A DNA stretch of 64,000 bases from Flavobacteriales bacterium (lineage in GTDB: Bacteria > Bacteroidota > Bacteroidia > Flavobacteriales_D > Crocinitomicaceae), in NCBI GenBank assembly GCA_022361195.1, contig JAKSBJ010000178.1:1-64000 (forward strand). Reading direction: 5' to 3'. Both the position numbers and the translations under genes were made by a program. Positions 1-64,000 of the stretch are shown here, piece by piece; position 1 is the stretch's first letter, and every line of letters starts with the position of its first letter. The notes beneath the pieces were generated by a model. It searched no databases. It saw only the letters and a program-made list of their open reading frames with translations, and was not told the DNA's origin.

Positions 1-713
1 ACCACAATACTTTGTCGAAACATTAAAACTCCAATCAACGCTCCAGTTAAAATATCCTGACAAACCGAAAAAGTATGGTAATAAATCACTCGAGGATCTT
101 CTTTATACATCCATACAAAAGCAAAGGAACCAATGTAAAGTAAGATGATCAAGTACTCAATTTTGAAAAACTTAAATCGAAAAAGTAAAAAGAGGACAAT
201 TCCCCAAAACAAATAAAATTGCTCCTCAACTGCTACTGACCAGGGAGAAGTAAGAAAGTTGATGCTATCCTTAGCTCCATACCATATTTCATCAAAATTG
301 GCCAGAAAAAACACATAGTTTAAAGGATTGTGAACAGTGTGATAATCGGCAAAAACCAAGGGGAATATCACAAATCCAATCAAAACAATAATGAAGTACA
401 AAGGCCATATTCTTAACGTTCGCCGAACTAAAAAACGCCAAAGGCTAAAATGTCCTCTGTGTTTACGTTCATGTAAAATGAGATAGGTTATCAGGAACCC
501 TGACAAAACAAAGAAAAAATTGACTCCTAAACCTCCTTTGTCCGTGACTATGGTAACAGCTTTAAAAATTTTGCTTCCTTCTAAGGAGGGATAAAAAGCT
601 CTTATGTCTCTAAAAAAATGGAAAATGAAAACACTAAAGGCTGCCAAAAATCTCAAAGCATCTAAATTTTCAAAATAGATGGGAGGAATTTTTCTATTGG
701 ATTGTAAATTCAA
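1..713 (-). CDS. Acyltransferase 3 family membrane protein (OafA/YrhL type), C-terminus beyond window
   Basis: Integral membrane O-acyltransferase that would transfer acyl groups to surface glycans or lipids; the acceptor cannot be told. I translated the minus strand by hand. About 237 residues are visible and the frame stays open to the window edge, so the gene is cut. Family marks: the catalytic His in VFIFHFFRD near residue 30, the RRTLRIWPLY motif, and SPWSVAVEEQFYL, the usual second signature. Several hydrophobic segments follow. The start is probably the TTG at 711-713, because an in-frame stop lies 15 bases upstream and there is no ATG between. It is divergent from the 763 gene across a 49-bp gap. 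Confidence 0.85.
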   Translation of the reverse strand, partial: MNLQSNRKIPPIYFENLDALRFLAAFSVFIFHFFRDIRAFYPSLEGSKIFKAVTIVTDKGGLGVNFFFVLSGFLITYLILHERKHRGHFSLWRFLVRRTLRIWPLYFIIVLIGFVIFPLVFADYHTVHNPLNYVFFLANFDEIWYGAKDSINFLTSPWSVAVEEQFYLFWGIVLFLLFRFKFFKIEYLIILLYIGSFAFVWMYKEDPRVIYYHTFSVCQDILTGALIGVLMFRQSIV

Positions 714-736
714 ACTTAGCCTTTAAGAATTCTTAC

Positions 737-744
737 TAATTTTG
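737..744 (+). promoter_or_regulatory. Bacteroidota -7 promoter element TAATTTTG
   Basis: Exact match to TAnnTTTG, the -7 element of the Bacteroidota housekeeping sigma factor. It lies 18 nt before the TTG start at 763, which gives a leader of roughly 10-13 nt. No convincing -33 TTG is visible. The element supports the TTG start. Confidence 0.5.
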
Positions 745-762
745 CGGTAAATTTAGTTTAAA

Positions 763-2004
763 TTGGAAGATAAGGACATTTTTGATGTAGCCATCATTGG
801 AGGTGGTATCGTTGGAGCAGCAACTTTTTATAAACTTCAACTGAGAAATCCCGACCTCAAAATCGCTTTGATAGAGAAAGAAGATCGTTTGGCAGCACAT
901 CAAACCGGACATAATTCAGGAGTAATTCACTCAGGACTTTATTATAAACCAGGATCACTTAAGGCAAAAAACTGTCTTAAAGGAAGGCACGAATTAGTGG
1001 CTTTTTCCAAAGAACACGGAGTTGATCACGACGTCTGTGGAAAGGTTGTAGTGGCTAAAGCGGAAAGTGAGCGACCTTTCATGGACAAGATTTTTGAAAA
1101 TGGTTTAGCCAATAATACGGAGGGAATTGAGAAAATTAGTGCTGACCAGGTAAAAGAAATTGAACCTTTTGTGGAGAGCATTGGTGGAATTTGGGTTCCA
1201 TGTACCGGAATTATTGATTTTGTTGGAGCTACCAATAAAATGGCTGAAGTAGCCTTGGGAAAACAACCTAAATCTGAATTGTTCTTAGGAGAGAAAGTCA
1301 TTGCCATCAATGACAAAAATGGATGTCATGAAGTAGTAGGGGAGCAGAAGATCATTAATGCAAAACGAATGATTTTTTGTGGAGGATTGCAAGCCGATCG
1401 TTTAGCACAAAAAGATGGGGTTAAGATCAAAGAAAAAGTGGTTGGATTTAGAGGTGATTATTATGAATTAAATGATCATGCTAAACACAAGGTAAAAAAC
1501 CTTATTTATCCAGTTCCAAATCCTGACTTCCCATTCCTTGGAGTACATTTTACCCGAATGACAAATGGAGAAACTGAATGTGGTCCTAATGCCGTTTTTA
1601 CGTTCAAAAGAGAAGGTTACGGAAAAACGGACTTCAGTTGGTCAGATACAGCTAATGCTTTATCATACAAGGGGACCTGGAAGTTGTTCTTTGGGAATAT
1701 GAAATTTGGTATTAATGAATACCGTCGTGCTTTTTCAAAACGCTTGTTTTTAAAGACACTTCAAACCATGATCCCTTCATTAACAATGGATGATTTACGT
1801 CCAGGTCGATCGGGGGTAAGAGCTTTACTTTTGAGTGAAGATGGTGATACCAGAGATGATTTTAGAATTGAGTATTCGCAAGATAGCATCCACGTATTAA
1901 ATGCTCCTTCACCAGCAGCTACGGCATCTTTGGCAATAGGAGAATACATTGCCGAAATGGCTGAAGGAAAATTTAATTTGAAATTAGAGCAGTTAGCAGA
2001 TTAG
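763..2004 (+). CDS. lhgO: L-2-hydroxyglutarate oxidase
   Basis: FAD-dependent oxidation of L-2-hydroxyglutarate to 2-oxoglutarate, a metabolite-repair step or part of lysine/glutarate breakdown. The 413-residue length fits the family. The N-terminal dinucleotide fold has IIGGGIVGAATFY near residue 11, followed by the family-typical HQTGHNSGVIHSGLYY stretch near residue 46. The C-terminal PSPAATASLAIGEY also matches the DAO superfamily end. The start is TTG, supported by a TAnnTTTG promoter 18 nt upstream. The gene appears monocistronic and converges on tsaD. No glutarate hydroxylase (csiD) is nearby, so a repair role seems the safer guess. Confidence 0.88.
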   Translation: MEDKDIFDVAIIGGGIVGAATFYKLQLRNPDLKIALIEKEDRLAAHQTGHNSGVIHSGLYYKPGSLKAKNCLKGRHELVAFSKEHGVDHDVCGKVVVAKAESERPFMDKIFENGLANNTEGIEKISADQVKEIEPFVESIGGIWVPCTGIIDFVGATNKMAEVALGKQPKSELFLGEKVIAINDKNGCHEVVGEQKIINAKRMIFCGGLQADRLAQKDGVKIKEKVVGFRGDYYELNDHAKHKVKNLIYPVPNPDFPFLGVHFTRMTNGETECGPNAVFTFKREGYGKTDFSWSDTANALSYKGTWKLFFGNMKFGINEYRRAFSKRLFLKTLQTMIPSLTMDDLRPGRSGVRALLLSEDGDTRDDFRIEYSQDSIHVLNAPSPAATASLAIGEYIAEMAEGKFNLKLEQLAD

Positions 2005-2076
2005 TCTCTGGGGTTTTATAAACAGTGTCATTACAAATAGACACCAGTGATAAGTTTCCCTCGAAATAATTCTGAT

Positions 2077-3099
2077 TTAGAATTTTAATCGAGCGTCCGG
2101 AACAACTTCCTGACCAACAAAATCCTTTTCAAAATATTTATAATATGCTGCAATGGCTATCATCGCTGCATTGTCTGTACAGAACTCGAATTTAGGGATA
2201 AATGTTCGCCATCCCAATTGTTTTCCTCTATTCTCTAATTCAGCTCTTAACCTTGAATTGGCCGAAACACCTCCAGCAATAGCAATATCTTTTACACCAT
2301 GGTCTTTAGCAGCCTTGGTTAACTTTTTAAAGAGCGATTGAATAATGGTTTCCTGATAAGAAGCACAAATGTCATTGAGGTTTTCCTCAATAAAATTGGG
2401 GTTGGCCTTCATCTCCTTTTGTAAAAAATAAAGAATGGCCGTCTTCAATCCACTAAACGAAAAATCATATCCCTGAACGTTTGAAAAGGGAAATTTGAAT
2501 TTTGCAGGATCTCCTTCCTTACCATATTTATCAATCAATGGTCCACCAGGGTACGGTAACCCCATAATTTTTGCGGCTTTATCAAAGGCTTCTCCGGCAG
2601 CGTCGTCCTTGGTTTGGCCCAAGATCTCCATCTCAAAATAATCTTTCACCAAAACAATTTGAGTATGACCTCCACTTACGGTTAAGCAAATGAATGGAAA
2701 TTCAGGAGCACTTTGTCCTTCAGCTTTAATGAAATGTGCCAATACATGACCTTGCATATGGTTTACTTCAATTAAGGGAATATTTCGTGCCAGCGCCAAA
2801 CTTTTTGCAAAGCTAGTTCCTACAATCAATGACCCCAATAATCCAGGCCCACGAGTAAAGCCAATTCCGTCAATATCATCCAGGCTAATTCCTGCTTTTT
2901 TAATGGCAGTGTCAACTACTGGAATAATGTTCTGCTGATGGGCTCTGGAAGCTAGCTCCGGAACCACTCCACCATATTCTTCATGAACTTTTTGTCCGGC
3001 CACAATATTTGATAAAATTTCTCCGTTTTTTAAGATAGCCGCTGAGGTATCGTCACATGACGATTCTATTCCCAAAATTATTGTGTCTTTACCAGTCAA
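2077..3099 (-). CDS. tsaD: tRNA N6-adenosine threonylcarbamoyltransferase TsaD
   Basis: Transfers the threonylcarbamoyl group to A37 of ANN-decoding tRNAs, together with TsaB and TsaE, in the cytoplasm. The 340 residues match the usual length. It opens with ILGIESSCDDTSAAIL, and the metal-binding HMQGH sits at residues 114-118. VSGGHTQIVLV and the late AIAGGVSANSRLR and CTDNAAMIA motifs follow in order. It is divergently transcribed from the tamB-like gene at 3160 with 60 bp between. tsaB and tsaE are not in the window, which is common. Confidence 0.97.
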   Translation of the reverse strand: MTGKDTIILGIESSCDDTSAAILKNGEILSNIVAGQKVHEEYGGVVPELASRAHQQNIIPVVDTAIKKAGISLDDIDGIGFTRGPGLLGSLIVGTSFAKSLALARNIPLIEVNHMQGHVLAHFIKAEGQSAPEFPFICLTVSGGHTQIVLVKDYFEMEILGQTKDDAAGEAFDKAAKIMGLPYPGGPLIDKYGKEGDPAKFKFPFSNVQGYDFSFSGLKTAILYFLQKEMKANPNFIEENLNDICASYQETIIQSLFKKLTKAAKDHGVKDIAIAGGVSANSRLRAELENRGKQLGWRTFIPKFEFCTDNAAMIAIAAYYKYFEKDFVGQEVVPDARLKF

Positions 3100-3159
3100 T
3101 TTTAATTATTTTTAGCAAAAAATTAGAAGATTACAATATTAGCTAAAATACTAAAAGGG

Positions 3160-6100
3160 TTGGGGCGAACGCTTCACTTTCTCATAGAGTTTATTTTGCT
3201 CTTGGTGATTCTTTTGGCTTTAGGAATCCGTACTTCCTGGTTTCAAACCTATCTGGCACAACAAGCCGCAGCTTATTTATCGGGTGAATTGGGAACAGAG
3301 GTATCCATTGATAAGGTAGATATTGTCTTCTTTGATCGTGTAGAACTAGAGGGAATTTATGTGGAAGATGTCAAAAAAGACACTTTGCTTTATACCGAAT
3401 CTATTTTTGCTGAAATTGATGATTGGAGCCTTTCTGAATCCTTTGTTGATGTTGAAAAGGTTGAATTAAATCACGGTCGAATTTATTTGAGGAAATATGA
3501 AGGAGATTCTACACTGAATTTTCAGCATATAGTTGATTATTTCGCCTCTGAGGAACCTGATACTTCTAAAAGTAGTTTTGGTGTAAATGTTCAGCACATT
3601 TGGTTAGAAGATATCGAATTTGTTTATCAGGATCAAAATGCCGAAAAACAAGAGCATGGAATGGATTATGCTAACATTCATCTTCATGATTTAAGCGGAG
3701 GTTTTTCAGATTTTGGGTTGAATGGAGATAGCATTTTAGTCAATATTAATCAATTCCAGTTTAAAGATCGTTCGGGCTTAATCTTATCTAAATTGAGTTC
3801 TGAGGTACTGTATTGCCCTGAGGTAGTTTCTCTAAAAGACTTAAAAATTGGATTGAATAATAGTTGGCTATTGTCAGATAAGTTTCAGCTCAAAACTCCT
3901 AATGGAGCATCAGATTGGTCGGACTTTGTGCATAAAGTTATTTTTGATGCTAACCTCAGGAATTCTAAAGTGTCTTTGAGTGATGTAGCCTATTTTGTTC
4001 CGGCCATTTACGGAATGACGGATGAGGTAACCATTCATAATATTGATATTACCCAAGCGGTTTTTGGAATGAAGTTGAAGAACTTCCACATCAGTATGTT
4101 GGATGAAACGGTTTTAAAAGGGGAGTTTGTCATTCCGAATTTGGATAATGTGGATGAAGCCTTTTTCCAGGAGCGAATTAATTTGTTTAAAACGTCCATA
4201 GCCGATGTTAAAAAGTTAAACCTTTCTCCGTTTTTGGAGGATGGGAAAAAATACCTGGAAATTCCTGAACAGTATAACAAGGCTGGAAAAGTTAGAGTGG
4301 TTGAAGCGCACATGGATGGATACATGAGAGCTTTTACCGTTGATGGAGATATCTATTCAGGACTTGGGAATGTCCATTCAGCAAATGGTTTAAGCTTTTA
4401 CCTCAAAGATTCTGCTTATTGTCGGGAGAATCAAATTGCATTTGATGGTAATGATACCACTTACTACTACGAAGGTATTTTGGGTGAAGTACAGCAAGAT
4501 GTAATTGTTGATAATTTGGATTTGGGAGCTATAACGGCTAATCCATTATTGGGAATGGTGAATGGGTACGTAAGGGTGAATCCTGGTTCTAAAGGCTTAG
4601 GAATGGATGAGTTGGATTTAGACTTTACTGGAAACTTTGACAATGTGGTTTTGAATGGATACGATTATCATGACATCAACATCTACGAAGGGCGTTTTGC
4701 CAATAATCGTTTTACGGGTAAAATTGATATTGAAGATGATAACCTGGCACTTAATTATGATGGTTTTGTTGACCTAAATAATGATTTAGAGTTTGATTTT
4801 GATGTCAAAATTGATAGTGCTCACCTTGCTGAGTTAACGAATCAGCATGATAGTGTGTTTCATAAATTAGAGGCGGATGTACACGTCAATATGAAAGGGA
4901 ATTCCATCAACTCTTTACGTGGGGTGTTGAGTGCTGCAGATATTACCTATCATGATGGTAAGCGTGATTTTGAATTGGATACTTTTAGTGTAGAGCTTAT
5001 CCGTACGCCAGTTAAAAAACATGAAATGCCAACGAATGATACCGTTTTAATTCATTCTAAATTAATTGAGTTGAGTTTAACAGGAATCTTTGATTTGGAA
5101 GACATGCATGAGGTTATTCTAAATCAGTTAGCCTATGTAGCAGACAATTTAGTTGGTCCACCAACCAAACACGAATCCCGCAATGAGAACTTTGATTTGG
5201 ACATTGAACTAAAAAACATCAATCCTTTGCTTCAGTTCTTTGATACGGATCTGTATATCGCAAAGAATACCGAAATCCGTTCAGAATATGATAAGAAAGA
5301 ACATACTTACGTCTTTGATGTCAATTCTGATTCTGTGACGGTTGGTAATATGAAATTTATAGGGATCAACATTGAAAATCATCTGGATAGTACAAAAGGA
5401 ATGATCTATTATCAATCCGAACTGGCCCAGCTAAATGATAGTACGCAAGTACGAAATCTATACCTTGATTCTTACATTAAGAAAAACCGAACTACCAATA
5501 CCTTGGGTTGGGATGGAATGGGAGATATAAAGCCTGCGCTTTTTGCTTTTGTATCGGATATCGATAAAAATAACGAAGTGCGTACACAATTTAAGCCATC
5601 TTTCTTCTACCTGCAGGATAATAAATGGAAAGTAAGTACCGAGTCCGAAGTTGTTTGGAACCAGGAAAAAACAACTTTCTCCAACTTTAAAATAGAAGAA
5701 GGAAAACACTCGGTGAGTGTAAACGGAGTTATATCTAAAGATCCTAAAGATTGGTTACGTTTTGCTGTGAAAGATTTTGATTTGGCTGATTTGAATGGGA
5801 TTTTGGAAGCAAGCGGTGTTCAATTGGATGGTGTTTTGAATATTAAAGGAGGCGTGGCGGATGTGTACAATACACTTAAATTCTCGTCTGATTCTAAAAT
5901 CAAGGACCTTTATATCAATAATGAAATTGTTGGTGATTTAGAAATCGGAAACAAATGGATTCAAGGAAACAAAAGTATTTCAATGCGGGGTAAACTAAAA
6001 CGCGATGGTAAAAGAACGTTTGGGTTTAAAGGAAACTATTTCGTAGAGCGAAAAAAGGATAACATTGTTTTGAATTTAACCTTTGATAAGACAGACATTG

Positions 6101-7686
6101 GTTTCTTAAAGGCCTTTGAAGATCCTGAGTTGTATACAGATATTGACGGAATCTTGGATGGAAATTTGAAAGTGACAGGAGAATTGGCAAATCCAGTGGT
6201 GAAAGGAAAACTGAATGTGGAAGATGCACATGTTTTTGTTCCAATGTTCAATGTTGGATTTGGTTTGGATGGAAATTTACAATTTGATAAGGGTGAAATC
6301 TCTGGTGATTTTATGAAATTGGCAGATCAGGAAGGGAATGAGGCAATACTTGGTTTGTCCATTTATCATTATGATTGGCAAGATTGGAACTATGATATTG
6401 GTTTAGATATGGAGTCAGGATTGGATCGTTTCTTGGCTTTGAATACCAAATATAAAGAAGGAGAATTTTACTACGGAAAAGCTTATGTTAGTGGCTGGGT
6501 GAACATTTCGGGGTATGGAGGTAAAACAACCATTGAGGTAGATGCAACTACCCAAAAAGGAACTGATTTAGTGCTGCCAATGTATGGTAATTCAGAATTG
6601 GAAGAGTCTTCTTTCCTTGTGTTTAAACAACATGAAGGAGAAGAAACGGTTGTTGCGAATGAAGCTGTTCAGCGTTCAGGTTTAGAGTTAATAATGAATT
6701 TTGGGGTTACCCGAGATGCAAATGTGAAAATTGTCTTTGATCCGGTTTATGAAGATCAAATAACCTCAAAAGGAGAAGGAGATTTGGAAATTAAAGTGGA
6801 TGAATATGGTGAAGTGACGATGTTTGGTCAATACGTAATTCGTGAGGGAGACTATAACATGAGAATGAAAAATGTGGTCAATAAAGACTTTACTATTGTT
6901 AGTGGAAGTTCTTTAACCTGGACCCGATCACCTTATGACGCTGATATCGATATACAGGCTGAGTTTATTAGAAATGTATCACTAGCTGACATTATGCCTG
7001 ATTTAACGGAGGAACGAACTAAGAAAGATGAAGTTCATGGCTTTTTGATTATGTCCGATAAATTAATGTCTCCGGATTTGTCTTTTGACATTACAGCTCC
7101 AAAGGCGGATGAGCTAGGTAAAGGGGCTATCAATGAGCTAAAATCTAATGTTGACATGTTGAATAAACAGTTCTTCTCACTTTTGATGTTGAACAAATTT
7201 TTACCGACTCATGGTGGTGGAGCAGGAGGAGCTGGAGCTAGTGTAGCATTGGGATTGGCTGAAAATCAAATTAATGCTATTTTAGGAAACATTGGAGAAA
7301 ATTATGACCTGGCAGTTGATTTGAAAGAGGGACAAACGACATTGGAGACCTCCACACAGATCAACGAAAAAATATCCATTACAACCAGTTTTGGAGTTGT
7401 AACCGACGCTCAAAATACAGGAAGTTTAGTAGGAGATGTATCCGTAGATTATAAATTGAATGATGATGGTACCTTTACCGTCAATTTCTTTAATGAATCC
7501 AATACAGGGAGTGAAGCAGCTCAAGGGCCATTTACTCAGGGTGTTGGGTTACATTACCAGGAAGAATTTAATACCACCAAAGAGTTTAAATTGCTACAAG
7601 GCTTTTTGAATATTTTCAGAAAACCTGCTAATAAGGTGGATGTAAAACGCAAGAGAGATAGTAGAAAAACCAAAGTTCCAGATTGA
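3160..7686 (+). CDS. TamB-like translocation/assembly module protein (DUF490)
   Basis: Large inner-membrane-anchored periplasmic protein of the AsmA/TamB group, involved in outer-membrane protein or lipid delivery. It has 1508 residues. One N-terminal membrane anchor (residues about 6-24) is followed by a long beta-rich region, and the C-terminal third carries the DUF490 signature region (for example GDLEIKVDEYGEVTMFGQY, then the stretch ending near VSVDYKLNDDGTFTVNFFNE). In Bacteroidota, such proteins stand in for E. coli TamB. The start is TTG at 3160; no ATG is available before the membrane anchor. The stop is 2 bp from the accC-like ATG, so the two are probably co-transcribed. Confidence 0.88.
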   Translation: MGRTLHFLIEFILLLVILLALGIRTSWFQTYLAQQAAAYLSGELGTEVSIDKVDIVFFDRVELEGIYVEDVKKDTLLYTESIFAEIDDWSLSESFVDVEKVELNHGRIYLRKYEGDSTLNFQHIVDYFASEEPDTSKSSFGVNVQHIWLEDIEFVYQDQNAEKQEHGMDYANIHLHDLSGGFSDFGLNGDSILVNINQFQFKDRSGLILSKLSSEVLYCPEVVSLKDLKIGLNNSWLLSDKFQLKTPNGASDWSDFVHKVIFDANLRNSKVSLSDVAYFVPAIYGMTDEVTIHNIDITQAVFGMKLKNFHISMLDETVLKGEFVIPNLDNVDEAFFQERINLFKTSIADVKKLNLSPFLEDGKKYLEIPEQYNKAGKVRVVEAHMDGYMRAFTVDGDIYSGLGNVHSANGLSFYLKDSAYCRENQIAFDGNDTTYYYEGILGEVQQDVIVDNLDLGAITANPLLGMVNGYVRVNPGSKGLGMDELDLDFTGNFDNVVLNGYDYHDINIYEGRFANNRFTGKIDIEDDNLALNYDGFVDLNNDLEFDFDVKIDSAHLAELTNQHDSVFHKLEADVHVNMKGNSINSLRGVLSAADITYHDGKRDFELDTFSVELIRTPVKKHEMPTNDTVLIHSKLIELSLTGIFDLEDMHEVILNQLAYVADNLVGPPTKHESRNENFDLDIELKNINPLLQFFDTDLYIAKNTEIRSEYDKKEHTYVFDVNSDSVTVGNMKFIGINIENHLDSTKGMIYYQSELAQLNDSTQVRNLYLDSYIKKNRTTNTLGWDGMGDIKPALFAFVSDIDKNNEVRTQFKPSFFYLQDNKWKVSTESEVVWNQEKTTFSNFKIEEGKHSVSVNGVISKDPKDWLRFAVKDFDLADLNGILEASGVQLDGVLNIKGGVADVYNTLKFSSDSKIKDLYINNEIVGDLEIGNKWIQGNKSISMRGKLKRDGKRTFGFKGNYFVERKKDNIVLNLTFDKTDIGFLKAFEDPELYTDIDGILDGNLKVTGELANPVVKGKLNVEDAHVFVPMFNVGFGLDGNLQFDKGEISGDFMKLADQEGNEAILGLSIYHYDWQDWNYDIGLDMESGLDRFLALNTKYKEGEFYYGKAYVSGWVNISGYGGKTTIEVDATTQKGTDLVLPMYGNSELEESSFLVFKQHEGEETVVANEAVQRSGLELIMNFGVTRDANVKIVFDPVYEDQITSKGEGDLEIKVDEYGEVTMFGQYVIREGDYNMRMKNVVNKDFTIVSGSSLTWTRSPYDADIDIQAEFIRNVSLADIMPDLTEERTKKDEVHGFLIMSDKLMSPDLSFDITAPKADELGKGAINELKSNVDMLNKQFFSLLMLNKFLPTHGGGAGGAGASVALGLAENQINAILGNIGENYDLAVDLKEGQTTLETSTQINEKISITTSFGVVTDAQNTGSLVGDVSVDYKLNDDGTFTVNFFNESNTGSEAAQGPFTQGVGLHYQEEFNTTKEFKLLQGFLNIFRKPANKVDVKRKRDSRKTKVPD

Positions 7687-7688
7687 AC

Positions 7689-9167
7689 ATGAAAAAAGTA
7701 TTAGTTGCCAATAGAGGAGAAATTGCTCTTCGAATTATGAAAACCCTTAGAAAACTAGGGATTGAAAGTGTTGCTGTTTATTCAGATGCTGATGCCAACG
7801 CACCATTTGTATCTTATGCTGATGAAGCGTATGCACTTGGAGGAGTTGCTCCGTCCGAAAGTTATTTAAAGGGAGATTTGATTATTGATATCGCTAAACA
7901 AACTAAAGTGGATGGAATTCACCCTGCTTATGGATTTTTATCTGAGAATGCAGGATTTGCAAAAGCAGTAACGGAAGCCGGAATTAAATTTATCGGACCA
8001 TCAATTGAAGCTATTCAGGTTATGGGGGATAAGTTGGACTCTAAACAAGCAGTAAAGAAATTTGATGTTCCTATGGTACCTGGGACTGACGAGGCGATTG
8101 AAAATGTAGAAGAAGGAATGAAAATCGCTGCCGAAATTGGATATCCAATTATGGTAAAAGCTTCTGCCGGAGGTGGAGGTAAAGGAATGCGGGTTGTTCA
8201 TTCGGCAGATGAGTTTAAAGAACAGTTTGAGAGAGCTGTTTCTGAAGCCACTTCATCATTTGGAAATGGAGCAGTATTTATTGAAAAATTTGTTCAGGAA
8301 CCAAAGCACATTGAGGTTCAAATTTTGGCTGACCAGCACGGAAACATCATTCATTTAAATGAAAGAGAGTGTTCTGTCCAAAGAAGACACCAAAAGGTAG
8401 TTGAAGAGGCGCCTTCAGTGGTTGTTGATGCTGAGGTAAGAGCTAAAATTGGTGAAGCAGCTATTAATGTAGCTCGTTCATGTAATTACGAGGGAGTTGG
8501 AACTGTAGAGTTTTTGATGGATAAAAACAAGGACTTTTACTTTCTTGAAATGAATACCCGATTACAGGTTGAGCATCCTGTAACTGAAGAAATTACAGGC
8601 TTGGATTTGGTTGAGGAACAAATTAAAGTTGCAAGGGGAGAAGAGTTATCTCTTAAGCAAGAGGATGTTCAAATTAATGGACATTCAATTGAATTGAGAG
8701 TGTATGCAGAGGATCCTGAAAATGACTTTTTACCTGATTTGGGAACATTAAAAGTTTATAGAAAACCTGAAGGTTTAGGAGTTAGAGTAGATGATGGTTA
8801 CGAAGAAGGAATGGAAATTCCATTGGCTTACGATTCAATGATTTCTAAGTTAATCACTTACGGAAAAGATAGAGAAGAGGCAATTGAAAGAATGCTGAAG
8901 GCAATTGACGCTTATGAGATTGCAGGTTTTGCAACAACACTTGGCTTTGGACGATATGTTTTACAACATCCAGCCTTTTTAGATGGAAGTTTCTCGATTA
9001 ACTTTGTTGAGCAGTATTTCTCAGCGGATGAGCTTAAACAAGAAATTGATGGTGAATTGGCAGAAGGAAGTTGGAAATTATTCAAAGAATTGAAGAACGA
9101 TTCAGTGAAGAAACCAATCAACCAAAACCATTCTGCCTGGAAGCGAAACAGAGTGGTAGCTGACTAA
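7689..9167 (+). CDS. accC: Biotin carboxylase subunit (acetyl-/acyl-CoA carboxylase)
   Basis: ATP-dependent carboxylation of biotin on a carrier protein, the first half-reaction of acetyl-CoA or another acyl-CoA carboxylase. It shows the N-terminal VLVANRGEIALRI, the ATP-grasp glycine loop KASAGGGGKGMRVV near residue 160, the ERECSVQRRHQK motif and MNTRLQVEHPVTE. At 492 residues it is some 40 longer than E. coli AccC, and it has no biotinyl or carboxyltransferase domain. I chose the ATG at 7689 over the TTG at 7683 because it gives the canonical N-terminus. No accB lies alongside, so an acyl-CoA carboxylase role other than AccC is possible. It is tightly coupled behind tamB. Confidence 0.9.
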   Translation: MKKVLVANRGEIALRIMKTLRKLGIESVAVYSDADANAPFVSYADEAYALGGVAPSESYLKGDLIIDIAKQTKVDGIHPAYGFLSENAGFAKAVTEAGIKFIGPSIEAIQVMGDKLDSKQAVKKFDVPMVPGTDEAIENVEEGMKIAAEIGYPIMVKASAGGGGKGMRVVHSADEFKEQFERAVSEATSSFGNGAVFIEKFVQEPKHIEVQILADQHGNIIHLNERECSVQRRHQKVVEEAPSVVVDAEVRAKIGEAAINVARSCNYEGVGTVEFLMDKNKDFYFLEMNTRLQVEHPVTEEITGLDLVEEQIKVARGEELSLKQEDVQINGHSIELRVYAEDPENDFLPDLGTLKVYRKPEGLGVRVDDGYEEGMEIPLAYDSMISKLITYGKDREEAIERMLKAIDAYEIAGFATTLGFGRYVLQHPAFLDGSFSINFVEQYFSADELKQEIDGELAEGSWKLFKELKNDSVKKPINQNHSAWKRNRVVAD

Positions 9168-9173
9168 GCTGAC

Positions 9174-10271
9174 TTATTCAATTACAATTTGTTGTTGAAC
9201 CATTTGATGGTTCTTGAAATATGCTTTTACGATGTAGTTTCCTCCCTTAAAGGGACGAACGTCAATCGTTTTTTCCTGCGTTTGGAAGATGAGTTTTCCT
9301 GATAGATCATAGAGTTCAGTACGCTCAAATTGATCTGTATTTAAGGTGATGTAATGTTGTGCGGGATTTGGATGAAAGTAAAGGGCCTCTTTGGTGTTTT
9401 GATCTATTCCAACATTACTGGCTAAGCAAATACGGTGTAGTGTAGCATCTCCTGTAATATTATCTTCTGAAGCTAAATAATAACAGCCGTTTCCAATGGC
9501 AGCAATTCCTTCAACTTGGATGGATTCGTTAATTGGAGGAGTGAGCCGCAAAAAATTAGCGGAGTTAAAGTCTTGTCCGGACAAATTTCTGATCAAAACA
9601 ACAAAGGGAGTGGTCAGTGTATGTCCACAAAGTGCAATATTTCCGTTATTGGGATTTCGGCTAGCTCCGGTTACGAGCCCTTCTGTGTTTAAATTATCAA
9701 TTAATTCAGCTTCATAAGTACCCGGAACTTTTGGCAAAACATAAATATTGGTTTCATTATCAATCCAGTTCTTGGTGAAAATGTAGAGGCTGTCCCCGAT
9801 ACTAATTAGCCCTTCAGCGTCAAAATTGGTATCATAAACTGAGGGAGTAAAATCAGTTTGATCTTCATAACTAAAATAGATAGTGTCAGCTACAACTGTG
9901 TCATTTGGAGTTGTTAAATAATCCGAAACACTAATTCTGAAAATCATCAAATTAGTTCGGTCACCACTGTTGTTGCCCATATCAGCAACGTAAATGTAGT
10001 CTTCATCCTTAGTAATATCCTCCCAGTCCCAACTGCTCGAATTATCCACGAAAACAACCCGGTTTATTCCTCCATCAACCGAATCAATTTCATAGAGATA
10101 TGAATCGTCTCCGGAATCCATGTGACCAATTAAACGTTCATCTAAATAAATCAGACCTGAACATTCAAATAAATCGTTACTTAAAGAGGTTAATTCAGTT
10201 ACTGTATAGCCTTGAGCAAAAGAAAAACTACTCAGGAAACAAAAGAGTAAAAAGCCAAATCTTTTTTTCAT
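9174..10271 (-). CDS. Secreted protein with type IX secretion C-terminal sorting domain
   Basis: Exported protein of unknown catalytic function. An N-terminal signal peptide ends around FSFAQG (residue 21). The last 70 residues form a type A T9SS sorting domain: YFHPNPAQHYITL, then ELYDLSGKLIFQ, then GGNYIVKAYF. The middle 270 residues contain repeated blade-like segments with many Asp and Trp residues (SSSWDWEDITKDEDYIYVAD), suggesting a beta-propeller, perhaps related to phytase-like or SdiA-regulated folds. The ATG overlaps the stop of the upstream AHSA1-like gene by two bases, indicating coupled translation. It ends 7 bp from the convergent accC gene. Confidence 0.8.
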   Translation of the reverse strand: MKKRFGFLLFCFLSSFSFAQGYTVTELTSLSNDLFECSGLIYLDERLIGHMDSGDDSYLYEIDSVDGGINRVVFVDNSSSWDWEDITKDEDYIYVADMGNNSGDRTNLMIFRISVSDYLTTPNDTVVADTIYFSYEDQTDFTPSVYDTNFDAEGLISIGDSLYIFTKNWIDNETNIYVLPKVPGTYEAELIDNLNTEGLVTGASRNPNNGNIALCGHTLTTPFVVLIRNLSGQDFNSANFLRLTPPINESIQVEGIAAIGNGCYYLASEDNITGDATLHRICLASNVGIDQNTKEALYFHPNPAQHYITLNTDQFERTELYDLSGKLIFQTQEKTIDVRPFKGGNYIVKAYFKNHQMVQQQIVIE

Positions 10272-10651
10272 CCAAAATAATGCTTCATAGGTTCAAAATA
10301 ATGATCATTCCATCCAGTTTCATAGTCCGACTGTCCATCAGGAATATTCGTATGAATTAAAGTAAGAACGGTTTTATTTTCTTTTTCTTCTAATAAAACT
10401 TCAATTTTAGAAGAGGCTTGATCATCACTGAATTCTGTAGTACGCCATTCTTGAACAATTCTTTTATTCGTTTCCAGTTCAAGATTAACTCCACTGATAT
10501 AACCATCCCAGGCCGTAAATTCACTTCCTACAGTTGCTTCTCCGGTTGCTTCACCACCGGTCATTGCTGTGTGTTTATCACCATTCAACCAGGCTTCATA
10601 AATTTCCTGTGCAGTAGCATTAAAGGTGTCTTGAAGTTTGAATTGTGTCAT
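10268..10651 (-). CDS. SRPBCC / AHSA1-domain protein
   Basis: Small single-domain protein (127 residues) of the START/SRPBCC superfamily, AHSA1-like branch. It opens with FNATAQEIYEAWLNGDKH and has GEATVGSEFTAWDGYISG followed by a WRTTEF strand, the usual order for the family. Such proteins bind hydrophobic ligands or act as stress-linked accessory factors; the ligand is unknown. It is the first gene of a two-gene unit with the T9SS protein. A near-match to the -7 promoter element (TATCTTTA on the minus strand, 10673-10680) lies 22 nt upstream. Confidence 0.85.
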   Translation of the reverse strand: MTQFKLQDTFNATAQEIYEAWLNGDKHTAMTGGEATGEATVGSEFTAWDGYISGVNLELETNKRIVQEWRTTEFSDDQASSKIEVLLEEKENKTVLTLIHTNIPDGQSDYETGWNDHYFEPMKHYFG

Positions 10652-10692
10652 AGCTTCTTTTTTCGATCTAACTAAAGATAGGCGAAAAAAGC

Positions 10693-11625
10693 TTATGGTG
10701 GATATGGACCATTATATTCCATACAAGGATCGTCACCAACAAAACATCGGCTTGAATAGTTGAGATTAGCATCGGTTTTATGCTCGTCCTCAATTTTTAT
10801 CACGGCATCGCAACTTTGAAACCAAATTTCGTAGCAACTTTCAGATCCTTCTTTGTAAAACTGTCCTGTCGTCTGCGAAAAACTGCTTATGATATCCCTA
10901 CTCATTTTTCGTTGATCAACTAAGCAATAGGTACCATTCTTAACATAGGTGAAATACCACCCTCCTGGAATGGTAATAGCCCTTTTCAATAGCTTTTTAG
11001 TATCATCATTTTGTTTTCCTTTCCGAACTAAAATTGTCTTCCCACTCAAATACTCTGACTTACCTTCTCCATACATTCCTCCGCACCATGGAGTGTAATG
11101 TGAAACTCTTCCGCAGAGTAAAAACAGGGGTTTTTCAGTTCGGGGCTTTATCCTTTTGAGTGTATCGTTCCAAAATTGAACTTCAAATAAAGGAGTCTCG
11201 TCTTCGTCCATAATTAAGCCAAATCCATGTAAAACTCCTTCTTGATAATGAAGTTTGTATAAAACCCGGCCTTGTTCATCATGTACAATGTAGTCACCGT
11301 CTAATTGATTGTTTTTGTAATGAGCTATTAAACTCAAATGACCTTGTTCATTATAGCTTTCCCACTTGCCATCCAACTTCCCTAGCTGATAGTTTTGAAC
11401 CATTGAAATGGCCCCATCATTTCGATATAAGATGACTTCTCCATTTAAAAAACCATATTCATAATGGGCTATTTGTTGGAGAAAGTATACGCCCTGTTCA
11501 TTTATTGCATAGGATTTCCATTCACCACTTTTAAGCCAATCTTTCATTTCTCCATTCAGCAAAACATTTCCTTCTTCATCCCATATTTTATATGGAACAT
11601 AAGGGTGAATAGCTGTTGATTCCAA
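10693..11625 (-). CDS. MORN-type repeat protein (YwqK-like repeats), possibly the 3' part of a broken gene
   Basis: Contains repeated hydrophobic/Gly-Asp units of the MORN_2 / YwqK type (GEWKSYAINEQG, LNGEVILYRNDG, LDGKWESYNEQG, LDGDYIVHDEQG) over residues 10-150. A Cys-containing C-terminal part of about 160 residues is not recognised. Function unknown; similar repeats are often annotated as antitoxins without proof. It lacks a signal peptide and an ATG: the only start is TTG at 11623-11625. The frame is open for another 17 codons upstream and still reads as repeat-like sequence (NYFKNGQKRS). See the finding on a two-base frameshift joining it to the 11670 gene. Confidence 0.7.
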   Translation of the reverse strand: MESTAIHPYVPYKIWDEEGNVLLNGEMKDWLKSGEWKSYAINEQGVYFLQQIAHYEYGFLNGEVILYRNDGAISMVQNYQLGKLDGKWESYNEQGHLSLIAHYKNNQLDGDYIVHDEQGRVLYKLHYQEGVLHGFGLIMDEDETPLFEVQFWNDTLKRIKPRTEKPLFLLCGRVSHYTPWCGGMYGEGKSEYLSGKTILVRKGKQNDDTKKLLKRAITIPGGWYFTYVKNGTYCLVDQRKMSRDIISSFSQTTGQFYKEGSESCYEIWFQSCDAVIKIEDEHKTDANLNYSSRCFVGDDPCMEYNGPYPP

Positions 11626-11669
11626 GGATCGTTTTTGTCCGTTTTTAAAGTAGTTAGTTTTAATTTTTG

Positions 11670-12461
11670 CTATATGTCTTCAACAGATTCATAATTCCCG
11701 TTTGGATAACGATGAATGGTTCTGTGTCCTCCCTCGTCAATAATAACCTGAATTCGTTGTACACCAGTTTCCCACCAAAAAATAGCTTCTTTGTTCTGTT
11801 TACGACCATTTACAATGGGAACAGATAACGATTGTTGACCGTTTTCATGATATAGTTCAGCAATTCCAGAATAAGGGATACCTTCATCTTTGTAGTAATA
11901 ATAGCCATTGAGATTTTCTAAGTCGGTATGTAAAACAGTATCGGGAGCAGTAGAAACAGTATCATACTTAAAAGTACGATTAGGCCATTTTTGTTTGTCG
12001 GCATGAATTCTTCCATCTTTGTGCCATTCATTGATCTTCTCAACATTTCCATATCCAATGTTTATCGTAATCCACCCATAACGAAACAATGAAGTTCTTC
12101 CCTTCCAATAACCTTCGTATTTCTTTTGGCCATCCTTATACCATTCTTCATAAAAACCTCCCTGACGGTTGAGTGTATTGGAACAAAATGAAATTCGTTT
12201 CCAAACAATTTGTTCGTTACGATGATAAACTTCGGCAATGCCCTTATCAAAGTCTATTTTTCCTTTAATAATTCCTGGTTGGAAATAGTCAATCCATTGG
12301 CCAATATAGTTACCTTGTTCATCAGCAAATCGCTGCCATTTCAGTTCTCCATTGTCGAAAAATCCTTCGGCTTTACCCGTAAATTCTAAATCTTGTCCCC
12401 AATTGGTTAGTGGAGAAAACAGAGAACAAAATAAGATGGTATAGAATAGATGTAACTTCAT
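11670..12461 (-). CDS. Secreted MORN-type repeat protein
   Basis: Exported repeat protein of unknown function. I place the start at the ATG at 12461 (MKLHLFYTILFCSLF), which gives a signal peptide cleaved near NWGQD. The body has several YwqK/MORN_2-like units (FFDNGELKWQ, EWYKDGQKKYEGYW, LYHENGQQSLSV, YPNGNYES), and 263 residues remain. It lies 44 bp upstream of the similar ORF ending at 10693, and the two may be one gene interrupted at an ATAT repeat. The gap to the downstream stop contains no promoter that I can see. Confidence 0.75.
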   Translation of the reverse strand: MKLHLFYTILFCSLFSPLTNWGQDLEFTGKAEGFFDNGELKWQRFADEQGNYIGQWIDYFQPGIIKGKIDFDKGIAEVYHRNEQIVWKRISFCSNTLNRQGGFYEEWYKDGQKKYEGYWKGRTSLFRYGWITINIGYGNVEKINEWHKDGRIHADKQKWPNRTFKYDTVSTAPDTVLHTDLENLNGYYYYKDEGIPYSGIAELYHENGQQSLSVPIVNGRKQNKEAIFWWETGVQRIQVIIDEGGHRTIHRYPNGNYESVEDI

Positions 12462-12499
12462 GTTTAGCTCTTTATACAACTATTCGGCCAAAACGATCA

Positions 12500-13189
12500 T
12501 TAGTTGTTTTGAGAAGAATAGGAGGCAATAGCTTTATCCAAAATATTTTGAGCTTCCTCTGATCCTGAAAAACCAAGAGATTCCATTTCACCCGGTCCTT
12601 TATAATTGGTAAACCAGGTTTCAATGATTAAACTAACTCCTTTAAATTCGTTGTCCAGTTCTTCAATGCTTTGAAGATGATAAAAAGCAGTATGTTCACT
12701 TACACCAATAAGTTTGTCGTCCTGTTCACCATTATCCAGGAGTTTTAAAACTCCAATGAGCTTACATTCTGCTACCGTTCCTTGTTCAATGGCAGGTCCT
12801 AAAACCAAAACATCCAAAGGATCTCCGTCACCGCCATCAGCTTTGTTTAAAAGGGTTGAGGGAACAAAACCATAGTTTCCAGGGTAGGAGAGGTAAGAAA
12901 TAACGCGAGGTTTCCCATCCTCTTCATCTTGCTGTAATTGTCCATCTTCTTTAGAAACTTCCCATTTTTCATTGGTGCCGGATGGAATTTCGATGACAAC
13001 ATTTACCAAACGATTAGCACTTAAGGCTTCATAGTCTTGAATTAAATGGATGTTTGAAGCAGGAGTATTTTGAAGAGAATCTTCTTCAACAGAAACTGAA
13101 GGAATTTCTTCACAATTATTTTCCTGTGGTTGACAGGCTACAATAAACAGAAAGCAGCTGATAGATACTATTCCAGCTAACCACTTCAT
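12500..13189 (-). CDS. ppa: Inorganic pyrophosphatase, family I, predicted lipoprotein
   Basis: Hydrolyses pyrophosphate to phosphate. The catalytic signature DGDPLDVLVLGP is present, along with ISYLSYPGNYGFVPSTL, so the soluble family I fold is intact. I place the start at the ATG at 13189 (MKWLAGIVSISCFLFIVAC). This yields a lipoprotein signal with the lipobox cysteine at residue 19, so the enzyme would act at the envelope rather than in the cytoplasm, a known Bacteroidota pattern. The ATG lies 1 nt after the TAA of the E1 dehydrogenase gene, so translation is probably coupled. The farther upstream TTG would spoil the lipobox. Confidence 0.88.
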   Translation of the reverse strand: MKWLAGIVSISCFLFIVACQPQENNCEEIPSVSVEEDSLQNTPASNIHLIQDYEALSANRLVNVVIEIPSGTNEKWEVSKEDGQLQQDEEDGKPRVISYLSYPGNYGFVPSTLLNKADGGDGDPLDVLVLGPAIEQGTVAECKLIGVLKLLDNGEQDDKLIGVSEHTAFYHLQSIEELDNEFKGVSLIIETWFTNYKGPGEMESLGFSGSEEAQNILDKAIASYSSQNN

Positions 13190-13190
13190 A

Positions 13191-15602
13191 TTAGTAAATA
13201 GACGGATACTGAGCTGGATCTGCTTCATGCATTAATGCATAGATACTGTCAAAAATAGTCTCTGCATTTGGCTTAGAGAAATAATCCCCATCTGTACCAT
13301 AAGCAGGTCGGTGATCTTGAGCTGAAACAGTTACAGGTTCCGAATCTAAGTGGTAATATCCTTTTTGTTTTACCAAAATCTGATCTAACAAATAAGCTGT
13401 AGCTCCGCTTGATACATCTTCGTCAACAATTACCAAACGGTTGGTCTTTTTCAAGGATTCAACCACATCGTGATTTAAGTCAAACGGAATTAAAGTTTGA
13501 GCATCAATCAATTCAACCGAAATTCCAACTTCAGCCAATTGCTTTACCACCTGCTGACAGATGTTAAATGTCGATCCATAAGAAACTAAAGTCAAATCAT
13601 CTCCTTCAACTACCGTTTCTACAAGACCTAAAGGCTCTGTAAACTCTCCGTAATTATCAGGAACATCTTCTTTTGATCGATATCCATTCAATGGTTCCAC
13701 AACCAAAGCAGGATCGTCTGATTGAATTAGAGTATTATAGAATCCAGCGGCTTTAGTCATGTTACGCGGAACACAAACATACATTCCTCTCAATGCATTG
13801 ATGATCATTCCCATTGGAGATCCTGAATGCCAGATTCCTTCTAAACGGTGTCCTCTGGTTCTAATAATCAAAGGAGCTTTTTGTCCTCCTTTGGTTCTAT
13901 ATTGAACTGTCGCTAAATCATCTGACATGATTTGAATAGCGTACAACAAATAATCTAAGTATTGAATTTCGGCGATTGGTCTCAATCCACGCATAGCCAT
14001 TCCAATTCCCTGACCGATAATGGTACACTCACGAATTCCGGTATCTGAAACTCTAAGTTCACCAAATTTACCTTGCATACCCTCCATACTTTGGTTTACA
14101 CCTCCAATGGTTCCAACGTCCTCTCCAAAAGTAAGTACCTCAGGATTGTTGTTGAAGATATGCTCAAAGTTGTCCCTTAAAATAATACGACCATCTACTT
14201 TTTCATCCGATGAATAAGCTGGTTTAACTTGTGCAACATTTAGAGCCGAACCTTCCGTCTCCGAATAAAGTGCAGAGGAGTACTGATCAAAGTTATCAGC
14301 CTCTCCGTTTCTAATCCACTGAATGAGTTCTTGTTTAGCTCCGGAGTCTTCTCCACGCATATATCTTAATCCTCGCTTAGCCGAAGAAAAAATATCTTTT
14401 TTAATCGGCCCCATAGTAGCCTTCAAGTCGTCAGCAATTTTTTGAATAAAGCTTCCGTTTGAGCTTTCTCCAGCCATTTGACCTAAAAGTCCAACAACTG
14501 TATCAACATCCTGCTTTAAAATGGCATTGAATTCTTTCCAGGCTTCCCCTTTTTGCTCACGAACGTGCTTTTTTGCTTCCTTCTCAATTTCTTCTAATTC
14601 CTCAGCTGTGGCAATTTCAGCGGATAAAATGAATTCTTTGAATTTTTCAATACAATCCATTTCTACTTCCCATTTCAATCTGTCCTCAGACTTGTATCGT
14701 TCATGAGAACCTGAAGTTGAATGTCCTTGAGGTTGATTCACTTCTTCAACATGAATTAAAACAGGAACATGTTCTTCTCTACAAATGGAAATTGCTTTTT
14801 CGTAAGTCTCACACAAATGTGGATAGTCCCATCCTTTAGTTTTAAAGATTTCGTATCCTTTTGCAGATTTTTTATTGCGTTGCATTCCTGATAAAGCCTC
14901 AGAAATACTTCCTTTTGATGTTTGATAGTCTTTAGAAACGGAAATACCGTATCCGTCGTCCCAAACGGAGATAGCGAACGGAATTTGTAGAACTCCTGCG
15001 GCATTAATCGACTCCCAAAATGGTCCCTCTGAAGTACTGGCATCACCAATAGTTCCAAAAGCAACTTCATTTCCTTTATTAGTGAATTGCGTCATGGAAT
15101 GTAAGTCCTTGTTTTCACGGTAGACTTTTGATGCCAATGCCAAACCAACCAAACGCGGCATTTGTCCGGCGGTAGGAGAGATGTCTGCAGAACTGTTTTT
15201 TTGCTCCATCAAATTCTTCCAGCTTCCGTCTTCGTTCAAACTACGAGTAGAGAAGTGTCCACCCATTTGACGACCAGCTGATGAAGGTTCTTTTTCTAAA
15301 TCAGTATGCGCATACAAAGCAGCAAAGTATTCTTTAACAGTTAAAGCGCCAATAGCCATCATAAAAGTTTGGTCACGATAATATCCCGAACGGAAATCAC
15401 CGTTTTTAAACTGTTTGGCCATGGCCAATTGAGCTACTTCCTTCCCGTCTCCGAAAATTCCAAATTTTGCTTTTCCACCTAAAACTTCTCTTCGTCCCAT
15501 AAGAGAGGCCTCACGAGAAATTCGTGCTAAACGATAGTCGTTTAAAACTTCAGCTGCGTACTTTTTATCAATTTGATTTAAAACTTCTTTAGATCCTGCC
15601 AT
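13191..15602 (-). CDS. 2-oxoacid dehydrogenase E1 component, fused alpha and beta subunits
   Basis: Thiamine-diphosphate-dependent decarboxylase of a 2-oxoacid dehydrogenase complex, probably for branched-chain 2-oxoacids. The alpha-like half (about residues 1-400) has GYYRDQTFMMAIG and the cofactor-binding stretch starting GTIGDASTSEGPFWE. The beta-like half (about 455-803) starts at VDGRIILRDNFEHIF and contains TFGEDVGTIGGVNQ and VVEPLNGYRSKED. The classical GDG of the ThDP motif reads GDA here. E2 and E3 are not adjacent. The single 803-residue chain is typical for Bacteroidota. The substrate cannot be fixed from sequence alone. Confidence 0.88.
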   Translation of the reverse strand: MAGSKEVLNQIDKKYAAEVLNDYRLARISREASLMGRREVLGGKAKFGIFGDGKEVAQLAMAKQFKNGDFRSGYYRDQTFMMAIGALTVKEYFAALYAHTDLEKEPSSAGRQMGGHFSTRSLNEDGSWKNLMEQKNSSADISPTAGQMPRLVGLALASKVYRENKDLHSMTQFTNKGNEVAFGTIGDASTSEGPFWESINAAGVLQIPFAISVWDDGYGISVSKDYQTSKGSISEALSGMQRNKKSAKGYEIFKTKGWDYPHLCETYEKAISICREEHVPVLIHVEEVNQPQGHSTSGSHERYKSEDRLKWEVEMDCIEKFKEFILSAEIATAEELEEIEKEAKKHVREQKGEAWKEFNAILKQDVDTVVGLLGQMAGESSNGSFIQKIADDLKATMGPIKKDIFSSAKRGLRYMRGEDSGAKQELIQWIRNGEADNFDQYSSALYSETEGSALNVAQVKPAYSSDEKVDGRIILRDNFEHIFNNNPEVLTFGEDVGTIGGVNQSMEGMQGKFGELRVSDTGIRECTIIGQGIGMAMRGLRPIAEIQYLDYLLYAIQIMSDDLATVQYRTKGGQKAPLIIRTRGHRLEGIWHSGSPMGMIINALRGMYVCVPRNMTKAAGFYNTLIQSDDPALVVEPLNGYRSKEDVPDNYGEFTEPLGLVETVVEGDDLTLVSYGSTFNICQQVVKQLAEVGISVELIDAQTLIPFDLNHDVVESLKKTNRLVIVDEDVSSGATAYLLDQILVKQKGYYHLDSEPVTVSAQDHRPAYGTDGDYFSKPNAETIFDSIYALMHEADPAQYPSIY

Positions 15603-15744
15603 TTATTCGAAATAATTTGGACTATAAAGATAGTCAATCTACTTTAAAATGGAACGATTCAAAGGGGAGTTCTTCTTTAGTAATTTGAAATTGAACCGAG
15701 CGATTGGTTGATAACCAGTGGCTAAGATGGGAACTGTTAAAGAA

Positions 15745-16467
15745 TCAACGATTTCTAACAAAAATAAGTTTAAATCGAGCATTGGATTGATCTCTTTGTT
15801 CTATTTCAAATTCTTTGAGCGATTGAAAAAGTGGGGTAAGTTTATCAAAACCAAAATTTCGAGAGTCAAAGTTGGGTTGTTTTTTGAGGATTAGTGATCC
15901 AACATCCCCCAAGAAAGCCCAGCCGTCTTCCCCCGCGGCATCTTTGACCGAATTTTTGAGTAAACGAATGAGTTTGGGAGAGATTTTATCAACTTTTCGA
16001 TCTTTTGATTCTTCTCCTTTTTTAGGTGTGTTGGGTTGGAGAATTTCCAGATAAATGAATTTGTCGCAGGCGACAATGAAAGGGTCGGGGGTTTTCTTTT
16101 CTCCAATGCCATAAACTGTTAAGCCGGCTTCTCGAATACGGGTGGCCAGTTTTGTGAAGTCACTATCCGATGAGGCCAGACAAAAACCGTTTACTTTTTC
16201 CGAATACAGAATATCCATGGCGTCAATAATCATGGCCGAATCGGTTGCGTTTTTTCCGCTGGTATAACTGTATTGTTGAATGGGATTAATGGCATGTTCT
16301 AATAAAATGCTCTTCCATTTTGATAATTGAGGTTTTGTCCAATCCCCGTAAATTCGTTTTATAGTAGGAGTGCCGTATTTTGCTAATTCTTCCATCATTT
16401 CTTTGACGTATTTAGATGGAATGTTGTCTCCATCAATTAGCACGGCAAGCTTCATGTCTTTGTTCAT
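15745..16467 (-). CDS. NYN-domain (PIN-like) protein with C-terminal LOTUS/OST-HTH domain
   Basis: Predicted RNA-processing nuclease. The NYN fold carries acidic residues at D12 and D14 (AVLIDGDNIPSKY), D76 (NATDSAMIIDAMD) and D101/D103 (SSDSDFTKLATR). A charged linker follows at about 145-160. The last 75 residues (KLIRLLKNSVKDA, then GWAFLGDVGSLILKKQP) match a LOTUS/OST-HTH RNA-binding module. 240 residues in all. M5 (ATG at 16455) is an alternative start. It stands alone with no linked RNA-modifying gene. The target RNA is unknown. Confidence 0.85.
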   Translation of the reverse strand: MNKDMKLAVLIDGDNIPSKYVKEMMEELAKYGTPTIKRIYGDWTKPQLSKWKSILLEHAINPIQQYSYTSGKNATDSAMIIDAMDILYSEKVNGFCLASSDSDFTKLATRIREAGLTVYGIGEKKTPDPFIVACDKFIYLEILQPNTPKKGEESKDRKVDKISPKLIRLLKNSVKDAAGEDGWAFLGDVGSLILKKQPNFDSRNFGFDKLTPLFQSLKEFEIEQRDQSNARFKLIFVRNR

Positions 16468-16517
16468 AATGTTTTAAAGGTAAGGAATTTGAAATGCGAA
16501 AGTGAATTCGGTAAAAA

Positions 16518-18152
16518 CTATCTTTTTAGCTTAAATTTTCTTCCGTCAAATTTGTATTCGGTTTCACCAATGAAAAAGCTGGCTCCTGAAGCAATTTGAT
16601 CCAACTCTATAATTTTCCCATTTAAAATGAGATGACCTCCAGTGATTCGAGCAATGTTTAAATAGTCCGGCCGAACAAGTTTCGGTGCGGCACAGGGTAA
16701 AACATGAACAATTCGGCTCACTTTATCTAAAAGCTCTAAATCTCTTACTTCAGAGTAATTGTCACCAATTAACAATATTTCATCGCAGCTAGGGTCGTTT
16801 TCAATGGCATAAAGAATTGCTTCCACATCATTTTCAGGACGTTCCCCGCCATTTCCTTTTAGCATAGTGCTTTTTATCAGTTGTTTAATTTCAGCCGATG
16901 AAGTAGTGGAGTAGATTCCTCCGGTTGCTCCAACTTTCTTTTTTTTGGTGCTTTTATTGTTTCCGTCGTTAAAAAAGGTATAGCTGGTAAAAGGGAGGTT
17001 GTGATGGTTCATGATGATCCATTTTTTCATGCCGGCGATGTGTGAATTCATGCTTCCGGTAACATCCATCACTAATGCAATTTTTTTGCTTCTGTCAATC
17101 AACTCTAACCCTCTATAAATGGTGGTGGTTTTAATGTCAATGATTTCTTTATGAGGTTGAATACCAATGTTGATACTTTCTTCGGGTTCTTCTATTAATT
17201 CGACAACTTTTGCTTCAAAAATGGGTTTAATATGATCACGCTTGTACATACCCTTTACTGAGCCAGAATAGGAAACTCTAATTTGAAGGTTGACTTCTGA
17301 GCTAACCTTTTTTCCATCTTTCACCGCCGGATCCCAATCGGGCATAGTATTTAGCGTGTGACTGACTTCATCTTTTATATAGTCGGCATATTCTTCAATA
17401 AACTTAATGTCTGATATTTTTCCATTTTCATCCACTTTGAATTTAGTGTCTACCCAAATGTCATCCCTTTTTAGAACAACTTCCTGACTATTTTTTAAAT
17501 GAGTTTTAAAATATTCGTAGAGCTCAAAATTCCCCAAAGAATATTCTGCTCGAGTGTTTTCTTTTTGTTCTTCTTTGCTTTCTTCTGTCTGTTCATTGCT
17601 TGTTCTATTCTTTTCAACTTGTTCTTGAATAGGATCTACTTTATCGTCAATAAAATGATCGGTTGGGTTTTCAAAATAGTTGATGATTGAGTTAATCTCA
17701 TCCATTCGGGATTCTTCAGAGTAAATGGGACGATGAACAAATATAAAACCGTGGAAATACTCATCTCCTTCCTCAAAAGTTGAGCAGCCCGTTTGTTCTA
17801 GAATTTCCCATTCAATAAAAGGATCATCCAGGAGGAAAGGATAATGTTTGTTTAGCAAACTAAATCGTCTTTTGTCTAAAGCCAATTGGTTAAAAGAGCG
17901 ACTCAATTTGTATTGGGTATAGACGTAATAAACTTTTAAAATGGTTAGCTCTTCTAGTTTAGGAAGTGATTCAAAAATCAATTGATCTTCTGCAAAAACT
18001 GATGGTAAATAGGTAACGGTATTGGTTTCTTCTTTTTCAACTCTGTCAATCTGTTTGCGTTCTAGAGCAGTTAAGGATGCAATACGTTCTTGTTTTTGAG
18101 AAAACGTAATGGTTGAAAATAGAAGAAGAGAGAAGAGTAAAATTGGCTTCAT
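16518..18152 (-). CDS. Secreted protein with TonB-C-like region and von Willebrand factor A domain
   Basis: Exported 544-residue protein. The signal peptide is MKPILLFSLLLFSTITFSQ. Residues 1-160 are not recognised. A Glu-rich linker at 170-205 follows. Residues about 220-295 resemble the C-terminal domain of TonB/energy-transducer proteins (VDTKFKVDENGKISDIKF, then TLNTMPDWDPAVKDGKKV). From residue 355 a vWA domain starts with ALVMDVTGSMNSH, a MIDAS-like motif with D363, and ends with ILLIGDNYSEVRDLELL. There is no transmembrane anchor, so it is not a conventional TonB. The function is unknown; surface complex assembly or adhesion is a guess. Confidence 0.75.
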   Translation of the reverse strand: MKPILLFSLLLFSTITFSQKQERIASLTALERKQIDRVEKEETNTVTYLPSVFAEDQLIFESLPKLEELTILKVYYVYTQYKLSRSFNQLALDKRRFSLLNKHYPFLLDDPFIEWEILEQTGCSTFEEGDEYFHGFIFVHRPIYSEESRMDEINSIINYFENPTDHFIDDKVDPIQEQVEKNRTSNEQTEESKEEQKENTRAEYSLGNFELYEYFKTHLKNSQEVVLKRDDIWVDTKFKVDENGKISDIKFIEEYADYIKDEVSHTLNTMPDWDPAVKDGKKVSSEVNLQIRVSYSGSVKGMYKRDHIKPIFEAKVVELIEEPEESINIGIQPHKEIIDIKTTTIYRGLELIDRSKKIALVMDVTGSMNSHIAGMKKWIIMNHHNLPFTSYTFFNDGNNKSTKKKKVGATGGIYSTTSSAEIKQLIKSTMLKGNGGERPENDVEAILYAIENDPSCDEILLIGDNYSEVRDLELLDKVSRIVHVLPCAAPKLVRPDYLNIARITGGHLILNGKIIELDQIASGASFFIGETEYKFDGRKFKLKR

Positions 18153-18267
18153 AGCTGTAATGTCTATATATAGAAAAAGCCCTAAAAGGTTACATGAAAG
18201 TGCTGTTTTTTAGCTTAAGATAGAGATGGACAGAGGTTTAGCAATTAGACCTAATTAGGATTAAAAT

Positions 18268-18318
18268 AAAAGTGGATAAATAATTCTTCTCCTGTGCGAA
18301 TAAAATTCAGCCACTTTT
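18268..18318. promoter_or_regulatory. Inverted repeat AAAAGTGG / CCACTTTT upstream of SDR gene
   Basis: Arms of 8 bp at 18268-18275 and 18311-18318, separated by 35 nt and ending 28 nt before the SDR start. A short palindrome CCTAATTAGG lies just upstream at about 18250-18259. This could be an operator or chance in AT-rich DNA. Confidence 0.2.
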
Positions 18319-18346
18319 TCTAATTTTCAAGCATAAATATTAAGAG

Positions 18347-19048
18347 ATGAATTTGAGTGAAAAAATATATATCGTAACAGGTGGAAGTTCTGGCTTAGGA
18401 TTAGCTATGGCCGAGAGTTTAATCGCAGAAGGAGCAAAGGCTATTATTACAGGAAGAAATAAAGAAAAGTTGGAAAAAGTGGCTAGCGAAATTGGAGCGG
18501 TAGCATTTCATGCAGATGCCGCCAAAGATGAGGATATTGATCAGCTTTTTGCATTTGTGATGGAAAAATACGGAAAGTTGGATGGGTTAATCAATAATGC
18601 TGGAATTGGAGGCTGGGCTCCTATTCAGGAAATGAGTCGCGAAAAATTGAGAGAAGTTTTTGAAGTGAATGTATTTGGAGCAGCAATGATGGCCTCTAAA
18701 GCCTCTACTATTTTTATCGAACAGAATTATGGTGATATTGTGAACATTGCTTCTACTGCATCCCAAAAGGGTTATAAATATGGAAGTATTTATTCTGCTT
18801 CAAAATTCGCATTGCGCTCAATGAGCCAATGTTGGCAGGCAGAACTGCGTCCTCACAATGTACGGGTAATTCAGGTTAATCCATCCGAGGTACCAACGGC
18901 TTTTGGTAGTGAATCCAGAGAGTCACGGCCAATTGAGGATAAAAAGCTAACTCCAATGGAAATTGCTGATGTTGTAATCGCAGCTTTAAAGATGGATAGA
19001 CGTGGATTTATCCCTGAAGTTTCAGTATTTGCAACAAATCCTTTTTAG
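18347..19048 (+). CDS. Short-chain dehydrogenase/reductase
   Basis: Classical SDR of 233 residues using NAD(P)H. The cofactor motif TGGSSGLG is at residues 11-18, NNAG occurs in LINNAGIGG, the catalytic Ser lies in VNIASTASQKG, and Tyr-Lys in IYSASKFALR. It resembles 3-oxoacyl-ACP reductase or a general ketoreductase, but the substrate is not determinable. It precedes the L-serine dehydratase gene, which has its own promoter, so they may be separate units. Confidence 0.88.
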   Translation: MNLSEKIYIVTGGSSGLGLAMAESLIAEGAKAIITGRNKEKLEKVASEIGAVAFHADAAKDEDIDQLFAFVMEKYGKLDGLINNAGIGGWAPIQEMSREKLREVFEVNVFGAAMMASKASTIFIEQNYGDIVNIASTASQKGYKYGSIYSASKFALRSMSQCWQAELRPHNVRVIQVNPSEVPTAFGSESRESRPIEDKKLTPMEIADVVIAALKMDRRGFIPEVSVFATNPF

Positions 19049-19075
19049 TTTCGTCAAAGGAGTTTCTAAACAACT

Positions 19076-19083
19076 TATTTTTG
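19076..19083 (+). promoter_or_regulatory. Bacteroidota -7 promoter element TATTTTTG
   Basis: Exact TAnnTTTG, followed by CGG as at the 763 gene. It lies 19 nt before the TTG start of the serine dehydratase at 19103 and supports that non-ATG start. Confidence 0.5.
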
Positions 19084-19102
19084 CGGTCGAAAATTTAGCG
19101 GA

Positions 19103-20509
19103 TTGGAACAGATTAGTGTATTTGATATCTTCAAAATTGGTGTGGGGCCTTCCAGTTCTCATACCATGGGCCCCTGGAAGGCAGCTCAGCTTTTTTTAGA
19201 AGAGATTGATTTTTTAGATTTGAATCAATTAGAGGTTCATTTGTATGGATCATTGGCAAAAACGGGAAAAGGCCACGGAACGGATATTGCCGTTCAGTTG
19301 GGCTTAATGGGGTATGATCCTAAAACAATTCCGGTCGAAGAAATTGACACTGCCATTGAAGATATAAAGGTGAATCAGGCTCTTTTTGTTGGTGAAAGGA
19401 TTCGAATTCCTTTTAATCCTAATGAGCAAATTGTTTTTCATTTTGATAAAACGTTGGAGGCTCACCCAAATGCTTTAACACTAAAAGCAATTCACCAATC
19501 TGGAAAGCTTGTTGAACAAACTTATTACTCCGTAGGTGGAGGGTTTATTACAACGGATGATACTCAAGAATCTGAAACAAGAGTAGACATTAAGTTTCCG
19601 GTTCAATGGGGAGAAGAATTGCTAAAATGGTGCGAACAAGAAGATGTCAGTATTCATGAACTTTTGTGGATTAATGAGCAGGCTTGGAGACCAAAAGAGG
19701 AGATTTATCTGAAGCTAGATGAGATTTGGGAAACCATGAAGCAATGTGTCTTTAGAGGTTGTAACCGAAAAGGAATTTTACCCGGAGGACTAAATGTAAA
19801 ACGTAGGGCTTTTGAAATGAACTCACAGTTGAGTGAGGGAAAAGTCTTTGATCATGTAGATGATTGGGTGGATTATATTAAAAGTTTGCAGGTTGGTTTT
19901 TCAGAGACACTAAAGTGGGTTTCTTGTTTTGCTTTGGCAGTTAATGAAGAAAATGCTTCTTTTGGACGGGTGGTTACAGCTCCCACAAATGGAGCTTCAG
20001 GCGTAATTCCAGCAGTACTTATGTATTATGCTCTCTTCTCAGAAGAAGCCTCGCAAGAGGGAATCCGGAATTTTATTATGACTGCAGGAGAGGTTGGCAG
20101 TATTTTTAAAAAAGGTTCAACAATTTCAGCTGCTATGGGCGGATGTCAGGCCGAAATCGGAGTTTCTTCGGCAATGGCCGCAGCAGGTTTAACAGAATGC
20201 TTGGGAGGAAATCCCCAGCAGGCTTTGATGGCAGCAGAAATTGCAATGGAACATCATTTGGGAATGACTTGCGATCCCATTGGTGGTTTGGTCCAGATTC
20301 CTTGTATTGAGCGAAATACAATGGGGGCAATCAAGGCAATAACAGCTTGTCAAATAGCATTGAATAGTGATCCAAAATCAGCTTTGGTGAGTCTGGATGA
20401 TGTGATTAAGTCGATGTGGGAAACCGCTGTGGACATGAATACAAAGTATAAAGAAACCTCAGAAGGAGGTTTAGCTTCTCAAATTTCGGTTATTGTTCCG
20501 GAGTGTTAG
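19103..20509 (+). CDS. sdaA: L-serine ammonia-lyase (iron-sulfur type)
   Basis: Deaminates L-serine to pyruvate and ammonia with a [4Fe-4S] cluster. It is a single chain of 468 residues combining the beta-like N-terminus ([19 protein letters not shown]) and the alpha-like C-terminal domain. The latter shows [20 protein letters not shown] and [21 protein letters not shown] with cluster cysteines. The start is TTG at 19103. The stop overlaps the end of a possible 40-residue minus-strand ORF. Length and motifs fit a functional enzyme. Confidence 0.95.
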
Positions 20510-20628
20510 TTCTTAGCGTCTAACAATTCTTTAAGGTGCGTTTTAGCACCAATTTTTAAGATACTTCGGTCTATACCGCTTAATTTCTTTTTGACCTTGG
20601 TCGTTGATGTTGAACTTAATGTTAGCAT
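20506..20628 (-). CDS. Possible 40-residue basic small protein
   Basis: ATG-initiated minus-strand ORF (begins [16 protein letters not shown], ends KELLDAKN), Lys-rich and amphipathic, in an otherwise empty 326-bp gap. No family recognised. An inverted repeat sits just upstream of its start (20632-20662), but there is no exact TAnnTTTG element. It may be a real small protein, a decayed gene or chance. Confidence 0.25.
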
Positions 20629-20631
20629 GAG

Positions 20632-20662
20632 TAATAATAGTTTTTTGTTCGTTCTATTATTA
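20632..20662. repeat. Inverted repeat TAATAATAG-N13-CTATTATTA
   Basis: Perfect 9-bp arms at 20632-20640 and 20654-20662 with a T-rich 13-nt spacer. It lies 4 nt upstream of the start of the possible minus-strand small ORF. Could be an operator or a weak hairpin. Confidence 0.4.
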
Positions 20663-20803
20663 AGGTACAACAAATAGCGTACCGAAATGTCTCATTCTTT
20701 TAAGCTGTATGTTTTATTGAGTGTGTGTTTTAATTTGAAAATTAAACGATCTTTCTGTTAAAAGATAAAATATACAGAAAGAAAGATTGTATTCATAAAT
20801 AGC

Positions 20804-20811
20804 TACATTTG
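20804..20811 (+). promoter_or_regulatory. Bacteroidota -7 promoter element TACATTTG
   Basis: Exact TAnnTTTG, 24 nt before the ATG of the lipoprotein gene at 20836. Confidence 0.5.
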
Positions 20812-20835
20812 TCCGTACATTAAAAACTTGATCAA

Positions 20836-21417
20836 ATGAAAAGAATATTTTTCGGATTTACGGCAGCTTTCCTTTTGGTTTTGGCTTCTTGTTCAGGGAG
20901 TTCAGGTTCTGGTGGGTCTGAAGGTGCTGAGAAATGCTCAGACGTGACAGTTGAAGATTGGGATACTTTCTTAGGAATTGACTACGGAACAAATGAGCGA
21001 GACTTAGAAGATAAGATCGGAAAATTTACAGGTGGAGAATACACGGCAGATTCTACAGCCTTTGTTTATTATTTTAATCGTGTGGAAAGAGTACCTGTTT
21101 CAGTATGGGTAAATGGAGCCACAGGTGATGTAGAAACAATCTTCATCGAAGTTTTAAGTTATGAAGATAACTTCGATCAAGATGTGGAAAATGCAGTTGA
21201 AGAATTTAAAATTGATCCATGTGAATCACGATTCTTGGGAATGCAACAATCCGAAGTTGAAAAGATCATGGGTGAGCCCGTTGTTTCAGAAACCTTAGAT
21301 GAAGGAGTAAAATCTATTTCTTATGATTCAGAAGGATTTGAATATTCAGTAAACTTCAAATTCTACCCAGAGCAAGGAAATAAATGTACTTCAATTTCAT
21401 TGAACTGGTTTTACTAG
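20836..21417 (+). CDS. Predicted lipoprotein of unknown function
   Basis: 193 residues. The lipoprotein signal is MKRIFFGFTAAFLLVLASC with the lipobox Cys at residue 19, followed by a Ser/Gly-rich tether. The mature part has two similar halves, each with a pattern like FLGIDYGTNERDLEDKIGKF and FLGMQQSEVEKIMGEP, reminiscent of SmpA/BamE-like or DUF-type repeat folds. No family is assigned with certainty. It has its own promoter and a strong terminator, so it is monocistronic. The role in the envelope is unknown. Confidence 0.75.
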   Translation: MKRIFFGFTAAFLLVLASCSGSSGSGGSEGAEKCSDVTVEDWDTFLGIDYGTNERDLEDKIGKFTGGEYTADSTAFVYYFNRVERVPVSVWVNGATGDVETIFIEVLSYEDNFDQDVENAVEEFKIDPCESRFLGMQQSEVEKIMGEPVVSETLDEGVKSISYDSEGFEYSVNFKFYPEQGNKCTSISLNWFY

Positions 21418-21437
21418 AAAACTGATAATAAAATTTG

Positions 21438-21470
21438 AAAGCCATCTCGAGACTTCGGGATGGCTTTTTT
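21438..21470. terminator. Intrinsic terminator after the 20836 lipoprotein gene
   Basis: Stem AAAGCCATC (21438-21446) / GATGGCTTT (21459-21467), extended by inner pairs around a GACT loop and ending in a T-run. It lies between convergent genes, so it may serve both strands. Confidence 0.85.
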
Positions 21471-21903
21471 AGTTCCTATCGTAGGTTGAAATATCTTCTA
21501 AACTCACTTTACTTCTCACAAATTGTCCTTGACCTGTTGCGCAAAGTTTTCCCTTTTCATTGTAAAGTTCGCCTGAAGCGGTAAATAGATTAGCCGATGC
21601 AAAGTCAAGCTTCCCTTTAGCAATTAACTTCTCATTAAAAATAGGGCGCAGTAAGTTGATGTTGAAATTCGTTGTTACCAAAAATTGATCTCGTACAACT
21701 GATTGACAGGCAAAATAACAACAATCATCCAACAGCTTAAAATAAACCGATCCATGAACAGCATTACCTGCATGGTGATATCGCGAATCAGTACTCAACT
21801 GAATTTCGGATTGTTTGTCCTGAATGAAAATTTCAATCCCCTTGTAAAAATCATGTAGGGGAGCCGTTTCATACATTCGTTTTAGTCGTTGAAAATGATC
21901 CAT
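21469..21903 (-). CDS. Hotdog-fold thioesterase (PaaI/YdiI-like)
   Basis: Probable acyl-CoA thioesterase of 144 residues. The hotdog helix motif appears as AVHGSVYFKLLDDCCYFAC, followed by beta strands NFNINLLRPIFNEKLIAKGKL and a final ATGQGQFVRS. PaaI-type enzymes usually have HGG and a catalytic Asp; here HGS is followed by LLDD. The substrate is unknown. It converges on the lipoprotein gene and shares its terminator region. Confidence 0.8.
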   Translation of the reverse strand: MDHFQRLKRMYETAPLHDFYKGIEIFIQDKQSEIQLSTDSRYHHAGNAVHGSVYFKLLDDCCYFACQSVVRDQFLVTTNFNINLLRPIFNEKLIAKGKLDFASANLFTASGELYNEKGKLCATGQGQFVRSKVSLEDISTYDRN

Positions 21904-22236
21904 TTGTCAATGCTGTTATTGAATTGGAATATAAATCTATAAATCCTTTTTAAAAACAAGGATAAATGGTTAAATTCGCTTGCGAAATTCGGAAAATACA
22001 TTCAAAAAATTGACGCTACTAATGTCTTTTGACATGGACCGGATGATAAAGGAGGTTTATGCCCATTGTCTTCAAGTTTATGATAAAATCAAAAGTATTT
22101 ATAGAGGAAACTTCAAAACTGGATGTAACTGCATAATTAGCTTGATATAATTGATGTAGGCAGAAAAGTAAAAAGGGCTTTTTCCGACAACCATTTTACC
22201 GAGTCTGCCTTTAAAATTGAAAAGACTTCTTTATTT
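21904..22236. other. Intergenic region upstream of acnB
   Basis: A 333-bp gap. It contains the 42-residue ORF at 22022-22150, described separately. No exact TAnnTTTG promoter, RNA gene or repeat is visible. The last 80 nt presumably hold the acnB promoter and leader. Confidence 0.4.
22022..22150 (+). pseudogene. Small ORF resembling the N-terminus of the neighbouring AcnA-type aconitase
   Basis: ATG-initiated 42-residue ORF starting MSFDMDRMIKEVY, against [12 protein letters not shown] at the start of the aconitase at 25110. Within the matched codons several differences are third-position changes (gat/gac, aaa/aag, gtg/gtt), as expected for diverged coding DNA. Similarity stops after about 14 residues and the ORF ends in a Cys-rich tail. 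It may be a remnant of a duplicated aconitase start, a real small protein or coincidence. Confidence 0.35.
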
Positions 22237-25014
22237 ATGAATATGTATAATGATTACCTTAAAGAAATTGAAGAACGAAAAGTTCAAGGGCTTCACCCAA
22301 AACCAATTGATGGTGGCGAACTGCTAAGTGAGGTCATTGCGCAAATCAAAGATGTGAATAATGAACATCGTGAAGATTCGCTTAAGTTTTTTATCTATAA
22401 CACCTTACCAGGAACAACCAGTGCTGCAGGTGTAAAAGCAAAATTTTTAAAGGAAATCATTCTAGGTGAAGCTGTTGTTGAGGAAATTTCATCGGCTTTT
22501 GCTTTTGAGCAGTTATCACACATGAAGGGAGGACCTTCAATAGAGGTTTTACTTGATTTGGCTTTGGGTAGCGACGAAGCAATTGCTCAGGACGCTGCAA
22601 AAGTTTTAAAAACGCAAGTATTCTTATATGAGGCAGATACTGAGCGATTGGAAGAAGCAATGAAAGCAGGGAGTGCTATAGCCAAAGAAGTTATCGAAAG
22701 TTATTCCCAGGCCGAGTTTTTCACAAAACTTCCTGAGGTGGAAGAGACAATTGAAGTAGTAACATACATCGCAGGAGTAGGAGATATTTCTACAGATTTA
22801 CTTTCTCCTGGTGCTGATGCACACTCACGTTCGGATAGAGAATTACACGGACAATCTATTTTTGAGCATAATAAAGAAATGCAAAAAGAGGTATTGGCTC
22901 TTAAAGAACAACATCCTGATAAACGTATTATGTTAATCGCCGAAAAAGGAACAATGGGAGTTGGATCTTCTCGTATGTCTGGTGTTAACAATGTTGCTTT
23001 GTGGACAGGTATTAGCTCAAGTCCTTATGTACCGTTTATTAACATTGCTCCGGTAATTGCCGGAACAAATGGAATCGCTCCAATTTTCTTAACTACTGTT
23101 GGTGTAACCGGAGGTATTGGTGTTGACCTTCAAAACTGGGTAAAGAAAAAGGATGCTGAAGGAAATACTATTTACGATGAAGATGGAGAGCCAGTTCTTG
23201 AACAAACGTATTCGGTTGAAACAGGAACTGTTTTGACGATTAATACCAAAACAAAAAAATTATATAACGGAGACCAGGAACTAAAGGATATCTCTGCAGC
23301 GCTTACACCACAAAAAATGGAGTTCATTAAGGCTGGAGGATCTTATGCTGTAGTTTTCGGTAAAAAGTTGCAAACATTTGCTTGTAAAGCGCTTGGAATT
23401 GATGTGCCGCAAGTCTATGCTGCATCAAAAGAAATCTCGATTGAGGGGCAAGGTTTAACTGCAGTTGAGAAGATTTTCAATAAAAATGCTGTTGGAACTA
23501 CTCCAGGTAAAACATTGCATACAGGATCTAATGTTCGTGTAGAAGTTAATATTGTTGGATCTCAAGATACAACAGGATTAATGACTTCTCAGGAATTAGA
23601 GATGATGGCTGCTACGGTAATTTCTCCAATTGTAGATGCCGGTTATCAGTCAGGATGTCATACAGCTTCAGTGTGGGATGATAAGTCAAAAGCAAACATT
23701 CCTAGGCTAATGAAGTTTATGAATGACTTTGGCTTAATTACAGGACGTGATCCTAAAGGTCAATATCATGCAATGACAGATGTAATTCATAAAGTACTAA
23801 ATGATATTACAGTCAGTGATTGGGATATCATTATAGGTGGAGATTCTCACACGCGTATGTCAAAAGGTGTTGCTTTTGGAGCAGATTCCGGAACAGTAGC
23901 TTTAGCATTGGCTACAGGAGAAGCAACCATGCCAATTCCAGAGTCGGTTAAAGTAACCTTTAAAGGTGATATGAGAAGCTTCATGGATTTCAGAGATGTG
24001 GTTCATGCTACACAGCAACAAATGTTAAAGCAGTTTGGTGGTGAAAATGTCTTCCAGGGAAGAATTATTGAGGTACATATTGGTACTTTAACATCTGATC
24101 AGGCCTTTACATTTACAGATTGGACGGCTGAAATGAAAGCAAAAGCTTCTATCTGTATCTCAGAAGACGATACTTTAATTGAATCATTAGAAATTGCAAG
24201 AGATCGTATCCAAATCATGATTGAAAAAGGAATGGATAACGAAAAGCAAATGTTGCAAGGTTTGGTAGATAAAGCCAATAAGCGAATTGCTGAGGTAAAA
24301 TCTGGAGAAAAACCAACTTTAAGACCTGATTCTAATGCGAAATACTATGCTGAGGTTGTAATTGATTTGGATGAAATTGCTGAGCCAATGATTGCTGATC
24401 CAGACGTAAATAATGATGATGTTTCAAAGCGTTACACGCATGACACTATTCGTCCATTGTCGTACTATGGAGGAACTAAGCAAGTTGACTTAGGGTTTGT
24501 TGGATCGTGTATGGTTCACAAAGGAGATATGAAAATCCTGGCTCAAATGTTAAAGAATATTGAAGCGCAACAAGGAAAAGTTGAATTCAAAGCACCTTTG
24601 GTTGTTGCTCCTCCAACATATAATATTGTTGATGAATTAAAAGCAGAGGGAGACTGGGAAGTTTTGGAGAAGTATTCAGGTTTTGTTTTCAATGATGACG
24701 ATCCTAAAGGAGCTGCACGTACAAAGTATGATAATATGCTTTACCTTGAGCGTCCTGGATGTAACCTATGCATGGGGAATCAGGAAAAGGCAGAGCCAGG
24801 TGATACGGTAATGGCTACCTCAACGCGTTTGTTCCAGGGAAGAGTTGTAAAAGATTCAAACGAGAAAAAAGGTGAATCTTTATTGTCATCAACTCCAGTG
24901 GTAGTATTATCTACAATTTTAGGTAGAACTCCAACAATGGAGGAGTATGAAGCCGCAGTAGATGGTATTGTATTAACCAAGTTCAAACCATCTCAAAAGA
25001 AGTTAGTAAGTTAA
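22237..25014 (+). CDS. acnB: Bifunctional aconitate hydratase 2 / 2-methylisocitrate dehydratase
   Basis: Converts citrate to isocitrate in the TCA cycle, and often 2-methylisocitrate in propionate use, with a [4Fe-4S] cluster. The order is that of AcnB: an N-terminal HEAT-like domain (MNMYNDYLKEIEERKVQGL), the swivel domain, then the catalytic domains with IIGGDSHTRMSKGVAFGADSG. Cluster residues lie in GFVGSCMVHKGD and in LERPGCNLCMGNQ near the end. At 925 residues it is about 60 longer than E. coli AcnB. It ends in its own terminator before a second aconitase gene. Confidence 0.95.
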   Translation: MNMYNDYLKEIEERKVQGLHPKPIDGGELLSEVIAQIKDVNNEHREDSLKFFIYNTLPGTTSAAGVKAKFLKEIILGEAVVEEISSAFAFEQLSHMKGGPSIEVLLDLALGSDEAIAQDAAKVLKTQVFLYEADTERLEEAMKAGSAIAKEVIESYSQAEFFTKLPEVEETIEVVTYIAGVGDISTDLLSPGADAHSRSDRELHGQSIFEHNKEMQKEVLALKEQHPDKRIMLIAEKGTMGVGSSRMSGVNNVALWTGISSSPYVPFINIAPVIAGTNGIAPIFLTTVGVTGGIGVDLQNWVKKKDAEGNTIYDEDGEPVLEQTYSVETGTVLTINTKTKKLYNGDQELKDISAALTPQKMEFIKAGGSYAVVFGKKLQTFACKALGIDVPQVYAASKEISIEGQGLTAVEKIFNKNAVGTTPGKTLHTGSNVRVEVNIVGSQDTTGLMTSQELEMMAATVISPIVDAGYQSGCHTASVWDDKSKANIPRLMKFMNDFGLITGRDPKGQYHAMTDVIHKVLNDITVSDWDIIIGGDSHTRMSKGVAFGADSGTVALALATGEATMPIPESVKVTFKGDMRSFMDFRDVVHATQQQMLKQFGGENVFQGRIIEVHIGTLTSDQAFTFTDWTAEMKAKASICISEDDTLIESLEIARDRIQIMIEKGMDNEKQMLQGLVDKANKRIAEVKSGEKPTLRPDSNAKYYAEVVIDLDEIAEPMIADPDVNNDDVSKRYTHDTIRPLSYYGGTKQVDLGFVGSCMVHKGDMKILAQMLKNIEAQQGKVEFKAPLVVAPPTYNIVDELKAEGDWEVLEKYSGFVFNDDDPKGAARTKYDNMLYLERPGCNLCMGNQEKAEPGDTVMATSTRLFQGRVVKDSNEKKGESLLSSTPVVVLSTILGRTPTMEEYEAAVDGIVLTKFKPSQKKLVS

Positions 25015-25034
25015 TTGAACTACTATATTAAAAT

Positions 25035-25065
25035 TAAAAGGCCAGGTCATTGATCTGGCCTTTTT
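25035..25065 (+). terminator. Intrinsic terminator after acnB
   Basis: Perfect stem AAAAGGCCAG (25035-25044) / CTGGCCTTTT (25054-25063) with a 9-nt loop and T-rich tail. It separates the two aconitase genes into independent units and shows that the ATG at 25110, not codons inside the hairpin, starts the next gene. Confidence 0.9.
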
Positions 25066-25109
25066 GTTTAATTGTGTATATTAAAACTGTTTTTAAAACC
25101 CTAATTAGA

Positions 25110-27377
25110 ATGGCATTTGATATAGAAATGATAAAAGAGGTGTATTCAAGATATCCTGAGCGAATAGCAAAGGCAAGAGAAATTTTGAATAAACCAATGA
25201 CACTAGCTGAAAAAATACTTTACGCACATCTTTGGGATAATCCGGCAGTTACAAATTTTGAACGTGGAAAATCATACGTTGACTTTGATCCGGACCGGGT
25301 GGCCATGCAGGATGCAACAGCACAAATGGCTTTATTACAGTTTATGCAAGCTGGAAAAGCGAAAGTTGCGGTTCCTTCAACAGCACATTGTGATCATTTG
25401 ATTCAGGCAAGAGATGGCGCTGCAGATGATTTAGCTCGTGCAAAAACAACAAGTGGAGAGGTGTTTGATTTTCTTTCGAGTGTTTGTGATAAGTACGGAA
25501 TTGGTTTTTGGAAACCAGGAGCAGGAATAATTCATCAGGTAGTGTTAGAGAACTATGCATTTCCCGGAGGAATGATGATCGGTACCGATTCTCATACTGT
25601 AAATGCAGGAGGATTAGGAATGGTGGCTATTGGAGTTGGGGGAGCTGATGCAGTAGATGTAATGGCCGGTATGCCCTGGGAGTTGAAGTTTCCAAAGTTA
25701 ATTGGAGTAAAGTTAACGGGTAAATTGTCAGGATGGACAGCTCCTAAAGATGTTATTTTGAAAGTAGCCGGTATTTTAACCGTAAAGGGAGGAACTGGAG
25801 CTATCGTTGAATATTTTGGAGAGGGAGCAAAATCATTGTCGTGTACAGGAAAAGGAACCATTTGTAATATGGGAGCTGAGATTGGTGCAACAACATCAAC
25901 CTTTGGTTATGACGATTCCATGAGAAGATATCTTAATGCTACAGATAGAGCAGATATTGTTGAAGCTGCAGATGCAATTGCAGAACATTTAACTGGCGAT
26001 CCTGAAGTTTATGCGAATCCTGAGCAATATTTTGATCAGGTAATTGAAATCAATTTAGATGAACTACAACCACATTTGAATGGGCCGTTTACACCTGATT
26101 TGGCAACATCTGTCCATGACATGAAAGCGGCTGCAGAGAAAAACGATTGGCCAACTGATATTGAATGGGCATTGATAGGCTCTTGTACAAATTCATCTTA
26201 CGAAGATTTGACAAGAGCTGCCTCAATTATAAAAGATGCTACAGATAAAGGTCTAACCGTAAAATCTGAATTGGGAATTAATCCTGGTTCGGAGCAAGTT
26301 CGATTTACAGCGGAAAGAGATGGTCTTTTTGACATATTTGGAAGAGCAGAGAACATAAGAATCTTTACAAATGCTTGTGGACCTTGTATTGGACAGTGGG
26401 ATAGAGCTGGTGCCGAAAAAGAAGAAAAGAATTCGATCGTTCACTCATTTAACCGAAATTTTAAGAAAAGAGCAGACGGAAATCCAAATACAATGGCTTT
26501 TGTGACTTCACCTGAAATGGTGGCGGCAGTAGCAATTGCGGGTAAACTGGATTTTAATCCCATAACAGATACTCTTTTAAATGCAAATGGAGAAGAAGTG
26601 AAACTTTCTGATCCTTCAGGTATTGAATTACCACCTAAAGGTTTTGATGTAAAGGATAATGGTTTTCAAGCACCGGCTGTGGATGGAAGTGGAATTGAGG
26701 TTGTTGTTAGCCCTACATCTGATAGACTTCAATTATTAACACCATTTGAGCCTTGGAATGGAGAGAATATTACCGGAGCAAAATTATTGATTAAGGCGCA
26801 TGGTAAGTGTACTACTGATCATATTTCAATGGCTGGTCCATGGTTAAAATATCGCGGACATTTGGATAACATCTCCAACAACTGTTTAATTGGTGCGACA
26901 AACGCTTATAACATGGAGTCGAACAATGTCAAAAATCAATTAACAGGTGAGTATGCAGAGGTTCCAGCTACAGCTCGAGCTTATAAAGCAGCTAATGTTC
27001 CTTCAGTAGTTGTTGGCGATCACAACTATGGTGAAGGTTCTTCCAGAGAACATGCAGCCATGGAGCCAAGACATCTTGGAGTTAGAGCGGTTATTGTAAA
27101 ATCATTTGCTCGAATTCATGAAACCAACCTTAAAAAACAGGGAATGCTTGGTTTAACCTTCGCGAATGAAAATGATTATGATCTAATTCAAGAAGACGAT
27201 ACCTTCAACTTTACCGATTTAAATCAATTTGCGGAAGGGAGACAATTGACACTTGAAGTGGTGCATGCCGATGGCTCTTCAGATACCATCATGTTGAACC
27301 ATACTTACAACACTGCACAAATTGAATGGTTTAAAGCCGGGTCTGCTTTGAACTTAATTAGACAGCAACAACACTAA
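25110..27377 (+). CDS. Aconitate hydratase, AcnA/mitochondrial type
   Basis: Second aconitase, 755 residues, beginning [22 protein letters not shown] as in mitochondrial-type enzymes. Substrate and cluster motifs: [41 protein letters not shown] and [13 protein letters not shown] with the two adjacent cluster cysteines. The swivel domain has [23 protein letters not shown] chose the ATG at 25110; an in-frame upstream TTG lies inside the acnB terminator. It probably shares the TCA-cycle role with AcnB under different conditions, as adjacent pairs in Flavobacteriia suggest. Confidence 0.95.
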
Positions 27378-27398
27378 AATTAGAAATAAGAATAATTG

Positions 27399-27430
27399 AA
27401 AACCCGTCTTGTTTTAGGGACGGGTTTTTT
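27399..27430 (+). terminator. Intrinsic terminator after the second aconitase gene
   Basis: Perfect 10-bp stem AAAACCCGTC (27399-27408) / GACGGGTTTT (27419-27428), then more T. It overlaps an in-frame upstream extension of the next ORF, so that extension is not coding. Confidence 0.9.
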
Positions 27431-27458
27431 ATTTTTAGGGAATAATATCTTACAGTTA

Positions 27459-28292
27459 ATGATGAATCCAGTATATCTTTTTGAAGCCGGTGGAACAAAA
27501 ACTACTTTGTTAGTGTATGAAAATGGAAAGACAGAAGAAATTGTTTTGCCCGCCTGTAATCCTAACAGAAGTACAGAAGCCTTTGAACTTCTGTTAAGGG
27601 CAACCATTAAAATACCTTCCAATGCTAAGGTTTACTTTTATGGAGCCGGAATGGGTTCTGAAGGAAATAGGGCATTAATCCATAATGTTTTCATGGATAT
27701 GTTTGAGATTGAGATTGAAATCAACACAGACATTTTAGGAGCAGCAAGAGCAGCATTTGGAGATGAAGAAGGCTTTTTGGCCATTATGGGAACCGGTGGA
27801 GTAGGTGCGTATTATGATGGAACCGAAATTGCCATAAGAAGAGGTGGTTATGGTTATCTGATCGATGATTATGGTGGAGGCTTAGAATTAGGAAAGATTC
27901 TTATTTCAGCCTGGTTAAATGATTCCTTTAGCGAAGAACTAAATAGAGATATTGAAGCTTATCTACACATTTCAAAATCACGTTTCATCGGAGATTTTTA
28001 CGAATCAAAAGATTTACCAAAGGTATCTGGATTGGTAAGAGTTTTGGATCGACACCAAAACAATATGGAGATCATTCAAATCCTGGATGATTATTTTACG
28101 GAGTTCTTCAACCGTCACGTTACTGCACTAAATCGAGAAAAAGAGGTTGAAGCTATTACCATTATAGGGGGAATAGGATTCAACTTTCAAAAAGTAATTG
28201 GACGAGTTGCAGCCAAATTTGGAATTAGTGTTTTGGAATTCATTGATAAACCGGCAAGTAGGTTATTAGATTATCATCTCTCCGTTAAATAA
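27459..28292 (+). CDS. BadF/BadG/BcrA/BcrD-type ATPase, N-acetylglucosamine kinase-like
   Basis: Sugar-kinase/Hsp70-fold protein of 278 residues. The phosphate-binding loop is YLFEAGGTKTTLLVYE, followed by an AIMGTGGVGAYY adenosine-binding turn and a late ITIIGGIGFNFQKVI. This matches eukaryotic-type GlcNAc kinase or BadF-family proteins; phosphorylation of an amino sugar from cell-wall turnover is the usual guess. I chose the tandem ATG at 27459/27462, because the upstream frame passes through a terminator. It is probably monocistronic. Confidence 0.8.
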   Translation: MMNPVYLFEAGGTKTTLLVYENGKTEEIVLPACNPNRSTEAFELLLRATIKIPSNAKVYFYGAGMGSEGNRALIHNVFMDMFEIEIEINTDILGAARAAFGDEEGFLAIMGTGGVGAYYDGTEIAIRRGGYGYLIDDYGGGLELGKILISAWLNDSFSEELNRDIEAYLHISKSRFIGDFYESKDLPKVSGLVRVLDRHQNNMEIIQILDDYFTEFFNRHVTALNREKEVEAITIIGGIGFNFQKVIGRVAAKFGISVLEFIDKPASRLLDYHLSVK

Positions 28293-28420
28293 ACTTTTCT
28301 AGGTATTTATCTCTATCTGTTTAATATTAAAATTAGTCTAAAATATTAAGTAGTTAGTAGAATTTCTGTAACCTATCGTCAAATTAATTCGGATATTTAA
28401 GGTGTAATCAAAACAGCTAT

Positions 28421-28825
28421 ATGGAAGCTTTAAGAATACCGTCAGGTCCAAAAACTCCTGAAATCCTATTTGATCCTATAAACGAGATTTTTGAGATTAA
28501 AGGAAAATCGGTCCCTGATGATGCTGAAGCATTTTACGAGGAGGTGCTACATTGGTTTGAGGATTATGTAGCTAATCCAAATGAAAAAACCATATTAAAG
28601 ATTGATCTGGAGTATTTTAATATCTCCTCTTCTAAAAGATTACTCTTCCTTTTATACAAGTTAAATGAGTTAAAAACCAAAGATTTGAATGTTCGGGTTG
28701 TCTGGAGATACAATGAATTGGATGAAGATATGTTTGAAGTTGGACAGGACTATGCATTTATGGTAAAAGTTCCGTTTGATTTCATCAGTTATAAAGTTGA
28801 AGAAATGGAGATGGCAGTAGCCTGA
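28421..28825 (+). CDS. SiaC-like regulatory phosphoprotein (DUF1987)
   Basis: 134-residue DUF1987 protein. The SiaC family acts as the phosphorylated switch of the SiaA (PP2C phosphatase)/SiaB (kinase) system and, in Pseudomonas, activates a diguanylate cyclase. The family pattern is clear: IPSGPKTPEILFDP, then ILKIDLEYFNISSSKRLLFLLYKL. At the position where the family usually has the phosphorylated Thr (N-T-S-S), this protein has Ile68 followed by Ser69-Ser71. A PP2C sensor and a SiaB-like kinase are about 27-33 kb away. It has its own terminator, so it forms a single-gene unit. Confidence 0.87.
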   Translation: MEALRIPSGPKTPEILFDPINEIFEIKGKSVPDDAEAFYEEVLHWFEDYVANPNEKTILKIDLEYFNISSSKRLLFLLYKLNELKTKDLNVRVVWRYNELDEDMFEVGQDYAFMVKVPFDFISYKVEEMEMAVA

Positions 28826-28855
28826 GAAGATTGTGTTTAAACAAATTTTTATTCG

Positions 28856-28883
28856 CCCTGGTTCATTTGAATCAGGGTTTTTT
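28856..28883 (+). terminator. Intrinsic terminator after the SiaC-like gene
   Basis: Stem CCCTGGTTC (28856-28864) / GAATCAGGG (28869-28877) with one G-T pair and an ATTT loop, followed by six T. Confidence 0.9.
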
Positions 28884-28959
28884 GTTAAATAAAGCTAAAT
28901 AAAGGGAATTGTTTTCCGAATAAATCAGGAACAGCCGACTAAATTCAAGATATTAGTTA

Positions 28960-28967
28960 TACTTTTG
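28960..28967 (+). promoter_or_regulatory. Bacteroidota -7 promoter element TACTTTTG
   Basis: Exact TAnnTTTG, 31 nt before the ATG of the OmpH-like gene at 28999. Confidence 0.5.
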
Positions 28968-28998
28968 CGACCAAATAAAAATTAGAATTTAAACAATC

Positions 28999-29655
28999 AT
29001 GGGAGATAGTAATAACTCTTTAGCAAAGATTTCACTGGGGATTAATGCACTATTGGTAATTTGTGTCATCATCCTTTTTGTAAAAATGCCAAGTGGGGGA
29101 GATGTTGCCGATACGGACGGGAATGATTCTTTACCAACGTTTGTTCCTGCTAATCCGGATGGATCATTAAAAATTGGCTATTTCAATACAGATACTTTAA
29201 ATGCTAATTTAATGTTTGTAAAAGATCTTGAGAGGGATATTGAAGAGGCTACCAAAAAGGCAGAAGATAAAATGCGAAGAAAGCAGAATGAAATTGATGC
29301 CTGGAACCAGAAATGGGAAAAGAGAGGTGGACCACTTTCTACTGAGCAAGATCAATACATGAGAGAAGCTCAAGAACTTCAACAGGATGCCATGATTCTA
29401 GAGCAAGAGGTTCAATTAGAATTAGCTCAGGAGCAAGAAAGATTAATGATGACGCATGTAATGCGTATTTCAAACTTCACAGCTACTTTTGCCCAACAAG
29501 AAGGGTATGATATGATCCTTTCATATCAATTGGGTCAAAATCTAGTTTACATTAATCCAACTATGGATTGTACTGCTGCCTTGACAAAACTCTTAAATGA
29601 CGATTACCAAAGCAGTACTGCTAGTTTAGAAGACGTGGAAGAAGGAGCTGAGTAA
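28999..29655 (+). CDS. OmpH/Skp family periplasmic chaperone-like protein
   Basis: Membrane-anchored OmpH-like protein of 218 residues. An N-terminal transmembrane segment (about residues 12-28, GINALLVICVIILFV) leads to a short acidic linker. Then comes IGYFNTDTLNANL and a long charged coiled coil (residues 75-145, KDLERDIEEATKKAEDKMRR) as in Skp tentacles, ending in YDMILSYQLGQNLVYINP. It should assist outer-membrane protein folding in the periplasm. Its stop overlaps the ATG of the DUF4924 gene (TAATG), so the two are translationally coupled. Confidence 0.88.
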   Translation: MGDSNNSLAKISLGINALLVICVIILFVKMPSGGDVADTDGNDSLPTFVPANPDGSLKIGYFNTDTLNANLMFVKDLERDIEEATKKAEDKMRRKQNEIDAWNQKWEKRGGPLSTEQDQYMREAQELQQDAMILEQEVQLELAQEQERLMMTHVMRISNFTATFAQQEGYDMILSYQLGQNLVYINPTMDCTAALTKLLNDDYQSSTASLEDVEEGAE

Positions 29656-30206
29656 TGCTAATCGCTCAAAAGACCAAAGAAAATAACATAGCGGAACATG
29701 TCATTTATATGTTCCAAATTGAAGATATCATTCGTGCTAATACGCTCGATTTAGATACGATCTATTATTCTATCATTCAACCTCAAATTAAGGACGAAGA
29801 ACTTGCCGGCAGCTATAAGCAGTGGTATGGGGACTTAATTAAGCAAATGAAAAGTGGAGGGGTTGAAAAGACTGGACACATTGATTCAGTGAATGAAATT
29901 TTGATGGAATTACTAATGTTACACAATACTTTGCTGAACTTGATTAAAGAAAAAAAATATGTGGAAGTTTTTGAAAAAGCGCTTCCCGTATTAAAAGATT
30001 TTCAGCAAAAAAGTAATTCTGCCAATATCAATTTAATTGAAGTTGGATTTAACGCCTTGTACGCCAAGATAATACTAAAACTAAAAAAGCAGGAAATCTC
30101 TCAGGCCTCTGAAGAAGGTTTTGCTGCAATCTCAGAATTATTGGGTCATTTAGCCGCATATTACAAGAAAATGAAAAAGGGAGAATTAAATTATCCCAAT
30201 AATTGA
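29655..30206 (+). CDS. DUF4924 family protein
   Basis: 183 residues, all-helical in appearance. The opening MLIAQKTKENNIAEHVIYMFQIEDIIRA matches the DUF4924 pattern found almost only in Bacteroidota. No catalytic residues are evident and the function is unknown. The start overlaps the stop of the OmpH-like gene by one base, linking it to envelope biogenesis by context. The next gene follows after 72 bp. Confidence 0.8.
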   Translation: MLIAQKTKENNIAEHVIYMFQIEDIIRANTLDLDTIYYSIIQPQIKDEELAGSYKQWYGDLIKQMKSGGVEKTGHIDSVNEILMELLMLHNTLLNLIKEKKYVEVFEKALPVLKDFQQKSNSANINLIEVGFNALYAKIILKLKKQEISQASEEGFAAISELLGHLAAYYKKMKKGELNYPNN

Positions 30207-30278
30207 TCCGACTTTGCGTTAAATTAAACTTTAGATATCAAAAGTTTATTGATAGCTTAGCATTAGAAAGGAAATTTA

Positions 30279-31199
30279 ATGTTGGATAGGTTTTTATATT
30301 ATGTCATTGTAATGCCACTTTCTCATATGCCTTTGTGGTATATCTATCTCATTACCGACTTTTTCTACCTCATTATTTATCATATTAAGCCTTACAGAAA
30401 GCGAGTTGTTATGGAAAATATCCAACGCTCCTTTCCAGAGAAAACGGCTGAAGAACATCAACAAATTGCGCGTAAATTTTACGGTTATTTTACTGACCTT
30501 TTGGCTGAATCCACCAAGAACTTAGCGATTTCGGAAAAGGGTATGAAAAAAAGATTAGTTGTTCGTAACCCTGAAATTATGGACCAATTGTACGAACAAG
30601 GAAAAAGTGTGATCTTTTTATCATCACACTTTAACAATTGGGAACCTCTAATTACGGCTCAAAACTTATTATTCCCGCATCAGGCATTTGGTATTGGAAC
30701 GCCACTTTCATCTAAGTTTTGGGACAAAAAAATTAACGATCGTCGAGAGCGCTTTGGAATGAAAGTAACCAATGCAAAAAACTATAAGAAGGCATTGAGT
30801 AGTTTCACCGAAAAGCCTTCTGCTACTTTGGTTCTAGGGGATCAATCTCCTGGTAAGAATGAAAACTGCTACTGGACAAATTTCCTGCATCAAGAAACGG
30901 CTTTTTTCTTTGGGGCAGAGGTGATGGCTAACCAAATGGACATGGCTGTTGTTTACGGAAGTATTTATCGGGTAAAAAGAGGGTATTACGAAATAGAGTT
31001 AAGACTCATTACCGATCAACCAAAAAAGGAAGAGTATGGTGTTATCACTGAAAAATACATCCGAATTTTAGAAGATGATATCCGTGAACATCCTGAATCG
31101 TGGTTGTGGTCTCATAAACGATGGAAGAAGGACGTTCCTGAGAATCTAGATGAAATTAAAGCCACTCACAAAAAGCGATTTGTTGAGCGTTTTAGATAG
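30279..31199 (+). CDS. Lysophospholipid/lipid A acyltransferase family protein (LpxL/HtrB-like)
   Basis: Membrane-associated acyltransferase of 306 residues. An N-terminal hydrophobic stretch (residues 5-35) is followed by YRKRVVMENIQRSFPEK, a family hallmark, and the catalytic H-X4-E motif HFNNWE at residues 117-122. Further down is VLGDQSPGKNENCYW, and the C-terminal PESWLWSHKRWK is typical. It likely adds a late acyl chain to lipid A, although some Bacteroidota members acylate other lipids. It may be co-transcribed with the two genes upstream. Confidence 0.9.
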   Translation: MLDRFLYYVIVMPLSHMPLWYIYLITDFFYLIIYHIKPYRKRVVMENIQRSFPEKTAEEHQQIARKFYGYFTDLLAESTKNLAISEKGMKKRLVVRNPEIMDQLYEQGKSVIFLSSHFNNWEPLITAQNLLFPHQAFGIGTPLSSKFWDKKINDRRERFGMKVTNAKNYKKALSSFTEKPSATLVLGDQSPGKNENCYWTNFLHQETAFFFGAEVMANQMDMAVVYGSIYRVKRGYYEIELRLITDQPKKEEYGVITEKYIRILEDDIREHPESWLWSHKRWKKDVPENLDEIKATHKKRFVERFR

Positions 31200-31202
31200 A
31201 AT

Positions 31203-31787
31203 TTAGGCAGGAAAGTTAGATCGTGATTTTAAATGTAAAGCTTGCTGAATATGACGTTCGTTATGATAAGTCATAAAAATCAAAGCGTCACCCAAATTCA
31301 ATTTTACAACCGGACGTAAAGAAAGCGGACATTTAGTTTTTCTCAGATTAATCTTCATTCCGGCTTTTAATACTTCCAAAAAATCAGTTTGATGATCTAA
31401 ATACTCTTGAACTGCATTTTCAGTTGTGAGCGCCTGATTTACCAATGGATTATATTCTTTACGCGATTTAAGCTTTCGTTTTACATTCTTTACCTTTCCC
31501 AACTTAACCGAGCGGTAAACAGCCACTCCTAGGGGACTACTAGAGAAAAACTCACCTGGATTTGTGAAACGCGTATTGGAAATTTTTCCGTTAAAAACAG
31601 GATTGTAATACCGATAGTAGGCATTCAAATGAGCCAGGCACTGTGCAATACTCCAACATTTGTCATTGGGTTGCCAATTCAGTTGCTCTGTCGATAAGCT
31701 TGAAAATTCCTTTTGAACTACCTCACTCATAGAGTCAGTAAGCTTGCTCAGCTTTTCTACAAGATCTATTACAGGAATTCGTTTCAT
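31203..31787 (-). CDS. DinB-like protein
   Basis: 194 residues with the four-helix DinB/YfiT-like pattern. CWSIAQCLAHLNAYYRYY and the late YHNERHIQQALHL carry the histidines that would bind a divalent metal. Members include thiol-dependent enzymes; since the window has bshA, a bacillithiol-linked S-transferase role is conceivable but not shown. Its minus-strand promoter element lies at 31821-31828. It converges on the LpxL-like gene with 3 bp between. Confidence 0.8.
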   Translation of the reverse strand: MKRIPVIDLVEKLSKLTDSMSEVVQKEFSSLSTEQLNWQPNDKCWSIAQCLAHLNAYYRYYNPVFNGKISNTRFTNPGEFFSSSPLGVAVYRSVKLGKVKNVKRKLKSRKEYNPLVNQALTTENAVQEYLDHQTDFLEVLKAGMKINLRKTKCPLSLRPVVKLNLGDALIFMTYHNERHIQQALHLKSRSNFPA

Positions 31788-31820
31788 TTGGTCTTTTTAC
31801 GCAACTCAGTGCTTAGTTGT

Positions 31821-31828
31821 CAAAGATA
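31821..31828 (-). promoter_or_regulatory. Bacteroidota -7 promoter element TATCTTTG
   Basis: Exact TAnnTTTG on the minus strand, about 33 nt before the ATG of the DinB-like gene. Confidence 0.5.
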
Positions 31829-32045
31829 AATGAAATATAGCAAATCCCGCTCTTTAGAACAAAATCTAAAATGCAGATCTCAAAAATATCCTTGAAATAT
31901 GAGGTCAGGAAATATTCTAGGTTCACTTTTGATTTAAAAGCTTGACTGGCTGCTCGTTGTCATAAAATTTAATCAAAGGCTCGTTTTCGGAGTACCTTAC
32001 ACCAAGGGATTTTGTAACTTTAGTGGGCTTTTAACTTTTAAGAGT

Positions 32046-32119
32046 AATTATGCGGTAAGAGAGGCTATGAAAACATTTTTATGCCGTATCCGTATGTAAA
32101 ATACTTAGTCCGCATTATT
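32046..32119 (+). promoter_or_regulatory. Possible structured 5' leader of the cotransporter-ATPase gene
   Basis: Arms AATTATGCGGTAAG (32046-32059) and CTTAGTCCGCATTATT (32104-32119) can form a stem of 13 pairs with a GT bulge and one mismatch. It ends 10 nt before the ATG at 32130. A smaller GGC.AT/ATGCC pairing lies inside. No known riboswitch class is recognised. Confidence 0.25.
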
Positions 32120-32129
32120 TTGGACCACT

Positions 32130-35100
32130 ATGTCGCAACCTAAGAAATTTGGAACATTTGCCGGAGTTTTCACTCCATCTATCTTAACCATTTTGGGGGT
32201 TATCATGTACCTCCGTATGGGATGGGTAGTGGGAAATGCTGGTTTGATTGGAACCATCTTAATCATTTTGGTGGCGCACATCATTTCCGTTTCTACGGGG
32301 TTGAGTATTTCTTCCATCGCGACAGATAAAAAGGTTGGAGCAGGGGGAGTCTATTATGTACTTTCTCGTTCGTTAGGACTTCCTATTGGTGGTTCACTCG
32401 GTTTAGCTTTATTCGTGGCAACGGCCTTTAGTATAGCACTCTACATGGTCGGTTTCGCTGAAATATTCAATGAGTACATAGGCTATGGATATGAGTTGGA
32501 CGCGGATGGTAAATTGATTCAGAGTGAATTTTATAAGGATAGTTTACGAATTACGGGAAGTATAGGCTTGCTGCTGTTAACGGTACTAGCTTTCATCAGT
32601 ACTTCAATCGCCTTAAAGTCTCAATATTTCATTTTGGCGGCAATCGGACTTTCGTTAGTTTCCATTTTCTTCGGGGACGGTTCTATTTCACATGAATTAG
32701 CGGATACTACCTGGAATGGTGAAACTGCTGGTTTCGCAGCAGTATTTGCTATTTTCTTCCCGGCGGTGACGGGATTTACTGCTGGAGTTGCTATGTCAGG
32801 TGATTTACGCGATCCAAAAAAATCTATCCCATTTGGGACTATTGCTGCAATTGCTGCTGGATTGGTGGTTTACATGATTTTGGCCGTATTCATTTATTAT
32901 AAGCTTGATCAGGAAACTTTATTGACCAATTCCAAAGCGCTATTCCAAATGGCAGCCATTGGTTTATTGGTTTACATTGGGGTTTGGGGAGCTACGTTAT
33001 CTTCAGCCTTGGGTGGAATTTTGGGTGGACCAAGAATTCTACAGGCGATGTCTATGGACAAAATAACGCCAGCTATATTCGCAAAAGGAGTAGGGCAGGG
33101 TAATGAACCTCGAAACGCATTAATCTTAACGGTTATTATTGCTGAGGCGGGGATTTTAATTGGAGACTTAAACATTATTGCTGAAGTCGTTTCCATGTTC
33201 TATCTGGCGGCTTATGGATTCATAAATCTTTCTTTCTTTTTAGAAAGCTGGGCAAGTTCTGACTTTAATCCAACCTTTAAGGTTAAAAAGTGGATTGGTT
33301 TAATTGGATGTATTGCCACCTTCGTTATTATGTCACAGCTGAACTTGCCAGCAATGGTGGCGGCATTTGTGATTATTAGTGGTATTTATTTTTACCTCTC
33401 CCGAAAACAAGTAGCTCTTGGAACAGGGGATATATGGCAGTCTGTTTGGTCGACGATTGTAAAGAAAGGATTAAAGCGAATGGAGGCCGGTTCGGATCAC
33501 AAACGAAACTGGAAACCAAATCTTTTGCTTTTTAGTGCTGATCAGGAGTATAGAACCAAAATGATTGAGTTCTCTAAAGCTGTTTCAGGACAAAATGGAA
33601 TCATTACCAATTTTGATTTGCATGAGAATCAGGAAGCAACTGTACTTTTTCCAAAAAGTAAAGAAACGGTTAAAGATGAGGAATTGGAGAAGTATGGAAT
33701 TTTTGGACGGAAATTGGAAGTTCAAAATGTCTTTAAAGGAATAGAAAGTATTGCTTGCACTTTTGGTTTTTCAGGAATTGAACCAAATACGGTACTAATG
33801 GCCTGGCCGGGTAAAACCAAAGATCCAATTTGGTTTGCCGAAATGACGCAGAAGTTGATCGACCTGGATTACAATGTATTGTACTTGGATTATGATCATC
33901 GTTGGGGATTCCGTAAAAAGGAAAAAATTGACTTGTGGTGGGATGGAGTGAGCAATAATTCTGAACTCATGTTGTTGTTGACGAAGTTTATCACTTCAAC
34001 ACCAGATTGGACACAAGCAAGTATTCGTATTCTTTTGATCAATGATACAAATGTTGACTATAAGATATTAGAGAATCGTATTCAGTATGTTGTTGACCAG
34101 TTCAGAGTTCAGGCAGAAATTAAAATCATTAATAACGAGGTAGATCAAAAAAGTACCTATGAATTAATGAAGGTTCACTCATCCGAGGCGGATTTAATTT
34201 TTGTTGGAATTCCGGAAATAGAAGAGGGAGGAACAAGAAGGTTTGTAGAGAAAACGAACAACCTTGTGGGGGTTATTGGAACGACACTTTTGGTAAAAGC
34301 ATCTTCTCAGTTTGATGAAACAGATCTAAAAGTAGAGCACATTGCTTTTAAAGATGAGAGTAAGAAGATTGAGCATACTGAATTACTTCCATTGAATAAG
34401 GTAGAGGATGAAGCCTTTAATAAAACCATTGTTGAACTTGATGTTCAATTGGATGAAATTACTGCAACGCTCATCAATCAATCGGTTCAATCAGTTGAAA
34501 ATTATCACCAAACGGTCTTTTCTAAGGTGACCGAAAAGATGGACGAATTCTTACTCCGTCTAAGTCAGGATAAAGAGGAAGAGGAGGAATTTGATTTACA
34601 ACTTTCTTTGCACAAGGTATTAACCGAAGTTCAAGAAATTTATGCCGACTCTTTAGAGAATCAATTACCATTGATAGAGGAGATGTTTACGGCTGAAACG
34701 GCGATCTACCTCAAAACAAAAGAAGAACTTTTTGGTTACCTACCAAATAAAGCACGTTTACAAACGGTTCGTAATGCCGATGGAACATTGGCTACCAAGA
34801 AGCGAAAAGTGGCTTATCGAAGTGCTATTCAAAAGTTGTGGTTGAGTGAAGGTTTAACGGAAACGCATCAGCAATTCTTAGAGTTTGGGTACAACAACAT
34901 GATTTTGTTGCATCAGAGTAAGAACATTCTTCATAATCGTATTTGGGAGTTTTTAGCGGCGGTAGATGATCAGGTTGAGTTGAAACAAGCCGCTTCTGAA
35001 TGTAAGCAAAAGCTGGATGAAGCTTTACGAGAAGTAAAGGAGGATGCGCTGAATTTGGCTTCTAACTTTTATCGTAATCTCAGAAATAACGAACGGGATA

Positions 35101-37193
35101 ATCTCAACGAATTGGGTGAAGTTATTTTAGATCCTGCTTACCGTAAACGATTATCCGAAAAATATCCGGTTCAAACCAATAAACAATTGCTTAGCAGCCG
35201 TAATGGAATTTTGAACTTCCCTGGTTATTGGTACAGAAACTTAATCCTCTTTACGTATCATCTTGAGGCTGATATTTATTTGATTCAGCTTTCAGCTCAA
35301 ATGCAAGATTTTACAAAGGAGTTGAATCATTATACCACAGAGCAGTATTTAGATAAAATTGAGCAGAATCTCGGGCATTTAAACAATGAGATTGAAAAGT
35401 TAGAGCTTAAAATCGGCAAAAAGGATGTGGATGCTATTTGTGCAACACATGTACAGCTGTCAGAGGAGATTTTCTTTAATTCGGAATACATCATTTCTCA
35501 TATTGTTGATTCAGCAGCTAAAATGCTAGAATTTATTCCAGATGAAATTGAATTGATGACTGCTAACTCCATCAATAACATTCGAGAAAGTCAGGGAAGC
35601 GAAATTAAAACTGAAAAGTTAGCGCTGAAGGATATTACAGATTATTTGTCCAATGTTCACTTCCTGGACCCGGTACATGAGAAAATTCAGGTTTTCTATG
35701 ATCAACTTAAACGATCGTTAGGGAAATTGATGAATGCTGCATTGCTTATTCAGAATGGAATTGACAGTTATGCAACCAATAATAAGCTGGAATCTTTAAC
35801 GGAATTATTGGAGCAGGCAAAATCTGAGATTCATTATGCTGAGTCTGATATCCAGACGGCAGTTGAAGGTTTCCGAACAGAGTTGAGAGATCGTAAGGAG
35901 CTTCTCCGAAAAGAGTTGGATATCAATCAAATTATTGAGCAAATTGAGTCCTTGACCCAATACGTTAAGAAACAAAAACGCCGTAATTTGGTAGCAGAAT
36001 CTGTTCAGCGTGCCAATAAAACAGCTGGAAAAAACATTAGAAAAGCACTGAATTATTTTATTGCAAAACAGCAAGATATTTCAGCCATCGAGTATAAAAG
36101 TGGATTTGAGCATGTGATTAGTGAACAAGGAACCATTGGCGACTTTGTTCAGCAAATCAGCCAAAAAGCGGATTTACCGTTTTACTATCAGCAATTGTTT
36201 CTCGGAGCCCATTATTCCGAAAGTCAAATAGAAGGAAATCGCAAGGCGGAAATAACAACCATTCAATCTGCCGTTAAGCGAATTGAAGCTGGAGCTTCTG
36301 GAGCGATTTTGATTTTAGGAACAGCATCTAGCGGAAAATCCTATTTGACAAACCATGTTGCGGGTCATATTCTTAAAAATAAAACCTTCCAAATTCAACC
36401 TCTACTGAATAAAACATGGAAGAAAGAAGATTTAACAAAGGCCTTCCAAAGAGCTTGTCGCAGTAATGATAGTTTGACAAAAATCATGAATAACTTACCT
36501 GAAAAATCAGTTTTTGTTTTTCATGACCTGGAACAGTGGTGGGTTAAATCTGAACAAGGAATTAGCCTTATGGCTGAGCTTGAAAAATTGATAAAACGAT
36601 TTGGTTCTAAACATTACTTTGTGCTCAATGCAAACATTTATGCTTACAATCAAATCCGTCAGCATACTCACCTGCAGTCACAAATTATTCAAACAGTTGT
36701 TTTACCTCCATTGTCGGCCTCGCAAATTCGAGACATCATATGGTCACGTCATTTAACCGGTGGTTTACAAATCAATGTGAATGGCGTAAACGAAAAACAT
36801 CTTTCTGCAAACAAAATCAATAAGTTCTTAAGCCGCTTTTATAATAGTTCAGGTGGAAATGTTGGTTTGGCCTTGCAGCAATGGATTGCAAGTATTCAAC
36901 ACATGGATGAAAATGAGTTATTCATGGACATTCCACTAAAAAGAGATTTTCCTGATTTGAAAAAGACTGAGTGGAAAAACATGATCTATCAAATTTTTAT
37001 TCATCATAATTTAACAAAAGAAGAACTCTATAAAATTTACGGAAAAGGAAACGAAAATTGGATTAATCGAACTTTAGAGGCATTGGTTTCATCTACCATG
37101 CTGGCTATAAATGAACGTGAAGGTTATTACCTTAAAAAAGAGGTGAAGCCTTATGTAGAAAATTGGTTATATGAACTCGGATTTATCAAATAA
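32130..37193 (+). CDS. Cation-chloride cotransporter (SLC12-like) fused to coiled-coil region, P-loop ATPase and winged-helix-like end
   Basis: A 1687-residue fusion. Residues 1-440 form an APC-type permease core with TPSILTILGVIMYLRMGWVVG, the signature of Na-K-Cl/K-Cl cotransporters, and about 12 hydrophobic segments. Residues 450-750 match the SLC12 cytosolic domain (RNWKPNLLLFS, GIEPNTVLMAWPGK, IDLWWDG). Residues 750-1350 are long charged helices. A P-loop ATPase follows: Walker A GTASSGKS at 1397-1404, Walker B VFVFHDLE with D1466, and GGNVGLALQQW. The last 80 residues look winged-helix-like. The C-terminal half may sense or regulate transport. Its end overlaps the MscS-like gene. Confidence 0.88.
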   Translation: MSQPKKFGTFAGVFTPSILTILGVIMYLRMGWVVGNAGLIGTILIILVAHIISVSTGLSISSIATDKKVGAGGVYYVLSRSLGLPIGGSLGLALFVATAFSIALYMVGFAEIFNEYIGYGYELDADGKLIQSEFYKDSLRITGSIGLLLLTVLAFISTSIALKSQYFILAAIGLSLVSIFFGDGSISHELADTTWNGETAGFAAVFAIFFPAVTGFTAGVAMSGDLRDPKKSIPFGTIAAIAAGLVVYMILAVFIYYKLDQETLLTNSKALFQMAAIGLLVYIGVWGATLSSALGGILGGPRILQAMSMDKITPAIFAKGVGQGNEPRNALILTVIIAEAGILIGDLNIIAEVVSMFYLAAYGFINLSFFLESWASSDFNPTFKVKKWIGLIGCIATFVIMSQLNLPAMVAAFVIISGIYFYLSRKQVALGTGDIWQSVWSTIVKKGLKRMEAGSDHKRNWKPNLLLFSADQEYRTKMIEFSKAVSGQNGIITNFDLHENQEATVLFPKSKETVKDEELEKYGIFGRKLEVQNVFKGIESIACTFGFSGIEPNTVLMAWPGKTKDPIWFAEMTQKLIDLDYNVLYLDYDHRWGFRKKEKIDLWWDGVSNNSELMLLLTKFITSTPDWTQASIRILLINDTNVDYKILENRIQYVVDQFRVQAEIKIINNEVDQKSTYELMKVHSSEADLIFVGIPEIEEGGTRRFVEKTNNLVGVIGTTLLVKASSQFDETDLKVEHIAFKDESKKIEHTELLPLNKVEDEAFNKTIVELDVQLDEITATLINQSVQSVENYHQTVFSKVTEKMDEFLLRLSQDKEEEEEFDLQLSLHKVLTEVQEIYADSLENQLPLIEEMFTAETAIYLKTKEELFGYLPNKARLQTVRNADGTLATKKRKVAYRSAIQKLWLSEGLTETHQQFLEFGYNNMILLHQSKNILHNRIWEFLAAVDDQVELKQAASECKQKLDEALREVKEDALNLASNFYRNLRNNERDNLNELGEVILDPAYRKRLSEKYPVQTNKQLLSSRNGILNFPGYWYRNLILFTYHLEADIYLIQLSAQMQDFTKELNHYTTEQYLDKIEQNLGHLNNEIEKLELKIGKKDVDAICATHVQLSEEIFFNSEYIISHIVDSAAKMLEFIPDEIELMTANSINNIRESQGSEIKTEKLALKDITDYLSNVHFLDPVHEKIQVFYDQLKRSLGKLMNAALLIQNGIDSYATNNKLESLTELLEQAKSEIHYAESDIQTAVEGFRTELRDRKELLRKELDINQIIEQIESLTQYVKKQKRRNLVAESVQRANKTAGKNIRKALNYFIAKQQDISAIEYKSGFEHVISEQGTIGDFVQQISQKADLPFYYQQLFLGAHYSESQIEGNRKAEITTIQSAVKRIEAGASGAILILGTASSGKSYLTNHVAGHILKNKTFQIQPLLNKTWKKEDLTKAFQRACRSNDSLTKIMNNLPEKSVFVFHDLEQWWVKSEQGISLMAELEKLIKRFGSKHYFVLNANIYAYNQIRQHTHLQSQIIQTVVLPPLSASQIRDIIWSRHLTGGLQINVNGVNEKHLSANKINKFLSRFYNSSGGNVGLALQQWIASIQHMDENELFMDIPLKRDFPDLKKTEWKNMIYQIFIHHNLTKEELYKIYGKGNENWINRTLEALVSSTMLAINEREGYYLKKEVKPYVENWLYELGFIK

Positions 37194-37932
37194 GATAGAA
37201 ACAATGTCTTTGCTCCGACAAATGTCAGAAGATGGCAGTGTGGGTTCATTCTCAGTGAATACCATTATTTTTCTTTTGCTCATTAGTGGAATTTTATTCG
37301 CCTCTTTTTATTTGATTAAGCGATACATCTTGCCTTATTTGGGCTCTCGAACTGCAGTTCGGAGAAGTAAAGTGTTTGTTCTTCGTCTAGAGGTTCTATT
37401 ATGGAGCTTATTTGGCCTTTTTGCCGTTTATCGTTTTTTGAGTTCCAGTATTTGGATTAGCATTGTCTTTTTGATTTTATTAGGGCTAATTGGCTTTACC
37501 TTTTTCCGAAACTTTTTCATCGGCCTTGTCTTCCGCCTCGAAAACAAATTTAGAATTGGTGATCCGGTGAGAATTGGTGATTATTCTGGAATAATTGAAA
37601 ACATAGGAATTAGAAATATCCAGTTAAAAACAGATGATGAAGAATTAGTCTTTATCAACTACCATACTGTCAGCCAGTCAAACCTGGTGAAACGACAGGC
37701 GAAAGGTCGTTTGTTGTCAAGTCGTATTATTCTGGATATTGGTGAAAAAGATGAAATAGCAATGGCTAAAAAAGTTCGTGATTGGTTATATCAATGCCCT
37801 TGGGCAGTAATTAACGAACGAATTGCTATCAATAACAGTGAAAAAGGAAAACTTTTAGTTACCGTTTATGCGGTTGATCAAGCATCTATACAGCAAACTG
37901 AAGAATTTTTAAAGAAAAAACTCTCTAACTAA
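37171..37932 (+). CDS. Compact MscS-like mechanosensitive channel protein
   Basis: 253 residues with three or four N-terminal hydrophobic segments (about residues 28-48, 68-85, 92-110). These lead into the MscS pore-lining/beta-domain junction: FFRNFFIGLVFRLENKFRIGDPVRIG, then GIIENIGIRNIQLKTDDEEL. The channel should release ions on membrane tension. The start at 37171 overlaps the cotransporter gene by 23 bp; an in-frame ATG at 37204 would start it 10 bp after that stop. Either way the two are co-transcribed, which suggests a joint role in osmotic balance. Confidence 0.85.
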   Translation: MNSDLSNKIETMSLLRQMSEDGSVGSFSVNTIIFLLLISGILFASFYLIKRYILPYLGSRTAVRRSKVFVLRLEVLLWSLFGLFAVYRFLSSSIWISIVFLILLGLIGFTFFRNFFIGLVFRLENKFRIGDPVRIGDYSGIIENIGIRNIQLKTDDEELVFINYHTVSQSNLVKRQAKGRLLSSRIILDIGEKDEIAMAKKVRDWLYQCPWAVINERIAINNSEKGKLLVTVYAVDQASIQQTEEFLKKKLSN

Positions 37933-38037
37933 AGTCAAGCTTTAATTTTCAGTAAGCTTTCAAATTCGTTCAAAATTTCGTAAGTTTTGAATATCTTATT
38001 CGACAGATAGGTCAACCTACTAGTTCTTAGTTCCGAT

Positions 38038-39369
38038 ATGAGTAAAATAGTGATCATTGGAAACGGGGTCTCCGGTATAACAGCCGCCCGTCACATCCGA
38101 AAAAATAGCGACGACGAAATCCTCGTTATTTCCAAAGAGACAAAATACTTTTATTCCCGAACCGCCCTTATGTATGTTTATATGGGACACATGCGTTTTC
38201 AGGATATTCAACCTTATGAACCTTGGTTTTGGGAAAAGAACCGAATTGATTTGTTGGAAGATCAAGTGGAGAAAATTGACACGGCTTCCAGGAGTTTAAT
38301 CATGAAGTCAGGTTCTGATGTTAAGTATGATAAACTCATTTTAGCCTTAGGCTCTAAACCCAATAAGTTTGGATGGCCAGGGCAAGATTTAAAAGGAGTT
38401 CAAGGATTGTATTCCAAGCAGGATTTGGATGAGTTGGAGGAGAATTCACCTTCGGCGAAAAGAATGGTCATTGTAGGAGGAGGACTCATTGGGGTGGAAT
38501 TGGCCGAAATGGCATTGAGTAGAGGAATTGAAGTCACCTTTTTAGTGCGTGAAAGTAAGTTCTGGGGGAATGTTTTACCAGATGAAGAAGGAAAGCTGAT
38601 TAGTAATCACATCAAAGAGCATCATGTTGATTTGAGATTCAATACTGAGCTTAAGGAAATCATTGATGATGGAACGGGAAGAGCAAAAGGGGTTATCACT
38701 TCCACAGGTGAGGAGATCGAATGCCAAATTGTTGGTTTAACTGCAGGAGTTTCTCCGAATGTGGATTTTGTAAAAGATTCGGAAATAGAGGTGCAAAGAG
38801 GAGTGATGGTGAATGAATATCTCGAGACGAACATTCCGGATATATATGCTATAGGAGATTGTGCTCAATTTAATGAGCCAGTTAATGGCAGACGTCCGAT
38901 AGAACAAGTGTGGTATACTGGCCGTATTATGGGCGAAACATTAGCTCAAACTATTTGTGGTAACCGAAAAGCGTACGATCCGGGACCATGGTTCAATTCT
39001 GCTAAATTCTTTGATATAGAGTATCAAACGTACGGAATTGTATCAGCCCAACGAGCTGATGATGAAGATCATTATTATTGGGAACATTCGGATGGTAAAA
39101 TCTGCCTTCATATTGTTTGGGAAAAAGAAAGCTTGAAATTCAGAGGAATCAATGTTTTTGGCATCCGTATGAGGCACCACCTATTTGATCAATGGTTAAA
39201 AGAAGAAGCATCGATCAAAACAGTGATGGAAAACCTGAAAACAGCGAATTTTGATCCTGAATTTTTCAGTAGTTACGAAGCAAAAATAGTGGACGGATTT
39301 AATCTGAAAACCGGAATGAATGTCGAATTAAAGAAAAAAAATTGGTGGAGAAATCTGCTTAATGCCTAA
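38038..39369 (+). CDS. NAD(P)/FAD-dependent oxidoreductase
   Basis: Flavoprotein of 443 residues with the pyridine nucleotide-disulfide reductase-like fold. The FAD-binding motif is IVIIGNGVSGITAARHI, the NAD(P)-binding motif RMVIVGGGLIGVELAEMAL is near residue 145, and YAIGDCAQF marks the second FAD motif. No redox-active CxxC is seen, so it is like NirB N-terminal domains or ferredoxin/rubredoxin reductases. The C-terminal 130 residues are less typical. It is followed after 2 bp by a polyferredoxin-type membrane protein, implying electron transfer between the two. Confidence 0.85.
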   Translation: MSKIVIIGNGVSGITAARHIRKNSDDEILVISKETKYFYSRTALMYVYMGHMRFQDIQPYEPWFWEKNRIDLLEDQVEKIDTASRSLIMKSGSDVKYDKLILALGSKPNKFGWPGQDLKGVQGLYSKQDLDELEENSPSAKRMVIVGGGLIGVELAEMALSRGIEVTFLVRESKFWGNVLPDEEGKLISNHIKEHHVDLRFNTELKEIIDDGTGRAKGVITSTGEEIECQIVGLTAGVSPNVDFVKDSEIEVQRGVMVNEYLETNIPDIYAIGDCAQFNEPVNGRRPIEQVWYTGRIMGETLAQTICGNRKAYDPGPWFNSAKFFDIEYQTYGIVSAQRADDEDHYYWEHSDGKICLHIVWEKESLKFRGINVFGIRMRHHLFDQWLKEEASIKTVMENLKTANFDPEFFSSYEAKIVDGFNLKTGMNVELKKKNWWRNLLNA

Positions 39370-39371
39370 TT

Positions 39372-40970
39372 ATGAAAATTATTAAGAATTTAGGATTGAT
39401 CATCTTTTTGATCGCATTGGCTTTATTTACTGCATTACCTTTTTTTGGAAGTTATTCGGTTGAAAGTCGTGAAGCCGTTGAGCAAACTTTAAAGCCAGAA
39501 GAAATGGCCCTTTTTGGAGAGGAGTTTATTGCTGAGACACAAGGAAAAACATATAGTGATTCCTGGGGCATTGTCAGCCCGGCGCTAAAAGTTTATCATG
39601 AAAAAAATGACGCTTTAATTGCCGCACAGGATTGGGGTAATGTAGTGTATTCAACAGATAAAGATTTGGGACTGAGGATCGCTCGTATGTCACAAAATGG
39701 TCCTGTATCGCAAAATAAAGGTTTGTTTCTTTTTCTAACATTTGGGTTAGGAATTATTGGGTCTTTAATGTGGATCATTCCAAATCTTATCTTGGATGGT
39801 CCTCCAGGAATTAAAAACGACGGAGTTTATCATAGTTCAGCGACCAACAGAGGGTGGATTGGAATTGCAACGGCAGTTTGGCTAATTGGCTTTTATATCG
39901 TCTTATACTTCTATCCATGGTTAATGGTAGAGAGTATCACAGTGGCTGATCCGGTTAAAGGATTGTTCATTGCCGGGCAACAAGCTTCACAATGGTTCTT
40001 GTATGGAATGTTGTATGTGGTTGCGATGGTGGTGATGGGAATCCGGATGTACATTAAATATCGTCACAACAAATATCAAATGGTACGAACAACCAGTGTG
40101 TTGTTTTTTCAGATCATTTTTGCCTTTTTGTTGGTCGAAATTCTACCAATCTTTGGTCTTCCGGGAAAAGATTTAAAAAATGCTATGCCCTTGGATTATA
40201 CCTTTTTGTATAAGTATAATGTCGAGCAATTGCTAGATGCCGGAATGTTTGGATTGTTTTTATTGATCTGGGGATTTGTATTAGCTTTAATTGTGGTTCC
40301 AACCTTAGTCTATTTTTACGGTAAACGTTGGTATTGCTCTTGGGTTTGTGGATGCGGAGGATTGGCCGAAACTTTGGGAGATCCTTACCGTCAGTTGTCC
40401 AACAAAAAAATGTGGGCTTGGAAATTAGAGCGTTGGTTAGTTCATGGAGTTTTAGTATTTGCTGGTTTATTAACCATTTGGGTGGGCTGGCATACCTTCA
40501 CAGCTTTAAGTGGCCCTGATGGAGGTGATGGACAATCAACATTGCTTGGAATTTCAGCATATAATTTGAGAGACTGGTATGGTTTTCTTATTGGTTCTAT
40601 CTTTGCAGGTGTAATTGGAACTGGTTTTTATCCTTATTTCGGAAACCGTTCATGGTGTAGATTCGGTTGCCCTTTGGCAGCTTATATGGGAATTGTTCAA
40701 CGTTTCAAATCTCGTTTCAGAATTACCACCAATGGAGGTCAATGTATTTCGTGCGGAAATTGTTCTACTTATTGTGAGCAGGGAATTGATGTGCGAGCTT
40801 ATGCTCAAAAAGGACAAAACATTGTTCGTGCCTCTTGTGTAGGATGCGGTGTTTGTTCGGCCGTTTGTCCACGTGGAGTTTTAAAATTGGAAAACGGACC
40901 AGAAGAAGGTAGATTTGGAAACGAAGGACCAATTGTACTTGGAAACGACGGTTTTAAAATCGAAGTTTAA
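39372..40970 (+). CDS. Membrane polyferredoxin-like 4Fe-4S protein (NapH/CcoG-like)
   Basis: 532-residue membrane iron-sulfur protein. Hydrophobic segments occur around residues 5-25, 120-142, 155-175, 205-222, 240-260, 290-315, 355-375 and 400-420. Two Cys clusters of the NosR/NapH type follow (WYCSWVCGCGG and SWCRFGCPLAAYMG). Then two ferredoxin-like motifs follow: CISCGNCSTYC and CVGCGVCSAVCPRG. It should relay electrons across or along the inner membrane. The preceding flavoprotein is a likely electron donor or acceptor. The partner reaction is unknown. Confidence 0.87.
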   Translation: MKIIKNLGLIIFLIALALFTALPFFGSYSVESREAVEQTLKPEEMALFGEEFIAETQGKTYSDSWGIVSPALKVYHEKNDALIAAQDWGNVVYSTDKDLGLRIARMSQNGPVSQNKGLFLFLTFGLGIIGSLMWIIPNLILDGPPGIKNDGVYHSSATNRGWIGIATAVWLIGFYIVLYFYPWLMVESITVADPVKGLFIAGQQASQWFLYGMLYVVAMVVMGIRMYIKYRHNKYQMVRTTSVLFFQIIFAFLLVEILPIFGLPGKDLKNAMPLDYTFLYKYNVEQLLDAGMFGLFLLIWGFVLALIVVPTLVYFYGKRWYCSWVCGCGGLAETLGDPYRQLSNKKMWAWKLERWLVHGVLVFAGLLTIWVGWHTFTALSGPDGGDGQSTLLGISAYNLRDWYGFLIGSIFAGVIGTGFYPYFGNRSWCRFGCPLAAYMGIVQRFKSRFRITTNGGQCISCGNCSTYCEQGIDVRAYAQKGQNIVRASCVGCGVCSAVCPRGVLKLENGPEEGRFGNEGPIVLGNDGFKIEV

Positions 40971-41013
40971 TTCAATAATTAGTTGATTAAGGAGAAGGCG
41001 GAAGCACTTAAGA

Positions 41014-41709
41014 ATGAATCAAAAGATAGTCGTAATTATTCCGGCTTATAACGAAGAAGGTTCTATTGGACATGTGGTTAAAGACATTCCAAGGAGTCTC
41101 ATAGCCGATCAGGATATATTAGTTTGTAACAACAATTCCAACGACCGTACAAAGGAGGTGGCTTCAGCTGCTGGAGCTACGGTTTTGGATGAATCTCGTA
41201 CAGGTTATGGGTGGGCTTGTCTCAAAGGAATGGAGTATGCATCTCAAATGGAGGTAGCTCCGGATATTGTCGTCTTCCTTGATGGAGATTATTCTGATTA
41301 TCCCGAAGAAATGGTAGATGTTCTAGAGCCCATTTTAGAGGACGATATTGATTTTGTGATCGGGTCAAGAGCCCTGGGACAAAAAGAAAAGGGTTCAATG
41401 ACCGTTCCTCAGCGTTTTGGAAATTGGCTTTCAACGAGACTTATGCGATTGTTTTATCGTGTTCGATATACTGACCTAGGACCGTTTAGGGCGATAAAAT
41501 ACGATAAGTTAATGGCTCTTGGGATGAGGGACAAAACCTATGGTTGGACCATCGAAATGCAAATTAAAGCCGCAAAGCACAAATTAACCTATGCCGAGGT
41601 TCCGGTGAACTATAAAAAGAGAATTGGAGTTTCAAAAGTGTCTGGAACGGTAAAGGGAACCATTTTAGCAGGTTATAAGATCATTTTATCCATCTTTAAA
41701 TATCTCTAA
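41014..41709 (+). CDS. Family 2 glycosyltransferase, dolichyl/polyprenyl-phosphate mannose synthase-like
   Basis: 231-residue GT-A enzyme. It opens with VVIIPAYNEEGSIGHVV and has VFLDGDYSDYPEEM, with the metal-binding acidic motif, and SRTGYGWACLKGMEYA. It resembles enzymes that move a sugar from a nucleotide onto polyprenyl phosphate or a lipid. No membrane segments are evident. It lies 43 bp after the polyferredoxin gene and overlaps the next glycosyltransferase by one base (TAATG), so these four genes probably form one transcription unit. Confidence 0.87.
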   Translation: MNQKIVVIIPAYNEEGSIGHVVKDIPRSLIADQDILVCNNNSNDRTKEVASAAGATVLDESRTGYGWACLKGMEYASQMEVAPDIVVFLDGDYSDYPEEMVDVLEPILEDDIDFVIGSRALGQKEKGSMTVPQRFGNWLSTRLMRLFYRVRYTDLGPFRAIKYDKLMALGMRDKTYGWTIEMQIKAAKHKLTYAEVPVNYKKRIGVSKVSGTVKGTILAGYKIILSIFKYL

Positions 41710-43181
41710 TGGCTTGGTTAGTGATCATATTGTATTGCTTTTCGCTTTTTGCTATTTTTCTTTTTGCCCTGGTACAATTTTCTTTGGGACTCAATTATAT
41801 CCGATCTAGAATTAAGCGAAAAAAAGAGCCTCAAAAATGTGAGGAGCTGTCTGAATTACCTTTTGTGACAATTCAATTGCCATTATTCAACGAGAAGTAT
41901 GTCGTAAAGCGTTTGCTCGATTCAGTGTCTAAACTCAATTATCCAAAAGATAAATATGAAGTCCAGATTTTAGATGATTCTACGGATGAAACAACTGAAA
42001 TTCTGCGAGATGAATTGCCAAAGTATCAGGAGCAGGGATTTGATTATAAATTGGTGTTACGAGAAAATAGAATTGGTTTTAAGGCTGGAGCTTTGGACTA
42101 TGGTTTACATAATGCCAAAGGAGAGTTTATTGCCATTTTTGATGCTGACTTTGTGATTAATCCAGAGTTCTTACATAAAACCCTCGGGTGTTTTAACGAT
42201 CCTGAAATTGGTTTGGTTCAGACGCGGTGGGAACATCTAAATCGGAACCATTCCCTCTTAACTAAATTACAAGCGTTTGCTTTGGATGGGCATTTTTCGG
42301 TAGAGCAGGTAGGACGGAATTTTGGAGCACATTTCATCAATTTTAATGGTACAGCCGGTATTTGGCGAAAGAAGACCATTATTGATGCTGGAGGATGGGA
42401 GCATGATACTTTAACGGAAGATTTAGACTTGAGCTATCGTGCTCAGTTAAAAGATTGGCGATTCATTTATTTGGAGGAGGTAGAAGCTCCTGCAGAACTT
42501 CCAATGGCCATTTCAGCACTAAAAAGTCAGCAATTTCGATGGACGAAAGGCGGGGCAGAGAACTTTGTTAAACTATTTCCAAAACTTCTATTCTCCAAAG
42601 GCATTCCATTTAAGCATCGTTTACATGGATTGGCCCATCTATTTAACAGTTCAGTGTATCTTTTTGTCTTTTTAGCGGCTTTAATGAGTGTGCCACTTAT
42701 TTCGGTTGTCAAGATGGATGAAAGCTATGCAAATCTCATTCGGTTCACCTCTATTTTCTTTGTGTCTACTGGATTTTTGATGTTTTACTATTGGCTTTCA
42801 TTCCGAGAAAACTATTCAAACGGATTGGTCAAGTTTTTTGCTTTTACTTTTCGTTTTCTTCAGTTTCTCTCCGTTTCATTGGGAATGTCTTTTTACAATA
42901 CCAAGGCTGTTTTAATGGCTTATGCCGGTAAAAAAACACCTTTTGTCCGAACGCCTAAGTTTAATTTCCTGTCCGAAAAAAAAGATTGGAAATTAAACAG
43001 TTATCTGGCTAAAAATCTTCGTTTCTCTACTTTGGTTGAAGGCCTCTTATGTCTCTATTTTGTCTTTGGAATCGTTTATGGAATTGTAAACGGAATGTAC
43101 GGTATGATTGCATTTCATAGCTTATTGGCCTTAGGCTTTGGTACCGTTTTTATCTATACGGTTACCGAACGAAAATTGTGA
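41709..43181 (+). CDS. Processive family 2 glycosyltransferase (cellulose/mannan synthase-like)
   Basis: 490 residues. An N-terminal membrane segment (residues 4-28) is followed by a GT-A domain with VTIQLPLFNEKYVV, the substrate Asp in ILDDSTDET, IFDADFVINPEF, TEDLDLSYRA and QQFRWTKGG, the QxxRW of processive enzymes. Four or five C-terminal membrane helices follow. It probably polymerises or extends a beta-linked glycan or glycolipid at the inner membrane. No cyclic-di-GMP PilZ domain is present. It is coupled to the upstream GT2 gene. Confidence 0.87.
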   Translation: MAWLVIILYCFSLFAIFLFALVQFSLGLNYIRSRIKRKKEPQKCEELSELPFVTIQLPLFNEKYVVKRLLDSVSKLNYPKDKYEVQILDDSTDETTEILRDELPKYQEQGFDYKLVLRENRIGFKAGALDYGLHNAKGEFIAIFDADFVINPEFLHKTLGCFNDPEIGLVQTRWEHLNRNHSLLTKLQAFALDGHFSVEQVGRNFGAHFINFNGTAGIWRKKTIIDAGGWEHDTLTEDLDLSYRAQLKDWRFIYLEEVEAPAELPMAISALKSQQFRWTKGGAENFVKLFPKLLFSKGIPFKHRLHGLAHLFNSSVYLFVFLAALMSVPLISVVKMDESYANLIRFTSIFFVSTGFLMFYYWLSFRENYSNGLVKFFAFTFRFLQFLSVSLGMSFYNTKAVLMAYAGKKTPFVRTPKFNFLSEKKDWKLNSYLAKNLRFSTLVEGLLCLYFVFGIVYGIVNGMYGMIAFHSLLALGFGTVFIYTVTERKL

Positions 43182-43224
43182 ATAACTAGTTTGGAATAAT
43201 TCCCATTTCTAGCAACAAAAAAAG

Positions 43225-43232
43225 TATATTTG
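43225..43232 (+). promoter_or_regulatory. Bacteroidota -7 promoter element TATATTTG
   Basis: Exact TAnnTTTG, 22 nt before the parA ATG at 43255. It makes the upstream TTG at 43243 an unlikely start, since that would sit almost at the transcription start. Confidence 0.55.
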
Positions 43233-43254
43233 AAGATTCAAATTGTGCTTGAAT

Positions 43255-44055
43255 ATGGGGAAAATAATTTCAGTAACTAATCAAAAAGGGGGAGTAGGAA
43301 AAACAACTTCTGCAATCAATCTTGGAGCAAGCTTCGGAGTGTTAGAGTATAAGACGTTGATTGTGGATGCTGATCCGCAGGCAAATGCGACATCAGGAGT
43401 GGGCTTTGATCCGCGTAACGTTCAAAAGAGCATTTACGACTGTTTGATCAATGAAACTGATCCAGCTGAAATTATTATTCGCACCGAAAATCCAAATCTT
43501 GATATTATTCCTGCTCACATCGACTTGGTCGGGGCGGAGTTGGAAATGATCAATATGCCAAATCGTGAACATCGTTTGCAAATGGCATTACAGAACATTA
43601 AAGATGATTACGATTTCATTATCATTGATTGTTCACCTTCTTTGGGATTAATCACCGTGAATGCTTTAACAGCTTCTGATTCGGTAATTATTCCGGTTCA
43701 GTGCGAATATTTTGCATTGGAAGGATTAGGAAAGTTATTGAATACCATTAAAATTGTTCAGGGACGTCTTAATCAAGAATTGGATATTGAAGGTATCTTG
43801 CTTACTATGTACGATACGCGTTTACGATTGGCCAATCAGGTTGTGGATGAAGTAAAGACTCATTTTCAGGAATTGGTGTTCAATACCATTATTCATCGAA
43901 ATACCCGTTTGGGAGAAGCTCCAAGTTTTGGAGAAACTATCATCATGCACGATGCTACATGTAAAGGATCAATTAACTATCTAAACTTCGCACGTGAAAT
44001 CCTTCAAAAGAATGATTTGACGAAAATGAAAAATAAGGATAAGCAATTGATATAA
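43255..44055 (+). CDS. parA: Chromosome partitioning ATPase ParA
   Basis: Soj/ParA ATPase that drives chromosome origin segregation with ParB. The deviant Walker A KGGVGKT sits at residues 11-17 and DADPQANATSGVGF follows; DYDFIIIDCSPSLGLITVNAL is the Walker B region. 266 residues with the ATG at 43255. It lies 11 bp before parB and forms an operon with parB and a DUF5683 gene, a common Bacteroidota order. No parS site was found in the window by eye. Confidence 0.95.
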   Translation: MGKIISVTNQKGGVGKTTSAINLGASFGVLEYKTLIVDADPQANATSGVGFDPRNVQKSIYDCLINETDPAEIIIRTENPNLDIIPAHIDLVGAELEMINMPNREHRLQMALQNIKDDYDFIIIDCSPSLGLITVNALTASDSVIIPVQCEYFALEGLGKLLNTIKIVQGRLNQELDIEGILLTMYDTRLRLANQVVDEVKTHFQELVFNTIIHRNTRLGEAPSFGETIIMHDATCKGSINYLNFAREILQKNDLTKMKNKDKQLI

Positions 44056-44066
44056 TTTGTTAGGAA

Positions 44067-44957
44067 ATGACTAAGAAAAGAGCTGCTTTAGGTAAAGGAT
44101 TGAGCGCATTATTAGAAAATGCGAATACGGATATTACAACAACCAAAAATTTCGGAGTAGGGGAACAAACAGTAGGCTCTATTTCAAATATTTCAATTGA
44201 TCAAATTGAGGCAAACCCTTTTAATCCACGAACGGATTTTGAAGAGGAATCACTCAATGAACTTAAAGAATCAATTAAGGTACACGGTATTATCCAACCT
44301 TTAACAGTTCGTAAATTAGGAAGAGATAAATACCAATTAATTTCAGGTGAAAGACGATTCCGAGCTTCTCAGTTAGCTGGGGTGACGGAAGTACCTTGTT
44401 ACATCCGAATTGCGAATGACCAGTCCATGTTAGAAATGGCTTTGGTAGAAAACATTCAGCGAGTTGATTTGAATGCGATCGAAGTTGGACTATCATATCA
44501 GCGTTTGATTGACGAGTGTAATTTCACGCAAGAAAAGCTGAGTAAAAAATTAGGCAAAAGTCGCTCTAACATTACTAATTTCCTTCGGCTTTTAAAATTA
44601 CCAGCTCAAATTCAATTGGGAATTAAGCAGGGATTAATTTCTATGGGGCATGCAAGAGCAATTGTATCTGCAGGAGATGAGCAAATGCAAATGGCCTTAT
44701 TCCGCCAGGTAGTCAATGAAGGATTGTCTGTGCGTGAGTTAGAAAATTTGTTAAAATCAAATAGAGCCGCTAAGGAGAAAAAAGAAACTCCTGCTAAAGC
44801 TGAGCCTTCTGCAGAATTTGAAAGCTGGCAAACGTCGCTCTCAGAGCAACTAGAGGCAAAAGTAAAATTGTCTGCCAACAATAAAGGCAAAGGTAAAATC
44901 GTTATTTCGTTTGATTCTGAAGAAGATCTTCGTAGAATCATCGAATTGATGCAGTAA
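44067..44957 (+). CDS. parB: ParB/RepB/Spo0J family partition protein
   Basis: CTP-dependent DNA clamp that loads at parS and recruits ParA. 296 residues. The N-terminal KKRAALGKGLSALLENA is the ParA-stimulating peptide. The CTP-binding boxes appear as KVHGIIQPLTVRKLG and YQLISGERRFRASQLAG. The helix-turn-helix follows, with EKLSKKLGKSRSNITNFLRLL and ISMGHARAIVSA. A C-terminal dimerisation region begins near residue 265 with KGKIVISFDSEEDL. Directly between parA and a DUF5683 gene. Confidence 0.95.
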   Translation: MTKKRAALGKGLSALLENANTDITTTKNFGVGEQTVGSISNISIDQIEANPFNPRTDFEEESLNELKESIKVHGIIQPLTVRKLGRDKYQLISGERRFRASQLAGVTEVPCYIRIANDQSMLEMALVENIQRVDLNAIEVGLSYQRLIDECNFTQEKLSKKLGKSRSNITNFLRLLKLPAQIQLGIKQGLISMGHARAIVSAGDEQMQMALFRQVVNEGLSVRELENLLKSNRAAKEKKETPAKAEPSAEFESWQTSLSEQLEAKVKLSANNKGKGKIVISFDSEEDLRRIIELMQ

Positions 44958-44963
44958 ACTAAA

Positions 44964-45581
44964 ATGCCAGGCCGAATATTAATTTTACTACTATTTACTT
45001 TTTCCTGGGGAGTATATGCCCAAGATACCATTCCGGCCATTGATACCACATCAGTAAAAAAGAAGAAGCGTCAAAAGAAGGTTTATCCAATTGACACTTC
45101 TTACCATCACTCATTTAAAACAGCTACAATTCTTTCGGCAATTGTTCCGGGAGCAGGGCAGATGTATAATGAAATTGGATATCGGAAATACCGTAATAAA
45201 AAGCATAGAGCCTGGTGGAAGGTGCCAATTATTTATGGAGGATTGGGAGTAACGTCCTATTTCTTTTATACCAATTATACTGCGGCTCGGGCTCGAAAGG
45301 AAGAGTATCTCTTCAGGCAAGATAATCCTTCTGTAGCTTATCAAAATCCTGAATTTGCTTTACATTCAGATAGTCAATTAACCACTGAGTTTGATGACTA
45401 CTCAAAGAGTAGAGATATTTTCATTTTTGCAACTATAGGTGTTTACGCACTCAATATAGTGGAAGCTTTGGTAGATGCACATTTCGTGACCTTTGATGTT
45501 TCTGAAAATCTTACTTTTCAGTGGGCACCAACCATCATTGACCGTAATACGGCTGCACTCAATTTAACCTTAAGATTTTAA
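44964..45581 (+). CDS. DUF5683 domain protein
   Basis: 205 residues with a signal peptide (ILILLLFTFSWGVYAQ), a Lys-rich stretch, then ATILSAIVPGAGQMYNE, the DUF5683 hallmark. A further hydrophobic segment lies near residue 145, and an ending with QWAPTIIDRNTAALNLTLRF suggests outer-membrane strands. Function unknown. In many Bacteroidota it follows parAB and precedes dapB-lepB; here it is followed by a convergent lipoprotein gene instead. Confidence 0.85.
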   Translation: MPGRILILLLFTFSWGVYAQDTIPAIDTTSVKKKKRQKKVYPIDTSYHHSFKTATILSAIVPGAGQMYNEIGYRKYRNKKHRAWWKVPIIYGGLGVTSYFFYTNYTAARARKEEYLFRQDNPSVAYQNPEFALHSDSQLTTEFDDYSKSRDIFIFATIGVYALNIVEALVDAHFVTFDVSENLTFQWAPTIIDRNTAALNLTLRF

Positions 45582-45591
45582 GAAGTAAAAG

Positions 45592-46026
45592 TTAGTTCTT
45601 AGCTGCTTTTAAACACTTGTTCACTTTCTTTTCGTGAGCTGCCCGTTCATCTGGAGTCGTGTTAGGCGTTGTAAGCATTTCTTTACAGTGTTGGTCAATA
45701 ACATCCATTCGTGCTATAATTCGATCAATTTCTTCATCTTCTTCAGCTTCTAAAATGGCATTGTTTACTGAATCATTTTTCACCACGCAATCACAAAATT
45801 CCCACTGCTCACCATAAATCTTTTCAATTTCATTGGCGATCTCTGCTTCTTCATCAACATATCCGGCACTGTCTAAAACAGTTGTGTCTGCTCCCAAAGT
45901 AGTATCGATTTTACCTGTATCAAGATCAGTTGTATCAGTAATATCAACTGAATCGTTACCTTCTCCATTACAGGAAGCAAAGGCAAATAAAATCGCAGAA
46001 AGAATACAGTAAATGCTTGTTCTCAT
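45592..46026 (-). CDS. Predicted lipoprotein, acidic, unknown function
   Basis: 144 residues. The lipoprotein signal is MRTSIYCILSAILFAFASC with the lipobox Cys at residue 19. An Asp/Thr-rich tether (residues 25-65) leads to a small domain with two Cys in FCDCVVKND and two further Cys (QHCKEM, NKCLKAA). This may form disulfides in the periplasm. No family is recognised. It converges on the DUF5683 gene with 10 bp between. Confidence 0.75.
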   Translation of the reverse strand: MRTSIYCILSAILFAFASCNGEGNDSVDITDTTDLDTGKIDTTLGADTTVLDSAGYVDEEAEIANEIEKIYGEQWEFCDCVVKNDSVNNAILEAEEDEEIDRIIARMDVIDQHCKEMLTTPNTTPDERAAHEKKVNKCLKAAKN

Positions 46027-46118
46027 AATGGCCTAAAGTAGAAAAAAAATGAAAGTAAGCACAACATATTCATAAAAAAGTCGTAATTTTTGGTATAGGA
46101 TTTGTAATCAGAATTGCT

Positions 46119-46832
46119 ATGAAAAAGTTGATCATCATTGCATTAGGTCTATTGGTTGGAACATCAGCCATAGCGCAAATTGAATTGCCGAATCCAGACA
46201 GTCTCAAAGATTATAAATCGGATGCAGTTCAAGTTTACAGCAAAGATTATATGATCAAATACAATCGTTCAAAACGATTGGTCTTAAAAGTATATCCTTA
46301 TGCACTCTATGCGGCGGATGTTGTTGATGAAATTGAAAACAACACAGCTTCCATAAACCGAAGAAGAAAGAAAAACAAGTTCTATAAAAATGCTTACAAG
46401 GATTTAAAAGCCGATTTCAAATATGTCATTTTGGATATGTACACTTCTGAAGGACGGATGTTAGTGAAATTAATTCATCGTGAAACAGGAATGACAGTTT
46501 ATGATATTGCTTCAAAATACAGAGGTAAATCCAAGGCAAAGATGTTTTCCATGATGGGGAAAATTTGGGATCAGGATATTAAATCGGAATTTGATGCACA
46601 AGGTGATGATAAAATTACCGAGCACGTGCTCAAGGATATTGAGAGTGGTTTAATTGCTTTTGATGAGAAAGCAGTCATTCTTAAAAAGGAAGACTATAAA
46701 GAAGGACAGAAGGAGTATAAAGATCGAGTTAAAAAGAGCAAACAGTACAAGAAAGAAAAGAAGAAAAAAGCGAAGGAACGCGAAAAGCAGAATAAAAAAA
46801 AGAAGCGAAAAGAGAAACGTTCCAATTCCTAA
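46119..46832 (+). CDS. DUF4294 family secreted protein with Lys-rich tail
   Basis: 237 residues. The signal peptide ends near GTSAIAQIELP. The central domain has NRSKRLVLKVYPYALYAADVV and AYKDLKADFKYVILDMYTSEG, then VKLIHRETGMTVYDIASKYRG, the DUF4294 signature. The last 45 residues are almost entirely Lys, Glu and Arg. Function unknown; the family is near-exclusive to Bacteroidota. The start codon follows an imperfect promoter (GTAATTTTTGG at about 46082). Confidence 0.85.
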   Translation: MKKLIIIALGLLVGTSAIAQIELPNPDSLKDYKSDAVQVYSKDYMIKYNRSKRLVLKVYPYALYAADVVDEIENNTASINRRRKKNKFYKNAYKDLKADFKYVILDMYTSEGRMLVKLIHRETGMTVYDIASKYRGKSKAKMFSMMGKIWDQDIKSEFDAQGDDKITEHVLKDIESGLIAFDEKAVILKKEDYKEGQKEYKDRVKKSKQYKKEKKKKAKEREKQNKKKKRKEKRSNS

Positions 46833-46922
46833 GACAACACTAGCTTTTTGAACAATCCCAATTATTTATTGTCGATTCTCATTATTCAGCCCATTACAGG
46901 CAGTAGTTCTGTTTTATTGCCT

Positions 46923-46930
46923 TAGATTTG
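46923..46930 (+). promoter_or_regulatory. Bacteroidota -7 promoter element TAGATTTG
   Basis: Exact TAnnTTTG, 34 nt before the proC ATG at 46965. Confidence 0.5.
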
Positions 46931-46964
46931 CCACGCAATTGAAACGTAAATTAAACTGGCCCTA

Positions 46965-47759
46965 ATGAACTCAATAGCTGTATTGGGATGTGGTAATATT
47001 GGCACATCCATTTTGGAAGGATTATTAAAAAGTAAAGAATCTGACCAACTCCAATTTTTTGCAAGTCGAAAAAATCTCGATCAGCTAGACCCCCTTCGTG
47101 AAAAAGGAGTTCATATTAGTACAAATAACAAGGAAATTGCAGAGAAAGCAAATTATCTTATAATTGCTGTAAAACCCTATAAAGTTGCAGAGATTTTAAA
47201 TGAGATCAGGGATGTGATAAATGAGAATCATGTGGTCATCTCAGTGGCATCTGAGGTCTCATTGGCAGAAATTGAGGAACATTTACCAAAGGGAACGTCT
47301 ATTTTTAGAGCGATGCCCAATACGGCTTCGGCCATTCAGGAATCGATTAGCTGTATTAGTGCAAAACATGCTTCTAAAGATCAAGTTCAAATGGTAGAGT
47401 ACCTTTTCTCCGGAATTGGAAGAACCATTGTGATTGATGAAGAATTAATGGGCGCTGCAACTATTTTGGGTGCATGTGGAATAGCTTATGCTATGCGTTT
47501 CATTCGAGCGATGATTCAAGGAGGAATTCAATTGGGATTTGATGCCAAAACAGCTTCTAAAATAACCACTCAAACTGTAAAGGGAGCAGCTGATTTAATA
47601 ATTCAAAACAACTCTCATCCCGAAATGGAAATTGATAAGGTAACAACTCCAAAAGGATGCACAATCACTGGACTCAATGAAATGGAGCATCAGGGATTTA
47701 GTTCGGCCTTGATTCAAGGAATAGTCAAATCCTTTGACAAAATTGACAAAACCAATTAA
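46965..47759 (+). CDS. proC: Pyrroline-5-carboxylate reductase
   Basis: Last step of proline synthesis: NAD(P)H-dependent reduction of 1-pyrroline-5-carboxylate. 264 residues. The N-terminal cofactor fold is SIAVLGCGNIGTSILEGLL, then FRAMPNTASAIQESI, and the C-terminal helical dimer part has ITTQTVKGAADLI and VTTPKGCTITGLNEMEHQGF, the family signature. proA and proB are not in the window. It has its own promoter and converges on an SDR gene. Confidence 0.95.
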   Translation: MNSIAVLGCGNIGTSILEGLLKSKESDQLQFFASRKNLDQLDPLREKGVHISTNNKEIAEKANYLIIAVKPYKVAEILNEIRDVINENHVVISVASEVSLAEIEEHLPKGTSIFRAMPNTASAIQESISCISAKHASKDQVQMVEYLFSGIGRTIVIDEELMGAATILGACGIAYAMRFIRAMIQGGIQLGFDAKTASKITTQTVKGAADLIIQNNSHPEMEIDKVTTPKGCTITGLNEMEHQGFSSALIQGIVKSFDKIDKTN

Positions 47760-47770
47760 AGTCAAAAAAA

Positions 47771-48454
47771 TCAGGGAGTAGAGAGAGAAACCGGAATGGT
47801 TTTTCCATTTATCCATTGATGGGCATTGAGGCTAAAGTCTGTAATAAACTCAGCCATTTCATTTGCACTAACTGGAGCTTTATAATCCGGAAAAGCTTCT
47901 TCTAACATCTCAGTTTGGGCTGCACCAAGAGCTAAACAATTAACTGAAATACCATTTTCCTTTAATTCCTCTGCCAAACATTCTGAAAATCCCGCTACAG
48001 CTGATTTAGTAGAGCTATAAACACTCAGACCTGGGAATTTAGCACTTCCCTGAAAACCACCCATCGAACCAATATTTACGATATGAGCTCCTTTTGTCAT
48101 TAAGGACACAATGGCCTGGCAGCTCTCTATGAGTCCTGTAACGTTAATTTGAAAACTTCTGGTAATATCCTTTCGATTGAGCTCTAAAAAGGGCTTATTC
48201 ACCAAAAAACCAGCATTGTTAATTAAAACATCTACTTCTTCAAAGTGACTTTTGACAATGGAAGTGAGATTCTCTTTGAGTTGATCATCGGCTAAATCCA
48301 ACTGCGCTACTTTCAAATTATCATGTGATTTTTGAATTTCTTGCAGGGCTTCCAGATTTCGCGAGAGTAAAAGAACTTTATGATCTTTCCCTAAGATTAA
48401 TCCCAGTTCTTTCCCAATTCCACGACTGGCCCCAATGACAACAATACGTTTCAT
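47771..48454 (-). CDS. Short-chain dehydrogenase/reductase
   Basis: 227-residue SDR. The cofactor motif VIGASRGIGKE is near residue 8, NNAG in INNAGFLV, the catalytic Ser in NIGSMGGFQG, and Tyr-Lys in VYSSTKSAVAG. The C-terminus is shorter than in many SDRs. The substrate is unknown. It lies 3 bp downstream of the PaaE-type reductase gene, so the two are probably co-transcribed. Confidence 0.87.
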   Translation of the reverse strand: MKRIVVIGASRGIGKELGLILGKDHKVLLLSRNLEALQEIQKSHDNLKVAQLDLADDQLKENLTSIVKSHFEEVDVLINNAGFLVNKPFLELNRKDITRSFQINVTGLIESCQAIVSLMTKGAHIVNIGSMGGFQGSAKFPGLSVYSSTKSAVAGFSECLAEELKENGISVNCLALGAAQTEMLEEAFPDYKAPVSANEMAEFITDFSLNAHQWINGKTIPVSLSTP

Positions 48455-48457
48455 GAT

Positions 48458-49519
48458 TTAGAATTCGTCGTAAGAAACAACTACTTTCTCTGAAGTTGGA
48501 TGAGCTTGACATGTCAAAATGAAACCGTTGGCAACTTCGTCTTCCTCCAAAGCAAAGTTCACAGCCATTTTTACCGTTCCTTCTAAAACTTTTGCTCTAC
48601 AAGTACAACAAACTCCACCTTTGCATGAAAAAGGAACGTCTGCATCATTATCCTGAGCAGCCTGTAAAATATCAGGTCCGTCAGTAGAAAGCTCAAATTC
48701 GTATTCTTCATCATCAATAATCACTGTAACCTGGCTGTCAACAGAAACTCCATCATCTACAGTTTCAGTTTCTGTAGCTACCGGAGTAGTGAACAATTCA
48801 AAATGCACTTTATGCAATAAACCTTTGCTGATGTAGAATTCTTTGATCATCTCAATCATCTCCTGAGGACCACAGCTATAAATTCCTTCAATTTTCAAAT
48901 CAGCTAAGTCAGCATCATAAAAGTGTGAGCATTTATTTTCATCAATTCTACCATAAGTAGTAGACTCACCTGTATCTTCACGACTTAAGATGTAGGTTAG
49001 TTTGAAGTTAGAGTATTGTGCAGCCAATTCATCCAATTGAGTCTTAAAAATGGTGTCCTCAGCCGACTTATTTCCATAGTAAAGAAATACTTTACTTTCA
49101 GCTTCGGTTTCCAGAATAGAGCGAATCATGGATAGGATAGGAGTAATTCCACTTCCTGCCGCATAAAAAACATAGTTTCCACTTTTAGCAGCATTAGGCT
49201 CAACAAGGAAGTTTCCGTTTGGAACCATTACTTCCATTGTTTGTCCTTTTGCTAACTCCGTATTAGCATAGGTCGAGAATTTTCCGCCTTCAACCTGCTT
49301 AACAGCAACTCTCAATTCTCCTTGCGATGGCGAGGAGCAAATGGAGTAAGATCGTCGAACGTCTTCGCCTTTGATATCAGCTTTTAAGGTCAGGTACTGA
49401 CCAGCAATAAATTTAAAATCAGCCTCGTTTTCGGCTTTTAATTCAAAGGCTATGGATACAGTGTCAGCTGTTTCTCGCCTTACGTCTGCTATATTTAGAT
49501 GGTGAAAAGTAGCACTCAT
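48458..49519 (-). CDS. PaaE-type ferredoxin-NADP reductase with 2Fe-2S domain
   Basis: 353 residues: an FAD domain (VRRSYSICSSPSQGELRVAVKQV), an NAD(P) domain (FYAAGSGITPILSMIRS), then a C-terminal plant-type 2Fe-2S ferredoxin domain with cysteines in FSCKGGVCCTCRAKV and LTCQAH. This is the layout of PaaE, the phenylacetyl-CoA epoxidase reductase, and of other oxygenase or desaturase reductases. No other paa gene is nearby, so the oxygenase partner is unknown. The start at 49519 has a near-match promoter upstream. Confidence 0.87.
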   Translation of the reverse strand: MSATFHHLNIADVRRETADTVSIAFELKAENEADFKFIAGQYLTLKADIKGEDVRRSYSICSSPSQGELRVAVKQVEGGKFSTYANTELAKGQTMEVMVPNGNFLVEPNAAKSGNYVFYAAGSGITPILSMIRSILETEAESKVFLYYGNKSAEDTIFKTQLDELAAQYSNFKLTYILSREDTGESTTYGRIDENKCSHFYDADLADLKIEGIYSCGPQEMIEMIKEFYISKGLLHKVHFELFTTPVATETETVDDGVSVDSQVTVIIDDEEYEFELSTDGPDILQAAQDNDADVPFSCKGGVCCTCRAKVLEGTVKMAVNFALEEDEVANGFILTCQAHPTSEKVVVSYDEF

Positions 49520-51856
<2,337 letters not shown>

Positions 51857-51881
51857 TTCATAAAAACTTTAATTTAAGTTG

Positions 51882-51913
51882 AAAACCCCGCGGAGAAATC
51901 CAAGGGGTTTTTT
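51882..51913 (+). terminator. Intrinsic terminator after gyrB
   Basis: Stem AAAACCCC (51882-51889) / GGGGTTTT (51904-51911) with a 14-nt loop, followed by T. Confidence 0.85.
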
Positions 51914-51916
51914 ATT

Positions 51917-51934
51917 TAATAATGATCATTATTA
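51917..51934. repeat. Perfect 18-bp palindrome TAATAATGATCATTATTA
   Basis: Immediately downstream of the gyrB terminator, in the 216-bp gap before the HTH gene. It is two-fold symmetric over all 18 bases. It loosely resembles a Fur-box half arrangement, but no iron gene is next to it. Confidence 0.6.
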
Positions 51935-52042
51935 GATACATCTGTTAAAATAAAAAGAGGGAGGTTTAGAGGTGTAAGTAGCTAGCCATCATATGAAAAG
52001 ATAGCAAAATAGGGCAATTAGCTTAAGTTAGGGCGGGAACAG

Positions 52043-52064
52043 TTTCTCCAAAATTGAGGAGAAA
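52043..52064 (-). terminator. Hairpin after the HTH gene
   Basis: Arms TTTCTCC (52043-52049) and GGAGAAA (52058-52064), extended by GAAC/GTTC outside. It starts 9 nt after the HTH stop on the minus strand. No T-run follows, so it could be an mRNA-stabilising end rather than a true terminator. Confidence 0.4.
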
Positions 52065-52072
52065 TAGTTCAT

Positions 52073-52279
52073 TTAATCGACTAATTCACCTATATTAACA
52101 TCGAAGTATGTTGCAATTTTGGTAAGTGTTGTTAAGGAAACGTCTCTTTTTCCTTGTTCAATTCTCCCAAAATGAATGCCGGTGTCGTTAAAAGCATTGG
52201 CTTGTGTCACACCTTTTTTCTGGCGGAGGTCCCTGACTTTAAATGCAAAATTCTGTAGTATATCTTCCTTGTCTTTCAT
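52073..52279 (-). CDS. Small XRE-family helix-turn-helix regulator
   Basis: 68 residues, essentially one Cro/CI-type DNA-binding domain: FAFKVRDLRQKKGVTQANAF, GIHFGRIEQGKRDVSLTTLTKIATYFDVNIGELV. There is no effector domain. Such solitary regulators often repress themselves and a neighbouring gene. It is divergent from an unknown small gene (52544), and the region between holds three dyad-symmetric sites, the closest 10 nt from its ATG. Confidence 0.85.
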   Translation of the reverse strand: MKDKEDILQNFAFKVRDLRQKKGVTQANAFNDTGIHFGRIEQGKRDVSLTTLTKIATYFDVNIGELVD

Positions 52280-52288
52280 GACTGTAAT

Positions 52289-52318
52289 GTCATTAATTAA
52301 TTTAGCTTTATTAATGAC
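52289..52318. promoter_or_regulatory. Inverted repeat GTCATTAAT-N12-ATTAATGAC, probable operator of the HTH regulator
   Basis: Perfect 9-bp arms at 52289-52297 and 52310-52318. It lies 10-39 nt upstream of the HTH start on the minus strand, where the promoter must be. Suggests autoregulation. Confidence 0.55.
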
Positions 52319-52365
52319 CGAACGGTAATTATTTGTACTATTGTCTTAACCAAAAAAATTACATA

Positions 52366-52569
52366 ATGAAAAAGTTAATCTTGAAAAAGTTGGATTTTCT
52401 GACTTTTTTCGTCATCTGTCCCAAAGCCTTTTCCAAACATTACATACACCTTTCCATTCATAATAGAAAATTGGATTTCGGAAAGATAAAATCAGATTCT
52501 GAATCTGCTATCTTCTTTCCTAACAAATTTCAGAAATTTGTGCATGGAGCGCAAGGAGTTAATTATTAA
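52366..52569 (+). CDS. Possible small protein with MKKLILKKLD N-terminus
   Basis: 67-residue ORF from the ATG at 52366. The N-terminus MKKLILKKLDF resembles leader starts of Bacteroidota natural-product precursor peptides (MKKLKLKKL type). The rest is aromatic-rich, with one Cys and several His, and matches nothing I know. It overlaps the next gene by 26 bp and carries two palindromes inside its end, which argues that this stretch may be regulatory rather than coding. No maturation enzyme is nearby. Confidence 0.3.
   Translation: MKKLILKKLDFLTFFVICPKAFSKHYIHLSIHNRKLDFGKIKSDSESAIFFPNKFQKFVHGAQGVNY
52493..52541. promoter_or_regulatory. Two adjacent odd palindromes before the 52544 gene
   Basis: CAGATTCTGAATCTG (52493-52507, 7-bp arms around one base) and ACAAATTTCAGAAATTTGT (52523-52541, 9-bp arms around one base). 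Their centres are 32 nt apart and the second ends 2 nt before the ATG. Probable binding sites for a dimeric regulator, or a hairpin over the start. Confidence 0.5.
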
Positions 52570-52825
52570 ACTGATCCAAGAAGATATTAAGCACAACTCC
52601 CTTTTAAATGGCCTGGAATCTATAGGTCTCTCAGATGATGAACGATATACTTTAAACATTGTTTCCATTGTAGCTGATATGATGGAAGTGTCTAATGGTA
52701 AGGTAATTGACGAATGGCTTGATATCTATCATCGGATCATGCTAAAAGTTCAGCCCCACATGACTACTGTAGAACAGGAGTTAGTGGCAAGAAGCCTTTT
52801 TGATCGACTCTCAAGGTTGACATAA
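52544..52825 (+). CDS. Small helical protein of unknown function
   Basis: 93 residues from the ATG at 52544 (MERKELIIKLIQEDIKH). It is predicted helical, acidic and soluble, with no membrane segment or catalytic motif seen (GLSDDERYTLNIVSIVADMM). No family recognised. An upstream in-frame TTG at 52538 lies within a palindrome and is less likely. The divergent XRE regulator and the symmetric sites at its start suggest tight repression. Confidence 0.6.
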   Translation: MERKELIIKLIQEDIKHNSLLNGLESIGLSDDERYTLNIVSIVADMMEVSNGKVIDEWLDIYHRIMLKVQPHMTTVEQELVARSLFDRLSRLT

Positions 52826-52834
52826 AGAGTTTCT

Positions 52835-52872
52835 CCCGATCTGTTTTGTATTGTTCTATTTTACCGATCGGG
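52835..52872. terminator. Possible bidirectional terminator
   Basis: Arms CCCGATC (52835-52841) and GATCGGG (52866-52872) around a T-rich 24-nt loop, with AAGAG/CTCTT continuing outside and a T-run after. It lies between convergent genes. Confidence 0.5.
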
Positions 52873-52905
52873 CTCTCTTTTCAACGTATTAACAAACAAT
52901 TCAAT

Positions 52906-53832
52906 TTATTGGCGAGAGTCAATAGTGTTTTTGATAGCAGCTATGTGTGGAGGTCCAATTCGGCAACATCCACCAATAATATCAACTCCTGAATCCAGCC
53001 ATTCAGTGCTCAATTTTGCAGACATTATTGGATTGTTATTTCCACTCCAGCTTTTGTTTTGAGTGTCATACAACTCACCAGAATTAGGGTAAACAATTAT
53101 TTTCTTTTGATGGCCAATGCTCTTTAAAAGTTGAATGAGATTTTGAATGTATTGAGGAGGTGTACAATTAATTCCTAACGCAAAAACATTTTTGCAAGAT
53201 TCAAACAATTGGCTAACCAATCTCAAATCAGATCCATCATTTAATCGAAATTCATCTTTACAGGAAAAAGAAACCCAGGATAAAATCGAATATCTATCTA
53301 ACAAATGACTTAAGACTTTAGCTTCCCTAAAAGATGGAATAGTTTCACAGGCCAAAAAATCAGCATTAGTTTTGCTTAAAATGTCCAGTTTTTCTTTATG
53401 AAAAATGTATAAAGCCTCATCTGAAATCCTATAATCACCATGGTATTCCGAGCCATCTGCTAAATAAGCACCATAAGGGCCAATACTGGCTGCAACATAC
53501 TTTTTAGAGAAATCACCACTTTCTTTCTGATACAATTCAATCGCTTCATTTGCCAATTGAACAGAGTGTTCCATCAAGTGCTGAGCTTCTTCTTCAGAAA
53601 GATTCAAATTCTCAACGAGACCGGTAACACTAGCTTGATAGGAGGCAGTGACCAAAATTTGAGCTCCTGAACGTAAGTAAGCTAAGTGAGCATCAACAAT
53701 TGCTCTAGGATTGTCTTTCAATAAACGTGCAGACCATAATTTGTCATTGAGATGATGTCCTTGTTTTTCAAGTTCATTCGATAGTCCGCCATCTAATAAT
53801 AATGGAAACGATATTTCCTCCACATTTAACAC
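52906..53832 (-). CDS. mmuM: Homocysteine S-methyltransferase
   Basis: Transfers a methyl group from S-methylmethionine (or SAM) to homocysteine, giving methionine. 308 residues. The N-terminal FPLLLDGGLSNELEKQG is typical, the zinc ligands are the Cys of LGINCTPPQYI and the pair in IIGGCCRIGPPHI. SIGPYGAYLADGSEY also fits. It may recycle damaged SAM. It lies 9 bp after the 53842 gene on the same strand; the functional link is unclear. Confidence 0.9.
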   Translation of the reverse strand: MLNVEEISFPLLLDGGLSNELEKQGHHLNDKLWSARLLKDNPRAIVDAHLAYLRSGAQILVTASYQASVTGLVENLNLSEEEAQHLMEHSVQLANEAIELYQKESGDFSKKYVAASIGPYGAYLADGSEYHGDYRISDEALYIFHKEKLDILSKTNADFLACETIPSFREAKVLSHLLDRYSILSWVSFSCKDEFRLNDGSDLRLVSQLFESCKNVFALGINCTPPQYIQNLIQLLKSIGHQKKIIVYPNSGELYDTQNKSWSGNNNPIMSAKLSTEWLDSGVDIIGGCCRIGPPHIAAIKNTIDSRQ

Positions 53833-53841
53833 ATGGCTAAG

Positions 53842-54768
53842 TTAACCATCTATAATTAAACCCTCATCCAAACCACCTTCGGGTTCTATAATTTCATCAG
53901 CTACAACTGTGAAGGATCTTTTTTGGTTTAAGGTTCCAAAATCCTCCATCAAATAAAAATCGTATTCGCCAATAGCCCAATCATGAATGTCTGCTTCTAA
54001 AAAATAGACATTCTCACCTCTGTTCGCATGATATGAAGCACTTTGGTACAGTAAATTACCTGATTTGTCTTTGATCTGACCTGTTATCATTGTTCGTCTT
54101 GGCACAGAAAAAGGTACTTCAGCCACAATTTTGTCTTTGACACCTGAAAACAATTCGGTAGAGTCTTCCGAATCCATATAGCCGTAAGAATACCAGGGTA
54201 AATCTATTTCTAAAATGTCCGCGACACATTCTCTCAGCCGTATGGTTGGACGACCACGAATAGGAGTAATTGACCGAATATCGTGTCCATTAGACAATAC
54301 CCAAACTGCATTTTGAACCGGACTGGTAGGGAAGTGATATTTGTCAATTAAATTGGCTAAAAGTACCCAACTTGCAACGGCCATGGCTCCAATAGTGAAC
54401 TTTGAATGTTCTCCGGGACCAGCTTTTTTACTCTGGCAACAAAAACCTCGCCCTGCTACTTTTTTTGTTTCTCCCGGACCTAAACCTACTTTTTCATTGC
54501 GAACCAGAAAAATGTCTTGTTCTCCTTTGTCATAAGATTCCAGTCGTCTTCCGGCTTCTATCCAAACATAGGTTGAATCGGCTTTGTGATTCGTTAAGGT
54601 AAATTCTACACACTCTTCTTCATGTCCCCCCAATCCATTAACGGTGGCCGATACAATACCAGATTTCACCAATGATTCAATGGAAACGTATTGAGAGTTC
54701 TCAAACGAAAATCCAGAAATAAATGCACATGACAGGAGAAGGGTGAAAAATGGTTTTAGGTTTCTCAT
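53842..54768 (-). CDS. Secreted protein of unknown function
   Basis: 308 residues with a signal peptide (PFFTLLLSCAFISGFSF). The N-terminal half has an Ig-like strand pattern, VEFTLTNHKADSTYVWIEAGRRL, then a Cys pair in GRGFCCQSKKAGPGEHS. The C-terminal part has MITGQIKDKSGNLLYQ and GEYDFYLMEDFGTLNQKRSF, also beta-like. No family recognised and no sorting domain seen. The start codon sits in one arm of a 55-bp nested inverted repeat. The mmuM gene follows 9 bp downstream. Confidence 0.7.
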   Translation of the reverse strand: MRNLKPFFTLLLSCAFISGFSFENSQYVSIESLVKSGIVSATVNGLGGHEEECVEFTLTNHKADSTYVWIEAGRRLESYDKGEQDIFLVRNEKVGLGPGETKKVAGRGFCCQSKKAGPGEHSKFTIGAMAVASWVLLANLIDKYHFPTSPVQNAVWVLSNGHDIRSITPIRGRPTIRLRECVADILEIDLPWYSYGYMDSEDSTELFSGVKDKIVAEVPFSVPRRTMITGQIKDKSGNLLYQSASYHANRGENVYFLEADIHDWAIGEYDFYLMEDFGTLNQKRSFTVVADEIIEPEGGLDEGLIIDG

Positions 54769-54821
54769 AGGTTGGTTGTTTGAAAATATATTGCAAACAT
54801 TTTCAAATGGTTACAACCTAT
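54767..54821 (-). promoter_or_regulatory. Nested inverted repeat over the start codon of the 53842-54768 gene
   Basis: Outer arms ATAGGTTG (54767-54774) and CAACCTAT (54814-54821); inner arms TTTGAAAAT (54779-54787) and ATTTTCAAA (54799-54807); 11-nt loop. In the minus-strand transcript the outer arm contains the AT of the ATG, so folding would mask the start codon. Confidence 0.55.
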
Positions 54822-54858
54822 GCCTTAAACCCACAATAATTCAAGGATATGAAGTTGT

Positions 54859-55263
54859 TTAGTTGTCGAGGATCGATTTGATATCTGGACGGAAATAAAG
54901 TTCGGATTTCATAACTTTTCCATCTTCCCGGTAAATAGGCTTTCCATCCGCATCTAGCTTACTCATATTAGATCGTTGAATTTCTTCAAAAACTTCGGCA
55001 ATTTTATGCTGTAAACCGTGTTTTAAAATCGTTCCGCATAAAATGTATAATTGATCACCCAAAGCATCGGCAACCTCTACTAAATCTCCTTCCTTAGCGG
55101 CTTCCAGATACTCTTCATTTTCTTCTCGCATCAAATTGTAACGTAATTGAATCTGCTCCTGCGAAATTTCCACTGTAGGATTGTAGTTATTTTCAATTCC
55201 AAAAGAGGTGTGGAATTTTTCTACCTTTTCAATTACTTCCTTTAAAGTCATCTGATTTGCCAT
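54859..55263 (-). CDS. MazG-like nucleotide pyrophosphohydrolase
   Basis: All-alpha NTP pyrophosphohydrolase of 134 residues. The metal-binding acidic residues are in MREENEEYLEAAKEGD (EExxE) and EVADALGDQLYIL (ExxD), the pattern of MazG and phosphoribosyl-ATP pyrophosphohydrolase-like proteins. It may clear aberrant nucleotides. It is divergent from the PP2C sensor gene, 53 bp away, and has a near-match promoter (TATCTTTA) on the minus strand. Confidence 0.85.
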   Translation of the reverse strand: MANQMTLKEVIEKVEKFHTSFGIENNYNPTVEISQEQIQLRYNLMREENEEYLEAAKEGDLVEVADALGDQLYILCGTILKHGLQHKIAEVFEEIQRSNMSKLDADGKPIYREDGKVMKSELYFRPDIKSILDN

Positions 55264-55270
55264 TTTTATC

Positions 55271-55278
55271 TATTTTTG
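55271..55278 (+). promoter_or_regulatory. Bacteroidota -7 promoter element TATTTTTG
   Basis: Exact TAnnTTTG, 38 nt before the ATG of the PP2C sensor at 55317. Confidence 0.5.
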
Positions 55279-55316
55279 GGTAAAGATAGATCAACGCAGT
55301 CTAAGTCCCCAATTCA

Positions 55317-58300
55317 ATGAGACTCCTTTTACTAACATTTTTTGCCCTTTGTCCACTTTTTGGTGGGGCTCAGGAGTTTTATCCACCCATAGTCAATTAT
55401 TCAACACATGACTATGGTAAAGATAGAAATCCCGAGGCCTTTCAAATAGTACAGGATAAACGGGGAGTTATTTATTTCTCTACCGGAAGTGGAATTGTTG
55501 AATATGATGGGACCAAATGGCAATTCATAAAAATAGGACAAGGTTCTTTTGTGCGCTCATTGGCAGTTGATGAAAGAGGAGTTGTTCATGCTGGAACCTA
55601 TAATGATTTTGGGTATTTGGCACCTGACAAATGGGGGGAGTTAAAATTCAATTCCTTAAAAGAACGATTGTCAGAAGAAGATCAGTTTTTCAGTGATATC
55701 TGGAATATTTATGCGAATGAAACTTCAGTTTATTTTCAAGCTCAGGAATCCTTTTTTGAATATGATATATCTGAAGATAAGCTTTGGACTATTTATCCCG
55801 AAAACAGTTACCATACAAGTTTTATGGTAGACGGAACGCTCTACCTAAGAGAACGAAATGTAGGGATTGTGAAATATGTGAATGACGATTTGGTGAAATT
55901 GGAGGGAACAGAGGAGTTTGAGATTTACGGTTGTTTCGGAATTCACCATTTGGAGGATGACTCATTGCTCATTATTTCACAGGAAATAGGACTTTTTAAA
56001 TGGAAAGATGGGCAAATGCGATCGCTTCCCGAACTCAATGATGAACCTCTTTCCGAACTGGGGATTTTTGGATCTAAAGCCTTGGGAGATGGACGTTTTG
56101 CTTTAAATACCTTTGCCGAAGGGGTGATTATTATTGATGAAAAGGGAAAAATAGTTACCAAAATTGATCGCACCAAAGGAGCACGCTCTAATCACGTTCA
56201 GGGAATGTTCATGGATAGGGATTTGAATTTGTGGTTGGCTTTGGGAAATGGAGTCTCAAAGGTAAATTACCATTCTCCACTTTCTTATTTCAACGAAAAG
56301 ATGGGAGTAGAGGGGGATGTACAAGCCATTATCCGTTTTAAAGGGATGTTATATGTGGGAACTTCTTATGGTTTGTTTGTTCAAGTATTAGAAGATCCTA
56401 ACTCTAAAGTATTCCGAAATACGAATGCTGTTAAAGGACAGGTTTGGGACTTTAAGGTAGTTGATGATGTCCTGTATGTTGCTACCTGGGGAGGAGTTTA
56501 CCGCTCGTCTGATGGGCAGAAATTTACCAAATTAACGGACCGAAATGCGAATGTTATTGCATATATGCCCGATCAAAAACACTTCGTAGTAGGAGGTTCA
56601 GAAGGGATTTTTATTTATGGACACGATTTCTTTGAGGCTTGGGCTTATCCAAACAATTTCTCAACTTTTTTAGGGGCTGAGTTAGATCCCAATTATGAAA
56701 ACACCTTGTGGATGGGAACATCCAATTCAGGAATTATGCGGATGCAATGGACAGGTGAGGAGTACCTTTTTGATCAATACGGTTTCATGGACGGAATGAT
56801 TGATGATGAATTAGGAAAACCCATTATATACAATGACTCAGTGATTTTTGGCTCAACGCAAGGACTCATGACCTTTATTCATGAAAGTGAGATTGTAAAA
56901 GAGTTGCCTGATAGTTTAAAGAATGATCCTGAATTTAATCGTGGAATTTTCCAAACACAACCATTGTATGATTCGATCTTTACAACCTACATGCTTTTAA
57001 TTGAGGATGATGCCAACAGAACCTGGTATTGTTCCGATTTTAAAGTGGGGTATTACAATAAGAAAACTAAAGAATATGTGAATCAACCCTTTTATGGGCT
57101 AGATTATGGTCGTATCAATGAGTTTTATTTAGAAGATGATGGAGTACTTTGGATTGGTTCGGCAGATGGATTGATTCGTTATAAACAAAATGACTATAAA
57201 CGTTACGATTCTGATTTTTATACACTCATCCGAAAATTCCAGGCAGGAAGAGATTCTGTAGTTTTTAATGGGGCTTGGATGGATGCAAAAGGAAATCCAA
57301 TTATTTCTCAACCAGAAACGGAGGAGATCATGATTGATTATGTGAACAATGATGCTCATTTTTGGTTCTCGGCACCTTATTTTGAAGACGGACACAAGTT
57401 ACTTTATTCACACATACTTGAAGGTGTGGATGATGATCATGAATGGACACAATGGTCTAACAAAACAGAGGTAAGCTTTACCAACCTTATGGAAGGTGAT
57501 TATGTTTTTAGAGTAAGAGCTAAAAATATTTATGAAGAGATTAGTGAAGAGGCAGTTTATCGATTTACCATTTTGCCTCCTTGGTATCGTACCAGTTGGG
57601 CGTATATGTTATATGCCGTTTGCTTTTTATTGATATTGTTTATAGGAGTTAGAATCAGTTCAATCCGCTTAAAAGCAAAGAATGCCTGGTTAGAGGGAGT
57701 TGTGGAAAAACGAACCAAGGAAATCATCCAAAAAAACATTGTATTACAGCACCAAAAACAGGAAATTGAGGATAGTATTAACTATGCACAAAGAATTCAA
57801 AATGCCATTCTTCCTTTAGAAACGGAGATGAAGAAATGGATTCCAAAGTCATTTGTATTATTTCGTCCAAAGGACATTGTATCGGGAGATTTTTATTGGT
57901 TTTTGGAAAAGAACCGCAAATTGGTTTTTGTTTGTGCCGATTGTACAGGGCATGGTGTCCCGGGAGCATTCATGAGTATGATTGGTTCAGATCGATTAAA
58001 TATTATTGTCTCTGAACGTAAAATTACTTCTCCAGGTAAAATTTTGTCCGAATTGAATGTGGCGATTAAAACATCTTTGAAACAGGATGGAGAAGTTGGT
58101 TCATCAAGAGACGGAATGGATGCTGCGATTTGTACCATTGATTTGGATACGAATATGCTGTATTACGCCGGTGCAAATAGGCCGTTGTGGATTATTGAAG
58201 ATGGAGAGATTCAGGAGATAAAAGCAACAAAGGTTGCGGTAGCAGGATTTACTTCAGACGATCAGGTGTATGAGGAGCATGCAATTCCGCTTTCCGAAGG

Positions 58301-58514
58301 TTTGAAGTTTTATATGACCTCTGATGGTTATGCGGATCAGTTTGGTGGAGCTCGCGAGAAAAAATATAAGGTGAAGGCTATGAAAGAATTTATCCTGGCT
58401 AACTGCGGTGTTCCATTCGATCAGCAAAGGGATAAATTAGAACAAGAGATTGTAGAGTGGATGGGAGATATCGAGCAAATTGATGATATTTGTGTTGTTG
58501 GTTTTGAGCCTTAA
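55317..58514 (+). CDS. Two-component-type propeller sensor with SpoIIE-like PP2C phosphatase domain
   Basis: Membrane sensor of 1065 residues. A signal peptide (MRLLLLTFFALCPLFGGAQ) leads to a periplasmic propeller with repeats such as FQIVQDKRGVIYFSTGSGIVEYDG, then a Y_Y_Y-type beta domain (about 690-752). A single membrane helix is at about 760-782, followed by a coiled coil with INYAQRIQNAILP. The cytosolic PP2C domain (about 860-1065) has SGDFYW, ADCTGHGVPGAFMSMIG, GMDAAICTID, TSDGYADQFGG and IDDICVVG. It should dephosphorylate a regulatory protein such as SiaC on a periplasmic signal. Confidence 0.88.
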   Translation: MRLLLLTFFALCPLFGGAQEFYPPIVNYSTHDYGKDRNPEAFQIVQDKRGVIYFSTGSGIVEYDGTKWQFIKIGQGSFVRSLAVDERGVVHAGTYNDFGYLAPDKWGELKFNSLKERLSEEDQFFSDIWNIYANETSVYFQAQESFFEYDISEDKLWTIYPENSYHTSFMVDGTLYLRERNVGIVKYVNDDLVKLEGTEEFEIYGCFGIHHLEDDSLLIISQEIGLFKWKDGQMRSLPELNDEPLSELGIFGSKALGDGRFALNTFAEGVIIIDEKGKIVTKIDRTKGARSNHVQGMFMDRDLNLWLALGNGVSKVNYHSPLSYFNEKMGVEGDVQAIIRFKGMLYVGTSYGLFVQVLEDPNSKVFRNTNAVKGQVWDFKVVDDVLYVATWGGVYRSSDGQKFTKLTDRNANVIAYMPDQKHFVVGGSEGIFIYGHDFFEAWAYPNNFSTFLGAELDPNYENTLWMGTSNSGIMRMQWTGEEYLFDQYGFMDGMIDDELGKPIIYNDSVIFGSTQGLMTFIHESEIVKELPDSLKNDPEFNRGIFQTQPLYDSIFTTYMLLIEDDANRTWYCSDFKVGYYNKKTKEYVNQPFYGLDYGRINEFYLEDDGVLWIGSADGLIRYKQNDYKRYDSDFYTLIRKFQAGRDSVVFNGAWMDAKGNPIISQPETEEIMIDYVNNDAHFWFSAPYFEDGHKLLYSHILEGVDDDHEWTQWSNKTEVSFTNLMEGDYVFRVRAKNIYEEISEEAVYRFTILPPWYRTSWAYMLYAVCFLLILFIGVRISSIRLKAKNAWLEGVVEKRTKEIIQKNIVLQHQKQEIEDSINYAQRIQNAILPLETEMKKWIPKSFVLFRPKDIVSGDFYWFLEKNRKLVFVCADCTGHGVPGAFMSMIGSDRLNIIVSERKITSPGKILSELNVAIKTSLKQDGEVGSSRDGMDAAICTIDLDTNMLYYAGANRPLWIIEDGEIQEIKATKVAVAGFTSDDQVYEEHAIPLSEGLKFYMTSDGYADQFGGAREKKYKVKAMKEFILANCGVPFDQQRDKLEQEIVEWMGDIEQIDDICVVGFEP

Positions 58515-58661
58515 ACTAAAGAGGTAAAAAGGGATAAGATTTATTTAAAGAAGTTTTAAATCATCTGAAATGATCTTTCCACAATTTTTTTTTGAGAAAA
58601 TCATAGATATAAATTAAACTTTTATTCGTAATATTGCACCCGCATTTACAGCTGTGTGCTT

Positions 58662-58677
58662 AAAATCAGCTGATTTT
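58662..58677 (+). promoter_or_regulatory. Leader palindrome AAAATCAGCTGATTTT before rplS
   Basis: Perfect 16-bp palindrome followed by T, between a near-match promoter (TAATATTG, 58629-58636) and the L19 start. A second CAGCTG at 58649-58654 (within ACAGCTGT) could pair with it. It may be a ribosomal-protein leader. Confidence 0.4.
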
Positions 58678-58702
58678 TTGAGAAGAAGAAAAGAATTTTG
58701 AC

Positions 58703-59056
58703 ATGAGTAATTTAATCAACGAACTGCAAAAAGAACTTACGCCAGAGGTTAATCTTCCTGACTTTAAAGCAGGTTCCACTATTACAGTTCACTATAAGAT
58801 TAAGGAGGGAAATAAAGAAAGAGTTCAGCAATTCCAAGGAGTTGTTATTCAACGAAAAGGTTCCGGAGCTACTGAGACATTCACAGTAAGAAAAATGTCT
58901 GGAAACATTGGAGTTGAAAGAATTTTCCCTATTTCATCACCTTTTATTGATAAGATTGACATCAATAAAGTTGGTGCTGTAAGAAGAGCTAGAATTTACT
59001 ACTTCAGAGAGAGAAGAGGTAAATCTGCAAGAATTAGAGAAAAAAGACAGGCTTAA
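58703..59056 (+). CDS. rplS: Ribosomal protein L19
   Basis: Component of the large ribosomal subunit at the 30S-50S interface. 117 residues, the standard length. The order of motifs fits L19: FKAGSTITVHYKIKEGNKERVQQFQGVVI, GSGATETFTVRKMSGNIGVERIFP, then the C-terminal RRARIYYFRERRGKSARIREK. It stands alone here, without rpsP-rimM-trmD. It has a leader with two CAGCTG palindromes and a strong terminator. Confidence 0.98.
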   Translation: MSNLINELQKELTPEVNLPDFKAGSTITVHYKIKEGNKERVQQFQGVVIQRKGSGATETFTVRKMSGNIGVERIFPISSPFIDKIDINKVGAVRRARIYYFRERRGKSARIREKRQA

Positions 59057-59081
59057 TAAAAGTTCTGTAAAAGATATCGAG

Positions 59082-59110
59082 AACCGTTCTTTTTTAAGAG
59101 CGGTTTTTTT
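59082..59110 (+). terminator. Intrinsic terminator after rplS
   Basis: Stem AACCGTTCTT (59082-59091) / AAGAGCGGTT (59096-59105) with one G-T pair and a TTTT loop, followed by a run of T. Confidence 0.9.
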
Positions 59111-59237
59111 ATTGTCCAAACTTTGTCGCTGGTTTTAGGTCGACTTAATTGAGCTTACCATTGTCCTTTTTTGAAAAAATAGGGTAGAGGAACATTCTAT
59201 TGTTCGTTCAAAAAAGATGAGAAATGAATTGTGAAAT

Positions 59238-60731
59238 TTACAGACGCTGAAGTGGTGTCTTCACTCCATCAACCAAACTGTAACAAGCCAATTTATCTTT
59301 AAAAACAGATGATTTAAAGATAGATCGATTCATGAGCATTCTAACACACTCTTGAACCCCTTCAACAATGGAAGGATGCGGATGAATCAACTCGGCCAAT
59401 TCTTTAATTCCTTTGTCCATCTTTATTAGTAATGCTACAGCCTCTATAGCTGAAGAAGCATGTTCACCTACAGCACGCATTCCCAAAATTTTCATTTCAT
59501 CATCATTGGTCACAATGATTTTGAAGAAACCTTGCGTTTTACGCATCGCAATAGCACGTGCCATTACTGAATAGTCTAGTTTAACAACTTTACAAGGTAT
59601 ATTTTGTTCAATGCATTGCTTTTCGTTCATTCCAACCGCTGCTACCTCTGGCTCAAGGAACATGATAGTACAAACATTATCGTATGAAATACGTTGTGTT
59701 TTTCCACCAAAAATACGCTCAACTGCATGACGGGCCTCAATTTCCCCCATATTTACTAGAGCAATTCGTCCTGAGACATCACCTACAGCAAAAATGTTTG
59801 GAATATTAGTTTGCGTATCGTCATCACCAATATTTCTTCCGTTAGCTCCGGTTTTAATTCCCAGCTCTTCCATTCCAATACCTTCTTTATTGGCTGTACG
59901 TCCAACAGATAAAAGGGCTTTCTCTACTCGAATGACTTCTCGTTTACCGTCTGTTTCAATCTCATATTCCACCTCGCCATCAACAACCTCCATTCGCAGT
60001 AAAGAAGCACTTTGGTGAATAGTAACGCCTCTTTTTTCAAGGTTTTGAGAAACAGTACGTGAAATATCATCATCCTCAAAAGGCAAAATATGATCGGCCC
60101 GATCAATAAGGTACACTTTGGTTTTTCCAAAGTTGGAGAATATAGTTGCGTATTCACAACCGATAACCCCTGCTCCTACAATTACCAGACTTTTTGGATA
60201 ATCTTCAATTAAATCAATTCCATCACTGGTTAAAATAATCTCTTCATCTACCGGAATGTTGGGTAATTTTCGAGGACTACTACCTGTAGCAATAATGATA
60301 TAATCTGTCTTAATGGTGACATCTTCGTGATCTGCTTTAGAAATGTGGATGGTATTTTTATCCAACATTTTCCCAAATCCACGATGATAAGTAAACAAGT
60401 CGGCTCGTTGCGTTTTTAACAACTTAATATGACAAGAAAACTGGAATTTTCGCTCAAAAACAGCTTCATCCAGTGTTTTTCGAACTTCCTCCCAGGAAAG
60501 TTCAAACTTATCTCTACCAATGGAGACAATGGTTTCATTTACATTCTTAACCCTCTGAGAAAGTTCCCAAAGTGTTTTTGAACTAAGAGCCCCGTGATAA
60601 ACACCTGCACCACCAACTTTTGATTTTTCAACCAGGCATACCCGTTTTCCAAAATCAATTGCCCGCATGGCAGCAGCATAACCTGCTGGGCCTCCTCCTA
60701 AAACGACAAGATCATAATGTTTGCTTGACAT
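59238..60731 (-). CDS. FAD-dependent pyridine nucleotide oxidoreductase without redox-active cysteines (SthA/Lpd-like)
   Basis: 497 residues with full lipoamide dehydrogenase-type architecture: FAD motif LVVLGGGPAGYAAAMRA, NAD(P) motif SLVIVGAGVIGCEYATIF, IFAVGDVSGRIALVNMGEIEARHAV, and the C-terminal IHPHPSIVEGVQE. The stretch that normally holds the CxxxxC disulfide reads VGGAGVYHGALSSK (residues 39-52) with no Cys. So it is not a dithiol reductase. A soluble transhydrogenase or quinone-reductase role is more likely. It is divergent from the YkgJ-type gene. Confidence 0.82.
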   Translation of the reverse strand: MSSKHYDLVVLGGGPAGYAAAMRAIDFGKRVCLVEKSKVGGAGVYHGALSSKTLWELSQRVKNVNETIVSIGRDKFELSWEEVRKTLDEAVFERKFQFSCHIKLLKTQRADLFTYHRGFGKMLDKNTIHISKADHEDVTIKTDYIIIATGSSPRKLPNIPVDEEIILTSDGIDLIEDYPKSLVIVGAGVIGCEYATIFSNFGKTKVYLIDRADHILPFEDDDISRTVSQNLEKRGVTIHQSASLLRMEVVDGEVEYEIETDGKREVIRVEKALLSVGRTANKEGIGMEELGIKTGANGRNIGDDDTQTNIPNIFAVGDVSGRIALVNMGEIEARHAVERIFGGKTQRISYDNVCTIMFLEPEVAAVGMNEKQCIEQNIPCKVVKLDYSVMARAIAMRKTQGFFKIIVTNDDEMKILGMRAVGEHASSAIEAVALLIKMDKGIKELAELIHPHPSIVEGVQECVRMLMNRSIFKSSVFKDKLACYSLVDGVKTPLQRL

Positions 60732-60805
60732 TGCTTACTAAAATCTAAGAGTTGAATATAGTAATTTTTAGAAATAATGAACTTAATATTGATTAATTTG
60801 CGGCA

Positions 60806-61291
60806 GTGAACAAGGAACTGGTAAAACTACTGGATAAAAGTAAAGGGCAAAGAAGCATTAACCGTCAAAAGGTTACGATGCTTAAAAAGGAACCCAGAAA
60901 AAAAATAGATGAATTTTTTCATGAACAGCATGAGGAGGTTTTTCAGGAAATTGATTGTTTGGAGTGTGCGAACTGCTGTAAAACAACCAGTCCGATCTTT
61001 AAAGATTCTGACATTCGACGAATTTCTTCACTCTTTAAACAAAAGGAGGCAGACTTTATTGCTGCTTATTTGCGGATAGACGAAGATGGAGATTATGTAC
61101 TGCAAGAATCTCCATGTCCTTTTTTATTAGACGATAATAAATGCTTTATATACAAAGAAAGGCCACAGGCTTGTCGTGAATACCCACACACCAATCGTAA
61201 AAACATGCGTCAAATTCTAAATTTGACGTTAAAAAACTCAGAGATTTGTCCAGCGGTTGCTAAAATATTTCTCAATTTAAAACGTTTGTAA
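60806..61291 (+). CDS. YkgJ family cysteine cluster protein
   Basis: 161 residues with the CxxCxxCC motif DCLECANCCKTT at residues 50-61 and a second pair of cysteines in PCPFLLDDNKCFIYKERPQACREYP. These probably bind zinc or an Fe-S cluster. The N-terminal helix rich in Lys fits the family. The start is GTG at 60806; an ATG at 60878 would remove part of the conserved N-terminus. A near-match promoter TTAATTTG lies just upstream, so the mRNA may have almost no leader. Function unknown. Confidence 0.8.
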   Translation: MNKELVKLLDKSKGQRSINRQKVTMLKKEPRKKIDEFFHEQHEEVFQEIDCLECANCCKTTSPIFKDSDIRRISSLFKQKEADFIAAYLRIDEDGDYVLQESPCPFLLDDNKCFIYKERPQACREYPHTNRKNMRQILNLTLKNSEICPAVAKIFLNLKRL

Positions 61292-61415
61292 TACAGACTC
61301 TCCAACATTTTTCCTCACAGAAATTAAACCTAATTCGATTTTTGTCGTATAAATAAGGTGTTTTATCAATTATTTTTTATCTTTCGGAGGTAAAAGTCAG
61401 AAGACCAGGATAATA

Positions 61416-62003
61416 ATGTTGCAAGGAAATACGGTTGTAGATAAGTGTAATGCTCGTTTCCAGGAGATTTTCGGTGATTATAATATCAATGCGGATGGGA
61501 AAATTTTGGTCTCTCATTTCGGAGAATTTTCACAGGATCTTGTAAACTCTCTGACGACCAGTATCGAAGACATGATGCTGGAATCTAGCGATAAAAAAGG
61601 AGTGGTTAAAAGAATGTTTAGTATTCTTGTCGAAGGACTCCAAAACATTCGAATTCATGGTGAACGTGACGAGGATGGAAATCAAATCTCTTTTTTAATT
61701 GTTCTTCAAACGGAGGACTTCTATAAAGTTACCTTTGGAAATTTGATTAAAGCTGATGCTATTGAAGGTATCCTTGGTCGTATTGATAAACTAAATATGA
61801 TGGATACCGGAGAGGTGAAAGAATTGTACATGGACACTCTTTCAAATGGTATCATGTCTAATAAAGGTGGTGCTGGACTGGGATTCATTACCATGTCACT
61901 TAAGTCTAAAAATCACATTGAATATATCAGTGAAGAAGTATCAGAAGACCTGGTATTCTTTTCGCAGGTTGTAGTTTTAGATCGTATTAAAAAAGAGGCC
62001 TAA
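61416..62003 (+). CDS. SiaB-like protein kinase (DUF6272)
   Basis: 195-residue protein of the SiaB family, the kinase that phosphorylates SiaC. A reduced GHKL-like pattern is visible: the N-box region in VEGLQNIRIHGERDEDGNQ and a glycine-rich NKGGAGLGFITMSLKS. It probably uses ATP to phosphorylate the SiaC-like protein encoded at 28421. A PP2C sensor is 3 kb upstream on the same strand. The start is ATG at 61416; a near-match promoter (TATCTTTC, 61378-61385) precedes it. Confidence 0.85.
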   Translation: MLQGNTVVDKCNARFQEIFGDYNINADGKILVSHFGEFSQDLVNSLTTSIEDMMLESSDKKGVVKRMFSILVEGLQNIRIHGERDEDGNQISFLIVLQTEDFYKVTFGNLIKADAIEGILGRIDKLNMMDTGEVKELYMDTLSNGIMSNKGGAGLGFITMSLKSKNHIEYISEEVSEDLVFFSQVVVLDRIKKEA

Positions 62004-62015
62004 TTCAGGTTCTTT

Positions 62016-63152
62016 TTATTTTTCCTTAATTAATCTTTCATAAATGGCTTCGTACTGAGGCAGAATATTATTTAAACTAAACTTTAAAGAGTGCTCATAA
62101 GCTTGTTCCTTGAATTGAGCTAAAGTTTCGTCAGAGGCTAAGATACTTAGTGCATTTTTAGCCATTTCTTCAACATTTCCTACTTTGCTTAAAAAACCAG
62201 AGTATCCATTTTTGTTTACTTCAGGTAACCCACCTGCATCTGAAGAAATAACAGGAACACCAGAGGCTAAAGCCTCTAAAGCGGCTAAACCAAAACTTTC
62301 CGTCTCTGAAGGTAAAATGAACAAATCACTGATGCAATGAATTTCAGAAGCCGACTGAACGTTACCTACCATTTCTACATCATCACAAACCTGAAACTCC
62401 TTACACATTTGTTCAATCTTAAAACGCTCAGGTCCGTCTCCCGCTAAAATCAATTTAGCTGGAATTTTATCTCGGATCAAACGAAAGATTTTAACAACAT
62501 CCTCTACACGTTTAACTTTTCTAAAGTTGGAGATGTGACAAACAATCCGTTCTCCATTAGGAGCCAATTCTTTTCTTCGTGCCGTATCTTCACTAGATTC
62601 TTCACGATGATATAATGAATGCTCTACGAAATTATGGATAACCTCAATTCCATTTTCAATGGCAAAGTGTTTATAGGTATCGTCTTTTAAACTTTGTGAA
62701 ACCACCGTAACTGCATCTGATTCATTAATGCTAAATGTAATGACAGGTTCAAAAGCCGGATGTTTTCCTACTAGCGTAATGTCTGTTCCATGCAAAGTGG
62801 TGATGAAAGGAACATCGATACCATGTGTTTTTAGAATTTGTTTTGCAAAATAGGCTGCAGAAGCATGTGGAATGGCGTAATGAACGTGTAAGACATCTAG
62901 CTCCTCATAACGTACTACGTCTACTAATTTAGAGGTTAGAGCCAATTCATACGGTTGATAATCAAAGAGAGGGTAATGAAAAGGTCTTACTTCATGGTAA
63001 CGAATGTTGGGATCAAAATGATCCAGTCGTACCGGCTGATTATATGAAATAAAGTGAATTTCATGTCCTTTTTTCGCCAAAGCTTTCCCTAGCTCTGTTG
63101 CTACAATTCCGCTTCCACCAAAAGTGGGGTATAAAACAATTCCTATTTTCAT
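62016..63152 (-). CDS. bshA: N-acetyl-alpha-D-glucosaminyl L-malate synthase BshA
   Basis: First step of bacillithiol synthesis: joins GlcNAc from UDP-GlcNAc to L-malate. GT4 glycosyltransferase of 378 residues. The opening MKIGIVLYPTFGGSGIVATELGKALA, the central RPFHYPLFDYQPYELAL and TLHGTDITLVG are typical of BshA, and the C-terminal donor site has ILPSETESFGLAALEALASG. The start is ATG at 63152; upstream ATG and GTG codons are alternatives. bshB and bshC are not in the window, as is common. Confidence 0.93.
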   Translation of the reverse strand: MKIGIVLYPTFGGSGIVATELGKALAKKGHEIHFISYNQPVRLDHFDPNIRYHEVRPFHYPLFDYQPYELALTSKLVDVVRYEELDVLHVHYAIPHASAAYFAKQILKTHGIDVPFITTLHGTDITLVGKHPAFEPVITFSINESDAVTVVSQSLKDDTYKHFAIENGIEVIHNFVEHSLYHREESSEDTARRKELAPNGERIVCHISNFRKVKRVEDVVKIFRLIRDKIPAKLILAGDGPERFKIEQMCKEFQVCDDVEMVGNVQSASEIHCISDLFILPSETESFGLAALEALASGVPVISSDAGGLPEVNKNGYSGFLSKVGNVEEMAKNALSILASDETLAQFKEQAYEHSLKFSLNNILPQYEAIYERLIKEK

Positions 63153-63474
63153 TTGCATCACAAATTTAACATAGACGGATAGATAAATGTTCGATTACAC
63201 GAATAGAATTATTAATTATTATAATCCTATTCTTGATGTTTTAAAATTGATACCCCATTTTTCTACCATTTTTTGATGGTTTCAGTTTGACAGAAATGTA
63301 GCTGCTCAAAAAGGTGATGGGTTAAGAATTTCAAGGAAAAGACCGGGATAAGTTTAAATTATCACAAAATGAACTTTTGAGGCTTTTTGTGGGGTAAAAT
63401 AGTATTAGTATCGGTTAATTTTTAAAAAAGGGATCTACTTTTTTCATCATAGTTTTGGTGTAAAACCATCCGAC
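63153..63474. other. Intergenic region between bshA and the M43-type protease gene
   Basis: A 322-bp gap between divergent genes. It holds the plus-strand promoter at 63450. On the minus strand TAAATTTG (63161-63168) matches the -7 consensus but is very close to the bshA start. Nothing else is recognised. Confidence 0.45.
63450..63457 (+). promoter_or_regulatory. Bacteroidota -7 promoter element TAGTTTTG
   Basis: Exact TAnnTTTG, 17 nt before the ATG at 63475. Confidence 0.5.
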
Positions 63475-64000
63475 ATGAAGAAAATTTTACCTATTTTAAG
63501 TATTGCAACTTTTAGCTTGGTTTCCTATTCTCAGGAAGTCGAAGGAATTGGTTGCGGAAGTGATAACTACTACCAACAACATTTAGATAATCACCCCGAG
63601 GTAGTTGCGGAACGTGCAGAATTGGAGACGTTTACGCAAGAATTTTCGGAGCAATATGATCCTCATGAAAGGGGAACGGTTAAAATAATCCCGGTTGTTT
63701 TCCATGTGAATGATCCTTCAGATCCTTATAAAGTAACAATGGCACAGATTGAATCGGCTATGGAGATTTTAAATGAAGATTTTTCGGCTATGAATGCAGA
63801 CATTGCAGACATCCGTCCTGAGTTTGAAGATATTGTAGCTGATATGGAAATCCAATTCTGTCTGGCATCGATTGATCCCGATGGGAATCCTACCACTGGT
63901 GTTACTTACCATACGAATAGTTATAATGGAAGAGAACCGGATGGATACGGTTCAGCGGTCAAAGGAGTTGAATATTGGCCTGGTGAAAAATACCTGAACA
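63475..64000 (+). CDS. Secreted M43 (pappalysin)-like metalloprotease, N-terminal part
   Basis: Hand-translated from the ATG at 63475; 175 codons are in the window and the gene continues beyond it. The signal peptide is MKKILPILSIATFSLVSYSQ. A propeptide region has NHPEVVAERAELETFTQEF. Then come VKIIPVVFHVNDPSDPYK and QIESAMEILNEDFSAMNAD, followed by IQFCLASIDPDGNPTTGV, the typical start of Bacteroidota M43 cytophagalysin proteases. The zinc motif HExxH and any sorting domain lie outside the window. Confidence 0.85.
   Translation, partial: MKKILPILSIATFSLVSYSQEVEGIGCGSDNYYQQHLDNHPEVVAERAELETFTQEFSEQYDPHERGTVKIIPVVFHVNDPSDPYKVTMAQIESAMEILNEDFSAMNADIADIRPEFEDIVADMEIQFCLASIDPDGNPTTGVTYHTNSYNGREPDGYGSAVKGVEYWPGEKYLN

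Follow-up and report, generated by a model that had tools for sequence, protein, structure and literature searches.

We describe here a bacterial gene in which a cation-chloride cotransporter (CCC) continues, within a single polypeptide, into a long helical region, an Orc/Cdc6-like AAA+ ATPase and a winged helix. This architecture is conserved among Bacteroidota, a gene encoding an MscS-like membrane protein constantly lies next to it, and the module formed by the helices and the ATPase occurs, in the same polypeptide or as a neighboring gene, with members of three unrelated families of ion transporters, namely CCC, CPA/NHE and TrkH. Because these three families recur with it, we conclude that the module has some part in ion transport, a conclusion considerably more secure than the detailed mechanism that we propose below. 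The gene lies in a stretch of 64,000 nucleotides from a Flavobacteriales bacterium (contig JAKSBJ010000178.1), called the window in the following; its features are collected in Table 1. The original prediction, made from the letters of the window, had recognized the fusion, but its reading left out the constant MscS-like partner and the wider system.

One open frame from cotransporter to ATPase

The frame runs without interruption from the ATG at 32130 to the stop codon at 37191-37193, as expected for the continuous protein of 1687 residues that had been predicted. The same fusion is present as a single open frame of 1633-1735 amino acids in 23 further loci, making 24 loci in all, with identities down to about 32%. 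Complete fusions in one open frame occur in 12 of the 60 genomes surveyed from the family and the order, and eight more loci were retrieved (L038 is cut by a contig end, L040 is complete), the additional, more distant ones being found elsewhere in the class and phylum. Since one open frame recurs in 23 other loci, the fusion is neither a chance joining of frames nor an assembly error, and the homologue search, with its 24 fused loci, disposes of the idea of a single-genome artefact with separate genes in the relatives. Conservation differs strongly along the protein: the mean column identity among the fusions is about 0.5-0.87 over residues 1-720 versus 0.28-0.48 over residues 761-1687, and the transporter half is thus far better conserved than the module. 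The locus is single-copy, its gene order is conserved within the family, and it is surrounded by housekeeping or core genes (aconitase, with gyrB further off).

Table 1. Features of the fusion gene and of its partner gene in the window.
Feature	Coordinates	Strand	Basis
Entire fusion frame (CCC, helices, AAA+ ATPase, winged helix), 1687 aa	32130..37193	+	Same open frame in relatives
CCC transmembrane domain (LeuT/APC fold family), residues 1-470	32130..33539	+	Pfam AA_permease, PDB NKCC1/KCC chains (E about 1e-65)
CCC cytosolic domain, residues 471-745	33540..34364	+	NCBIfam 2a30 match reaching residue 684; Pfam SLC12 E 0.001
Tyr105, equivalent to K+-site Tyr383 of human NKCC1	32442..32444	+	Alignment; invariant in 22/22 fusions
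Ser291-Ser292, equivalent to Na+-site Ser613-Ser614 of human NKCC1	33000..33005	+	Alignment; invariant in fusions
Long-helix region, residues 751-1349	34380..36176	+	AlphaFold2 model (pLDDT mostly 80-95) with helices of 40-80 residues
AAA+ ATPase core, Orc/Cdc6-like, residues 1350-1599	36177..36926	+	AAA_16 match, model, fold alignment
Walker A GTASSGKS, residues 1397-1404	36318..36341	+	Motif alignment
Walker B D1466-L-E1468 (in VFVFHDLE)	36525..36533	+	Motif alignment
R1540-H1541, the pair best conserved in the module (R 69/70, H 62/70)	36747..36752	+	Family alignment
W1585, kept in 69/70	36882..36884	+	Family alignment
Winged-helix C-terminus, residues 1600-1687	36927..37190	+	Helices plus two short strands in the model, alignment with the C-terminal part of ORC2
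MscS-like membrane protein, 253 aa	37171..37932	+	Pfam MS_channel_2nd E 5e-12; AlphaFold2 fold; adjacency

A cotransporter with the ion-site residues of NKCC1

Three independent libraries identify residues 1 to about 745 as a CCC, which bears out the SLC12-like permease with its cytosolic domain proposed at the outset. The NCBIfam K-Cl cotransporter family 2a30 matches residues 3-684 (E 1e-112; 378 bits, below the curated cut-off of 953), Pfam AA_permease matches the transporter half with an E of 6e-48, and the PDB matches are chains of KCC4, KCC3 and NKCC1 (E about 1e-73 to 1e-60). The transmembrane domain contains 11 hydrophobic segments, and the cytosolic domain displays 29-81% identity among the fusions. 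In human NKCC1, Tyr383 has a role in the K+ site (PMC7035313) and Ser613-Ser614 are the serines of the Na+ site, for which the KCCs have Gly-Ala (PMC7200160, PMC7035313). The corresponding residues of the fusion, Y105, S291 and S292, do not vary among the 22 fusions and nine stand-alone CCCs, and neither do P211, T214, A288 and Y362, the last of which is the TM10 tyrosine of the Cl- site, assigned by position only. Given that both the K+-site tyrosine and the Na+-site Ser-Ser pair of NKCC1 are present and invariant, a Na-K-2Cl stoichiometry is predicted for the fused CCC. Animal CCCs have a role in cell-volume regulation (PMC7200160), and this would fit an osmotic role for the fusion.

In the tree of CCCs, the 22 fused proteins fall on one side of a branch with an SH-aLRT support of 100, which is consistent with one fusion event, retained across large distances. 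The same order also contains stand-alone bacterial CCCs of 740-780 amino acids, which branch outside this clade. To our knowledge, no known CCC carries an ATPase.

Long helices and an Orc/Cdc6-like AAA+ ATPase

Residues 751-1687, modelled with AlphaFold2 from nine sequences (mean pLDDT 83), display the roughly 600 residues of helices that had been predicted ahead of the ATPase; in this model the long helices sit N-terminal to the ATPase, and the winged helix is the last element of the protein. The ATPase portion of the model resembles the archaeal (A. pernix) ORC2 (Z 18.3, rmsd 4.7, 318 residues, 13% identity), and residues 1371-1417 match Pfam AAA_16 with an E of 3e-6, slightly below the Pfam cut-off. 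The match to nSTAND3 is weaker than the one to AAA_16, with 20.2 bits for a Pfam cut-off of 27.2. The assignment to "STAND/AAA-type" ATPases made in the original prediction is therefore roughly right, the best match being an AAA+ ATPase of the Orc/Cdc6 type and not a classical STAND ATPase. Walker A and Walker B are located where it had placed them. The C-terminal region thus holds an AAA+ core followed by the anticipated winged helix, which aligns with ORC2, rather than a non-ATPase fold. Pfam searches with the helical region alone gave chance-level matches only, and the matches from PDB fold searches with the module model were dominated by the ATPase part, not by the helices. The helical region evolves fast, with a mean column identity of about 0.28-0.47 across the fusions.

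The best-kept residues of the module are Y1353, R1540, H1541, G1545, N1577 and W1585. Of 70 module members, 46 have the P-loop lysine and 24 lack it, and the strict Walker A pattern GxxxxGK[ST], found in the window, is failed by 30 of the 70 relatives. Since the lysine is missing in so many relatives, nucleotide hydrolysis may be dispensable in parts of the module family. Among the CCC fusions, the lysine is kept in 20/22 (that of the window included) and the Walker B glutamate in 21/22. Two CCC fusions, L039 and L040, have a destroyed P-loop (GNEGSCYL and GCMGSGYS, respectively) and intact ion-site residues; they represent a natural test of the need for ATP binding.

A constant MscS-like partner

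A gene for an MscS-like protein lies directly downstream of the fusion in all 24 CCC-fusion loci. In the window its first 23 bp overlap the end of the fusion gene, and translational coupling of the two overlapping genes is probable. Its product matches PF00924 with 46 bits (cut-off 20.2), its AlphaFold2 model contains three transmembrane helices, and its best Foldseek matches all belong to the MscS family. Glycine and alanine packing in TM3 is central to the gating known for MscS. This canonical glycine/alanine pore signature is absent from the partner in the window and from 33/33 partners of transporter-linked modules, and it is present in 26/27 MscS proteins that accompany modules with no transporter linked to them. 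The absence of the signature from the transporter-linked partners suggests that these act as a sensor rather than as a valve. The loss of the signature maps to one or two events in the tree and the test for independence left 2 pairs, which is too few; we therefore regard pore loss with transporter linkage as a suggestive pattern and not as an independent correlation.

The module across Bacteroidota and with other transporters

With a profile of the ATPase domain, relatives were detected in 76 of 395 Bacteroidota genomes. In 40 of the 51 loci without a CCC, the immediate neighbor on the same strand is an MscS-family gene (31 downstream, 9 upstream), although adjacency counts from related genomes partly reflect shared descent; the occurrence of both arrangements indicates that the pairing survives changes in gene order. 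A short membrane protein occupies the MscS slot in two others (L087, L137), and the remaining nine consist of six loci of the family f35 plus L129, L151 and L152. Most modules outside the CCC fusions are accompanied by MscS only, with no linked transporter. Those that are linked to one show several arrangements. In three loci (L083, L136, L138) the order is ATPase, MscS-like protein, PF00999 exchanger, and in L087 and L137 it is ATPase, short membrane protein, PF00999 exchanger, while in L073 such an exchanger is convergent with the module. In six loci (L123-L128), the ATPase protein, of about 1498 amino acids, itself starts with a membrane domain, which Pfam recognizes as a PF00999 exchanger in L123 and L126 (E 4e-20 and 7e-20) and with which the others align. 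These loci thus encode a CPA Na+/H+ exchanger-ATPase fusion followed by genes for an MscS-like protein, TrkH and TrkA. Taking the CCC fusions and these PF00999 membrane domains together, the module is, as judged from family matches and alignment, fused to two unrelated transporter folds.

The operon of L123-L128 (e.g., L127:4021-13299) comprises five genes, as a 9-TM protein precedes the exchanger-ATPase fusion, the MscS-like protein, TrkH and TrkA; this 9-TM protein matched no Pfam family and is related to the fused exchanger domain by profile comparison. Another locus (L131:7065-11459, minus strand) encodes an ATPase of 1465 amino acids with about 11 N-terminal hydrophobic segments and with TrkA and TrkH upstream, possibly a third transporter fusion. 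In the g230 genomes (L140, L141 and others), the module consists of the ATPase domain only (about 300-450 amino acids) beside MscS, the long helices being lost or encoded apart. The genome of L170 carries a CCC-like frame of about 300 amino acids with an internal TGA (G436:C102:6839-7681), apparently a decayed cotransporter, and also a stand-alone module adjoining an MscS with the canonical pore signature.

The modules of family f35 (L077-L082, about 1122 amino acids) branch within the CCC lineage of the tree and have neither a CCC nor an adjacent MscS. A CCC was not found elsewhere in the six f35 genomes, several of which are incomplete, and the neighboring genes (IPP transferase, ketopantoate hydroxymethyltransferase) give no functional hint. 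We also considered that module-only genomes might hold the cotransporter elsewhere as a split gene, and found no support for this: a CCC exists in only some of them, at a distance or on another contig, and these CCCs fall outside the fused clade.

A putative control module and its alternatives

We tentatively propose, with confidence a little short of even and on the basis of guilt by association, that the module controls transport, with the MscS-like protein as sensor, the ATPase as relay and the transporter as output. The fusion would be a symporter of the Na+-K+-2Cl- type with a covalently attached regulatory module, forming one complex with the MscS-like protein, and the latter, having lost the usual pore signature, would report on the membrane, namely on its tension or turgor. 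This signal would pass through the helices and the Orc-like AAA+ ATPase, in a state set by nucleotide occupancy, to the cytosolic domain of the transporter, which would then be switched on or off, and the K+, Na+ and Cl- content and the volume of the cell would be adjusted. We infer the physical complex, the sensing, the direction of control, the NKCC-type stoichiometry and the nucleotide dependence from sequences and gene neighborhoods. The fused clade with its SH-aLRT of 100, the MscS-like neighbor in 24/24 loci, the MscS-family neighbor of 40/51 modules without a CCC, the exchanger fusions and operons with PF00999 and Trk genes, the invariant ion-site residues and the conserved setting among housekeeping genes support the control model, whereas the P-loop lysine missing in 24/70 modules (2/22 CCC fusions), the f35 modules and the many modules without a linked transporter weigh against it. 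The nucleotide-driven switch gating ion transport that had originally been suggested is thus favored as far as regulation of transport is concerned, as the module recurs with CCC, CPA/NHE and TrkH; a purely nucleotide-driven switch appears doubtful family-wide given the frequent loss of the lysine, even though most CCC fusions keep it. The sensor of K+ or Cl- that had also been suggested is a conjecture.

Four other explanations were weighed. The first, which we judge unlikely, is a push-pull pair of valves, in which the MscS-like protein would be a real channel releasing ions, the CCC would take them up and the ATPase would make the two mutually exclusive. The MscS fold of the partner model in the window speaks for it, as do the transporter-less modules, which adjoin an MscS with canonical pore signature in 26/27 cases and thereby make an ATPase-controlled channel plausible as the original form, but the signature is lacking in the partner of the window and in all 33 transporter-linked ones. 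Next in order, and unlikely as well, comes a structural scaffold, the helices and a degenerate AAA+ domain only clustering the transporter and the MscS-like protein with no nucleotide control. This would accord with the long helices of the model, with the lysine lost in a third of the family (24/70) and with the best conservation falling on R1540, H1541, W1585 and Y1353 instead of the catalytic residues; the CCC fusions, however, largely retain both the Walker A lysine and the Walker B glutamate.

It seems improbable that the ATPase energizes the carrier, turning a secondary into a primary transporter as proposed for ArsA/ArsB, in which a soluble ATPase joined to a secondary carrier has been implicated in energized As(III) efflux (PMC2963123) and which thus sets a precedent. 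The covalent fusion and the mostly intact P-loop of the CCC fusions (lysine in 20/22) could be read in favor of such a pump. Against it, the catalytic residues are less conserved than the structural ones and the P-loop lysine is often lost in the family, all Na+-site residues are kept, suggesting ordinary ion coupling, and Orc-type AAA+ ATPases act as switches in known cases. A defence or cell-death device, in which a STAND-like ATPase would sense phage and trigger a lethal ion flux, is very improbable: the ATPase weakly matches nSTAND3 and, in PADLOC, SngB and mad8, and the helical region evolves fast, but the PADLOC matches are marginal, the transporter half is strongly conserved with intact ion sites, and the locus is single-copy with the same gene order in the family. 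A defence island was likewise rejected, since firm matches to defence families were lacking and the surrounding genes are core genes.

Significance and comparison with known systems

The perception of turgor by bacteria and the adjustment of their K+ uptake are a long-standing open problem, and we know of almost no function assigned to bacterial CCCs. The locus ties a CCC, from the family that regulates volume in animals, to an ATPase and an MscS relative by gene fusion and operon, with an ATPase module common to unrelated transporters, and provides defined genes, residues and partners for tests of mechanical control over ion uptake. The recurrence of the module with unrelated ion transporters across the phylum points to an undescribed manner in which bacteria may control ion uptake, and if the control reading is true, these proteins would parallel, in bacteria, the regulated CCCs of animal cells. 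Going further, it is conceivable, if less likely than not, that the module represents a new class of system by which bacteria control their ion content and volume, in which the Orc-like AAA+ ATPase and the helices would take an MscS-derived signal and switch the attached transporter, with CCCs, CPA exchangers or Trk plugged in according to lineage. No description of the CCC–helices–ATPase layout was found in the open-licence literature, and one elsewhere is possible. Each part of the system belongs to a known family, and there is a fair chance that the system as such is a new class.

The fusion shares with the SLC12 family (NKCC1, KCC4 and prokaryotic CCCs such as MaCCC) the transmembrane and cytosolic domains and the ion-site residues of NKCC1; the known members stop after the cytosolic domain, whereas the fusion continues into helices and ATPase. 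With the Orc1/Cdc6-type AAA+ ATPases (and the related TnsC, AAA_16 and AAA_22) the module has in common the AAA+ core and winged helix, but it is joined to long helices and a membrane transporter, its identity to them is low (13%) and its lysine is often lost. The MscS-like partner has the three transmembrane helices, the beta-domain and the alpha/beta domain of the MscS family (MscS, YnaI, MSL1), from which the transporter-linked partners differ by the absence of the TM3 pore signature. The ATPase and carrier of ArsA/ArsB are unrelated to those of the fusion, are encoded by separate genes and have no MscS-like partner. What they have in common with the module is an ATPase cooperating with a secondary carrier (PMC2963123). 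TrkH/TrkA, encoded beside some of the modules, and KtrB/KtrA differ from the module in that the cytosolic part is formed by RCK rings there and by an Orc-like AAA+ ATPase with long helices here. In these systems a cytosolic nucleotide-binding part gates ion transport, as we propose for the module.
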